45,494 bases of DNA from Propionicimonas sp. (GTDB taxonomy: Bacteria; Actinomycetota; Actinomycetes; Propionibacteriales; Propionibacteriaceae), in the NCBI GenBank assembly GCA_030158185.1, contig JAOATP010000162.1, positions 1-45,494 on the forward strand, read 5' to 3'. Made by a program: the position numbers and the translations under genes. Position 1 is the first letter of the stretch. Each line of letters opens with the position of its first letter. The notes under the pieces were generated by a model that was not told the origin of the DNA, did no database searches, and saw only the letters and a program-made list of their open reading frames with translations. Below, piece by piece: positions 1 to 45,494 of the stretch.

Positions 1-1640
1 GTGCCGAGCTCAACTACAACATCGAGGTCGTCTCGCCCGAGGACGAGGACCGCGAGCTGCTGGAGAGCTTCGACATCGAGTTCGGCGAGAACGCCGGCGA
101 CGAGGAGGACCTGGCGCCCCGGCCCCCGGCCGTCACCGTCATGGGTCACGTCGACCATGGCAAGACCAAGCTGCTGGACGCGCTGCGCAACGCGAACGTC
201 GTGGCAGGCGAGCACGGTGGCATCACGCAGGCGATCGGTGCCTACCAGGTCACCAGCGCACTCGACGGTGTCGAACGCAAGATCACCTTCATCGACACCC
301 CGGGCCACGAGGCGTTCACCGCCATGCGTGCCCGTGGTGCGAAGTCGACCGACATCGCCGTGCTGGTGGTGGCTGCCGACGACGGTGTGATGCCGCAGAC
401 CATCGAGGCGCTCAACCACGCCAGGGCCGCCGACGTACCGATCGTCGTTGCCGTGAACAAGATGGACAAGGAAGCAGCCGACCCGGTCAAGGTCCGTGGC
501 CAGCTCACCGAGTACGGCCTGGTGCCGGAGGAGTACGGCGGCGACACGATGTTCGTCGACGTCTCCGCGACAGCCAAGACCGGCCTCGCAGAGCTGCTCG
601 AAGCCATCCTGCTCACCGCGGACGCGTCCCTGGACCTTCGGGCCAACCCCGAGATGGAAGCCCAGGGCGTGGCCATCGAAGCGCACCTCGACAAGGGACG
701 CGGCCCCGTGGCCACCGTCCTCGTCCACCGCGGCACGCTCCGCACCGGGGACTCGATCGTCGCCGGCTCCGCCTATGGTCGCGTTCGCGCCCTGATCAAC
801 GATCAGGGTGAGACCGTGGACGAGGCTCCGCCGTCGATGCCGGTCCAGGTGCTCGGCCTGACCTCGGTTCCCGGGGCGGGTGACAACTTCCTTGTCGTCG
901 AGGACGACCGGATGGCTCGCCAGATCGCCGAGAAGCGGGAGGCCCGTCAGCGGGCAGCCATGCTGGCCAAGACCACGCGTCGCAAGACGCTCGACCAGCT
1001 GTTCGAACAGCTCGCGAAGGGCGAGGCGCAGGAACTGCGACTCATCCTCAAGGGCGATTCGGCCGGTGCCGTCGAGGCCCTGGAGGACGCGCTGCTGCAG
1101 ATCGACGTCGGCGACGAGGTCGACCTGCGGGTCATCGACCGCGGTGTCGGTGCCATCACCGAGACCAACGTCAGCCTCGCTGCCGCTTCGGATGCCGTCA
1201 TCATCGGCTTCAACGTCCGTGCGCAGGGCAAGGCGACCCAGCTGGCAGACGCCGAGGGTGTCGACGTCCGCTACTACACGGTCATCTACGCTGCGATCGA
1301 CGAGGTCGAGGCGGCCCTGAAGGGCATGCTGAAGCCGATCTTCGAAGAGAAGGTCCGTGGCCAGGCCGAGATCCGGGACATCTTCCGGAGCTCCAAGTTC
1401 GGCGTCATCGCCGGCTGCATGGTCATCGACGGCACGATCCGGCGCAACGCCAAGGCCCGACTGCTGCGGGACGGGGTGGTTGTCGCAGACACCTCCATCG
1501 CCTCGCTCCGTCGGGAGAAGGACGACGCAACCGAGGTCCGCGAGGGCTTCGAGTGCGGCATGACGTTGCAGAACTTCTCCGACGTCCGGGTCGGCGACAT
1601 CATCGAGACCTTCGAGATGGTGGAGAAGCCGCGCGACTGA
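1..1640 (+). CDS. infB: Translation initiation factor IF-2, 3' part (5' end outside window)
   Basis: IF-2 is the GTPase that brings initiator tRNA to the small ribosomal subunit and promotes subunit joining. The reading frame is already open at base 3 and 545 residues are visible; the long N-terminal region lies upstream of the window. The GTPase domain is complete: G1 GHVDHGKT at about nt 144-167, the G2 stretch [12 protein letters not shown]3 DTPGH at nt 294-308, G4 NKMD at nt 456-467 and a G5-like SATAKTG. Domains II, III and the tRNA-binding C-terminal barrel follow, ending at a TGA. A methionine at nt 141 also opens this frame, but it falls directly before the G1 loop, so it is internal and not the start. 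The GITQAIG motif has Ala where His is usual (GITQHIG). A strong hairpin and then rbfA follow, the common infB-rbfA order. Confidence 0.97.
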
Positions 1641-1653
1641 AGCAGGTGATTTC

Positions 1654-1689
1654 CCGACGCGGGTCCCGGGCGACCGGGGCCCGCGTCGG
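1654..1689 (+). terminator. Strong hairpin between infB and rbfA
   Basis: Arms at 1654-1669 and 1674-1689 pair over 16 bp with one G-U, around a GCGA loop. The downstream bases (AATTCGTT) are only weakly T-rich, so it could be a terminator that leaves partial read-through into rbfA, or a processing or mRNA-stabilising structure. Read directly from sequence; the role is inferred. Confidence 0.6.
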
Positions 1690-1711
1690 AATTCGTTGAG
1701 AGGAATCGAAC

Positions 1712-2149
1712 ATGGCCAGTCCGCGCTACGCCAAGGTGGCTGAACAGATCAAGGTGGTCGTCGCCCAGATGCTGGAGCGACGGATCAAGGACCCGCGCCT
1801 CGGGTTCGTCACCATCACCGACGTCCGTGTCACGGGCGACGGGCGGGAGGCAACCGTCTTCTACACCGTGCTCGGGGACGCGGACGCCCGCGACGAGAGC
1901 GCGCTGGCGCTGCACTCGGCCACCGGTCTGCTGCGGTCGACCGTCGGCAAGCAGCTCGGCATGAAGTTCACCCCGACGCTGGCCTTCGTGCTGGACGCCG
2001 TCGAGGAGGACGCCGCACAGATCGAGGACGCGCTCGCACGAGCCCGAGCCATCGACGAGGCGGTCGCTGCCCGAGCCGTGGGTGCCACCTACGCCGGTGA
2101 CGCCGACCCGTACAAGCATGCAGAGGAAGTCGAAGAACTCGATGACTGA
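1712..2149 (+). CDS. rbfA: Ribosome-binding factor A
   Basis: RbfA is a small KH-fold protein that binds the 30S subunit and helps late 16S rRNA maturation, notably under cold stress. The 145-residue product carries the family core [18 protein letters not shown] at about residues 28-45 followed by an ATVFYTV strand, and ends in an acidic tail (EEVEELDD). The length is slightly above the bacterial norm because of that tail. The ATG start is set by GAGAGGAA about 7 bases upstream. It sits after infB and before truB, the usual maturation cluster. Confidence 0.96.
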
Positions 2150-2165
2150 ACCCTCCCTCCACCCG

Positions 2166-2211
2166 CAAGCTGTGAGTTAGTCGCCGATGACGGCGGAAAA
2201 GTCACAGCTTG
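2166..2211. repeat. Nested palindrome, family A, copy 1
   Basis: Outer arms CAAGCTGTGA (2166-2175) and TCACAGCTTG (2202-2211) are perfect 10-bp complements. Inner arms CGCCG (2182-2186) and CGGCG (2191-2195) flank the loop ATGA. A closely related element lies at 11134-11181 between pnp and dapB. The second arm ends at the G of the proposed truB GTG start, so the element occupies the rbfA-truB gap. Confidence 0.75.
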
Positions 2212-3098
2212 TGACGGGTGATGGGCTGGTCGTGGTGGACAAGCCTCAGGGCTGGACGTCGCACCAGGTCGTCGGCCGCTGCCGCCGGCTGCTCGGAACC
2301 AGGAAGGTCGGCCACGCCGGAACCCTCGACCCGATGGCGACCGGTGTGCTGCTGGTCGGCGTGAACCGCGCCACGCGCCTGCTGGGCCACCTGGCAGGAC
2401 ACGACAAGACCTACACAGCGACGATCCGGCTCGGCCAGGCGACCGTCACCGACGATGCAGAGGGCGACGTCGTCTCGGCGCCCGGAGCTGCCGGCATCAC
2501 CCTTGACGCCGTCGTCGCAGCGCTGCCGGCCTTCACCGGCCTGATCAGCCAGGTCCCATCGTCGGTCTCCGCCATCAAGGTGGCAGGCAAGCGGGCCTAC
2601 GCTGTCGTGCGTGCCGGGGGAGAGGTCGACCTCAAGGCACGCGAAGTGACCGTGAGCCGGTTCGACCTGCTGGCGTCGCGCGAGGAGCAGGTGGACGGCC
2701 TGCCCGTGCTCGACCTCGACGTGGTGATCGACTGCACCTCCGGCACCTACATCCGGGCTCTGGCCCGCGACCTCGGTGCCACCCTTTCCTGCGGAGGCCA
2801 CCTGACAGCCCTGCGTCGCACGCGCGTCGGCGCGTTCAGCCTCGACCTGGTGGCGCTCGACGCGGAGGGGCTCGCCGGTGAGGCCGCGCCGCCGCTGCTG
2901 GGCATGGCGGCGGTCGCCCGCCGCGCCTTCGACGTCGTCGAGGTCGATGCAGACCAGGCCGGCGACATCGGGTTCGGGCGGGCCCTCGCACTGACCGTCC
3001 CCACCGACCCCACGGCGCTGGTGCACGCCGACCGGCTGCTCGCGCTGTACCGTCCGGGTCCTGACGGCACGGCGATCCCGCTGGCCGTACTCGCCTGA
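2211..3098 (+). CDS. truB: tRNA pseudouridine(55) synthase TruB
   Basis: TruB converts U55 of the tRNA T-loop to pseudouridine. The product shows DKPQGWTSH near the N terminus and the catalytic motif GHAGTLDPMATGVL, whose Asp is the nucleophile. A later SGTYIRALARDLG block matches the family, and the C-terminal part corresponds to the PUA-like region. An ATG 24 bases upstream (2187) opens the same frame but lies in the loop of palindrome A, where the other copy of that element has AGG, so it is probably accidental. The GTG at 2211 gives VTGDGLVVVDKP, which matches where actinobacterial TruB proteins start. Neither site has a convincing ribosome-binding sequence. Length is 295 residues from 2211 (303 from 2187). 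Confidence 0.95.
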   Translation: MTGDGLVVVDKPQGWTSHQVVGRCRRLLGTRKVGHAGTLDPMATGVLLVGVNRATRLLGHLAGHDKTYTATIRLGQATVTDDAEGDVVSAPGAAGITLDAVVAALPAFTGLISQVPSSVSAIKVAGKRAYAVVRAGGEVDLKAREVTVSRFDLLASREEQVDGLPVLDLDVVIDCTSGTYIRALARDLGATLSCGGHLTALRRTRVGAFSLDLVALDAEGLAGEAAPPLLGMAAVARRAFDVVEVDADQAGDIGFGRALALTVPTDPTALVHADRLLALYRPGPDGTAIPLAVLA

Positions 3099-3111
3099 GC
3101 GTTGGCGTAAG

Positions 3112-4077
3112 GTGATTCGGCGCACGGATGGCGTGCCTGGAGAGGTGGAAGTGAGCGCAGCAGTAGTCGTCATCGGCAACTTCGATGGGGTGCACCCCGG
3201 CCATCGTGAGGTGCTCGCAGAGGCCCGCCGCCGCCAGCCCGGGTTGCCGCTGGTCGTTGTCACCTTCTGGCCGCACCCGGTGTCGGTGCTGCGCCCAGAG
3301 GTGGGGCCGATGCTCCTGACCTCCCTGGAAGCCCGTATCGAGCTGCTCACGCAGGCCGGGGCCGACCGCGTCGAGGTCATCGACTTCACGCGTGAGTTCG
3401 CAGCGTGGTCGCCGTCCGACTTCGTGGAGCGGGTGCTGGTACCGCTCGAGCCGGCAACGGTCGTCGTTGGCGAGAACTTCCGGTTTGGCCACCTCGCCGC
3501 CGGCACCGTCGACACCCTCCGTGCACTCGCGGCCGGCCGGTTCGAGGTCGACGCTCTCGCGCTGGTGCGCTTCGAGAACGAGGAGACCTGCTCCACCCGC
3601 ATCCGCGAGGCCCTCGCCGCCGGCGACGTTGCGCACGCAGCGGAGCACCTGGGTCGCCCGTTCTGCTTCCGCGGGGTGGTGACGCACGGGGACATGCGCG
3701 GCCGCACGCTCGGGTACCCGACGGCAAACCTGCCGGTTCCGGGGAACCTCGCCTGCCCGCAGGACGGCGTGTACGCGGGCTGGGTGACACGGCGTGACGG
3801 GCTGGACGCGCACGGCGAGGCACTTCCCTCTGGGAGCGGGCCCGAACGCTGGCCGGCAGCCATCTCCGTCGGCACCAACCCGACCTTCGACGGGGTGTCG
3901 CGACGGGTCGAGTCCTACGTCCTGGATCGCGACGACCTCGAGCTGTACGACGCGCCGATCGCCGTGGAGTTCATCGCCCGGATCCGTGGCCAGGTGCGCT
4001 TCACCGACATCAACGAACTGATCGTCAAGATGGCAGACGACGTCGCCCGCTGCCACGAACTCCTCGCCTCGCAGTAA
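3112..4077 (+). CDS. ribF: Bifunctional riboflavin kinase / FAD synthetase
   Basis: RibF phosphorylates riboflavin to FMN and adenylylates FMN to FAD. The N-terminal nucleotidyltransferase domain has IGNFDGVHPGH; the C-terminal kinase domain begins around nt 3660 and has GRTLGYPTAN, the flavin/ATP-binding motif. At 321 residues it is of normal length. The GTG at 3112 is kept because the first 17 residues (pattern D-x-VP before the IGNFDG strand) resemble family N termini. A competing GTG at 3151 has a better ribosome-binding site (GGAGAGG, 5-base spacing), and a TAAGGT -10-like box at 3108-3113 overlaps the upstream start, so a 308-residue form is possible. It follows truB by 13 bases. Confidence 0.95.
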   Translation: MIRRTDGVPGEVEVSAAVVVIGNFDGVHPGHREVLAEARRRQPGLPLVVVTFWPHPVSVLRPEVGPMLLTSLEARIELLTQAGADRVEVIDFTREFAAWSPSDFVERVLVPLEPATVVVGENFRFGHLAAGTVDTLRALAAGRFEVDALALVRFENEETCSTRIREALAAGDVAHAAEHLGRPFCFRGVVTHGDMRGRTLGYPTANLPVPGNLACPQDGVYAGWVTRRDGLDAHGEALPSGSGPERWPAAISVGTNPTFDGVSRRVESYVLDRDDLELYDAPIAVEFIARIRGQVRFTDINELIVKMADDVARCHELLASQ

Positions 4078-4112
4078 TTCACCAGGAGGTTCCCAAAGGG
4101 CTCCGACAGGGG

Positions 4113-4118
4113 CAGAAT
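4113..4118 (+). promoter_or_regulatory. -10 box of a probable leaderless promoter
   Basis: CAGAAT followed by exactly six bases and then the ATG at 4125. The layout is the same as at several other genes in this window. No clear -35 hexamer was seen. Confidence 0.4.
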
Positions 4119-4124
4119 TGGGTC

Positions 4125-4565
4125 ATGTTCCGGCTCGGGCCGTTCGGGCGCTGGATCGCCCACACCGATCCGGCTGCCGATCCGTCAGCCGGGATGAACC
4201 TGCTCGGCTCCGACATGGACGAACTCGCCCACATCGCGCGCACGGTCTCCGCCGAGTACGGGATGAGTTCTCCCGCCGTGATCTCCGCCAACCTGACGCG
4301 CCTGCTGAACCGGCGGGTGCCCGTGACGTCGCTCACCGCAGGCGGAGCGCTCGGGTTCGCGAACCTCAACTTCGCCGACGCCACCGTGCTGCTGGTGCGG
4401 GGCGGACAGACCGGGGAGCTCGGGATGCTCGCCGTCCGGGCGCTGCAGCACCAGGTGCGACTGGAGAGTTTCGAGTGCACCGTTGACCGGGTGGTGCTGA
4501 CCCTTGCCAGCGGCGGGGGACGCCTCATCGACGTGACGGCCGTCGGGGTTGCTCCCGGCGGCTGA
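4125..4565 (+). CDS. Hypothetical protein, 146 residues
   Basis: I do not recognise this protein. It has no clear signal peptide or membrane segment. The N terminus is FRLGPFGRWI, followed by a helical stretch (MDELAHIARTVSAEYGM), a mid-protein NLTRLLNRRVPVTSL and a Gly/Val-rich C-terminal half with predicted beta character. The ATG at 4125 is preferred because a CAGAAT -10-like box sits six bases upstream, suggesting a leaderless transcript separate from ribF. Codon usage looks like that of its neighbours. It ends five bases before the end of the convergent GNAT gene, leaving no room for a separate terminator. Confidence 0.75.
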   Translation: MFRLGPFGRWIAHTDPAADPSAGMNLLGSDMDELAHIARTVSAEYGMSSPAVISANLTRLLNRRVPVTSLTAGGALGFANLNFADATVLLVRGGQTGELGMLAVRALQHQVRLESFECTVDRVVLTLASGGGRLIDVTAVGVAPGG

Positions 4566-4569
4566 CCGG

Positions 4570-5061
4570 TCAGCGGATCAGCAGTGACTTCCGGTAGACC
4601 GCGTCCAGCTGTTCGTAGGTGGTGCTGACCCCACTGGCGTCGAACGTCTCGTACGGCGTCTTGGAGTGGTCGCCGGTGGGGGAGTAGTCGAGGCTGATGT
4701 ACATCGGGATGGCTGCCTCGTTGTCCGGGTTCACGCGCAGGAAGACCTCGACGAACCCAAGGGCCGCTGCCTGGTCCTCGAGGAACCTGGTGAGTTCGCG
4801 GGCGGCTCCCTGGCGTCGGGCCTCCGGGTACACCCACAGGTTCTTCAATTCCGGGCACAACCGGTTCTTCGGGTCGCAGTCCAGGACGCTGGTGCCCAGC
4901 GGCTCGGTGCCGCGCAGCGCGACGGCGAAGAAGTAGCCGCCCGCCGCCTGCCGGTCGAAGTGGCGCTGGGCGATCGTGGCCGCGGGATGCGGCTCCCTGG
5001 CGTGCAGTGCGGGCAGGTCCTCGGCTGTGCACAGGCGCACGGTGATCGGCTCAGCAGTCAT
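4570..5061 (-). CDS. GNAT-family N-acetyltransferase
   Basis: Single-domain GNAT acetyltransferase of 163 residues that should transfer an acetyl group from acetyl-CoA to an unknown amine. The acetyl-CoA motif A is visible as LWVYPEARRQGAARELTRFL, with the R-x-x-G-x-A signature, followed by VFLRVNPDNEAAIPMY, typical of motif B. The open frame extends further upstream, but the ATG at 5061 is chosen because GGAGG lies six bases before it. The C-terminal tail (YEQLDAVYRKSLL) is of the type seen in stand-alone GNATs. It is convergent with the 146-residue unknown gene and downstream of the pnt operon on the same strand, separated from it by a perfect palindrome. Confidence 0.88.
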   Translation of the reverse strand: MTAEPITVRLCTAEDLPALHAREPHPAATIAQRHFDRQAAGGYFFAVALRGTEPLGTSVLDCDPKNRLCPELKNLWVYPEARRQGAARELTRFLEDQAAALGFVEVFLRVNPDNEAAIPMYISLDYSPTGDHSKTPYETFDASGVSTTYEQLDAVYRKSLLIR

Positions 5062-5183
5062 GCATCCTCCGCGAGGGTCGTCGGCAGTCGTGGCTCCCAG
5101 TGTCGCTCGTTGCCCAAATCGATGTAACCCGTCTTGCCTGACGGGCTCGGGCTCGAGGGCAACAGCGAAGCGGGGGGACAAAG

Positions 5184-5220
5184 AGGGGCAAGAAAGGGGA
5201 CAGTCCCCTTTCTTGCCCCT
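5184..5220. repeat. Perfect 18-bp inverted repeat (family C), likely also the pnt terminator
   Basis: Arms AGGGGCAAGAAAGGGGAC (5184-5201) and GTCCCCTTTCTTGCCCCT (5203-5220) are exact complements around one central A. It begins 10 bases past the pntB stop, so on the minus strand it could end transcription of the pnt operon. Its near-symmetry and its further GGGGGGACAAAG flank at about 5172-5183 look more like a dispersed palindromic element than an ordinary terminator. Confidence 0.7.
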
Positions 5221-5230
5221 TTTCGCGAGG

Positions 5231-6646
5231 TCAGACCAGGGTCTTGACAGCGGTGATGATCTCGGCGACGGCCTGCTGGGCGCTGCCGTAGAGCATCGAG
5301 GTGTTCTCTGCGTAGAACAGGGCGTTCTCGATGCCGGAGTAGCCGGCGCCCTTGCCGCGCTTGATCACGATGCAGCTCTGCGCCTTGTCGGCGTTCAGGA
5401 TGGGCATGCCGTAGATCGGCGAACCCTTGTCCGTGCGGGCGACGGGGTTCACCACGTCGTTGGCGCCGATGACGAGGGCCACGTCGGTGGTGGGGAACTC
5501 GTCGTTGATCTCCTCGAGGTCGAAGATCATGTCGTAGGGCACGCCGGCCTCCGCGAGCAGGACGTTCATGTGGCCCGGCATGCGTCCGGCCACCGGGTGG
5601 ATGGCGAACTTCACCGTGACGCCGGCCTCTTCGAGGATCTTGGTGAGTTCCCAGACCTTGTGTTGGGCGCCCGCGACGGCCATGCCGTAGCCGGGGATGA
5701 TGACGACCTTCTCTGCGTAGCGCATCATCGCCGCTGCATCCATGCCGCTGAGTTCCTTCATGGAACCGGCGATCTCGCCACCACCGGCCTGGGCCTCGCC
5801 GGTGATCGGGGTGAAGATCACGTTGCTGATCGGCCGGTTCATGGCCTTGGCCATCAGCTGGGTCAGCAAGGTGCCGGACGCGCCGACGACGATGCCGGCG
5901 ATGACCAGCGCCGGGTTGCCCAGCACGTAGCCCTCGAACCCGACGGCAAGGCCGGTGAAGGCGTTCAGCAGGGAGATCACGACCGGCATGTCCGCGCCAC
6001 CGATCGGGGTGGTGAGGATCACGCCGAGGAACAGCGACAGGACGAAGAACCCGACGAGCATGGCCGGCAGCGCCGGGTTGCCGGCCAGCAGGACGATCGC
6101 TGCGCCGAGCACGATGGCGACGAGAGCCAGCACGGTGTTCACCATGTTCTGGGCCGGGAGCCGCCACGTCTTCTTCATGATGCCCTGCAGCTTCAGGAAC
6201 GCGACGATCGAGCCGGCGAAGGCCACCGAACCGATCAGGGCGCCGAGCACGGCGAGGGTGCTGACGACGGGGCTGAGGTTCTCATGCCGGGCGAACTCGA
6301 CGGCGGCGATCAGCGCTGCCGCACCGCCACCCATGCCGTTGTAGACCGCGACCATCTGCGGCATGTCGGTCATCTTGACGACCTTGCCCAGCCACCAGGC
6401 CACGCCGCCGCCGATGGCGATGGCAATGACGGTGAGGATCAGGTTGATCGTCTTGCCCTGGCCGAAGAACAGCAGGCCGGAGCCTTCATGGTTCGGGTAG
6501 AGGAAGGTGATCGCTGTGGCCATGATCATGCCGAGACCGGCCTGCATGATGCCCTTGCGGGCCGTGACCGGCGACGACATGGCCTTCAGGCCGAGGATGA
6601 AGAGGATGGCCACCGCGAGGTAGACGGCGTTCACGACGAACGTCAT
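5231..6646 (-). CDS. pntB: NAD(P) transhydrogenase subunit beta
   Basis: Integral-membrane and NADP-binding subunit of the proton-translocating transhydrogenase, which uses the proton gradient to make NADPH from NADH. The first ~270 of 471 residues are a series of hydrophobic helices (start MTFVVNAVYLAVAILFIL). The C-terminal domain III carries the NADP site: GYGMAVAGAQHKVWEL, then HPVAGRMPGHMNVLLAEA and VALVIGANDVVNPVAR. The length is normal. The start lies five bases after the pntAB stop on the same strand, consistent with translational coupling. It is the last gene of the three-gene operon pntAA-pntAB-pntB. Confidence 0.97.
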   Translation of the reverse strand: MTFVVNAVYLAVAILFILGLKAMSSPVTARKGIMQAGLGMIMATAITFLYPNHEGSGLLFFGQGKTINLILTVIAIAIGGGVAWWLGKVVKMTDMPQMVAVYNGMGGGAAALIAAVEFARHENLSPVVSTLAVLGALIGSVAFAGSIVAFLKLQGIMKKTWRLPAQNMVNTVLALVAIVLGAAIVLLAGNPALPAMLVGFFVLSLFLGVILTTPIGGADMPVVISLLNAFTGLAVGFEGYVLGNPALVIAGIVVGASGTLLTQLMAKAMNRPISNVIFTPITGEAQAGGGEIAGSMKELSGMDAAAMMRYAEKVVIIPGYGMAVAGAQHKVWELTKILEEAGVTVKFAIHPVAGRMPGHMNVLLAEAGVPYDMIFDLEEINDEFPTTDVALVIGANDVVNPVARTDKGSPIYGMPILNADKAQSCIVIKRGKGAGYSGIENALFYAENTSMLYGSAQQAVAEIITAVKTLV

Positions 6647-6651
6647 GGTGC

Positions 6652-6960
6652 TCAGGCCTCCTTGCCGGTGGTCACGGCCGGCTTGGCCTTGGCTGTGAAC
6701 ATGGCCAGCATCCGTTCGGTGACGACGTAGCCACCGGCCGCGTTGGCAGCGCCGAGCAGCACGGCGAGGAAGCCGAGGGTGAGCTGGAAGGGGCCCTCGG
6801 CCTGGCCGAGGGCGTACATGGCGCCCACGAGCACGACGCCGTGGACGAAGTTGGAGCCGGACATCAGCGGGGTGTGCAGGATGACCGGCACCCGGGAGAT
6901 CACCTCATAGCCGGTGAACGCCGCCAGGACGAAGATGTAGATGAACAACAGGTCTTGCAT
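6652..6960 (-). CDS. pntAB: NAD(P) transhydrogenase alpha subunit, membrane part (PntAB)
   Basis: Short 102-residue membrane subunit corresponding to the C-terminal membrane segment of the fused E. coli PntA. It starts MQDLLFIYIFVLAAFTGYEVISRVP and has at least three hydrophobic helices (LLFIYIFVLAAFTGY, FVHGVVLVGAMYAL, FQLTLGFLAVLLGAANAAGGYVV). A separate small gene for this segment is usual in three-subunit transhydrogenases. It is 18 bases after pntAA and five bases before pntB. The start is supported by AGAAGGAA a few bases upstream on the minus strand. Confidence 0.95.
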   Translation of the reverse strand: MQDLLFIYIFVLAAFTGYEVISRVPVILHTPLMSGSNFVHGVVLVGAMYALGQAEGPFQLTLGFLAVLLGAANAAGGYVVTERMLAMFTAKAKPAVTTGKEA

Positions 6961-6978
6961 TGCGCTATTCCTTCTGGC

Positions 6979-8103
6979 TCAGAGTCCGAGGACTTGCTTG
7001 ACGACCGGGTGCTTGACCTCGCCGGCGTGGGTGAGCGCCGTGCCGGCGATGACCTCGTCGTCCCAGTCCAGCTTGAGGAGGCCCTCGGACAACATCGGGG
7101 CGAGGAAGTTGTACAGGTTCTTGCTGAACATCTCCGAGGTGTGGACGGGCATGCGGCTCGGCAGGTTGACCGGCCCGACCACGTGCGCCGGGCCGACCCG
7201 GGTCTCCTTGCCCGCAACCGTCCCTGCAACGTTGCCGCCGGTTTCCGCTGCCATGTCGACGACGATCGCGCCCGGCTTCATGGCAGCGACCATGGTCTCG
7301 CTGATGATCAGCGGGGCCTTCTTGCCCGGAACGGCAGCGGTCGTGATCAGCACGTCGCAGGCTGCGACGGCCTTGCCGAGCTTGTCGGCCTGCGCTGCCT
7401 TCTCTTCCTCGGTGAGTTCACGGGCGTACCCGCCGGCGCCAGCTGCGCTGACCCCGGTGTCGACGAACTTGGCGCCGAGCGACTCGATTTGCTCCTTGGT
7501 GTCGGGACGCACGTCGTAGGCCTCGACGATCGCACCCAGCCGCTTGGCCGTCGCGATCGCCTGCAGGCCGGCGACACCGGCGCCGATCACGAGCACCCGG
7601 GAAGGGCGGATCGTGCCGGCCGCGTAGGTGAGCATCGGGAAGAACTTCGGTGCCCGCGCTGCCGCGATCAGCACGCACTGATAGCCGGACGCTGCGCCCT
7701 GCGAGCTCAGGATGTCCATGCTCTGCGCACGGGAGATGCGGGGGACCAGTTCCATTGCGAAGGCGGTGATCTGCCGATCGCAGAACAGCTTCACCCGTTC
7801 GGCCGAGGAGTACGGCTGCAGCATGCCCATCAGGACGGTGCCAGGCCGGAGCTTGGCGAGGGTGGCGTCGTCGGGCGGGCCGATCACCCACACCACGTCG
7901 GCAGCGGCCAGCACGTCGTCGGTGCTGTCCACCCACGACACCTCGCCGAGGCTGCTCTCGTCCAGGTAGGCGCCGTCGGTGGCGCCGCGCTGGACAACGA
8001 TCTCCGCGCCGGCTGCCCGGAGCTTCTTCACCACATCGGGCACGATCGTCGTCCGTCGTTCTGCCGGATCTGCGCTCGTCGGGATGCCGATGACTACCGC
8101 CAT
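6979..8103 (-). CDS. pntAA: NAD(P) transhydrogenase alpha subunit, NAD-binding part (PntAA)
   Basis: Soluble NAD(H)-binding domain I of the transhydrogenase, related to alanine dehydrogenase. The 374-residue product has the RxQxMD loop (SRAQSMDILSSQ), the Rossmann motif VLVIGAGVAGLQAIATAKRLG, then YDVRP, and the catalytic-loop region GGYARELTEEE. The C-terminal part (MFSKNLYNFLAPML) is the usual end of the split alpha subunit; the membrane segment is encoded by the next gene. The ATG at 8103 has AAGGAG seven bases upstream. First gene of the pnt operon, divergent from rpsO. Confidence 0.97.
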   Translation of the reverse strand: MAVVIGIPTSADPAERRTTIVPDVVKKLRAAGAEIVVQRGATDGAYLDESSLGEVSWVDSTDDVLAAADVVWVIGPPDDATLAKLRPGTVLMGMLQPYSSAERVKLFCDRQITAFAMELVPRISRAQSMDILSSQGAASGYQCVLIAAARAPKFFPMLTYAAGTIRPSRVLVIGAGVAGLQAIATAKRLGAIVEAYDVRPDTKEQIESLGAKFVDTGVSAAGAGGYARELTEEEKAAQADKLGKAVAACDVLITTAAVPGKKAPLIISETMVAAMKPGAIVVDMAAETGGNVAGTVAGKETRVGPAHVVGPVNLPSRMPVHTSEMFSKNLYNFLAPMLSEGLLKLDWDDEVIAGTALTHAGEVKHPVVKQVLGL

Positions 8104-8225
8104 GGTTCACTCCTTAGTGAACGTCGGATGCTGGGTCGGCCCCAGGCGGTTTGTGGCCGCGGGGCGCGGCCATCTTCTCATCCCGTGGAGGTAGAACTGC
8201 GCAATAAGCCAAAGCCGATGCCGAA

Positions 8226-8279
8226 TTGACTTGGGGTGATTCCCGCGATTAGCCGCCACAGGAGCGTTGCCGGTAGAGT
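8226..8279 (+). promoter_or_regulatory. Possible rpsO promoter region
   Basis: The 298-base gap between pntAA and rpsO holds TTGACT (8226-8231) and, nearer the gene, TAGAGT (8274-8279), an actinobacterial-type -10. They are too far apart to be one promoter, so they may mark two start sites. Starting from the second, the leader would be about 115 bases. A short GCCGTC/GACGGC stem lies at about 8286-8299. Confidence 0.35.
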
Positions 8280-8401
8280 GAAGGCGCCGTCAAGACGGCC
8301 GCGGATGCCCAAGAGCTCCCAACGATCCCGACATCGAGTTCGTGCCATTTGGCCCTGGGGAGCGCCGCGCAACGGGAAACCGAGAGGAGAGCAGCCGACA
8401 G

Positions 8402-8665
8402 ATGGACGCTGACACCAAGAAGAAGATCATTGACGAGTACGCGACCGTGCCAGGCGACACGGGTTCGCCCGACGTCCAGATCGCGCTGCTCACCAAGCGC
8501 ATCTCGCACCTGACCGAACACCTCAAGGAGCACAAGGGTGACCACCACAGTCGCCGCGGCCTGCTCCTGATGGTCGGCCAGCGCCGCCGCCTGCTCAACT
8601 ACGTCATGAAGAATGACGTCGAGCACTACCGTTCGCTGATCGCTCGCCTCGGCCTGCGTCGGTGA
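8402..8665 (+). CDS. rpsO: 30S ribosomal protein S15
   Basis: S15 binds the central domain of 16S rRNA and nucleates 30S assembly. The 87-residue product has the full family pattern: [31 protein letters not shown] and [11 protein letters not shown], ending RLGLRR. The frame extends 20 codons upstream, but S15 proteins start shortly before the KKKIIDEY helix, so the ATG at 8402 is used; GAGAGGAGAG lies about 10 bases upstream. It is followed by pnp, the conserved rpsO-pnp pair. Confidence 0.97.
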
Positions 8666-8677
8666 TTTCAGCTTCAT

Positions 8678-8714
8678 GACCAGCCGGTGACGGGATTCCC
8701 GTCACCGGCTGGTC
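8678..8714 (+). terminator. 17-bp hairpin between rpsO and pnp
   Basis: Perfect arms 8678-8694 and 8698-8714 (GACCAGCCGGTGACGGG and its complement) around an ATT loop. There is no T-run after it (GTGCTTACAC). In E. coli the same gap has a terminator and an RNase III site that controls pnp; position suggests a similar attenuating or processing role, but this is inference. Confidence 0.6.
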
Positions 8715-8865
8715 GTGCTTACACACCCAAGAAGAAGCCCCGACCGCGGTCTGGTTTGGTCCTCGGTAGTGACTTTCGGGCAGCCCGGTTCGCCGGCCAC
8801 CCGCGAGCCTCGATCGAAGACCGGGCACGCCGCGGTGACGGGGCGGAAAACCGAAAGGAATCCGC

Positions 8866-11073
8866 ATGGAAGGTCCTGACCTTCGTTTCACCGAAGCCGT
8901 GATTGACAACGGCACCCATGGCAAGCACGTCATCCGCTTCGAGTCCGGGCTGCTGGCAAAGCAGGCCAACGGCAGCGCTGCTGTCTACCTCGATGGCGAC
9001 ACGATGCTCCTCGCCGCAACGACCGCGGCCAAGAACCCGCGTGACGCCATCGACTTCTTCCCGCTCACCGTGGACGTGGAGGAGCGGATGTACGCCGCCG
9101 GCCGCATCCCCGGCTCGTTCTTCCGCCGCGAAGGCCGCCCGTCCGAGGGCGCCATCCTCGCTGCCCGCCTCACCGACCGTCCGCTGCGTCCCTGTTTCGT
9201 CAAGGGCCTGCGCAATGAGGTGCAGGTCGTCATCACGGTGATGGCCCTCAACCCGAACGTCCGCTACGACGTGCTGGCGATCAACGCCGGCTCCGCGTCC
9301 ACCACGCTGGCCGGCCTGCCCTTCAGCGGCCCGATCGGTGCCGTCAGGATCTCCCTCATCGGGGATGCCTGGGTCGCCTTCCCGACGGTCGAGCAGAGCG
9401 CCGGAGCCACCTTCGAGATGGCCATCGCCGGTCGCGTCATGCCTGACGGCGACGTCGCGATCATGATGGTCGAGGCCGAGTCCACCGAGGCCACCTGGGA
9501 CCTCGTCCGCTCCGGCCGGACCGCTCCGACCGAAGAGGTCGTCGCGCAGGGCATCGAGGCGTCCAAGCCCTTCATCAAGGCGCTGTGCGACGCGCAGGCC
9601 GAGCTGGCAGCGATGCTGCCGAAGGCCGTCTCGCAGTTCCCGGTGTTCCTCGACTACCAGCCCGACGTGTTCGACGCTGTTGCCGAGGCCGGCACCGATC
9701 GCCTGAAGTCGGTCATGAGCATCTCCGGCAAGGCAGAGCGTGAGACCACCACCGAGTCCCTCCTCGCCGACCTGAAGGCCGAGCTCGACTCGCGCTTCCC
9801 GGGACGCGACAAGGAGATCACCGGTGCGTTCCGCGCGCTGACCAAGAAGGTCGTCCGTCACAAGACGATCACCGAGCACGTCCGCATCGACGGTCGTGGC
9901 GTTGCGGACATCCGCACGCTGTCCGCCGAGGTCGGCGTCCTGCCCCGCGTCCACGGCTCTGCGCTGTTCCAGCGTGGCGAGACCCAGATCCTTGGTGTCA
10001 CGACGCTGAACATGCTCGACATGGAGCAGAAGCTGGACACGCTCGACCCGCAGACGACCAAGCGGTACATGCACAACTACAACTTCCCGCCCTACTCCAC
10101 CGGTGAGACCGGTCGGGTCGGTTCGCCGAAGCGCCGCGAGATCGGCCACGGAGCGCTCGCTGAGCGCGCCCTGCTGCCGGTGCTGCCGAAGCGGGACGAG
10201 TTCCCCTACGCGATCCGCCAGGTGTCCGAGGCTCTCGGCTCCAACGGCTCGACGTCGATGGGTTCGGTGTGCGCATCGACCCTTGCCCTGCTGAACTCCG
10301 GTGTGCCGCTGAAGTCGCCGGTCGCCGGTATCGCCATGGGCCTGATGAGCGAGGACATCGACGGGGAGACCAAGTACGTCGCCCTCACCGACATCCTTGG
10401 CGCTGAGGATGCCCTCGGCGACATGGACTTCAAGGTCGCCGGCACGAAGGACTTCGTGACGGCCCTGCAGCTGGACACCAAGCTCACCGGCATTCCTGCC
10501 GAGGTGCTGGCCGGTGCACTGCTCCAGGCTCGTGACGCACGGCACACCATCCTCGAGGTGATGGCCGAGGCCATCGACATCCCCGACGAGATGAGCCCGT
10601 ACGCCCCGCGGATCATCAGCATCCGGATCCCCGTCGACAAGATCGGCGAGATCATCGGCCCGAAGGGCAAGATGATCAACCAGATCCAGGACGACACCGG
10701 CGCGAACATCTCCATCGAGGACGACGGCACGATCTACATCGGTGCGGACAACGGCGAATCGGCCGAGGCTGCCCGCGCGATCATCAACGCCATCGCCAAC
10801 CCGATGATGCCGGAGAAGGGCGAGCGCTACCTTGGCACGGTCGTGAAGATCATGCCGTTCGGTGCGTTCATCTCCCTGATGCCCGGCAAGGATGGCCTCC
10901 TGCACATCTCCAAGCTGCGTCCGCTCGCCGGCGGTGCCCGCGTGGAGAACGTTGAGGACGTCGTCAGCGTCGGCCAGAAGATCCAGGTGGAGATCTCCGA
11001 GATCGACGAGAAGGGCAAGCTGTCCCTGATCCCGGTCGTCGAGGAGAAGGAAGCGGTTCCGGCCGAAGCCTGA
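8866..11073 (+). CDS. pnp: Polyribonucleotide nucleotidyltransferase (PNPase)
   Basis: PNPase degrades RNA 3'-to-5' using phosphate and can also add tails in reverse; in actinobacteria it is a main exonuclease. The 735-residue product has two RNase PH-like domains ([18 protein letters not shown] in the first; [13 protein letters not shown] and [18 protein letters not shown] in the second), a KH domain ([16 protein letters not shown]) and an S1 domain ([17 protein letters not shown]). Start ATG with GAAAGGAA six bases upstream. It follows rpsO by 200 bases that contain a strong hairpin, and is followed by a good terminator. Confidence 0.98.
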
Positions 11074-11089
11074 GCAATCTGATCGCCAG

Positions 11090-11122
11090 CCGGCGTCCCG
11101 CTTCGTGCGGGGCGCCGGTTTT
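11090..11122 (+). terminator. Rho-independent terminator after pnp
   Basis: Arms CCGGCGTCCCGC (11090-11101) and GCGGGGCGCCGG (11107-11118) pair over 12 bp with one G-U around TTCGT, followed by TTTT. It lies 17 bases after the pnp stop. Confidence 0.85.
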
Positions 11123-11133
11123 GCGTCTCACTC

Positions 11134-11979
<846 letters not shown>

Positions 11980-11981
11980 CC

Positions 11982-12671
11982 ATGCGCAAGGGGCTGGTCT
12001 GGACGCTCGCCATTCTGCTCGTCCTCGGCGTGGGCGGGTGGTTCGGCGACAATTGGCTTCGCGGCTACGCACAGGACCAGGCCGTGAAGGCCGCTGGTTC
12101 CTACCTCGGTGACGGCGACGCCACGGTCACGCTCGGCGGCACGCCGTTCTTCCCCTCCCTGTTCACGCGCTCGGTGCCGAGCGCCCACATCGAGGTGGCA
12201 GCACTGCCACTGGAGATCTCCGGCAAGAAGGTGAAGCTCACCGACGTCGTTGCCGACACCGGCACGGTTGCTCTCGGGACCAGCGAGGTGACCGTCGCAT
12301 CCATGACCGGTTCGGCCACCCTGAGCTACGCCGACGTGTCGACGATCGCCGAGGTGCCGATCACCTACGCCAAGGACGGACGGCTGCAGCTCAGCTACAC
12401 CAGGGACGTGTTCGGCAACCAGGTGAGCTTCGCCGTCTCAGCGCTCCCGAAGCTCGACGTGGACGAGCAGGTCGTGCGGCTCACCGATCCGAAGCTCGAC
12501 CTCAACGGCACCACCCTCGATCTGGCGTTCACGCAGGACCAGCTGGACTCGATCGTCGAGCCGATCAAGCTCACGCTCGACCACGATCTGCGCCTGACCC
12601 GGATCGTGCCGGAGGAAGGTGGGATTGCCATCGGCGTGGACGGCACCAACCTCAGGTTGCCGATCTCCTGA
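11982..12671 (+). CDS. DUF2993 (LmeA-like) protein with N-terminal membrane segment
   Basis: Resembles the DUF2993 family, whose mycobacterial member LmeA is a periplasmic lipid-binding protein involved in cell-envelope glycolipid maturation. The 229 residues begin with a positively charged MRK and a hydrophobic helix (GLVWTLAILLVLGVGGW) that is a signal peptide or anchor. The rest is beta-rich, with a FGNQVSFAVSALPKLD block and an ATVTLGGTPFFPSLFTRSVPSAHIE block typical of the family. It starts two bases after dapB and is probably cotranscribed with it. Its ligand in this organism cannot be told from sequence. Confidence 0.8.
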   Translation: MRKGLVWTLAILLVLGVGGWFGDNWLRGYAQDQAVKAAGSYLGDGDATVTLGGTPFFPSLFTRSVPSAHIEVAALPLEISGKKVKLTDVVADTGTVALGTSEVTVASMTGSATLSYADVSTIAEVPITYAKDGRLQLSYTRDVFGNQVSFAVSALPKLDVDEQVVRLTDPKLDLNGTTLDLAFTQDQLDSIVEPIKLTLDHDLRLTRIVPEEGGIAIGVDGTNLRLPIS

Positions 12672-12686
12672 GAGGGCGGGCGACCT

Positions 12687-13220
12687 TCAGCCGATCGCTG
12701 TGTGCAGCCGCACGAGCTTGAGGCTGGGGCCGCCCTCGCTGACCGCGACCTCGCTGTGGGCGCCGTCGGCAGCCCACCCCGCGCCGGTGAGGAAGCCCCG
12801 CAGGACGTCGTCTGTCGCGCGCACCCACCAGGTGGCGCGGACGAATGCGTCAGCCTTCAGCGTGTCGACGCAGGCGTTCAGCAGCCGTGAGCCGTGGCCC
12901 CTTCGCTGGGCCTGCGGGTCGACGACGAACTCGGCGACGACGGCGTCCTCGCCGGCCTCCGCATCCGGGTCATCCGACGGCCCGACCGCTGCGAAGCCCA
13001 CGACACGCTCGTCCCCGACGGCGACAAGCACGCGGAACTGCGCGAGCGGGGGACGCAGGATGGCCAGCTCCCAGCGCTCGGTCATGCTGGCGAGGTCGAC
13101 GCTCGCGAGTACCTCTTCAGCCACGTCGGCGGGCATGGTCTGCGTCCAGCCCCTGCGTTGCAGGGCAGCGATGCTCGCGGCCTCTGCTGGCAGCGCAAGG
13201 CGGACGGAATCGGCGATCAC
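12687..13220 (-). CDS. GNAT-family N-acetyltransferase
   Basis: Stand-alone GNAT of 177 residues. Motif A is visible as AEFVVDPQAQRRGHGSRLLNACV (V-x-P...R-R-G-x-G), preceded by a DERVVGFAAVGP strand. The C-terminal GFLTGAGWAADGAHSEV corresponds to the usual substrate-side region. Substrate unknown. The GTG start at 13220 is supported by a TACAGT box exactly six bases upstream (13227-13232, minus strand), a leaderless arrangement. Its 3' end is 15 bases from that of the convergent DUF2993 gene. Confidence 0.85.
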   Translation of the reverse strand: MIADSVRLALPAEAASIAALQRRGWTQTMPADVAEEVLASVDLASMTERWELAILRPPLAQFRVLVAVGDERVVGFAAVGPSDDPDAEAGEDAVVAEFVVDPQAQRRGHGSRLLNACVDTLKADAFVRATWWVRATDDVLRGFLTGAGWAADGAHSEVAVSEGGPSLKLVRLHTAIG

Positions 13221-13226
13221 CGCGCC

Positions 13227-13232
13227 ACTGTA
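13227..13232 (-). promoter_or_regulatory. -10 box, leaderless promoter of GNAT gene
   Basis: TACAGT on the minus strand, then six bases, then GTG. The same hexamer and spacing precede ftsY. Confidence 0.5.
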
Positions 13233-13277
13233 CCCACAGCGGGACAGTCACTGGACGGGGACGGACGCCACTACCGG

Positions 13278-13283
13278 TAGGTT
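13278..13283 (+). promoter_or_regulatory. -10 box, leaderless promoter of RNase J gene
   Basis: TAGGTT, then GGGCGC, then the GTG start at 13290. There is no ribosome-binding sequence. A TGGACG element at 13252-13257 is the only weak -35 candidate, at a 20-base spacing. Confidence 0.5.
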
Positions 13284-13289
13284 GGGCGC

Positions 13290-14972
13290 GTGCGAGAAAG
13301 CCTGAAGACCCCACCGGCTCTGGCCAGGGACACGCTGCGGATCACTCCGCTGGGCGGCCTTGGAGACGTCGGACGCAATATGACCTCCTTCGAAGTCAAC
13401 AACGACCTGCTGTTCGTCGACTGCGGGGTGCTGTTCCCCTCCGACGACCAACCCGGTGTTGACCTGATCCTTCCCGGCCTCCACCTGGTGGAGGACCGGC
13501 TCAACGAGGTGAAGGCCCTCGTGCTCACCCACGGGCACGAGGACCACATCGGGGCCGTGCCCTACCTTCTGCGCCGGCGCAGCAACATCCCCGTCTTCGG
13601 CTCGCGGCTGACGCTGGCCTTCGTCCGCGAGAAGCTGCGCGAACACCGCATCCGCGACGTCGACTTCCGCGAGGTCAAAGAGGGTGACCGGGTCACCGTC
13701 GGTGAGTTCGACCTCGAGTTCCTCGCGGTCAACCACTCGATTCCCGACGCCCTCGCCGTCATCATGCGCACGCCCGGCGGCACCGTCCTGCACACCGGCG
13801 ACTTCAAGATGGACCAGCTGCCACTGGACGGCCGGCTCACCGACCTCAACGGCTTCGCCCGCCTCGGCGATGAGGGCGTCGACCTGTTCATGGTCGACTC
13901 CACCAACGCGGAGAGCCCCGGCTTCACCGCTCACGAGCGCGACATCGAACCGGCCCTGGAGCGGGTCTTCGCCAACGCCAAGCAGAAGCTGATCGTCGCC
14001 TGCTTCGCCTCACACGTGCACCGCGTGCAGCAGGTCATGGACGCAGCCGTCCGGCACAAGCGCAAGGTGGTCTACGTCGGACGATCGATGGTGCGCAACA
14101 TGGGCGTGGCAAGGGAGCTCGGTTTCCTGCGTGTGCCCGAGAACACCCTGATCGACCTCAAGCAGATCGACAACTACCGCGACGACGAGGTGCTGATCAT
14201 CTCCACCGGTTCGCAGGGCGAGCCGCTGAGCGCTCTGTCGCGGATCTCCAACCACGAGCACCCGGTGGTCACCGCCGGCCCCGGCGACGTCGTCCTCTTG
14301 GCGTCCTCGCTGATCCCCGGCAACGAGAACTCGGTCTACCGGGTGATCAACGGACTGGCCCGCAACGGCGTCAACGTCGTGCACAAGGCCAATGCGATGG
14401 TGCACGTCTCCGGGCACGCGAGCGCCGGCGAGCTTCTCTACTGCTACAACCTGCTGAAGCCGAGGAACGTCCTGCCCATCCACGGCGAGATCCGCCACCT
14501 GATCGCCAACGCCAAGCTGGCCGTCGCCACAGGGGTGCCGGAGAAGCGCGCCCTCGTCGTCGAGGACGGCGCGGTGATCGACCTGGCCAAGGGCAAGGCC
14601 AAGGTGGTCGGCCAGCTCGAGTGCGGCTACATCTTCGTCGACGGGCTCACCGAGGGCGAGATCGGCGACACGGAGCTCACCGACCGCAAGATCCTCGGCG
14701 AGGAGGGTTTCATCTCCGTCGTCGCCGTGGTGAACCTGCACTCCGGCAAGCTGGTCAGCGGTCCCGACATCCACGCCCGCGGCTTCGCAGACGATGACAC
14801 CGTGTTCGATGTCGTCCGGCCGGAACTCGTTGCCGTGATCGAGAAGGCACTGGCCGACGGGGTGGAGGACACCTTCCAGCTGCAGCAGCAGGTGCGCCGC
14901 ACGCTGGGACGCTGGGTGAGCAACAACTTCCGCCGCCGTCCGATGATCCTGCCGATCGTCGTCGCCACCTGA
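13290..14972 (+). CDS. rnj: Ribonuclease J
   Basis: RNase J is a metallo-beta-lactamase/beta-CASP nuclease with endonuclease and 5'-to-3' exonuclease activity in mRNA decay and rRNA maturation. The 560-residue product has the metal-binding motif LTHGHEDHIGA at about residues 77-87, AVNHSIPDALAV, the HTGDFKMD motif, the beta-CASP region (STGSQGEPLSALSRI) and HVSGHASAGEL, then the RNase J C-terminal domain. The GTG start has no ribosome-binding sequence but a TAGGTT box six bases upstream. With PNPase and RNase III it completes a set of three ribonucleases in this window. Confidence 0.96.
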   Translation: MRESLKTPPALARDTLRITPLGGLGDVGRNMTSFEVNNDLLFVDCGVLFPSDDQPGVDLILPGLHLVEDRLNEVKALVLTHGHEDHIGAVPYLLRRRSNIPVFGSRLTLAFVREKLREHRIRDVDFREVKEGDRVTVGEFDLEFLAVNHSIPDALAVIMRTPGGTVLHTGDFKMDQLPLDGRLTDLNGFARLGDEGVDLFMVDSTNAESPGFTAHERDIEPALERVFANAKQKLIVACFASHVHRVQQVMDAAVRHKRKVVYVGRSMVRNMGVARELGFLRVPENTLIDLKQIDNYRDDEVLIISTGSQGEPLSALSRISNHEHPVVTAGPGDVVLLASSLIPGNENSVYRVINGLARNGVNVVHKANAMVHVSGHASAGELLYCYNLLKPRNVLPIHGEIRHLIANAKLAVATGVPEKRALVVEDGAVIDLAKGKAKVVGQLECGYIFVDGLTEGEIGDTELTDRKILGEEGFISVVAVVNLHSGKLVSGPDIHARGFADDDTVFDVVRPELVAVIEKALADGVEDTFQLQQQVRRTLGRWVSNNFRRRPMILPIVVAT

Positions 14973-14975
14973 CGA

Positions 14976-15006
14976 TTGGCGGGCGTGGCTTCGATTCGGG
15001 TATCGT
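14976..15006 (+). promoter_or_regulatory. Possible rpmB promoter
   Basis: TTGGCG (14976-14981) and TATCGT (15001-15006) at a 19-base spacing, in the 112-base gap before rpmB. Spacing is longer than ideal. Confidence 0.3.
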
Positions 15007-15084
15007 AGGCAGGTCCCCGATCGGGGGCCGATCTTTTCCGGGCGCTCTGATGTGCCTGATCTTGAGACAACAAGGAGTACTCCA

Positions 15085-15270
15085 GTGGCTGCCGTCTGTG
15101 ACATCTGCGCCAAGGGTCCGGGTTTCGGGCACAACGTGCCCTGGTCGAAGAAGAAGACCAATCGTCGCTGGAACCCGAACATCCAGCGCGTGCGCGCTGT
15201 CGTCGAGGGCACCCACAAGCGCCTCAACGTGTGCACCTCCTGCATGAAGGCCGGTCGCGTCACCCGCTGA
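15085..15270 (+). CDS. rpmB: 50S ribosomal protein L28 (zinc-ribbon form)
   Basis: L28 is a small protein of the large ribosomal subunit. The 61-residue product has the family signature KGPGFGHNVPWSKKKTNRRWNPNIQ in the N-terminal half. Cysteines at residues 5, 8, 50 and 53 form two CxxC pairs, so this is the zinc-binding form. The GTG at 15085 has AAGGAG seven bases upstream; the open frame further upstream is not conserved in the family. A hairpin terminator follows. Confidence 0.97.
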   Translation: MAAVCDICAKGPGFGHNVPWSKKKTNRRWNPNIQRVRAVVEGTHKRLNVCTSCMKAGRVTR

Positions 15271-15286
15271 CCCCATCGCTGTTGCA

Positions 15287-15314
15287 AGAGACCCGCTCTC
15301 GAGCGGGTCTCTTC
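15287..15314 (+). terminator. Terminator hairpin after rpmB
   Basis: AGAGACCCGCT (15287-15297) pairs perfectly with AGCGGGTCTCT (15302-15312) around CTCG; only a short T/C tail follows. It lies 16 bases after the rpmB stop. Confidence 0.75.
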
Positions 15315-15346
15315 GCATGTCCGGATCCCTGTGCCAACATGCTCGT

Positions 15347-15745
15347 GTGAGTGAACGCGCCGACTCCGACGACTTCCTTGGCTGGGCGCCCGACATCGGG
15401 TTCTGGGATGCCCCCACGGAGGCCTCGGTCAGCGTTCCGACGTTGCGGCCGGTCGTTCCTCCTCCGGCATCACAGCCTGCACCCGTGCCCCGCTCGGCTC
15501 CCGCCCGACCTCCCGCCCGGGCGGCTCCGACGGCGTCCCCCCACCCGCAGGGGGCCAGCCGCCTGCTCGCGTCGAAGCTGCGCGTGCCCGTCCTCGTTGC
15601 GGCAGCGGTGATGCTGGTGTTCACCTTCTTCACTGCCCTGACCATGGCCTCTTCGGGCCCCGGGTCCTCGCCCGTCATGCTGGGGGTCTTCGGCGTCCTG
15701 ACGGCGCTGCTGGGCAGGGTCGCCTGGGGGCTCCGCGGCCGCTAG
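15347..15745 (+). CDS. Small Pro/Ala-rich membrane protein, function unknown
   Basis: Unrecognised 132-residue protein. A short acidic N terminus (SERADSDDFLGWAPDIGFW) is followed by a Pro/Ala-rich linker of about 50 residues and two hydrophobic helices (VPVLVAAAVMLVFTFFTAL and VMLGVFGVLTALLGRVAWGL), suggesting a two-helix membrane protein with a cytosolic tail. The GTG at 15347 is preferred over the GTG 30 bases upstream because CAACAT lies exactly six bases before it, but this choice is weak. Many actinobacteria carry a DAK2-domain gene between rpmB and recG; it is absent here and this gene takes the place. Confidence 0.7.
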   Translation: MSERADSDDFLGWAPDIGFWDAPTEASVSVPTLRPVVPPPASQPAPVPRSAPARPPARAAPTASPHPQGASRLLASKLRVPVLVAAAVMLVFTFFTALTMASSGPGSSPVMLGVFGVLTALLGRVAWGLRGR

Positions 15746-15791
15746 TGCCTGACCGGCCCGTGTCGGCGGCCATGATGTCGGTGTCTGCGCA

Positions 15792-15797
15792 TAGGCT
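15792..15797 (+). promoter_or_regulatory. -10 box before recG
   Basis: TAGGCT, eight bases before the recG GTG; no ribosome-binding sequence in between, so the transcript is leaderless or nearly so. Confidence 0.45.
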
Positions 15798-15805
15798 CAG
15801 GCAGC

Positions 15806-18022
15806 GTGGAGCAGGGTTTGAGCGGATGGCGCACGGCGATGTACGCCGAGCTGGCAGCACCGCTGGGCCAGGTGCTGGGGGACCGCACGGCCAAGGAGTT
15901 CGCGACGCTGCGCATCGAGACCGTCGGTGACCTCCTGCGGTTCATCCCCCGCCGCTATCTCTCCGGTACCGAGCTGACCGACCTCGGCACCCTTGTCGAG
16001 GGCGAGCACGTCGCAGTGATCGCCAAGGTGGCAAGGATCTCGCGGTTCGAGGGCCGCAATTCCCCCGGGCGGCGCGAGACGCGTCCGGGCAGGCTCGAGG
16101 TCCTGCTCAGCGACGGCAACGGTCGGCTGACTGCCACCTTCTTCGGCAAGGCGCATCTGCTCGGCTGGTGGGAACGCCAGCTCGGCGAGGGCGTTGCCGG
16201 CGTGTTCATCGGCAAGGTCGGCAGCTTCCGTGACCAGCTCCAGATGAGCCACCCCGTCTTCGCGATGCTCGACGCCGGGGGACGCATCGTCGCCACCTCC
16301 GAGGAGAAGGAGCGCATCGCCGCCCTCGCCACCGGGGGTCTCGTCGGCATGTACCCGGCCACGGCCAAGCTTCCGACGTGGAAAGTGGCCGAGTGTGCCC
16401 GCCTCGCCCTTTCGGCGCTGTCAGCCGTCGAGGACCCCTTGCCCGACTGGCTCAGGGAGAGCGCCGGCGTCCTGCGCCTCGCCGACGCCTTCGCAGCTGT
16501 CCACCATCCGTTGAGCCTCGCCGAGGCTGCGCGGGGTGCCGACCGGCTGCGCTTCGACGAGGCCCTCGCCACCCAGTTGACCATGGCCTACCGGCGCGCG
16601 GACGCCGCCAGCCACACCGCCAAGCCCCGCAGCGCGCTCCCTGACGGCCTCCTGACGGCCTTCGACGCCCGCCTGCCGTTCCAGCTCACCGAAGGGCAGA
16701 CCGAGGTCAGTGCGGCGATCCTCGACGACCTGGCCCTCGCACGACCCATGCAGCGGCTACTGCAGGGCGAGGTGGGCTCGGGCAAGACCGTCGTCGCGCT
16801 GCGGGCGATGCTCGCCGTCGTCGACGCCGGCGGCCAGGCTGCCCTGCTCGCCCCCACGGAAGTGCTGGCCCACCAGCACTTCCAGACCATCAAGGCGCTC
16901 CTCGGCGACCTCGGCGGTGGCCGCATGCTCGGCACGCCGGATGTGGCCACCGACGTCGTGCTGCTGACCGGCTCCCTGCCCGCCGGCACCAAGAGGTCGG
17001 CCCTGCTGCGCGCTGCCAGCGGCGAGGCAGGCATCGTGATCGGCACGCACGCTTTGCTCGCCGACCGTGTCCAGTTCGCCGACCTCGGCCTCATCGTCGT
17101 CGACGAGCAGCACCGCTTCGGCGTCGAGCAACGGGCCGTGCTCGCGGACAAGGCCAGCAGCCGTCCGCACGTGCTCGTCCTCACAGCCACCCCGATCCCG
17201 CGGTCGGTGGCGATGACGATCTTCGGCGACCTGGACGTCTCCACCCTGGCTGAGCTGCCCGCCGGACGCGCGGACGTCTCCACCGTCGTCGTCGACGCCG
17301 CCAGCCGCCCCGCCTGGGTGGACCGGGCCTGGGGGAGGGTGCGCGAAGAGGTCGCCACCGGCCGGCAGGTGTTCGTCGTCTGCCCACGGATCGGTGGCCG
17401 CGGCGACGGTGGCGAGGGCAAGGGTGTCGTGGAGCTCGCGGAGGAGCTCCGCTCCGGGCCGCTGGCAGACGTCCGCCTCGGCGTCCTGCACGGGCAGCTC
17501 CCCAGCGACACCAAGGACCAGGTGATGGCCGACTTCGCAGCCGGCGACCTCGACGTCCTGGTCGCGACCACCGTGATCGAGGTCGGCGTCGACGTGCCCA
17601 ACGCCTCGATGATGGTGGTCTGGGACGCCGACCGCTTCGGCATCTCGCAGCTGCACCAGCTGCGCGGACGGATCGGGCGCGGCGGCCACCCCGGCGTCTG
17701 CCTGCTGATCAGCAGCGTCCCTGCGGGCGAGCCCGCCCGCGACCGGCTCGACGCCGTCGCCTCCACGCGGGACGGCTTCCTGCTCGCAGAGCTCGACCTC
17801 GAGCAGCGCAGGGAGGGTGACGTGCTGGGGGCCAGCCAGGCAGGTAGCCGTTCCAGCCTGCGGCTGCTGCGGGTGCTGGAGCACGCCGACCTGATCGCAC
17901 AGGCGAGGGAGCTTGCCGCGACCTGCGTTGCCCGCGACCCCGGCATGACCACGCCCGGCTTCGCCGACGCCGTCCGGGCAACGGAGCTGCTCGCCTCCGG
18001 CGACTGGCTCGAACGCAACTGA
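15806..18022 (+). CDS. recG: ATP-dependent DNA helicase RecG
   Basis: RecG is a branch-migrating helicase that remodels stalled forks and Holliday junctions. The 738-residue product begins with the wedge/OB region (TVGDLLRFIPRRYLS, then EGEHVAVIAKVARI), followed by the helicase core: Walker A QGEVGSGKTVVALRAML, motif II VVDEQHRFGVEQR, motif III LTATPIPRSVAMT, and motif VI QLHQLRGRIGRGGHPG. The end has the family SRSSLRLLRVLEHADLI region. Length is typical. The GTG at 15806 fits the TAGGCT box eight bases upstream. Palindrome B separates it from rsmD. Confidence 0.97.
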   Translation: MEQGLSGWRTAMYAELAAPLGQVLGDRTAKEFATLRIETVGDLLRFIPRRYLSGTELTDLGTLVEGEHVAVIAKVARISRFEGRNSPGRRETRPGRLEVLLSDGNGRLTATFFGKAHLLGWWERQLGEGVAGVFIGKVGSFRDQLQMSHPVFAMLDAGGRIVATSEEKERIAALATGGLVGMYPATAKLPTWKVAECARLALSALSAVEDPLPDWLRESAGVLRLADAFAAVHHPLSLAEAARGADRLRFDEALATQLTMAYRRADAASHTAKPRSALPDGLLTAFDARLPFQLTEGQTEVSAAILDDLALARPMQRLLQGEVGSGKTVVALRAMLAVVDAGGQAALLAPTEVLAHQHFQTIKALLGDLGGGRMLGTPDVATDVVLLTGSLPAGTKRSALLRAASGEAGIVIGTHALLADRVQFADLGLIVVDEQHRFGVEQRAVLADKASSRPHVLVLTATPIPRSVAMTIFGDLDVSTLAELPAGRADVSTVVVDAASRPAWVDRAWGRVREEVATGRQVFVVCPRIGGRGDGGEGKGVVELAEELRSGPLADVRLGVLHGQLPSDTKDQVMADFAAGDLDVLVATTVIEVGVDVPNASMMVVWDADRFGISQLHQLRGRIGRGGHPGVCLLISSVPAGEPARDRLDAVASTRDGFLLAELDLEQRREGDVLGASQAGSRSSLRLLRVLEHADLIAQARELAATCVARDPGMTTPGFADAVRATELLASGDWLERN

Positions 18023-18030
18023 CGCCCCCT

Positions 18031-18090
18031 CCCGAGTTGTCAGAATCTGGTGCGGCTCTGGGCGAAGGAGATTCTGACAAGTCGGGGAGG
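18031..18090. repeat. Palindromic element, family B, full copy
   Basis: Core arms TTGTCAGAATCT (18037-18048) and AGATTCTGACAA (18069-18080) are perfect 12-bp complements; outer flanks CCTCCCGAG and GTCGGGGAGG extend the symmetry imperfectly. The 20-base loop is GC-rich. It lies between the recG stop and the rsmD promoter. The right half (17 bases, 18074-18090) recurs exactly at 32542-32558. Confidence 0.75.
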
Positions 18091-18099
18091 TGGAGACAC

Positions 18100-18105
18100 T
18101 AACCT
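18100..18105 (+). promoter_or_regulatory. -10 box, leaderless promoter of rsmD
   Basis: TAACCT, then GACCCG, then the GTG at 18112. It lies just after palindrome B. Confidence 0.5.
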
Positions 18106-18111
18106 GACCCG

Positions 18112-18693
18112 GTGACCAGGATCATCGCCGGCTCCCGCAAGGGCCACCGCCTGCGGACGCCGGCGCACTCGGCCACCCGCCCCACCACCGACCGCGTGCG
18201 CGAGGCGACCTTCTCGCTCATCGCCGACTGGGCGGGGACCGCCGGTTCCGGCGCAGAGCAGATGCTGGCCGGCCTGAGCTTCATCGACCTGTACGCCGGG
18301 TCCGGGGCCGTCGCCCTCGAGGCAGCCAGCCGCGGGGCAGCGCCCGTCGTCGCCGTGGAGAGCGACCAGGCGACCGCCCGGATCGCGCGCGGCAACGCCC
18401 AGGCGGTCGGGCTGCCCGTGACGGTGCTCGCCTCGACGGTCGAGAAGGCTCTCGCCGGTGATCCGCAGGCACGCTTCGACGTGGTCTGGGCCGACCCGCC
18501 CTACGCCGTCCCGATGGCCCGGCTGGCACCCGTTCTGGCCGCCGCAGCCGACCGCTGGCTGGCCGAGGACGGCCTGCTGGTCCTCGAGCGCGCATCCAGA
18601 GATGAGCCCCCGGTGTGGCCTCCGGGCGTGACCGACAGCTGGGAGCGGCGTTACGGTGAGACCACGTTGTACTTCGCCACGAAAGGGCGGTGA
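18112..18693 (+). CDS. rsmD: 16S rRNA (guanine(966)-N2)-methyltransferase RsmD
   Basis: RsmD methylates G966 of 16S rRNA using S-adenosylmethionine. The 193-residue product has RIIAGSRKGHRLRTP at the N terminus, the substrate-side TRPTTDRVREATFSLI, SAM motif I FIDLYAGSGAVALEAASRG, and the catalytic WADPPYA (D-P-P-Y). The length is normal. The GTG start is leaderless by context. It abuts coaD with no gap (coaD ATG directly after the TGA), the conserved rsmD-coaD pair. Confidence 0.96.
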   Translation: MTRIIAGSRKGHRLRTPAHSATRPTTDRVREATFSLIADWAGTAGSGAEQMLAGLSFIDLYAGSGAVALEAASRGAAPVVAVESDQATARIARGNAQAVGLPVTVLASTVEKALAGDPQARFDVVWADPPYAVPMARLAPVLAAAADRWLAEDGLLVLERASRDEPPVWPPGVTDSWERRYGETTLYFATKGR

Positions 18694-19185
18694 ATGCTCG
18701 CCATCTGTCCGGGATCCTTCGACCCCGTCACTCACGGGCACCTCGACGTCATCCGGCGCGCGGCCGCGCTGTTCGACGAGGTGATCGTCGCTGTGGGCCG
18801 GAACTCGGCGAAGAACTACCTGTTCACGCTCGTTGAGCGCCTCGACCTCGTGCGCGAGGTGACGGCGGAGTGGCCGAACGTCAAGGTCGAGGCCCTCGAC
18901 GGCCTGCTGGTCGACTTCGCCCGAGCCAGGGGTGCGGGGGTGCTGGTCAAGGGCCTGCGGTTCGCGTCCGACTTCGATTTCGAGTTGCAGATGGCCCACA
19001 TCAACGCCGTCGTCGGCTCGGTCGAGACCGTCATGTTGCCTGCGTCCTCACAATGGGCGACGCTGTCCTCGACCATGATTCGGGAAGTTGCCAGCTATGG
19101 CGGCGATGTCGCCGCCTTCGTACCGGACGTCGTCGCCCGGCAGATCCGCCGGAAGTCCCAAGGAATGGAGCACGCTGATGGTTGA
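18694..19185 (+). CDS. coaD: Phosphopantetheine adenylyltransferase
   Basis: CoaD adenylylates 4'-phosphopantetheine to dephospho-CoA, the fourth step of CoA synthesis. The 163-residue product has the nucleotidyltransferase motif PGSFDPVTHGHLDVI (T/HxGH), KGLRFASDFDFELQMAHIN, and the C-terminal SSTMIREVASYGGDVAAFVP with the S-S-T-x-x-R ATP site. Its last eight bases overlap the start of the next gene. Confidence 0.97.
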   Translation: MLAICPGSFDPVTHGHLDVIRRAAALFDEVIVAVGRNSAKNYLFTLVERLDLVREVTAEWPNVKVEALDGLLVDFARARGAGVLVKGLRFASDFDFELQMAHINAVVGSVETVMLPASSQWATLSSTMIREVASYGGDVAAFVPDVVARQIRRKSQGMEHADG

Positions 19186-19675
19186 GCGCACGAACGAGGT
19201 GCTGAAGCAGCTCCACCGCCTGGTAGCCGGGGCGAAGGCCGTCCCCATGTCAGCGTCCTGCATGGTCAACCGGGCAGAGGTGCTCGCCCTGATCGAGCAG
19301 GCTGCCGATGCGTTGCAGTCCGACGTCGGCGAGGCCCAGCGGGTCACGGCCACCTCCCTTGAGACCCTCGAGAGGGCCCAGGCCGAGGCCGCGCAGATCA
19401 TCGCCTCCGCGGAGGAGAGGGCCATCTACCTCACCAGCCAGACGCCGGTCATGGAGGCCGCCCGCAGCAAGGCTGCCCAACTCGAGGCCAAGGCGCTGGC
19501 CGATGTCGACGCGCTGCGACGGGAGGCCGACTCCTACGTCGACGCAAGGATCGCCTCGTTCGAGGCCGGCCTGCAGAAGACGATGTCGCAGGTGCGCACC
19601 ATGCGCGACCGACTGGCAACGCGGTCCGCGCTCGATGACACCTCCACCCAGGCACTGCCCCGGCTGCAGGCCTAG
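19178..19675 (+). CDS. SepIVA/DivIVA-like coiled-coil protein
   Basis: A 165-residue protein made almost entirely of predicted helix: an N-terminal NEVLKQLHRLVAGAKAVPMSASCMVNR, then a long Ala/Glu/Arg-rich coiled coil (RAQAEAAQIIASAEERA to ALADVDALRREADSYVDARIASFEAG). In mycobacteria the equivalent place beside the DUF177-rnc-mutM-smc run holds SepIVA, a DivIVA-like protein needed for septation and polar growth; position and composition point to the same family. It is shorter than mycobacterial SepIVA. The ATG at 19178 overlaps the end of coaD by eight bases and has GGAATGGAG upstream. Family assignment rests on context plus coiled-coil pattern. Confidence 0.7.
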   Translation: MVERTNEVLKQLHRLVAGAKAVPMSASCMVNRAEVLALIEQAADALQSDVGEAQRVTATSLETLERAQAEAAQIIASAEERAIYLTSQTPVMEAARSKAAQLEAKALADVDALRREADSYVDARIASFEAGLQKTMSQVRTMRDRLATRSALDDTSTQALPRLQA

Positions 19676-19686
19676 ACACCGGCGTT

Positions 19687-19716
19687 TTGCCGTGGCGTCG
19701 CCGGTCACGGTAGAGT
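19687..19716 (+). promoter_or_regulatory. Promoter of the DUF177-rpmF-rnc-mutM run
   Basis: TTGCCG (19687-19692), an 18-base spacer, then TAGAGT (19711-19716). A start site near 19723 would give a leader of about 40 bases. An ACCGGCG/CGCCGGT pair (19678-19684 and 19699-19705) brackets the -35 and could be the end of the upstream transcript. Confidence 0.5.
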
Positions 19717-19764
19717 CCTGCGTTGGTTATGACGCTGTCGATTTGTGCATTGAAGGGATCCGTC

Positions 19765-20325
19765 GTGCCTCCCCGCTTGCCAGACCACCGCTCAGGGCTC
19801 GTGCTCGAAACACACGAACTCTCCCGGCGGGCTGGAGTGCTGAAGGAGGTCAGTCGGGTCGCGGAAGCGCCAGAAGATCTCGGCATCGAAGTAATCGGGG
19901 TGCCACCCGGCTCACCCATCGACCTCGACCTTCGGTTGGAGTCTGTGGTGGAAGGGGTCCTGGTCACCGGAACCGCTGTGGTCCGGCTGCAGGGGAACTG
20001 CGCACGCTGCCTTGACGACATCTCCTCGGAAGAGGAGATCGACATCCAGGAGCTGTTCTGTTACCCGGGCAAGGAGACAGATGATCCGGAGGCCTTGCGC
20101 ATCGAGGACGAGCTGATCGACCTCGAACCCGTCCTCAGGGACGCGGTGGTACTCGACCTGCCGTTCACGCCCCTGTGTCGTCCGGATTGCGCCGGGTTGT
20201 GCCCCGAATGTGGAGCCAGCCTCAACCGAAACCCGGACCACAGCCATGCAGAGCCCATCGATCCCCGATGGGCAGGCCTGGGGGAGTGGACGGGACCGAT
20301 GAACGAACCGAAGAACAAGGAGTAA
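19765..20325 (+). CDS. DUF177 (YceD-like) protein
   Basis: Member of the DUF177/YceD family, which almost always precedes rpmF and is thought to act in large-subunit rRNA accumulation or assembly. The family cysteines are present: [10 protein letters not shown] in the middle and [16 protein letters not shown] near the C terminus, probably a metal site. The frame is open upstream to a TTG at 19723 and an ATG at 19729, but the GTG at 19765 has AAGGGA seven bases upstream and matches the family N terminus (S-x-L-V-L-x-T-x-E-L). This gives 186 residues. The stop is five bases before the rpmF start, and rpmF uses AAGGAG inside this gene's end. Confidence 0.88.
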
Positions 20326-20329
20326 CGCC

Positions 20330-20521
20330 GTGGCCGTTCCCAAGCGGAAAATGTCCCGCAGCAACACGCGGGCCCGCCGTTCGCAGTGGAAGACCCTCGC
20401 GCCGACCCTGGTGACCTGCGCCAATGCGGCCTGCGGTGCGAAGCACCTGCCGCACACCGCCTGCCCCACGTGCGGCCAGTACGGTCCGCGCGCCGCTCGC
20501 CGGCAGATCCTCGAGCCCTGA
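20330..20521 (+). CDS. rpmF: 50S ribosomal protein L32 (zinc-ribbon form)
   Basis: L32 is a small large-subunit protein. The 63-residue product begins [19 protein letters not shown], the family signature. Cysteines 30, 35, 45 and 48 (C-x4-C-x9-C-x2-C) form a zinc ribbon. GTG start, preceded by AAGGAG. It sits in the DUF177-rpmF-rnc run. Confidence 0.97.
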
Positions 20522-20553
20522 GCCGGGCTCGGACCACGTCCGATACCGCAGCG

Positions 20554-21258
20554 GTGCCGAGCCGCGCCCTCGAGCTGATCGAACAGCTGGGGATCCAGAT
20601 GGATCCCCAGCTGTACCGCCTTGCCCTGACGCACCGGTCCTTCGCGTACGAGAACGGCGGGCTGCCGCACAACGAGCGCCTGGAGTTCCTCGGCGACTCG
20701 GTGCTGGGCGTCGTCGTCACGGAGTTCCTGTACCGCAGCTACCCCGACCTTCCCGAAGGCAGGCTGGCGAAGCTGCGTGCAGCAGTGGTGAACGCGCACA
20801 GCCTCGCTGACGTGGCGCGCTCCCTCGACCTGGGCAGCCAGATCCTGCTCGGTAAGGGAGAGCTCACCACCGGCGGGCACGACAAGTCCTCGATCCTCGC
20901 GGACACGCTCGAGGCCCTGCTCGGTGCCGTCCTGATCTCCGCGGGCAGGGACGGTGCCGACCTGCTCGTCCACACCCTTTTCGATCCGCTGGTCGTGCAG
21001 GCCGCAGAGCTCGGCGCGGGCCTGGACTGGAAGACCAGCCTGCAGGAGTACGCAGCCAACAACGACCTCGGCGCACCCAGCTACCGGGTCACGGAAACCG
21101 GGCCCGACCACGACAAGCGCTTCGCTGCCGTCGCCATCGTCGGCAACCGCGCGTACGAGCCGGGCGAGGGTACGTCCAAGAAGCAGGCTGAGCAGCGGGC
21201 GGCTGAGAACGCGTTCACCGCCCTTGAAGAGGCCGTCGCCAATGCCGGAACTGCCTGA
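20554..21258 (+). CDS. rnc: Ribonuclease III
   Basis: RNase III cuts double-stranded RNA, including rRNA precursors. The 234-residue product has the signature [13 protein letters not shown] at about residues 44-56, the second metal-site region [12 protein letters not shown], and a C-terminal double-stranded-RNA-binding domain ([11 protein letters not shown] to [15 protein letters not shown]). The frame is open far upstream through rpmF, but the GTG at 20554 is the only good start after rpmF and gives a family-like N terminus ([10 protein letters not shown]). No strong ribosome-binding site is visible. It overlaps mutM by 17 bases. Confidence 0.96.
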
Positions 21259-22102
21259 AGTAGAGGTCGTCCGGGCCGGGCTCGCAGCAGCGCTGCCCGG
21301 CCGCACCATCGCCGGCGTCACCGTCGGTCACCCGCGCCCCGTCCGACGGCACGCCGGGGGGCCGGAGGACTTCGCAACGGCCCTCGTCGGCCGCACGTTC
21401 GCCGAGCCGCGTCGCCGCGGCAAGTTCCTCTGGCTGCCGTTCACCGACGGGGACGCCCTGATGGCGCACCTGGGCATGAGCGGCCAGTTCCGCCTCGACG
21501 CGTCGGGCAGTCCGCCACCGCAGCAGTGCCGCGTGGAGTTCACGTTCACCGATGGCGGTCCGGAGCTCCGGTTCGCCGACCAGCGCATGTTCGGCGGCCT
21601 GTGGCTGAGCCCCGGGGGGGCCGAGCTGCCGGTGGAGGTCGCCCACATCGCGCGGGACCTGTTCGACCCCCTGCTGGACGTCGAGGCGCTCGTGACGGAC
21701 ATCCGCAGGAGGCGCAGCGGCATCAAGCGCGTGCTCCTCAACCAGACGATCGTCTCGGGCATCGGCAACATCTACGCCGACGAGTCGTTGTGGCAGGCGA
21801 GGGTGCACTACGAGACCTCGGCCGACCGGCTGAGGAGTCCGCGCGTGCGGGAACTCCTCGCAGCAGCGAGCGAGGTGATGGCGGGGGCCCTTGCGGCCGG
21901 CGGGACGTCCTTCGACGCCCTCTACGTGAACGTCAACGGCTCCTCGGGCTACTTCGGGCGATCGCTGGCCGTGTACGGCAGGGAGGACCAGCCATGCCTT
22001 CGCTGCGGCACCCCGATCGTCCGCGAGGCGTTCATGAACCGCTCGTCCTACCTGTGTCCGTCCTGCCAGAAGCGTCCGCGGCGCGCACCCTCGGCGCGCT
22101 GA
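21242..22102 (+). CDS. mutM: Formamidopyrimidine-DNA glycosylase
   Basis: MutM (Fpg) removes 8-oxoguanine and formamidopyrimidines from DNA and cuts the strand. The ATG at 21242 gives [10 protein letters not shown]: Pro2 is the catalytic nucleophile and Glu3 the partner acid. Further motifs are [30 protein letters not shown] (helix-two-turn-helix) and a C-terminal zinc finger CLRCG...CPSCQ. The length is 286 residues. The start lies inside the end of rnc (17-base overlap), so it is translationally coupled to it. Confidence 0.98.
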
Positions 22103-22123
22103 GCTTTGCCGCGCCTTTCCCGG

Positions 22124-22129
22124 TAACCT
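22124..22129 (+). promoter_or_regulatory. -10 box before the GtrA-like gene
   Basis: TAACCT, eight bases before the GTG at 22138, without a ribosome-binding sequence. It is the same hexamer as before rsmD. Confidence 0.45.
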
Positions 22130-22137
22130 AAGCGCTT

Positions 22138-22689
22138 GTGACCCACGCCACCTTCTACCGCCGCTACCGGCACGTCGTGCGGCAGTTCCTGCAGTTCGGC
22201 CTTGTCGGCGGCGCGGGCGTGGTCGTGAACATGGTGGTGGCCATCGCGATGAACAAGCTCAACGGCGGGACGGTCAACGCCCAGGAGATCCTGTTCGCGA
22301 TCCCGGGCACCCCCTTCAACTTCCGCTTCACTTCGCTGGTGTGGATCGTCGGCTTCCTTGTCGCGAACGTGTTCAACTTCCAGCTCAACCGGTCCTGGAC
22401 CTTCCGCGGCACGCGGCACGCTCCGTGGTTCACCGAGTTCTGGCCCTTCCTCGCCGTCGGCAGCGCTGCAGCCGTGATCGGCATCTTCATCAAGGTCGCC
22501 ATGACCAACCCGAACTCGCCGCTGTACCTGCCGGAGCCGTGGTTCCACGAGAATGCCGGGCTCCAGTCGCGGGAGTACTGGTCGCAGCTGCTCACCATCG
22601 TGATCACGATGCCGATCAACTTCATCGTCAACAAGCTCTGGACCTTCCGCCACATCCGCAACAAGCACTTCAGTTCGGTCGACGGCTGA
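22138..22689 (+). CDS. GtrA-family membrane protein
   Basis: GtrA-like proteins are small four-helix membrane proteins, often linked to movement of lipid-linked sugars or cell-wall polysaccharide precursors. The 183 residues include FLQFGLVGGAGVVVNMVVAIAMN, WIVGFLVANVFNFQLNRSWTFRG (the typical N-F-x-x-N-R-x-W-T-F motif), FLAVGSAAAVIGIFIKVAM and a last helix ending FIVNKLWTFRH, the second copy of the W-T-F motif. The loop between helices 3 and 4 is long for the family. It lies four bases before smc. Substrate is not known. Confidence 0.88.
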   Translation: MTHATFYRRYRHVVRQFLQFGLVGGAGVVVNMVVAIAMNKLNGGTVNAQEILFAIPGTPFNFRFTSLVWIVGFLVANVFNFQLNRSWTFRGTRHAPWFTEFWPFLAVGSAAAVIGIFIKVAMTNPNSPLYLPEPWFHENAGLQSREYWSQLLTIVITMPINFIVNKLWTFRHIRNKHFSSVDG

Positions 22690-22693
22690 GCCC

Positions 22694-25600
22694 ATGTACC
22701 TCAAGAGCCTCACCCTGCGCGGCTTCAAGTCGTTCGCTTCCACCACCACCCTCGTCTTCGAGCCCGGGATCACCTGCGTCGTCGGTCCCAACGGCTCGGG
22801 CAAGTCGAACGTCGTTGACGCGCTCGCGTGGGTGATGGGGGAGCAGGGTGCCAAGACCCTGCGCGGCGGCAAGATGGAGGACGTCATCTTCGCCGGCACG
22901 TCCGGACGCTCCCCGCTGGGGCGCGCGGAGGTCGTGCTGACGATCGACAACTCCGACGGTGCACTGCCGATCGACTACACCGAGGTGACGATCAGCCGCA
23001 CCATGTTCCGCAGCGGTGGCTCCGAGTACGCGATCAACGGCTCACCGGCCCGGCTGCTCGACGTGCAGGACCTGCTGAGTGACTCCGGCATCGGACGCGA
23101 GATGCACGTCATCGTCGGCCAGGGCCAGCTCGACTCGATCCTGCAGGCCACCCCGGAGATCCGGCGCGGCTTCATCGAGGAGGCCGCCGGCGTCCTCAAG
23201 CACCGCAAGCGCAAGGAGAAGGCCGAGCGGAAGCTGGACGCCACCGCCGCCAACCTCAACCGGCTCAGTGACCTGCTGGGCGAGATCCGCCGCCAGCTGA
23301 AGCCCCTTGGCCGGCAGGCGGAGGTGGCCCGCAAGGCCGTCGTCATCGCCTCGGAGCTCCGGGACGCGAAGGCGCGCCTGCTGGCCGACGATCTGGTGGT
23401 GGCCAGCGGTGCGCTGGAGTCCGAGCTCGCAGCGGAAGCCGAGCTCAAGCAGCGAAGGCTCCGCCTCGAGGACGAACTGACCCAGGCGCGGCAGGCCGAG
23501 CAGGTTGCCGAGGCGGCTGCCCGGGACTCCCTGCCGCAGCTGACCGCTGCCCAGGAGACCTGGTACGCCCTCGCCGGTCTCGCCGAACGCGTGGCCAGCA
23601 CCGCTTCCATCGCCGGCGAACGCCTGCGCAACGCTTCCAGCGTCGGCACGGAGGACCGTCCGGGCCGCGACCCCGAGGCGATCGAGCGCGAGGCCGCGGA
23701 CGTCCGCAGGGCCGAGACCGAGCTGCAGGCGGAGGTCTCCGCACGGACGACAGCCCTCGCAGCAGCGACAGAGGCCCGCAGCGCAGCAGAACTCGCGCAC
23801 GCGGAGGCGGAGAAGCAGTACTCCGCCCAGCAGCGTGCGATCGCCGACCGCCGCGAGGGCCTCGCACGCCTCTCCGGCGAGGTGAACACCCTGCGCAGTC
23901 GAACGGAAGCCGCCGGCTCGGAGATCGAACGGCTCACCGCAGCAAAGGTGGAGGCCGAGGAGCGGGCAGCGGCGGCGCGCCGCACGTTCGCAGCGCTGGA
24001 GACGAAGCTCTCCGGGCTCGGCGCCGGCGAATCGGGCCTCGATGACGCCTACGAGCATGCCGAGGCGGAGGTGGCTGCCGCCCAGGCGGCGTTCGCCGAC
24101 CTGCAGGCCGCCGAACGCGCTGCCGCAGCGGAGCGGGGGGCAGCAGCAGCCCGGGCCGAAGCACTCGCCCTCGGCCTTGAGCGCCGCGACGGGTCCGCAG
24201 CCCTGCTGGCAGCAGGTGACCGCCTCGACGGGCTCCTCGGCTCGGTGGCTGCGCTGATCAGCGTCCGTCCCGGCTCAGAAGTGGCCATCGCAGCAGCTCT
24301 CGGCGCGGCAGCGGACGCCGTCGCCGTCACCGGGCTCGACGCGGCCGTCAGTGCGTTCGGCCACCTCAAGGCCGAGGATCTCGGCAGGGCAGGGCTGCTG
24401 CTCGGTGGCGTCGCCGGACCCGACACCTCCGGCTGGCCGGCCCTTCCTGCAGGGGCCACCTACGCCGGTGAGCTGGTCGAGTGCGCGCCCAACCTGCGTC
24501 CGGCCATCGAACGGCTGTTGTTCAAGGTCGCCGTCGTCGAAGACCTGCCCCGCGGGCGGGAACTCGTCTCCCAGCTTCCCGACATCACAGCCGTCACAAC
24601 CGACGGCGACGTACTGAGCGCATGGTTCGCAGCCGGCGGCTCGTCCTCGAAGCCCTCGCTGCTGGAGGTGCAGGCCGCACTCGACGAGGCCAACCTCCGG
24701 CTCGGCGCCGCGCAGGCAGAGACCGAGCGCCTGCGGTTCGCGCTCGCAGAGGTCGAGCACGTGCTCGCAGCCGCACGGGAACGATCGGACGCCGCGCTGG
24801 CGCGACTCCACGAGTCCGATGCCGCCCACGCCGCGCTGGCAGAGGAGGCCGGAGAGCTCAACCAGACCGTCCGCTCTGCCCAGGCGGAGGCCGGACGGCT
24901 GGCAGCTGCTGCGCAGACCGCCGCGACAGCCCGCGACCAGGCCATCGCCAGCCTCGGCGAGCTGGAGGCCCGCCTCGAGCTGGCCTCGGCCCAGACGGAG
25001 CTCAGCGAGGCCGACCCGACCGAACGCGACCACTCCGGCGACCGTGCCCGCGCCGCACGCTCTGCCGAGATGGACGCCCGGCTGGCCCTGCGCACCGTCG
25101 AGGAACGCGCCCGCGCGCTCGCCGGAAGGGCGGAGAGCCTCACAAGGGCTGCGGAGGCGGAGCGCGCCGCCCGCGCCAAGGCCGCAGCCCGCCGCGAGCA
25201 ACTGCGCCGCGAGGCGGAGGTGGCAGCAGCCGTCCAGCTGGCCGCCGACTGGCTGGCCGAGCGCGTCGCAGCGTCCCGGGCCCTCGCAGAGGAGGAGCGC
25301 ACGAAGGCACAGCAGCTCCGCAACGAAGCAGAGGCAGAACTCACCGCTGTCCGGCAACGGGGCCGTGAGCTCGCCCGCGCGTTCGAGGGGCTCGTCGACA
25401 CCGTCCACAAGGACGAACTGGCCCGTGCACAGCAGCAGATGAAGATCGACGCCCTCGCAGAGAAGGCCCTGACCGAGCTCGGCCTCGACACCGAAGCGCT
25501 CGCTTCCGAGTACGGGCCGCAGTGCCTCGTCCCCGTGCTGCTCACCCCCGACGGCCGTCCGGTGACCGAGGACGACCCGACGCCCGACCCGGTGCCCTAC

Positions 25601-26254
25601 GTGCGTGCCGAGCAGGAGAAGCGGTTGCGGCAGGCGGAACGCGACCTCGCCGTGCTCGGCAAGGTGAACCCCCTGGCGCTGGAGGAGTTCGACGCGCTCA
25701 GCGAGCGCCATACGTTCCTCGCCGAGCAGCTGGCCGACCTGCGCAAGACCCGCGACGACCTCAAGGACATCATCGCCGACGTCGACACCCGGGTGCAGGA
25801 GGTCTTCGCCGCCGCGTACGCCGACGTTGAGAAGGCGTTCGAGGAGTCCTTCGCCCGGCTGTTCCCCGGCGGCGAAGGCCGTCTCGTGCTGACCGAACCC
25901 GGGGAGTGGCTCACCACCGGCGTCGAGGTCGAGGCACGCCCGGCCGGCAAGAAGGTCAAGCGGCTGTCCCTGCTCTCCGGTGGTGAGCGGTCACTGGTTG
26001 CCGTGGCCTTCCTCGTCGCGCTGTTCAAGGCACGTCCGAGCCCGTTCTACATCCTCGACGAGGTCGAGGCAGCACTGGACGACACCAACCTCGGCCGGCT
26101 CCTGGAGATCTACGAAGAGCTGCGTGCCAACAGCCAGCTCCTCGTCATCACCCACCAGAAGCGCACCATGGAGATCGCCGACGCCCTCTACGGCGTGACG
26201 ATGCGCTCCGACGGCGTGTCCGCCGTGATCAGCCAGCGCCTGCGCGAGGCCTGA
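22694..26254 (+). CDS. smc: Chromosome segregation protein SMC
   Basis: SMC is the ATPase of the condensin-like complex that compacts and segregates chromosomes. The 1186-residue product has N-terminal Walker A VVGPNGSGKSNVVDALAW at about residues 28-45, two long Ala/Glu/Arg-rich coiled-coil arms, a central hinge around residues 510-640 (VAVTGLDAAVSAFGHL), and the C-terminal signature LSGGERSLVAVAFLVAL with Walker B FYILDEVEAALDDTN. The length is typical. The ATG start is four bases after the GtrA-like gene. The kleisin partners scpA and scpB are not in this window. Confidence 0.98.
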   Translation: MYLKSLTLRGFKSFASTTTLVFEPGITCVVGPNGSGKSNVVDALAWVMGEQGAKTLRGGKMEDVIFAGTSGRSPLGRAEVVLTIDNSDGALPIDYTEVTISRTMFRSGGSEYAINGSPARLLDVQDLLSDSGIGREMHVIVGQGQLDSILQATPEIRRGFIEEAAGVLKHRKRKEKAERKLDATAANLNRLSDLLGEIRRQLKPLGRQAEVARKAVVIASELRDAKARLLADDLVVASGALESELAAEAELKQRRLRLEDELTQARQAEQVAEAAARDSLPQLTAAQETWYALAGLAERVASTASIAGERLRNASSVGTEDRPGRDPEAIEREAADVRRAETELQAEVSARTTALAAATEARSAAELAHAEAEKQYSAQQRAIADRREGLARLSGEVNTLRSRTEAAGSEIERLTAAKVEAEERAAAARRTFAALETKLSGLGAGESGLDDAYEHAEAEVAAAQAAFADLQAAERAAAAERGAAAARAEALALGLERRDGSAALLAAGDRLDGLLGSVAALISVRPGSEVAIAAALGAAADAVAVTGLDAAVSAFGHLKAEDLGRAGLLLGGVAGPDTSGWPALPAGATYAGELVECAPNLRPAIERLLFKVAVVEDLPRGRELVSQLPDITAVTTDGDVLSAWFAAGGSSSKPSLLEVQAALDEANLRLGAAQAETERLRFALAEVEHVLAAARERSDAALARLHESDAAHAALAEEAGELNQTVRSAQAEAGRLAAAAQTAATARDQAIASLGELEARLELASAQTELSEADPTERDHSGDRARAARSAEMDARLALRTVEERARALAGRAESLTRAAEAERAARAKAAARREQLRREAEVAAAVQLAADWLAERVAASRALAEEERTKAQQLRNEAEAELTAVRQRGRELARAFEGLVDTVHKDELARAQQQMKIDALAEKALTELGLDTEALASEYGPQCLVPVLLTPDGRPVTEDDPTPDPVPYVRAEQEKRLRQAERDLAVLGKVNPLALEEFDALSERHTFLAEQLADLRKTRDDLKDIIADVDTRVQEVFAAAYADVEKAFEESFARLFPGGEGRLVLTEPGEWLTTGVEVEARPAGKKVKRLSLLSGGERSLVAVAFLVALFKARPSPFYILDEVEAALDDTNLGRLLEIYEELRANSQLLVITHQKRTMEIADALYGVTMRSDGVSAVISQRLREA

Positions 26255-26322
26255 GAACTGCCGTCGGGGGCACCGATCCCGTACGGCATAATGGAAAGTG
26301 ACCTTGGCGGAAGGCACCATCC

Positions 26323-26568
26323 ATGACGTACTGGATCATCACGATCGCGATCGTTGCGATCGCTCTCTGTGTGATCGCCATCGTCGCCGTCGGGATGCGG
26401 GGAAGCCTGTCCGAAAAGGCCCCCGACTTCGCCAACATCATGGCCAACACCGCCCGTCACCTGAACGGTGACGCCGAGCCGCCGCAGGGTCTCGTCGACT
26501 TCTTCGAGGAGATCCCGGACATGCGGCCGAAGTCCGCGGACTCGGCCTCCGAGTCGACCAAGCGCTGA
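26323..26568 (+). CDS. Small single-helix membrane protein, function unknown
   Basis: An 81-residue protein with an N-terminal transmembrane helix (YWIITIAIVAIALCVIAIVAVGM) and a polar tail that includes DFANIMANTARHLNG and GLVDFFEEIPDMRP. The tail has no motif I recognise. The ATG at 26323 is preceded by GGCGGAAGG, and a CATAAT box lies about 30 bases upstream, so it probably has its own promoter. It lies between smc and ftsY. Confidence 0.75.
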   Translation: MTYWIITIAIVAIALCVIAIVAVGMRGSLSEKAPDFANIMANTARHLNGDAEPPQGLVDFFEEIPDMRPKSADSASESTKR

Positions 26569-26598
26569 CGCCTGGTCGCTCGTCCCTCACGCGTTGCC

Positions 26599-26604
26599 TA
26601 CAGT
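26599..26604 (+). promoter_or_regulatory. -10 box, leaderless promoter of ftsY
   Basis: TACAGT, then GACCGC, then the GTG at 26611. No ribosome-binding sequence. Confidence 0.5.
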
Positions 26605-26610
26605 GACCGC

Positions 26611-27744
26611 GTGGACATCTTCTGGATCATCATCGCCGCCATCGGGCTGGTACTCGTGGTGGCTGCCGTCACCATCGTCGTCGGACGCCGTCGCGCGCTG
26701 CCCGCGGCCCCAACGGCACCCGCCCTTCCCGCCGAGCCCGCGACGGAGGCCCCCGAGCCTGCGGTGGCACCGGAGACGGAGGCACCCGAGCCGGACGTCG
26801 CCCCGCTGGAGACACCGGAACCGCCCTCCTCACGGCTGAGCCGCCTGCGCCGCCGCCTCTCCGCAAGCAACAACCCGTTCGCCCGCGGCCTCCTCGGCCT
26901 GCTCGCAGCGGACAAGCTGGACGCGGAGGCCTGGGAGGACCTGGAAGCGACCCTGATCACCTCCGACCTCGGCGTCGGGCCCACGGACGAGCTCATCACG
27001 GCACTGCGCCGCGAGGTTTCCATCGACGGCGTCGCCGACCCCGCCAAGGCCCGCGAGGTGCTCCGCGCCGAGCTGCTGAAGCTGATCGGCACCGACACCG
27101 ACCGGTCGCTGAAGGTCACCGGCGCTGACGGCAAGCCCGGCGTCATCCTCGTCGTCGGCGTGAACGGCACCGGCAAGACCACCACCATCGGCAAGTTGTC
27201 CCGGGTGCTCGTCGCCGAAGGCCACACTGTGCTGCTGGCCGCGGCGGACACCTTCCGCGCTGCAGCGGCCGACCAGTTGCAGACCTGGGGTTCCCGGGTC
27301 GGCGTCCGCGTCATCCGCGGGGCCGAGGGTGGCGACCCCGCGTCCGTCGCCCACGACGCCGTCGCTGCCGGTATCACCGAAGGTGTCGACGTCGTCGTCG
27401 TCGACACCGCGGGACGGTTGCACACCAAGACCGGCCTGATGGACGAGCTGGGCAAGATCAAGCGGGTCATCGACCGGCTCGCCCCCGTCACGGAGGTGCT
27501 GCTCGTGATCGACGCAACCACCGGCCAGAACGGCCTTGCCCAGGCACGCGTGTTCGCTGAGGTCGTCGACGTCACCGGCATCGTGTTGTCCAAGCTGGAC
27601 GGTTCGGCAAAGGGCGGCATCGTCGTCCCGGTGCAGCGCGAACTCGGCGTGCCGGTGAAGCTGATCGGGCTCGGTGAGGGCGCGGACGACCTGGCGCCCT
27701 TCGAGGCGGAGGGTTTCGTCGACGCGCTGCTGGGCGAGTCCTGA
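26611..27744 (+). CDS. ftsY: Signal recognition particle receptor FtsY
   Basis: FtsY is the membrane receptor that docks SRP-ribosome complexes at the translocon. The 377 residues begin with a transmembrane helix (MDIFWIIIAAIGLVLVVAAVTIVVG), as in other actinobacteria, then a Pro/Glu/Ala-rich linker to about residue 70. The NG domain follows: GVNGTGKTTTIGKLSRVL (P-loop), AADTFRAAAADQL, VDTAGRLHTK and SKLDGSAKGG. The GTG start has a TACAGT box six bases upstream and no ribosome-binding site. The stop overlaps the next gene's ATG by one base (TGATG). Confidence 0.97.
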   Translation: MDIFWIIIAAIGLVLVVAAVTIVVGRRRALPAAPTAPALPAEPATEAPEPAVAPETEAPEPDVAPLETPEPPSSRLSRLRRRLSASNNPFARGLLGLLAADKLDAEAWEDLEATLITSDLGVGPTDELITALRREVSIDGVADPAKAREVLRAELLKLIGTDTDRSLKVTGADGKPGVILVVGVNGTGKTTTIGKLSRVLVAEGHTVLLAAADTFRAAAADQLQTWGSRVGVRVIRGAEGGDPASVAHDAVAAGITEGVDVVVVDTAGRLHTKTGLMDELGKIKRVIDRLAPVTEVLLVIDATTGQNGLAQARVFAEVVDVTGIVLSKLDGSAKGGIVVPVQRELGVPVKLIGLGEGADDLAPFEAEGFVDALLGES

Positions 27745-28232
27745 TGCGCATCCGTCCAGCCCACCCCGCCGACCTGCCGGCACTGCTGGAGATCTACAAC
27801 GACGCTGTCGTGCACACCACCGCCAGCTGGGACCTGGTGCCGTGGACGCCGGTCGAGCATGCCGAGTGGTACGCGACGAAGGCTGAGCACCGGCACCCGA
27901 TCATGGTCGCCGACGAAGACGGCGAGATCCTCGGCTACGCCGCCTACGGGCCGTTCCGTGCGAAGGCCGGCTACGCCGCGACGATGGAGCACAGCGTGTA
28001 CGTCCGCCCGTCCAGCAGGGGCTTGGGGATCGGGCGCACGCTGCTGGTCGCGATCATCGAGGCGGCGCGGGCCAATGGCGTCCACGCGCTGATCGGCGGG
28101 CTCAGCGCGGACAACGAGGTTTCGCTGGCGCTGCACCGCTCGCTCGGGTTCGTCGAGGTCGGGCGGCTGCCCGAGGTGGGCAGGAAGTTCGACCGCTGGC
28201 TCGACCTCGTGCTGCTGCAACTCATCCTCTGA
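27744..28232 (+). CDS. GNAT acetyltransferase, phosphinothricin-acetyltransferase-like
   Basis: A 162-residue GNAT of the Pat/Bar/YncA group, which acetylate small amino-acid analogues such as phosphinothricin or methionine sulfoximine. Visible features are the N terminus IRPAHPADLPALLEIYNDAV, SVYVRPSSRGLGIGRTLL (motif A, R-G-L-G-I-G) and NEVSLALHRSLGFVEVGRL (motif B). True substrate cannot be read from sequence. Translationally coupled to ftsY through a TGATG overlap, with no functional link evident. Confidence 0.88.
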   Translation: MRIRPAHPADLPALLEIYNDAVVHTTASWDLVPWTPVEHAEWYATKAEHRHPIMVADEDGEILGYAAYGPFRAKAGYAATMEHSVYVRPSSRGLGIGRTLLVAIIEAARANGVHALIGGLSADNEVSLALHRSLGFVEVGRLPEVGRKFDRWLDLVLLQLIL

Positions 28233-28255
28233 CCCCGATCCGACAGGAGTGCGAA

Positions 28256-29758
28256 GTGGCCACAGCGAACGTCATCGTCGACCGCAGCCAGGGCGTCGCG
28301 CCGGTGCAGCGCCGCGTGTTCGGTTCCTTCATCGAGCACCTCGGACGGTGCGTCTACACCGGCATCCACGAGCCGGGCCACCCGACGGCGGACGGGCACG
28401 GCTTCCGCGGTGACGTCCTCGCCCTCGTCAGGGAACTGGGCGTCAGCACTGTCCGCTACCCGGGCGGGAACTTCGTCTCCGGCTACCGCTGGGAGGACGG
28501 CGTCGGACCGGTGGCCGAGCGTCCGCGCCGGCTCGACCTCGCCTGGCACAGCCTCGAGACCAACGAGGTGGGCCTCGACGAGTTCGCCCGCTGGTGCCGG
28601 CTCGCCGGGTGCGAGCCGATGCTGGCAGTGAACCTCGGCACCCGCGGCGTTCAGGAGGCACTGGACGTGCTGGAGTACGCCAACCACCCGGGCGGGACGG
28701 CGTTGTCCGACCAGCGGGTTGCCAACGGCTCGGTCGCGCCGCACGACATCCGGATGTGGTGCCTGGGCAACGAGATGGACGGGCCGTGGCAGGTGGGGCA
28801 CATGACCGCAGGGGAGTACGGCGCGCTCGCAGCGAGGACGGCCGCAGCCATGAAGATGGTCGATCCCGCGCTGGAGCTCGTCGCGTGTGGCTCGTCGGGG
28901 TCGGGAATGCCGACCTTCGGGGAATGGGAACGGGTGGTGCTCGAGGCCGCCTACGACCACGTCGACTACATCTCCTGCCACGCCTACTACCAGGAGCACG
29001 ACGGCGACCTCGGCAGCTTCCTTGCCTCGAGCCTTGACATGGAGTACTTCATCGAGACGGTCGTGGCGACGGCAGACCATGTGCGGCACAAGCTGCGCAA
29101 GGACCGCGCGATCGCGATCTCCTTCGACGAGTGGAATGTCTGGTACCAGAGCAGGTTCACCGAATCGGGCAAGGTCACAGCGGGCTGGCCGGTGGCGCCG
29201 CGGCTGCTGGAGGACGTCTACTCCGTGGCGGACGCCGTCGTGGTCGGCAGCCTGCTGATCACGTTGCTGAGGCACAGCGACCGGGTGCGCAGCGCGTCGC
29301 TGGCCCAGCTGGTGAACGTGATCGGCCCGATCATGACAGAGCCCGGCGGTCCGGCCTGGCGCCAGACGACGTTCTTCCCCTTCGCGACGACGGCACGGCT
29401 CGCCGCGGGCCAGGTACTGAACCCGCGGGTGGAGACCGGCACCTACGCCACAGCCCGTCACGGCGAGGCGCCCCTCGTGGATGCCGTGGCGACCCACGAT
29501 GCCGACACCGGGTCTGCAGCCGTCTTCCTCGTCAACCGTTCGCGCGAGGCCACGACCGTCCGCATCGACGTCCATGACCTCGGGGTCGGGGCCATCCGCG
29601 AGGCACTCACCCTTGCCGACCCCGATCCGTACGCCACCAACACCCGTGAGCAGCCCGACCGCGTCCAGCTGCAGCCCAATGCGACCGCAGCCCACACCGA
29701 TGGCGTGGTGCGCATCGAGCTGCCGCCGGTCTCCTGGACGGCGCTCGCCCTCGGCTGA
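28256..29758 (+). CDS. GH51 alpha-L-arabinofuranosidase
   Basis: Intracellular glycoside hydrolase of family 51 that releases terminal arabinofuranosyl residues from arabino-oligosaccharides. The 500-residue product begins with FGSFIEHLGRCVYTGI and VSTVRYPGGNFVSGYRWED, both family blocks. The acid/base Glu is residue 173 in GNEMDGPW and the nucleophile Glu is residue 292 in FDEWNVW, spaced as in characterised GH51 enzymes. No signal peptide is visible. GTG start with ACAGGAG seven bases upstream. There is no neighbouring sugar transporter or regulator, and it sits between ftsY and ffh. Confidence 0.94.
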   Translation: MATANVIVDRSQGVAPVQRRVFGSFIEHLGRCVYTGIHEPGHPTADGHGFRGDVLALVRELGVSTVRYPGGNFVSGYRWEDGVGPVAERPRRLDLAWHSLETNEVGLDEFARWCRLAGCEPMLAVNLGTRGVQEALDVLEYANHPGGTALSDQRVANGSVAPHDIRMWCLGNEMDGPWQVGHMTAGEYGALAARTAAAMKMVDPALELVACGSSGSGMPTFGEWERVVLEAAYDHVDYISCHAYYQEHDGDLGSFLASSLDMEYFIETVVATADHVRHKLRKDRAIAISFDEWNVWYQSRFTESGKVTAGWPVAPRLLEDVYSVADAVVVGSLLITLLRHSDRVRSASLAQLVNVIGPIMTEPGGPAWRQTTFFPFATTARLAAGQVLNPRVETGTYATARHGEAPLVDAVATHDADTGSAAVFLVNRSREATTVRIDVHDLGVGAIREALTLADPDPYATNTREQPDRVQLQPNATAAHTDGVVRIELPPVSWTALALG

Positions 29759-29762
29759 TGGG

Positions 29763-29768
29763 TAGGAT
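29763..29768 (+). promoter_or_regulatory. Likely -10 box for ffh
   Basis: TAGGAT just after the GH51 stop, 31 bases before the TTG start of ffh. No clear -35. Confidence 0.35.
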
Positions 29769-29799
29769 GGCCCGCGTTCCCGAACCGTGAGGTAGTGCC

Positions 29800-31362
29800 T
29801 TGTTCGACACCCTGTCCGATCGCCTGTCCGGCGCGTTCCGCAGCCTTCGCGGCAAGACCCGGCTGACCGACGCCGACATCGACGCCACTGCGCGCGAGAT
29901 CCGGCTGGCGCTGCTCGAGGCGGACGTCAACCTTGCCGTCGTCAAGGACTTCATCGCAGCGGTGAAGGAGCGCGCCCACGGCGCGGAGCTCACCGGCGCG
30001 CTGAACCCGGGCCAGGCCGTCATCAAGATCGTCAACGACGAACTGGTCACGATCCTCGGTGGGCAGGCGCGGCCGCTGCGCTTCGCCAAGCGTCCCCCGA
30101 CCGTGATCATGCTCGCCGGCCTGCAGGGCTCCGGAAAGACGACGCTGGCAGGCAAGCTCGGCAAGTGGCTGAAGGACCAGGGCCACTCGCCACTGCTGGT
30201 CGCTGCGGACCTGCAGCGTCCCAACGCCGTCACGCAGCTGCAGGTGGTGGGCGAGCGGGCCGGCGTCCACGTGTTCGCTCCCGAACCGGGCAACGGCACC
30301 GGCGACCCGGTCCAGGTCGCCCGGCAGTCGATCCTGCAGGCCATGAGCAAGCTCTACGACGTGGTGATCGTCGACACCGCGGGTCGCCTCGGCGTCGACG
30401 CCGAACTGATGCAGCAGGCGTCCGACATCCGTGACGCCGTCACGCCCACCGAGATCCTGTTCGTCGTCGACGCGATGATCGGCCAGGACGCGGTCAACAC
30501 CGCCCGGGCGTTCGCCGACGGCGTCGGCTTCGACGGGGTCGTGCTGTCCAAGCTGGACGGCGACGCCCGCGGCGGCGCTGCGCTCTCCATCGCCCGCGTC
30601 ACGGGCAAGCCGATCATGTTCGCCTCGAACGGCGAGGGTCTGGGCGACTTCGACGCGTTCCACCCCGACCGGATGGCCAGCCGCATCCTCGGCATGGGCG
30701 ACATCCTCACCCTGATCGAGACCGCGGAGAAGACCTTCGACGCCGAGCAGTCGCAGAAGGCTGCCCAGAAGCTCATCAACGGCAAGGGCGAGTTCGGCCT
30801 CGACGACTTCCTGCAGCAGATGCAGGCCGTGCGCCGGATGGGCCCGCTGTCGAAGATCCTGGGCATGATGCCCGGCATGGGCCAGATGAAGGACCAGATC
30901 GCCGGCATCGACGAGCGTGAGATCGACCGCATCGAGGCGATCATCTACTCGATGACGCCGGCGGAGCGCACCAACCCCAAGGTGCTGGACGGCTCCCGCC
31001 GCGCCCGGATCGCCAAGGGGTCCGGCACGCAGGTCTCCGACGTGAACTCCCTCGTGAACCGCTTCTTCGAGGCCCGCAAGATGATGCAGAGCCTCGCCGG
31101 TGGTGGCATCCCGGGCATGCCGGGCGTCCGCCGTCCCGCCGTGAACCAGGCGCCGAAGAAGAAGAAGGGCAACAAGGTCTCCGGCAACCCGGCCAAGCGC
31201 ACTGGCGCACCGGCAGCGAAGGCCGTCGAGCCCGCAGCCCCAACGTCCGCGTTCGGGCGGCCGCAGCCGACAGAGGCGGAGCTGGCAAAGGCGGTCGGTG
31301 ACTTCCAGCTGCCGGCCGAGTTGCAGCAGCTGTTCAACCCGAAGAACACCGGACCTCGCTGA
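29800..31362 (+). CDS. ffh: Signal recognition particle protein Ffh
   Basis: Ffh is the GTPase of the signal recognition particle; it binds signal peptides and 4.5S RNA. The 520 residues begin FDTLSDRLSGAFRSLRGK, then the NG domain: LAGLQGSGKTTLAGKLGKWL, VDTAGRLGVD and SKLDGDARGGAALS. The M domain follows from about residue 300 with MMPGMGQMKDQIAGI and the RNA-binding GSGTQVSDVNSLVNRF. After the methionine-rich region (FFEARKMMQSLAGGGIPGMPG) there is a long Lys/Ala/Pro-rich tail of about 70 residues, a moderate extension. The TTG start has GAGGTAG five bases upstream. The 4.5S RNA gene is not in the window. Confidence 0.97.
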   Translation: MFDTLSDRLSGAFRSLRGKTRLTDADIDATAREIRLALLEADVNLAVVKDFIAAVKERAHGAELTGALNPGQAVIKIVNDELVTILGGQARPLRFAKRPPTVIMLAGLQGSGKTTLAGKLGKWLKDQGHSPLLVAADLQRPNAVTQLQVVGERAGVHVFAPEPGNGTGDPVQVARQSILQAMSKLYDVVIVDTAGRLGVDAELMQQASDIRDAVTPTEILFVVDAMIGQDAVNTARAFADGVGFDGVVLSKLDGDARGGAALSIARVTGKPIMFASNGEGLGDFDAFHPDRMASRILGMGDILTLIETAEKTFDAEQSQKAAQKLINGKGEFGLDDFLQQMQAVRRMGPLSKILGMMPGMGQMKDQIAGIDEREIDRIEAIIYSMTPAERTNPKVLDGSRRARIAKGSGTQVSDVNSLVNRFFEARKMMQSLAGGGIPGMPGVRRPAVNQAPKKKKGNKVSGNPAKRTGAPAAKAVEPAAPTSAFGRPQPTEAELAKAVGDFQLPAELQQLFNPKNTGPR

Positions 31363-31373
31363 GTTCGCGGGCA

Positions 31374-32531
31374 ATGAGCCACCACCACGCGCCTCCCGGC
31401 CTGGGTGAGGCGTCGTTCTTCGCCCACGACCACGGCACGGCTGCTCCCGGAGGTGCTCCGGAGCACCAGCGGCTGCACCTGAACGGCGTCCTGCTGCCCG
31501 CCGGCGAGGTCACCGACCTGTGGGTGGTGGACGGCGTGCTGCGCACCGAACCGGTCGCAGACGCCGTGACGGTCTGCACCGGCGCCTGGATCATGCCGGG
31601 CCTCGTCGATGCCCACTGCCACGTCGGGCTCGGGCCGCACGGCGCCGTTGCGGCGGACGTCGCAGAGGCACAGGCGCTCGCCGATCGCGATGCAGGCACC
31701 CTGCTGATCCGGGACGCCGGCTCGCCGGTCGACACCCACTGGATCGACGACCGGGCCGACCTGCCACGCATCATCCGGGCGGGACGCCATGTCGCCCGGC
31801 CGTTGCGCTACATCCGCAACTACGCGGAAGAGGTCGAGCCGGAGGCGCTCGTCGACGAGGTTGCGCGCCAGGCCGCCCGTGGGGACGGCTGGGTGAAGCT
31901 CGTCGGCGACTGGATCGATCGTGACATCGGCGACCTTGCACCCCTGTGGCCGGCCGATGTGGCTGCAGCTGCCATAGCCCGCGCCCACGAACTCGGCGCA
32001 CGGGTCACGGCACACTGCTTCGGCGAGGAGTCGGTGCACCAACTGGTGCGGGCCGGCATCGACGGGATCGAGCACGGCACCGGCCTGGACGCCTCGACGA
32101 TCGCCCTCATGGCAGAGCGCGGCGTCGCCCTCGTCCCGACCCTGATCAACCTGGAGAACTTCCCGGGCTTCGCCGCGGCGGGGGAGTCCAGGTTCCCCGC
32201 CTACGCCCGGCACATGCGCGCGCTGCATGCCCGCCGGTTCGCCACCATCACCGCAGCCATCGAGGCCGGGGTTGCGGTCTACGCCGGCACCGATGCGGGC
32301 GGCACCATCGGCCACGGCCTCGTCGGCACCGAGATCGGCCTGCTGGCCGGGCTCGGCGGAGCAGGGTTCGCGCTGGGAGCAGCGTCCTGGCGTGCCCGGG
32401 AGTGGCTCGGCGCCCCGCCGGTCGCCGACGGCGCCTGGGCCGACCTCGTGGTCTACGACACCGACCCGCGCCTCGACGTCGAGGTGACACGGCATCCGCG
32501 CCTCGTGATCCTGCGCGGCCGCGTCATCTAG
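31374..32531 (+). CDS. Amidohydrolase-family metal-dependent hydrolase
   Basis: A 385-residue member of the amidohydrolase superfamily (imidazolonepropionase/prolidase-like group). The metal ligands are visible in order: VDAHCHVG (H-x-H), GWVKLVGDW (probable carboxylated Lys), VTAHCFGE (His), GIEHGTG (His) and VYAGTDAGG (Asp). A C-terminal beta-sandwich piece (GAWADLVVYDTDPRLDVE) closes the family fold. The first 25 residues are unusual, with MSHHHAPP and FAHDHG clusters that could bind metal. Substrate unknown. The ATG is 11 bases after ffh; the gene is convergent with the Nramp transporter. Confidence 0.88.
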   Translation: MSHHHAPPGLGEASFFAHDHGTAAPGGAPEHQRLHLNGVLLPAGEVTDLWVVDGVLRTEPVADAVTVCTGAWIMPGLVDAHCHVGLGPHGAVAADVAEAQALADRDAGTLLIRDAGSPVDTHWIDDRADLPRIIRAGRHVARPLRYIRNYAEEVEPEALVDEVARQAARGDGWVKLVGDWIDRDIGDLAPLWPADVAAAAIARAHELGARVTAHCFGEESVHQLVRAGIDGIEHGTGLDASTIALMAERGVALVPTLINLENFPGFAAAGESRFPAYARHMRALHARRFATITAAIEAGVAVYAGTDAGGTIGHGLVGTEIGLLAGLGGAGFALGAASWRAREWLGAPPVADGAWADLVVYDTDPRLDVEVTRHPRLVILRGRVI

Positions 32532-32541
32532 CCCCCATCCC

Positions 32542-32558
32542 TGACAAGTCGGGGAGGG
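32542..32558. repeat. Half copy of palindrome family B
   Basis: CTGACAAGTCGGGGAGG, identical over 17 bases to the right half of the element at 18074-18090. The left arm is missing. It lies in the 34-base gap between the convergent amidohydrolase and Nramp genes. Confidence 0.6.
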
Positions 32559-32565
32559 GTGGCCG

Positions 32566-33825
32566 TCAACCGGTGAAGCCCACCCACAACACGATGACGT
32601 TCAGGCAGACGATCAGGCCGACGACCACCCAGTTGAGGACCTGCTGCCACCGCCGGTCGGCATGCTCACCCATCAGCTTCCTGTCGGCGGTGACGACGGC
32701 CAGCGGTGCGGCGGCGAGCGCGACGCCGAAGCTCAGCACCACCTGGCTCCAGATCAGGACCTCCGTAGCGGAGACGCCGGTGAGCAGCAGCAGGACGGCC
32801 GGGGCGATGGTGATCAGGCGACGGAGCGTGGGGGAGACCTGCCAGACGTGCAGGTCCTTCAGGATGCGGGAACCTGCGTGGGTGCCGACGACGGCCGACC
32901 CGATGCCCGAGGCGACAAGGCCGATCCCGAAGATGGCTGCTGCAACCGGGCCGAGCTCGGCGCCGAAGGTGGCGTGCGCCGCCTGGATGGTGTCCCCGCC
33001 GTGTCCCTGGAGGGCGACAGCGCCGAGCAGCAGCATCGCGATGTTCACAGAACCCGAGAACAGCAGGGCGAGGGCGACGTCGAGCCGCTGGATCTTCAGC
33101 AGTCGCCTGATCGGACTGGTCAGTTCGCCATCGGGACGGTGCCTGTCGATCGCCAGCGCGGAGTGCAGGTAGATGGCGTGCGGCATCACCGTCGCGCCCA
33201 GCATCGCAGCGATGAGGGTCCAGGCCTCACTGGGCGGGACGGACGGCACCAGCCCTGCAAGGGTCGGTCCCCAGTCGGGCGGCCGGAAGAAGAGCGCCCC
33301 GATGAACCCGAGCGCGACAACGAGCAGCAGGGCGCCGATGCCGGCCTCGAAGACCCGCTCGCTCCGCCTCCGCAGGAACCAGAGCAGCACGATCGCAATG
33401 GTGCCGACAAGGATGCTCCCTGCCCACAGGGGCAGCCCGAACAGCAGGTTGAGCCCCAGCGCACCGCCGACCACCTCCGCGAGGTCGGTGGCGATGGCGA
33501 TCACGAACGCCTGCAGGCCGTAGGCGAACGTGAGTGCCTTGGGGTTGCCGCGCCTGGCGAACCGGTCGGCCATGGCCTGCGGCAGGGTCTGCCCGGTGAC
33601 CAGACCGAGCTTCGCCGACTGGTACTGGATCACCATCGCCATCAGCGATGCCGTCATCAGCACCCACACGAGGGTGTAGCCGTAGGTGGCGCCGGCACTG
33701 AGGTTGGCCGCGACGTTTCCCGGGTCGACGTAGGCGACGCTTGCGACGAACGCTGGTCCGAGCATGGCCATCGTGCCGGCGGCCACCGCGCGGGTGCGGC
33801 CGGCGCTCCTGCCTCCTGCGTTCAT
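32566..33825 (-). CDS. mntH: Nramp-family divalent metal transporter
   Basis: Proton-coupled importer of Mn2+ and related divalent metals. The 419-residue product has about eleven hydrophobic helices and both Nramp motifs: YVDPGNVAAN in helix 1 and MPHAIYLHS in helix 6, the residues that bind the metal. Start: the ATG at 33825 (MNAGGRSAGRTRAVAAGTM); the open frame further upstream has no support and would cover the rpsP promoter. A TAGCCT box lies ten bases upstream. No MntR/DtxR-type site was recognised. It is divergent from rpsP. Confidence 0.93.
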   Translation of the reverse strand: MNAGGRSAGRTRAVAAGTMAMLGPAFVASVAYVDPGNVAANLSAGATYGYTLVWVLMTASLMAMVIQYQSAKLGLVTGQTLPQAMADRFARRGNPKALTFAYGLQAFVIAIATDLAEVVGGALGLNLLFGLPLWAGSILVGTIAIVLLWFLRRRSERVFEAGIGALLLVVALGFIGALFFRPPDWGPTLAGLVPSVPPSEAWTLIAAMLGATVMPHAIYLHSALAIDRHRPDGELTSPIRRLLKIQRLDVALALLFSGSVNIAMLLLGAVALQGHGGDTIQAAHATFGAELGPVAAAIFGIGLVASGIGSAVVGTHAGSRILKDLHVWQVSPTLRRLITIAPAVLLLLTGVSATEVLIWSQVVLSFGVALAAAPLAVVTADRKLMGEHADRRWQQVLNWVVVGLIVCLNVIVLWVGFTG

Positions 33826-33835
33826 GATGCGTGGC

Positions 33836-33841
33836 AGGCTA
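33836..33841 (-). promoter_or_regulatory. -10 box before the Nramp gene
   Basis: TAGCCT on the minus strand, ten bases before the ATG at 33825; an almost leaderless layout. Confidence 0.4.
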
Positions 33842-33876
33842 CACGGCCCGGTTCGCCGTTCGGGGTACCGGTCTGG

Positions 33877-33882
33877 CAGAAT
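33877..33882 (+). promoter_or_regulatory. Possible -10 box for rpsP
   Basis: CAGAAT, about 150 bases before rpsP. The long leader contains a CCGATG/CATCGG stem with a GCGT loop (33991-34006) shortly before the AGGAG ribosome-binding site. Confidence 0.35.
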
Positions 33883-34034
33883 GGCTCCCGCATCTGTGCC
33901 TGCCGGCGCCCTCTGAACCCGGCTCTCGCGGATCCACCCGAACCAGGCGGGCGTTGCCCCACATCGATCGCCTCGGCTCACCCATCCGGTCCGATGGCGT
34001 CATCGGTCCAAGTTCCAACAGGAGAACCACACAC

Positions 34035-34472
34035 GTGGCTGTCAAGATTCGACTCAAGCGGCTCGGCAAGATCCGCTCCCCGCACTACCGCATCGTCGTC
34101 ATGGACGCCCGCACCAAGCGGGACGGCCGGGCCATCGAGGAGATCGGCCTCTATCACCCGAAGAACGATCCTTCGGTGATCCGGGTCAACTCCGAGCGCG
34201 CGCAGTACTGGCTGTCCGTGGGCGCGCAGCCCACAGAGGCCGTTGTTGCGATCTTCAAGCGCACCGGTGACTGGCAGGCCTTCAGCGGCGACACCAGCCC
34301 GTCCGGTGTCGACCCGCAGCCGGCTCCCCGCGACAAGGTGGCACTGTTCAACGCCGCCCTCGCCGAGGCCGACAGCGAGCCCGTCACCTCCGCCATCTCC
34401 AAGCCGAAAAAGAAGGCTGCAGAGGTCGAAGCTGACGCCGAGGCCGCACCGGCCGAGGCCGAAGAGGCCTGA
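34035..34472 (+). CDS. rpsP: 30S ribosomal protein S16
   Basis: S16 binds 16S rRNA early in 30S assembly. The 145 residues begin [23 protein letters not shown], the family signature, followed by [11 protein letters not shown] and [18 protein letters not shown]-terminal extension of about 60 residues ends in an Ala/Glu-rich acidic tail, common in actinobacteria. GTG start with AGGAG about ten bases upstream; the longer open frame upstream is not conserved. First gene of the rpsP-khpA-rimM-trmD run. Confidence 0.97.
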
Positions 34473-34474
34473 GC

Positions 34475-34729
34475 ATGCTCGCCGACGCGCTGGAACACCT
34501 GGTCCGTGGCCTGGTTCCGAACCCGGACGACGTCCGGGTGCGCGAAGCCGACCGTGGCCGGACCCGCACCCTCGAGGTTCGGGTCCACCCGGAGGACATC
34601 GGCAAGGTCATCGGACGGCAGGGACGCACCGCTGGTGCCCTGCGTACGGTGATCGCAGCGCTGGCGGGCCGTGAGTCGGTGCGCGTCGATTTCGTCGACG
34701 TCGACCGCCGGCCGCGCCGTCGCAACTGA
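34475..34729 (+). CDS. khpA: KH-domain RNA-binding protein KhpA
   Basis: An 84-residue single KH domain of the YlqC/KhpA family, an RNA-binding protein that in firmicutes pairs with KhpB and affects cell division and elongation. The GxxG loop is visible in IGKVIGRQGRTAGALR, with LEVRVHPED before it. The length is normal. It starts two bases after rpsP and precedes rimM, its usual place. Confidence 0.95.
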   Translation: MLADALEHLVRGLVPNPDDVRVREADRGRTRTLEVRVHPEDIGKVIGRQGRTAGALRTVIAALAGRESVRVDFVDVDRRPRRRN

Positions 34730-34746
34730 ATCCCAACTCATATCCG

Positions 34747-34776
34747 TCCGCCCCGTCGCAGCAGCGGCGGGGCGGA
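34747..34776 (+). terminator. GC-rich hairpin between khpA and rimM
   Basis: TCCGCCCCG (34747-34755) pairs with CGGGGCGGA (34768-34776); no T-run follows. More likely a structure within the operon than a full terminator. It overlaps a competing upstream ATG for rimM. Confidence 0.4.
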
Positions 34777-34793
34777 TGGCGTTTGGAGACCTG

Positions 34794-35306
34794 GTGTCTG
34801 AGCAACTGATCGTCGGCACCATCGGCCGCGCCCACGGGATCCGTGGCCAGGTGAGCGTCCGTCCGCGCACGGACAGCATCGAGGAGCGCTTCGCCCCGGG
34901 CGCCGTCCTGCAGGCCGGTGCCCGCGCGCTCACCGTCGCGAGCTTCAACCTGCAGCAGGGCCGGCTCACCGTCGCCTTCGCGGAGGTCACCGACCGTTCA
35001 GCGGCCGAGCTGTTGCGCGGGCTGGACCTGACAGCCGAGGGTGTCCCGGACTCGATCGGTGAGGACGAGTACCACGACAGCGATCTGATCGGCCTCGTCG
35101 CGGTCGACCCGGGCGGCGCCCGACTGGGCGAGGTGACCGCCGTGCACCACAACCCTTCGCAGGACCTGCTGGTGCTGAACACCGATGCGGGGGAGCGCAT
35201 GGTGCCCTTCGTCATGGAGCTCGTGCCGGAGGTCGACGTGCCCGGCGGACGCGTCGTCGTCAACCCGATCCCCGGCCTGCTGACCGAGGTGCCCGATGCG
35301 GATTGA
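34794..35306 (+). CDS. rimM: 16S rRNA processing protein RimM
   Basis: RimM assists maturation of the 30S head and binds S19. The 170-residue product begins [23 protein letters not shown], the family N terminus, and includes [15 protein letters not shown] and a PRC-barrel end ([22 protein letters not shown]). The GTG at 34794 has GGAG six bases upstream; an ATG at 34776 and longer frames would add unconserved residues and lie in a hairpin. It overlaps trmD by 11 bases. Confidence 0.94.
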
Positions 35307-36000
35307 CCTGGTCAGCATCTTCCCTGACTACTTCGCCCCGCTGAGCCTCTCGCTCGTGGGGAAGGCCGTGGAGACCGGCATCCTCGACCTCGGCGTCCAT
35401 GACCTGCGGGACTGGACGCACGACCGGCACCGCACCGTTGACGACACCCCTTACGGCGGTGGCGCCGGCATGGTGATGAAGCCGGAACCGTGGGGGGAGG
35501 CGCTCGATGCGCTCGTGCCGGACGGCGGCCCGACGCCGCTGCTGGTCGTTCCCACCCCTGCCGGCGTGCCGTTCACCCAGGCACTTGCCCACGAGCTGGC
35601 CGACTGCGACTGGCTCCTGTTCGCCTGCGGACGCTACGAGGGCATCGATGCCCGTGTGGTCGAGCACGCAGTGACCCGGATGGACGTCCTCGAGGTGAGC
35701 CTCGGCGACTACGTCCTCAACGGCGGGGAGGTGGCTGCGCTGGCCATCACGGAGGCCGTGGTGCGCCTGCTGCCCGGCGTCCTCGGCAACCCGGAGTCGC
35801 TGGTGGAGGAATCCCACGGCGCAGAACTGGACGGGCTGCTGGAGTACCCCGTCTACACGAAGCCCGCATCGTGGCGGGGCCTCGAGGTGCCCGCTGTCCT
35901 GCTTTCCGGGCACCACGGACAGGTGGCCTCGTGGCGACTGGAGCAGTCCCGGCAACGCACGACGGACCGCCGCCCTGATCTCATTGACGGGTCGAATTAG
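35296..36000 (+). CDS. trmD: tRNA (guanine(37)-N1)-methyltransferase
   Basis: TrmD methylates G37 of tRNAs to prevent frameshifting. The 234 residues begin [15 protein letters not shown] and include [30 protein letters not shown], and the SPOUT trefoil-knot region [21 protein letters not shown] with [13 protein letters not shown]. The end [16 protein letters not shown] is family-typical. The ATG lies inside the end of rimM. In most actinobacteria rplS follows directly; here sdhCAB and two other genes intervene. Confidence 0.97.
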
Positions 36001-36117
36001 GCAACGCCGATCTTGCCGAAAATGGTATTTGAGGCACCGCGTCCAGTCCCTGTCCGCACTCTGAGATCGGCCCGACCGGAAACCCCCTGGCTGCGCGAAT
36101 CAGTCGGCATAACTCGT

Positions 36118-36123
36118 TAGTCT
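36118..36123 (+). promoter_or_regulatory. -10 box, leaderless promoter of sdhCAB
   Basis: TAGTCT, then GACCCC, then the GTG at 36130. The rest of the 129-base gap after trmD shows no clear -35 or terminator. Confidence 0.5.
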
Positions 36124-36129
36124 GACCCC

Positions 36130-36834
36130 GTGGCGACAACGACTCTTACTCCTCATCAGAGAGCTGTCCGATCAACCGTTGCGATGAAGGCCTTGATGGC
36201 CGTCACCGGGTTGATCCTGATCGGCTTCCTTCTGGTTCACATGTACGGCAACCTCAAGATGTTCCTCGGTGCCGAATCCTTCGATCACTACGCAGAGTGG
36301 CTGAAGGGGGACATCCTCTACCCGCTGATCCCCTCGGGCTGGTTCATCTGGCTCTTCCGGGCGTTCATGGTGGCAGCGATCCTGCTGCACATCTATTCCG
36401 CCGTGACGCTCTGGCGTCGCGCGATGGCGGCCAACCCGACGGCGTATGCGGCGAAGAAGAAGCTGGCCCAGACCTACTCCGCGCGCACGATGCGCTGGGG
36501 CGGCGTCATCCTGGCCGGGCTGCTGATCTTCCACCTGGCGCAGTTCACCGTGAAGGCGACCCTGGTCAGCTCTCCGGCCACCGCGACCCCCTATGACATG
36601 GTCATCGCGGAGTTCAGCATCTGGTGGATGGTGGTCCTCTACGGCCTGTGGCTGGTGACGGTGTGCATGCACGTCCGCCACGGCCTGTGGAGCGCGTTCG
36701 CGACCCTCGGTGCCAACACCAGCGCCAAGGCCCGCACCGTGCTCAACGGCTGCGCCTGGGCAGTTGCCCTCCTGCTCTACATCGGCTTCATGATCATGCC
36801 GGTGGCTGTTCTCTTCGGATGGATTGGCGCATGA
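36130..36834 (+). CDS. sdhC: Succinate dehydrogenase cytochrome b subunit
   Basis: Membrane anchor of complex II that binds heme b and passes electrons to quinone. The 234-residue product has five hydrophobic helices, with candidate heme-ligand histidines in [30 protein letters not shown] and MHVRHGLW. A single five-helix anchor is the type used with menaquinone by many Gram-positive bacteria; a separate SdhD is not needed. The GTG start has a TAGTCT box six bases upstream. The stop overlaps sdhA by four bases (ATGA). Confidence 0.95.
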
Positions 36835-38864
36835 CAACGACGACGAAGCCCGCCGCCCCCACGACGGCGAAGACCGCGAGCACCGACTTCTTCGAGGTCG
36901 GCGCCGACATCAAGGACGCCAAGGCTCCCGCCGGCGCAATCGAGCAGAAGTGGTCGAAGCGCAAGTTCGAGGCCAAGCTGGTCAACCCGTCCAACCGCCG
37001 CAAGCTGACCGTCATCATCGTCGGCACCGGCCTTGCCGGTGGCGCCGCTGCCGCTTCGCTGGGCGAGGCCGGTTACAACGTCCTGAACTTCTGTTACCAG
37101 GACAGCCCGCGCCGCGCGCACTCGATCGCCGCCCAGGGTGGCATCAACGCAGCGAAGAACTACCGCAACGACAACGACTCGACGTTCCGGCTGTTCTACG
37201 ACACCGTCAAGGGTGGTGACTACCGCGCCCGGGAGACCAACGTCTACCGCCTCGCCGAGGTCAGCGCGAACATCATCGACCAGTGCGTCGCCCAGGGCGT
37301 CCCGTTCGCCCGCGAGTACGGCGGCCTGCTCGACAACCGTTCCTTCGGTGGCGTCCAGGTGCAGCGCACCTTCTACGCCCGCGGCCAGACCGGCCAGCAG
37401 TTGCTGATCGGTGCCTACCAGGCGCTCGAGCGCCAGGTGGCTGCCGGCACGGTGAAGATGCACACCCGGCACGAGATGCTGGAAATCATCATCGTCGACG
37501 GTCGGGCCCGTGGCATCATCACCCGCGACATGGTGACCGGTGCCATCGAGACCCACTTCGCAGACGCCGTGGTGCTCGCCACCGGTGGCTACGGCAACGT
37601 GTTCTTCCTCTCGACGAACGCGATGGGCTGCAACGTGACCGCCAACTGGCGCGCACACCGCAAGGGCGCCTACTTCGGCAACCCCTGCTACACGCAGATC
37701 CACCCCACCTGCATCCCGGTGCACGGCGAGACCCAGTCCAAGCTCACGCTGATGTCTGAGTCGCTGCGCAACGACGGACGCATCTGGGTGCCGAAGAACG
37801 CAGCTGACTGCGAGAAGGACCCGCGCCAGATCGCAGAAGCCGACCGCGACTACTACCTGGAGCGGATCTACCCTGCGTTCGGCAACCTCGTGCCGCGTGA
37901 CATCGCGTCCCGTCAGGCGAAGAACATGTGCGACGAGGGCCGCGGCGTCGGTCCTGCTGTCAAGGAGTTCGACGAGAACGGCAACGAGCGCTTCGTCCGT
38001 CGCGGCGTCTACCTCGACTTCGCAGAGGCGATCGGCCGGTTGACCAAGGAAGGCGTGGCCTCCCGCTACGGCAACCTGTTCGACATGTACGCGCAGATCA
38101 CCGGCGAGGACCCGTACGAGACCCCGATGCGGATCTACCCCGCGGTGCACTACACCATGGGTGGCCTGTGGGTGGACTACGACCTGTCCTCCAACGTGCC
38201 CGGCCTCTACGTGACCGGCGAGGCGAACTTCTCCGACCACGGTGCGAACCGCCTCGGTGCCTCCGCCCTCATGCAGGGCCTGGCCGACGGGTACTTCGTG
38301 CTGCCGAACACCATCAACGACTACCTTGCCGGCGCATCCGCGCTGCCCAAGGTCGACGCCAGCCACCCGGCTGCCGTCGAGGCGTTGGACTCGGTGAAGG
38401 ACCGGATCGCCAAACTGCTGGCCGTCAACGGAAACCGCACGGTCGACTCCTTCCACAAGGAGCTCGGCAACATCATGTGGGAGTACTGCGGCATGTACCG
38501 CACCGAGGCCGGCCTGATCAAGGCCATCGGCCTCATCCAGAAGCTCCGCGAGAGCTTCTGGAAGGACGTGAAGGTCTCCGGCGTGAACGAGGACTTCAAC
38601 CAGACCCTCGAGCGCGCGGGACGCGTGGTGGACTTCATGGAACTCGGCGAACTGATGTGCGTCGACGCCCTGCACCGCCGCGAATCCTGTGGCGGCCACT
38701 TCCGGGCAGAGAGCCAGACAGAGGACGGCGAGGCCCTGCGTCACGACGACGAGTACGCCTACGTCGCCGCCTGGGAGTACACCGGCACCGCGCAGGCTCC
38801 GATCCTGCACAAGGAGCCGCTGGAGTATGAGTTCATCGAGCTGAAGCAACGGAGTTACAAGTGA
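36831..38864 (+). CDS. sdhA: Succinate dehydrogenase flavoprotein subunit
   Basis: FAD-containing catalytic subunit oxidising succinate to fumarate. The 677-residue product has the dinucleotide motif [34 protein letters not shown] (FAD-linked His region), [20 protein letters not shown], and [25 protein letters not shown]. The first 45 residues are a hydrophilic extension before the Rossmann strand. The ATG at 36831 overlaps the sdhC stop; its own stop overlaps sdhB by four bases (GTGA). Confidence 0.98.
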
Positions 38865-39622
38865 ACATCACGCTGCGCGTATGGCGCCAAGCAAACGCCT
38901 CTGCCGAGGGTCGCATGGTCACCTACCAGGTGCAGGACGTCTCCCCGGACATGTCGTTCCTGGAGATGCTCGACCTGCTCAACGAGGACCTCACCATCAA
39001 GGGTGAGGAGCCGGTGGCCTTCGACCACGACTGCCGTGAAGGCATCTGTGGCATGTGTGGTGTCGTCATCAACGGCACCGCCCACGGCCGGGGCGAGTCC
39101 CCGGTTCCGACCACCACCTGCCAGCTGCACATGCGGTCCTTCGAAGATGGCGCGACCATCGACGTCGAGCCGTGGCGTGCGGGCCCGTTCCCTGTGATCA
39201 AGGACCTGGCCGTCGACCGGTCTGCGTTCGACCGGATCATCCAGGCCGGCGGCTTCATCTCCGCCAACACCGGAGCAGCCCCGGAGGCCCACGCGGCTCC
39301 GGTGGGCAAGTTGCAGGCAGACCGTGCCTTCGACGCCGCCACCTGCATCGGCTGCGGCGCCTGTGTCGCTGCGTGCCCGAACTCCTCGGCGATGCTGTTC
39401 ACCGCCGCGAAGATCACCCACCTGGCCATGCTCCCGCAGGGTCAGCCGGAGCGGTACAGCCGGATCAAGACGATGATCGCCGTGCACGACGAAGAAGGCT
39501 TCGGCGGCTGCACGAACATCGGCGAGTGTGCGGAGGTCTGTCCCAAGCAGATCCCGTTCGACACGATCAGCCAGCTCAACCGCGACCTGATCGCCAGCCT
39601 GTTCAAGAAGGACGGCAAGTAG
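38861..39622 (+). CDS. sdhB: Succinate dehydrogenase iron-sulfur subunit
   Basis: Electron-transfer subunit with three iron-sulfur clusters. In the 253 residues the 2Fe-2S site is [19 protein letters not shown] with a distant TTTCQLH, the 4Fe-4S site is [17 protein letters not shown], and the last cluster is [18 protein letters not shown]. The GTG start is inside the sdhA end. A strong hairpin ten bases after the stop ends the operon. Confidence 0.98.
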
Positions 39623-39631
39623 CAGCACGTC

Positions 39632-39667
39632 AGGAGGCCCCCGGAGCGGAAGCTCCGGGGGCCTCCT
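39632..39667 (+). terminator. Terminator hairpin after sdhB
   Basis: Perfect 16-bp stem (39632-39647 with 39652-39667) closed by a GGAA tetraloop. No T-run follows, but position and strength favour transcription termination. Confidence 0.75.
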
Positions 39668-39727
39668 GCCGTCCTGCCCGGCCGGTTGGCGGGTCCAGCC
39701 CCGCCGCCCTGCGCTCGTCCCGCCCAT

Positions 39728-39769
39728 CTTGCTCCCGAAATTCCGGGAGCAAGGGCACTTTTCGGGAGC
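39728..39769. repeat. Palindromic element, family D, with a third arm
   Basis: CTTGCTCCCG (39728-39737) and CGGGAGCAAG (39744-39753) are perfect complements around AAATTC. A third segment TTTCGGGAGC (39760-39769) complements GCTCCCGAAA (39731-39740), so the first arm could pair with either. It lies between the convergent sdhB and DUF1801 genes, after the sdhB terminator. Confidence 0.65.
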
Positions 39770-39796
39770 GGGAACTGCGCGGCTCGGCGGGAAGGG

Positions 39797-40261
39797 TCAG
39801 GCGTGGTCGGGGTCGAGCGGTTCGACGACGGCTCCGGGGTGGGTGTCCTCGAAGGTGTCGGCGTCGGCCCACCCACGGCGGATGAGCTGGCGCAGGACGC
39901 CGAGGTCCACGTCCTCGAGCTTGTTGACGTACAGGCACCCCTTGCCGAGGCGGTGGGTGCCGAGTTCAGCAAGGAGGTCGGCGTTGCTGCCGTAGAGGGT
40001 GAGCCCGTAGAGCGTGAGGGCCGCCTTGCGCGGGCTGAACCCCACCCGTGGCATCTCACCGGACCGGCCGGTGGCGTAGGTGTAGCGCAGACGTCCGAAG
40101 CCGACGATCGTCGGCCCCCACATCGCCGGCTCTGCTCCGGTCTCCGCACGGAAGATGTCGAGGAGCTCAAGGCCCTGGGCGTTGCGGCGGGCCGGCTCCA
40201 CCGAGTTCAGGAACTCCTGCACCGACTCATCGGTCGGGTGCGTCTTCGGTTCGTTCGCCAT
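39797..40261 (-). CDS. DUF1801 (YdhG-like) protein
   Basis: Small 154-residue protein of the DUF1801 family, which has a frataxin-like fold and no firmly assigned function. Family blocks: VQEFLNSVEPARRNAQGLELLDIF, MWGPTIVGFGRLRY, PRVGFSPRKAALTLYG and GKGCLYVNKLEDVDLGVL. LTLYG is repeated twice in a row, an imperfect 15-base tandem duplication. The ATG at 40261 has TACCAT six bases upstream, a leaderless layout. Confidence 0.88.
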   Translation of the reverse strand: MANEPKTHPTDESVQEFLNSVEPARRNAQGLELLDIFRAETGAEPAMWGPTIVGFGRLRYTYATGRSGEMPRVGFSPRKAALTLYGLTLYGSNADLLAELGTHRLGKGCLYVNKLEDVDLGVLRQLIRRGWADADTFEDTHPGAVVEPLDPDHA

Positions 40262-40267
40262 TGCGAA

Positions 40268-40273
40268 ATGGTA
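40268..40273 (-). promoter_or_regulatory. -10 box, leaderless promoter of DUF1801 gene
   Basis: TACCAT on the minus strand, six bases before the ATG at 40261. Confidence 0.45.
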
Positions 40274-40322
40274 CGCAGCCGGGACGGATTGTGAGAATGT
40301 TCCCCGGACGGGGGTGGTGGAG

Positions 40323-41045
40323 ATGGCCTACGAGAAGCTCGAGGCGGACGCCGTGCTGGCGACCGCGCAACGCCTGCAGGCGCGGATCCTCGCGAGGTTC
40401 CCGGACCGGAACCTCGGACGGGTCGCCGAGCGACTGGTGACCGTCGCTTCGGACGTGGAGCGCGCCGCTGCGCGATCGACCTGGGTCAAGGTGCTGCGGG
40501 TCATTGGGCTGGTGCTGATCGCGGTCATCGTCGCGCTGTCGGCGGCGTCACTGGTTGCCGCCATGGTCGAGCTGGCGCGCAGCGCAGGATCGACGCTGGC
40601 CTGGCTGGCGGCGGTCGAGACGATCGTGAGCGACGTCGTCTATGCCGGGATCGCCGTCGTCTTCCTATGGGTGCTGCCGTCCCAGCTCGAACGGCGCCGC
40701 ATCCTCGGTGAATTGCACCGGCTCCGGTCGCTGGCCCACGTGATCGACATGCACCAGCTCACCAAGGATCCCGAGCGGTACGCACCGTCCTTCCAGGAAA
40801 CCTCCCAGACCGTCCAGGTGACCCTGCGCCCCATCGAGATGGCCAACTACCTGGACTACTGCTCGGAGCTGCTCTCGCTGGTGTCGAAGACCGCTGCGGT
40901 CTACGCAGAGCGCAGCACCGACCCGGCCGTGCTGGCAACAATCAGCGACATCGAGAACCTCACCAACGGCATGGCGCGCAAGATCTGGCAGAAGCTCGGG
41001 CTCATTCCGGGAGTGATCGCCCGTCGTGCCGACCCGGTGGACTAG
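40323..41045 (+). CDS. Membrane protein of unknown function
   Basis: A 240-residue protein that I do not recognise. The N-terminal 60 residues are helical and soluble (EADAVLATAQRLQARILARF), then come two hydrophobic helices (VLRVIGLVLIAVIVALSAAS and SDVVYAGIAVVFLWVLP), and a soluble C-terminal helical domain (RRILGELHRLRSLAHVIDMHQL to IENLTNGMARKIWQKLGLI). The ATG at 40323 is used; in-frame GTGs at 40314 and 40317 are alternatives. Divergent from the DUF1801 gene with only 61 bases between, so promoters of the two must be close or overlapping. Confidence 0.75.
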   Translation: MAYEKLEADAVLATAQRLQARILARFPDRNLGRVAERLVTVASDVERAAARSTWVKVLRVIGLVLIAVIVALSAASLVAAMVELARSAGSTLAWLAAVETIVSDVVYAGIAVVFLWVLPSQLERRRILGELHRLRSLAHVIDMHQLTKDPERYAPSFQETSQTVQVTLRPIEMANYLDYCSELLSLVSKTAAVYAERSTDPAVLATISDIENLTNGMARKIWQKLGLIPGVIARRADPVD

Positions 41046-41110
41046 GTGCCCGATTCGCTGCTCCGCTGCCGGTATGGCAAACTTGGGAGTCGTTGTGCCG
41101 AGCGCGCTCC

Positions 41111-41171
41111 TGCCACAGGGGGAAGGCCCTCTCGGACCCACTGAAATGACTACACGAAGTGTCCTGTGGCA
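41111..41171 (+). promoter_or_regulatory. Possible rplS leader structure
   Basis: TGCCACAGG (41111-41119) can pair with CCTGTGGCA (41163-41171), just before the GCGAGGAA ribosome-binding site of rplS (about 41174-41181). A -10-like TATGGC lies at about 41072. Autoregulatory leaders are known for L19 in other phyla; a similar role here is only inferred. Confidence 0.3.
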
Positions 41172-41185
41172 CTGGCGAGGAACCC

Positions 41186-41536
41186 ATGAACAAGCTGGTA
41201 GAGCAGATCGGCAACGATGCACTGCGCTCCGACCACCCCGACTTCCGCCCCGGCGACCAGGTCAAGGTGCACGTCCGCGTCATCGAAGGTAACCGCTCCC
41301 GGATTCAGGTCTTCGCCGGCGCCGTGATCTCCCGTGCAGGTTCGGGGATCGGCGCTGCCTTCACCGTCCGCAAGGTCAGCTTCGGCACCGGTGTCGAGCG
41401 CACCTTCCCGCTGCACAGCCCGATCATCGAGAAGATCGAGGTCGAGCGCATGGGTGACGTGCGACGCGCCAAGCTGTACTACCTCCGTGGTCTGCGCGGC
41501 AAGGCTGCCAAGATCAAGGAGAAGCGCGACCGCTGA
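41186..41536 (+). CDS. rplS: 50S ribosomal protein L19
   Basis: L19 lies at the 30S-50S interface. The 116-residue product has the family blocks [44 protein letters not shown] and [19 protein letters not shown]. The ATG at 41186 has GAGGA upstream. It is normally adjacent to trmD; here it lies 5.2 kb downstream of it. lepB follows after 47 bases. Confidence 0.97.
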
Positions 41537-41583
41537 GCACTCCGAAGATGCCGGAGCGCGCGAGCGTCGAAGAAGGGAGAGCC

Positions 41584-42360
41584 GTGAGCGATCCCACCGT
41601 CGGTACCGGGAGCAAGGAAGACTCCGGGCTGCGGATAGCGGGTGGCTGGCTGCGTGAGATCGCGATCGTTGTGATCGGTGCGCTCATCGCATCCACGCTG
41701 CTTCGCCTCTTCATCGTGCAGATGTTCGTGATCCCTTCCGGGTCGATGGAGAACACCCTGCAGGTGCGCGACCGTGTTGCCGTGCAGAAGCTTGTCGGTT
41801 TCCAGCGGGGCGACGTCATCGTGTTCCGCGACACCGAGGGCTGGCTCGCTCCGGCCAAGGTGGAGGACGACCCGGTGAAGAAGGCCCTCATCTTCGTCGG
41901 CCTTGCCCCGGACGAGAGCTCCAACCACCTGATCAAGCGGGTCATCGGTCTCGCCGGCGACCACGTCACCTGCTGTGACGCACGCGGACGCATCGTCGTG
42001 AACGGGACAGCGCTCAACGAGTCGGCCTACCTGTACACGGACGAGGCCACCGGCAAGCAGGTCGACCCGTCGGCCGCTGCCTTCGATCTCGTCGTTCCCG
42101 CGGGCACCGTCTTCGTGATGGGTGACCACCGCAACGACTCCCAGGACTCCCGCTGCCACCTCGCCGACGACACCGACGGTGGGCCGGCAGGCAGCAAGGC
42201 CTTCATCCCCACAGGGAACATCGTCGGCACGGCCGTCGCCGTCGTCTATCCGTTCAGCCGGTTCTCCGGACTCAGCCGGCCTCTGACGTTCGAGAACATC
42301 CCCGCCGGCCAGACCCCGCCAGCCGCCCCCGTGCTGAACGGCCCAGAAGTCGTCTGTTAG
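41584..42360 (+). CDS. lepB: Signal peptidase I
   Basis: Type I signal peptidase, which removes signal peptides from exported proteins on the outer face of the membrane. The 258-residue product has one N-terminal transmembrane helix (IAIVVIGALIASTLLRLFIVQMFV) and then the catalytic Ser in IPSGSMENTL, the catalytic Lys in LIKRVIGLAGD, and GDHRNDSQDSR. The GTG at 41584 has GGGAGA five bases upstream; the ATG at 41548 would add 12 residues without support. Confidence 0.95.
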   Translation: MSDPTVGTGSKEDSGLRIAGGWLREIAIVVIGALIASTLLRLFIVQMFVIPSGSMENTLQVRDRVAVQKLVGFQRGDVIVFRDTEGWLAPAKVEDDPVKKALIFVGLAPDESSNHLIKRVIGLAGDHVTCCDARGRIVVNGTALNESAYLYTDEATGKQVDPSAAAFDLVVPAGTVFVMGDHRNDSQDSRCHLADDTDGGPAGSKAFIPTGNIVGTAVAVVYPFSRFSGLSRPLTFENIPAGQTPPAAPVLNGPEVVC

Positions 42361-42369
42361 GCCGGGCCA

Positions 42370-43080
42370 GTGGCGATCGTCGTCCGCCGGGAGGCCGGTA
42401 TCTACGCCTACGAGGCCTCGCTGCGCCGTGGCGGCTTCGACCTGATCGCCGGCGCTGACGAAGCCGGACGCGGCGCGTGCGCAGGTCCCCTCGTCGCGGG
42501 CGCTGTCATCCTGCGGCCCGGCAAGGCGGGGGAGATCCCCGGCCTCGCCGACTCCAAGCTGCTCACGCCGCTGGCGCGCGACCGGGTCTACGACCACATC
42601 CTGAAGCGGGCCCTCGCCTGGTCGGTGGTCAGCGTCGACCCCGCGGAGTGCGACACCCTCGGGATGCACCAGGCCAACCTCACCGCGCTGCGCAGGGCGC
42701 TGCTGCGCCTCCAGCCCACCGCTGCGTTCGCCCTCACCGACGGCTTCGGGGTGGACGGGCTCGGCATGCCGAACCTCGCCATCTGGAAGGGCGACCGGGT
42801 GGCTGCCTGCGTCGCTGCTGCTTCGGTCATCGCGAAGGTGACAAGGGACCGCCTGATGGGTGGCTGGCACGAGGAACTGCCCGACTACGCCTTCGACATC
42901 CACAAGGGCTACTGCACGCCCCTGCACCAGGAGCGTCTCGAGGAGCACGGCCCCAGCCACATCCACCGCTGGTGCTTCGAGAACGTCCGCCGCACCGCGC
43001 GTCCGGAAGGTTGGGCGGGTGTTCGGTGGGTCGGCAGCACAACCACCGGCGACTCGTCGGCTAGGCTGCTTCCGTCATGA
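42370..43080 (+). CDS. rnhB: Ribonuclease HII
   Basis: RNase HII cuts RNA in RNA-DNA hybrids and removes misincorporated ribonucleotides. The 236-residue product has the catalytic GADEAGRGACAGPLVAGAV, LADSKLL, a TDGFGVDGLG block and AACVAAASVIAKVTRDRLM, all family motifs. GTG start, nine bases after lepB. Its last bases overlap the DUF2469 start (ATGA). Confidence 0.96.
   Translation: MAIVVRREAGIYAYEASLRRGGFDLIAGADEAGRGACAGPLVAGAVILRPGKAGEIPGLADSKLLTPLARDRVYDHILKRALAWSVVSVDPAECDTLGMHQANLTALRRALLRLQPTAAFALTDGFGVDGLGMPNLAIWKGDRVAACVAAASVIAKVTRDRLMGGWHEELPDYAFDIHKGYCTPLHQERLEEHGPSHIHRWCFENVRRTARPEGWAGVRWVGSTTTGDSSARLLPS
43062..43067 (+). promoter_or_regulatory. Possible -10 box for the DUF2469 gene
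   Basis: TAGGCT inside the end of rnhB, nine bases before the ATG at 43077. The same hexamer precedes recG. Confidence 0.35.
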
Positions 43081-43388
43081 GCGCCGAAGACCTTGAACAG
43101 TACGAGTCCGAACTCGAACTGCAGTTGTACAAGGAGTACAAGGACGTCGTCGGCATCTTCACGTACGCGGTGGAGACCGAGCGGCGCTTCTACCTGTGCA
43201 ACGCTGTCGACCTGAAGGTCCGCACCGAGGGTGGTGACGTGTACTACGAGGTGTCCATGGGCGACGCCTGGGTGTGGGACATGTACCGCCCGGCCCGGTT
43301 CGTGAAGAGTGCAAAGGTGCTCACCTTCCGCGACGTCTCCATCGAGGAGATCGCGCACAGCGACCTGAAGGTGCCCGACAACCTCTGA
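43077..43388 (+). CDS. DUF2469 protein
   Basis: A 103-residue conserved actinobacterial protein. It starts SAEDLEQYESELELQLYKEYKDVV and continues GIFTYAVETERRFYLCN and VYYEVSMGDAWVWDMYRPARFVK, all typical of the family, which is nearly always next to rnhB and yraN. Function unknown. It overlaps rnhB by four bases and is followed by a 93-base gap that shows no clear signal. Confidence 0.92.
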   Translation: MSAEDLEQYESELELQLYKEYKDVVGIFTYAVETERRFYLCNAVDLKVRTEGGDVYYEVSMGDAWVWDMYRPARFVKSAKVLTFRDVSIEEIAHSDLKVPDNL

Positions 43389-43481
43389 CCTGTGGATCAT
43401 CGCTCCCTTCGTCCACAGGACGCGAGGAGCGTGACGCGCGCGCCGTCCCCAAGCCGATAGTCACCGGTGGAGGTGGTGGCC

Positions 43482-43847
43482 ATGGGCAGGGCAGAGGTGT
43501 GGCACGTCGGGGAGGAACTGGCAGCGCGCTACCTCGCGGGTCTGGGCTGGCAGGTGCTGGAGCGCAACTGGCGCTGCCCTGCCGGGGAGCTCGACATCAT
43601 CGCGATCGACCCCACCCCGGTGCCGGTCGTGGTCTTCTGCGAGGTGAAGTGCCGCACAGGGCTCGGGTTCGGGCCACCGCTGGAGGCCATCACCGCAGCA
43701 AAGGTGGCCAAGCTGCGCGAGGTGGCGTTGCACTGGCTGCGGGCCCAGGAGCGGCCGGTGGCCCACATCCGGTTCGACGGGGTGGGCGTGCTGCTCTCCC
43801 GGGGGGCGCCACCGATCATCACCCACGTTCCGGGCATCGGCCGGTGA
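43482..43847 (+). CDS. yraN: YraN-family (UPF0102) protein
   Basis: A 121-residue protein with the nuclease-like core seen in Holliday-junction-resolvase-type folds: GEELAARYLAGLGWQVLERNW, then GELDIIAID, CEVKCRTGLGFGPP (E-x-K) and KVAKLREVALHWL. Activity not proven. The ATG at 43482 is chosen because GGAGG lies about eight bases upstream and the family starts near the GEELAA helix; a GTG at 43467 is an alternative. The stop overlaps comM by four bases. Confidence 0.92.
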   Translation: MGRAEVWHVGEELAARYLAGLGWQVLERNWRCPAGELDIIAIDPTPVPVVVFCEVKCRTGLGFGPPLEAITAAKVAKLREVALHWLRAQERPVAHIRFDGVGVLLSRGAPPIITHVPGIGR

Positions 43848-45367
43848 GCCAGGCGCGGGCGTGGTCGGTCGCCCTCGTCGGTGTCGAGGGCACGATGGTC
43901 GAGGTCGAGGCTGCGATCAGCAGCGGCCTGCCGAAGACCATCATGGTCGGCCTTCCGGACGCGGCCCTCTACGAGGCGCGGGACCGGTGCCGCGCTGCGA
44001 TGGCGTCCGCGCGGTTCGGCTGGCCGTCCGACCCGGTCACGATCAACCTGTCTCCGGCCACGCTGCCGAAGGCAGGCTCCCACTACGACCTGGCGATCGC
44101 AGCAGCCGTTGCGGCAGCCGGACGGCGGTTCGACCCGGCGGCGCTGGAGGGCACGGCCCTGTTCGGCGAGCTGGGGCTCGACGGCCGCGTCCGGACGGTG
44201 CGGGGGTTGCTGCCGGCCCTGCTCGCCGTTGCGAGGCGCGGCTTCGGACGGGTGATCGTTCCGGCCGGCCAGCTGCGCGAGGCGGCCCTCGTCGAAGGGC
44301 TCGGCATCGCCGGTGCAGCGGACCTCGCCGACCTCTTCGACATCCTGCGCGGTGGCCCGGGCGCCGTTGCGCCGCCGCCGTCGGAGCCGGAGGAGGATGG
44401 CGGGCCACCGCTGGACCTCGCGGACGTCGTCGGGCAGGTGGAGGGCAAGTGGGCGCTGGAGGTGGCTGCGGCGGGCCGCCACCACCTGTTCCTGCACGGT
44501 CCGCCGGGGGTGGGCAAGACGCTGCTGGCCGAACGGCTGCCGGGGCTCCTGCCCGACCTCGAACCGTCGGAGGCACTGGAGGTGTCCGCCGTCCACTCGA
44601 TCGCAGGGCTGAACCTCGACGGTGGGCTGGTGCGGCGTCCGCCCTACGCGGACCCGCACCACTCGGCGTCCGTCGCCAGCCTCGTTGGTGGTGGGGCCCG
44701 GATCGCGCTGCCGGGGGCTGTGTCGCGGGCGCACCGCGGCGTCCTGTTCCTCGACGAGGCCCCGGAGTTCTCGCCCCGGGTGATGGAGGCGCTGCGGGTT
44801 CCGCTCGAGTCGGGCCGGATCGTCCTCGGCAGGGCCGTCGCAACGGCGACCTACCCGGCCAGCTTCCAGCTGATCCTCGCCGCGAACCCGTGCCCGTGCG
44901 GACAGGCCGGCGTTCCTGACGGCAACTGCCGCTGCGCCCCCATGGCTGTCCGCCGCTACGCCACCCGGATCTCCGGGCCGATCCTCGACCGGATCGACAT
45001 CCACCAGCAGCTGCGCCAGGTGCGGGCAGCCCTGCTCGGTGGCGGCCACCCGCCCGGCGAGGGCAGCAGTGCCGTTGCCGAGCGGGTCCTCGCAGCGAGG
45101 GACCGGCAGCGGCACCGCCTCGCACCCAGCGGCTGGCGGACCAACGGCGAAGTCCCCGGCCCTGCCCTGCGCAAGCGCCTTCCCCTGCCGGACGGCTCCG
45201 AGCTGCTGGACGCAGCCGTTGCCCGCGGACGCCTGTCGGCACGGGGCGTCGACAAGGTCCTCCGGCTGGCCTGGACGATCGCCGACCTCGCTGGCGACGC
45301 ACGCCCCACCCGCGAGCAGTTGCACACGGCGCTGGCCATGCGGCGCGGAGAAGAGGTGGGGCAGTGA
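43844..45367 (+). CDS. comM: YifB/ComM-family magnesium-chelatase-like AAA ATPase
   Basis: ComM is an AAA+ helicase that promotes branch migration during natural transformation. The 507-residue product has the N-terminal lon-like domain (VEVEAAISSGLPKTIMVGLPDAALYEARDR), Walker A HGPPGVGKTLLAERLPGLL, Walker B LFLDEAPEFSP, a sensor stretch AANPCPCGQAG...CRCAP with cysteines, and a C-terminal helical lid (LSARGVDKVLRLAWTIADLAG). GTG start overlapping the yraN stop (GTGA) and its own stop overlapping the dprA start (GTGA). Confidence 0.96.
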   Translation: MSQARAWSVALVGVEGTMVEVEAAISSGLPKTIMVGLPDAALYEARDRCRAAMASARFGWPSDPVTINLSPATLPKAGSHYDLAIAAAVAAAGRRFDPAALEGTALFGELGLDGRVRTVRGLLPALLAVARRGFGRVIVPAGQLREAALVEGLGIAGAADLADLFDILRGGPGAVAPPPSEPEEDGGPPLDLADVVGQVEGKWALEVAAAGRHHLFLHGPPGVGKTLLAERLPGLLPDLEPSEALEVSAVHSIAGLNLDGGLVRRPPYADPHHSASVASLVGGGARIALPGAVSRAHRGVLFLDEAPEFSPRVMEALRVPLESGRIVLGRAVATATYPASFQLILAANPCPCGQAGVPDGNCRCAPMAVRRYATRISGPILDRIDIHQQLRQVRAALLGGGHPPGEGSSAVAERVLAARDRQRHRLAPSGWRTNGEVPGPALRKRLPLPDGSELLDAAVARGRLSARGVDKVLRLAWTIADLAGDARPTREQLHTALAMRRGEEVGQ

Positions 45368-45494
45368 TCGGGGAGAGGGACGCAAGGATGTGCCTCGCAG
45401 CCGTCGTCGAGCCCGGGCATCCTGCCGTGGCGGATGCCGTCGCGGAATACGGCGCAGCACAGGTGTGGGCAAGCCTGACCAGGCCGGGCTCGGA
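45364..45494 (+). CDS. dprA: DNA-processing protein DprA, 5' part (runs off window)
   Basis: Only the first 43 codons are present. The translation (IGERDARMCLAAVVEPGHP, then AVAEYGAAQVWASL) matches the helical N terminus of actinobacterial DprA, which loads RecA onto incoming DNA. The Rossmann domain lies outside the window, so the name rests on the N terminus and the conserved yraN-comM-dprA order. GTG start inside the comM stop. Confidence 0.8.
   Translation, partial: MIGERDARMCLAAVVEPGHPAVADAVAEYGAAQVWASLTRPGS

Follow-up and report, generated by a model that had tools for sequence, protein, structure and literature searches.

A dispersed palindrome family of Propionibacteriaceae and its probable link to genes for AbiEi-like proteins with a predicted nuclease domain

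The two palindromes that lie at gene junctions in the 45,494-nucleotide stretch of DNA analysed here (the window) belong to a dispersed family of near-perfect palindromes, termed family A, and this family very probably belongs with genes for a protein that joins an AbiEi-like DNA-binding region to a predicted nuclease domain (AbiEi-DUF559). The reading that we favour, and consider probable rather than firmly established, is that such a protein recognises a palindrome of which the window elements are dispersed copies, palindromes and protein together forming a two-component system that resembles the REP/RAYT pairs. The combination of repeat and nuclease is apparently undescribed; in the open-access literature no relevant description was found for DUF559 or AbiEi genes with extragenic palindromes, and nothing relevant for extragenic palindromic repeats in Propionibacteriaceae or for REP-associated tyrosine transposases in Actinobacteria.

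Results

Two matching palindromes at gene junctions

A first-pass annotation of the window had noted two elements of like layout (2166-2211 and 11134-11181) with outer CTGTGA/TCACAG arms and a four-base loop, placed at the rbfA-truB and pnp-dapB junctions. Both are present at these positions with these arms and loops (ATGA and AGGA), and Pfam matches confirm the junctions. The inner arms given there, TCGCCGA/GACGGCG, are not reverse complements of each other and have to be replaced by an inner stem CGCCG-NNNN-CGGCG. The window has two occurrences of CTGTGA-N(18..40)-TCACAG where 0.05 are expected, a count reached in none of 100 shuffles, and the folding of each strand of each copy lies at z -4.9 to -7.2 relative to shuffled sequences. 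An Rfam scan gave no match of either element to any family at gathering score.

Table 1. Features around the two palindromes (positions in the window; outer arm limits of the palindromes are approximate, cores are 38 bp long)
Feature	Position	Strand	Remarks
Palindrome copy 1, family A	2164..2213		23 + 4 + 23; core 2170-2207; rbfA-truB junction
Palindrome copy 2, family A	11134..11183		core 11140-11177; between the pnp terminator and dapB
rbfA	1712..2149	+	Pfam RBFA, E 1.4e-29; 14 bp between stop codon and copy 1
truB	2187..3098	+	most probable start ATG 2187, in the palindrome loop, or GTG 2211, in the right outer arm
pnp	8866..11073	+	Pfam
Intrinsic-terminator-like hairpin and TTTT of pnp	11090..11122	+	by eye; distinct from copy 2
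dapB	11242..11979	+	start 59 bp after copy 2

The left arm of copy 1 carries an in-frame TAG (2178-2180) in the truB frame. Hairpins like the pnp terminator were also seen by eye 3' of pnp in several relatives that are without copy 2. Upstream of pnp, the window further contains an Actino-pnp leader RNA (8755-8825; Rfam RF01688, 52.1 bits), immediately preceded by a hairpin (8681-8711).

Family A in its own genome and in relatives

The genome from which the window comes (G000; 2.84 Mb in 236 contigs, 80% complete) contains the outer-arm pattern at 17 places, 16 of which are family members by eye and one (C52) is not, and the reversed control pattern at none. With a covariance model built from 15 copies, at least 20 distinct copies were found (best-strand E <= 1e-7), a count that leaves out three weak hits on one strand only (E 0.1-0.5). 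The members are palindromes of about 50 bp built as 23 + 4 + 23, longer than first noted, with the typical sequence CRCAAGCTGTGAC-TTTTT-CGCCG-ANNT-CGGCG-AAAAA-GTCACAGCTTGYG.

In a collection of named genomes, the exact pattern matched 18 stretches, 16 of the MAG SJ317 and two of Chersky_165, both Propionibacteriaceae, and no viral contigs. Matches to family A were present in 13 of the 60 genomes searched (own included), and the model R2 matched at least 10 of 293 genomes of the order at E <= 1e-5. Copy numbers amount to at least about 30 in G009 and at least about 12 in G015, an assembly of one contig that is 98% complete. The arm sequences are the species' own and are laid on a common frame: among 39 copies of the genus, 19 of 24 pairs have changed on both sides, 88.6% of the cells pair and none of 500 shuffles reached the covariation score, in an alignment that mixes subfamilies and whose rows were chosen as palindromes. 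The earlier suggestion of a dispersed element, drawn from two copies, is thus borne out, as searching the genome with a covariance model brought up further copies, the base pairing covaries across species and relatives carry the family.

Eight scored sites could be matched between G000 and G001, and the copies at these sites have an identity of 0.74, compared with 0.76 for unmatched pairs and 0.78 and 0.88 within the two genomes. Copies at matched sites are no more alike than others, which would be consistent, at the level of sequence comparison, with either concerted evolution or renewed insertion at identical places. In G009, family copies come in pairs and once in a triplet, about 80-98 bp apart (L100-L104), an arrangement like that of BIMEs. 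G000 and G012 contain a second family of palindromes, whose arms are built around ACTTGTCAGAATCT...AGATTCTGACAAGT (L092, centres 4508 and 9994; L108, centre 7356).

Palindromes beside AbiEi-DUF559 genes

On contig C149 of the own genome, a gene lies between two family-A copies, which are more decayed than most free copies; its product matches AbiEi_4 (E 1.4e-6) and, weakly and below the cut-off of the model, DUF559 (E 0.014). The second AbiEi-DUF559 gene of this genome has no such palindromes. Within the genus, there are 28 homologue loci in 17 of 30 genomes, and by one scan 11 of these stretches contain a palindrome of similar build and mostly other arms. A profile of 15 proteins (A6) was positive in 70 of 97 genomes of the order, and 70 loci of the order were chosen regardless of palindromes (30 returned and 40 from the upper part of the matches listed), of which 69 were analysed and one, shorter than 3.3 kb, was dropped.

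At these 69 loci, 45 palindromes with a score of at least 13 lie within 200 bp of the gene (1.36/kb), seven lie farther away (0.039/kb) and none inside it; 33 loci have at least one near palindrome, ten of them on both sides, and 36 have none. A coarse first test had not separated the sets (22/90 versus 19/112 gene 3' ends), its control loci being centred on pnp and mostly contributing the pnp terminator or leader hairpin. The near density of the pnp-centred control at threshold 13 (1.23/kb) is close to that of the DUF559 loci, its hairpins being largely terminators and the Actino-pnp hairpin. Density alone therefore does not carry the linkage, and because the pnp control is so dense, the claim rests on the other gene ends in the same loci, on the likeness of flanking pairs and on dispersed copies.

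Compared with neighbouring gene ends in the same loci, palindromes are found at 15/55 AbiEi-DUF559 3' ends versus 2/65 (p 1.4e-4) and at 16/56 5' ends versus 4/96 (p 3e-5). The genus loci gave 9/23 versus 1/27 for 3' ends (p 0.002), the corresponding 5'-end test being not significant (p 0.07). Where the gene is flanked on both sides (12 loci at threshold 12, ten of the order and two of the genus), left and right palindromes share an identity of 0.92 as against 0.50 between loci, and the lowest identity within a locus is reached by 0.4% of the between-locus pairs.

Palindromes specific to individual genes are dispersed as well. When 23 of them were searched in 20 genomes, at least 16 had dispersed copies in their own genome, at no fewer than 70 places (one of them only about 1.2 kb beyond the gene) and with up to at least 11 per family; for the other seven no dispersed copy was among the matches listed. 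Among the same listed matches, hits in other genomes were those of the G019 family in G003 and of the G032 family in G124, both sister species with a matching gene, and one incomplete match in G043 to the G088 palindrome. Nine of 20 regions fetched contain a palindrome above the scan threshold, and the ten palindromes in them, one of which is of different sequence, lie between tandem (five) or convergent (five) and never between divergent genes.

The link between palindrome and AbiEi-DUF559 gene is well supported, though not universal. G015 and G028 carry copies but nothing that matches the gene at E <= 1e-8, and G009 has only a distant homologue, beside which no palindrome was found. Relatives carry the gene at the metG locus together with different palindromes or with none at all. 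A profile scan for DUF559 remnants across the window, L001-L017 and L035-L111 recovered only the C149 gene (L093) and its counterpart in G001 (L058, L094), and searches of plasmids and viral contigs brought up no relatives.

The protein joins an AbiEi-like region to a predicted nuclease

The protein is predicted to consist of an N-terminal AbiEi-like DNA-binding region and a C-terminal nuclease domain of the Vsr/I-Bth0305I type. In the AlphaFold2 model (pLDDT 86.7), residues 186-289 resemble 3hrl (Z 12.1, rmsd 2.6, 92 aligned), I-Bth0305I (Z 11.8, rmsd 2.7, 96 aligned) and Vsr (1cw0; Z 9.5, rmsd 2.6, 100 aligned), and residues 1-184 as modelled resemble AbiEi (6y8q; Z 8.8, rmsd 4.2, 174 aligned). 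The PADLOC AbiEi model matches all 15 members and Pfam DUF559 eight of the 15 at E <= 0.1; five acidic or histidine residues (D220, E231, D233, H238 and D247) are invariant in the 15 proteins. In one family of the order (f3), CCWGG stands at the dyad in five of the seven loci with near palindromes, and elsewhere in one locus (L294). CCWGG is the sequence context in which Vsr repair acts, hinting that mismatches or methylated cytosines might be processed at the hairpin centre.

The AbiEi promoter holds a pair of 23-bp inverted repeats with a 3-bp gap, to which the protein binds (PMC7319586), and this spacing resembles the 23 + 4 + 23 of family A. The first-pass annotation had offered a conserved protein-binding site as an alternative to a REP-like element, and since the linked protein is AbiEi-like and AbiEi binds such paired repeats, this proposal is probably right in part.

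Placement and presence at orthologous junctions

Ten of the 20 copies of G000 lie between convergent genes, nine between tandem genes (one of these was assigned from an ORF that overlaps and could be convergent), one at a contig end and none between divergent genes (0 of 19 scorable), compared with 18 convergent, 92 tandem and 20 divergent among 130 gene pairs. The stop codon of the neighbouring gene is often supplied by the element (...AAGCTGTGA, reading Lys-Leu-stop). The left flanks of copies (e.g. L003, L016 and L017) tend to be rich in C and the right flanks rich in G; transcripts converging on the hairpin would thus each run through C-rich sequence first, perhaps in connection with Rho.

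At the rbfA-truB junction, G000, G012 and one contig of G027 have a copy, a second contig of G027 has what looks by eye like a decayed one, and none was seen in 15 other aligned loci; two short loci of G018 showed no truB motif in this comparison. In most loci without the element, rbfA and truB overlap or almost abut, G002 and G022 having other intervening sequence, and in G000 the element closes the old truB frame. The L014 site has a copy in G000 and G002, and G001 and G016 align across the junction without one. In 20 relatives, copy 2 was not seen in those parts of the pnp-dapB locus that were inspected, which hold other repeats or none; in several of these loci the two genes are separated by 1-6 kb, inspected in part. 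Repeated GGTAGCGAAG motifs in the spacers of G028 and G015 (L170, L171) represent another repeat family with a GTAG motif.

Genes lie between two palindromes at the PGM-PhoU, metG-kinase and HAD-YchF loci, and in G015 and G028 the matching PGM-PhoU region has a single palindrome and lacks the bounded genes. Three stretches bounded on both sides by family palindromes encode a TetR and a membrane protein (L092, 6122-7281), a TetR and a 137-aa protein (L094, 3181-5378) and a short ORF (L105, 3634-4268), with stop codons inside some of the bounding palindromes. A reading of such units as gene cassettes was not taken further, as the DUF559 gene of the metG locus also occurs in relatives without family-A copies.

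These data bear on two explanations that do without movement by the nuclease. The palindromes might be nothing but sites of an AbiEi-like regulator, the dispersed copies being its regulon or decoys. The operator of AbiEi, with its paired 23-bp inverted repeats and 3-bp gap (PMC7319586), is indeed close to 23 + 4 + 23, and the N-terminal part of the protein matches AbiEi. However, the 3' end of the gene is flanked as often as its 5' end, free copies are, unlike operators, absent between divergent genes, and relatives differ in whether the same junction has a copy, which leaves this explanation unlikely.

Less likely still, and in our view improbable, are bidirectional terminators or mRNA-end hairpins that are selected and homogenised by gene conversion without a dedicated enzyme. 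Such hairpins would account for the excess of convergent placements and for the strong covariation, but the copies listed have no T-run after the stem, their T and A runs sitting inside it, and copy 2 follows a separate terminator-like hairpin. Moreover, arms matched to one flanked gene and the pairs around the DUF559 gene would be left unexplained.

REPs, RAYTs and other transposases

The first-pass annotation had called the elements perhaps REP-like and proposed to look for a linked REP-associated tyrosine transposase gene. As an analogy the likeness is fair: the palindromes are extragenic and dispersed, with at least 20 copies in a genome that is 80% complete, a number to be set beside the usually more than 100 copies of classical REPs (PMC2817692). 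It does not extend to membership, as the hairpin foot has no GTAG or CGTC tag, the outer arms reading CRCAAG.TG on both sides, and the Y1 genes go with other repeats. As described in PMC3733652, GTAG REPs have RAYTs as their linked enzymes, MITEs are associated with transposases that recognise their ends, and no partner is known for CGTC REPs.

That a resident Y1/RAYT-type transposase mobilises the palindromes in trans, as true REPs, is highly improbable. A Y1 gene does exist in 14 of 30 genomes of the genus, the own genome included, and a few weaker palindromes lie near such genes (two at a score of at least 13 in ten loci). Yet the own and the eight other Y1 loci displayed carry repeats of the GGGGACGG/GGGGACAG type and in none is the HUH/Y1 gene flanked by the family-A palindrome; at a score of at least 15, no palindrome lies near ten Y1 genes as against 33 near 69 DUF559 genes, and the copy-bearing genomes G009 and G027, both copy-rich, have no Y1 match. 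The supposed RAYT link therefore fails, with the Y1 loci carrying other flanking repeats. A perfect palindrome in an intergenic region of the window (5187-5217; 15-bp arms, GGCAAGAAAGGGGAC-A-GTCCCCTTTCTTGCC) is probably a repeat of the TIRYT/RAYT type, because its GGGGACAGTCCCC centre matches a repeat beside a Y1 gene of G012. Equally remote is a MITE from a DDE-transposase insertion sequence with fused CAAGCTGTGA ends, for which a short palindrome present or absent at matched sites would be fitting, but no target duplication is evident by eye in the aligned junctions, where spacers align poorly.

Discussion

We return to the palindromes as recognition sites of the AbiEi-DUF559 protein. The gene unit would be palindrome-gene-palindrome, and free palindromes would be its non-autonomous relatives, moved by the nuclease as we infer. 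The AbiEi-like part may bind the two arms of about 23 bp or the extruded hairpin, the nuclease would cut at or near the dyad, and repair would duplicate a palindrome or overwrite it with the sequence of another one. In this way, each nuclease would spread and homogenise the family matched to it, much as REPs depend on RAYTs, with insertions surviving mostly at gene ends, where they could supply stop codons and an mRNA-end hairpin.

Beyond this, we tentatively raise the possibility, on which we would lean slightly to the sceptical side, of a separate class of two-component mobile DNA in which each AbiEi-like reader fused to a Vsr/homing-type nuclease would be bounded by, and specific to, a palindrome family of its own that it copies around the genome and homogenises, the fold of the AbiE antitoxin serving as the targeting module of a selfish element. 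If true, this would account for the near-private, concertedly evolving intergenic palindromes in Actinomycetota, assign a role to AbiEi/DUF559 genes that are currently regarded as antitoxin-like or lack a known function, and illustrate how a repeat can replace the start (truB) or the stop of a gene. A further, unrelated enzyme class would also offer a testable partner for orphan palindrome families.

Comparison with known systems

Rickettsia palindromic elements are palindromes that enter or extend coding frames, and from their description the likeness to family A lies in this occurrence of palindromes in coding frames. The C-terminal domain has its predicted fold in common with Vsr and the homing endonuclease I-Bth0305I; here, however, it is part of a free-standing, palindrome-flanked gene and fused to an AbiEi-like region. 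AbiE type IV toxin-antitoxin systems share the N-terminal part and the paired 23-bp inverted-repeat operators (PMC7319586), in contrast to which the present protein has a fused nuclease domain and palindromes at both gene ends and dispersed. TIRtrons, whose TIRYT (Y1) genes carry GGGGWSAS repeats (PMC3733652), occur in the same genomes and fit the repeats beside the Y1 genes, both repeat and enzyme being unlike those of family A. Closest in organisation are the REP/REPIN-RAYT systems, with which family A shares short dispersed extragenic palindromes, near-private families and copies of the palindrome on either side of a gene that encodes a DNA enzyme. It differs from them in that its palindromes are near-perfect, about 50 bp long, without a GTAG/CGTC foot and low in copy number (about 20 in G000 and about 30 in G009), and in that the enzyme is an AbiEi-DUF559 protein, predicted to be Vsr-like, in place of the HUH tyrosine transposase.
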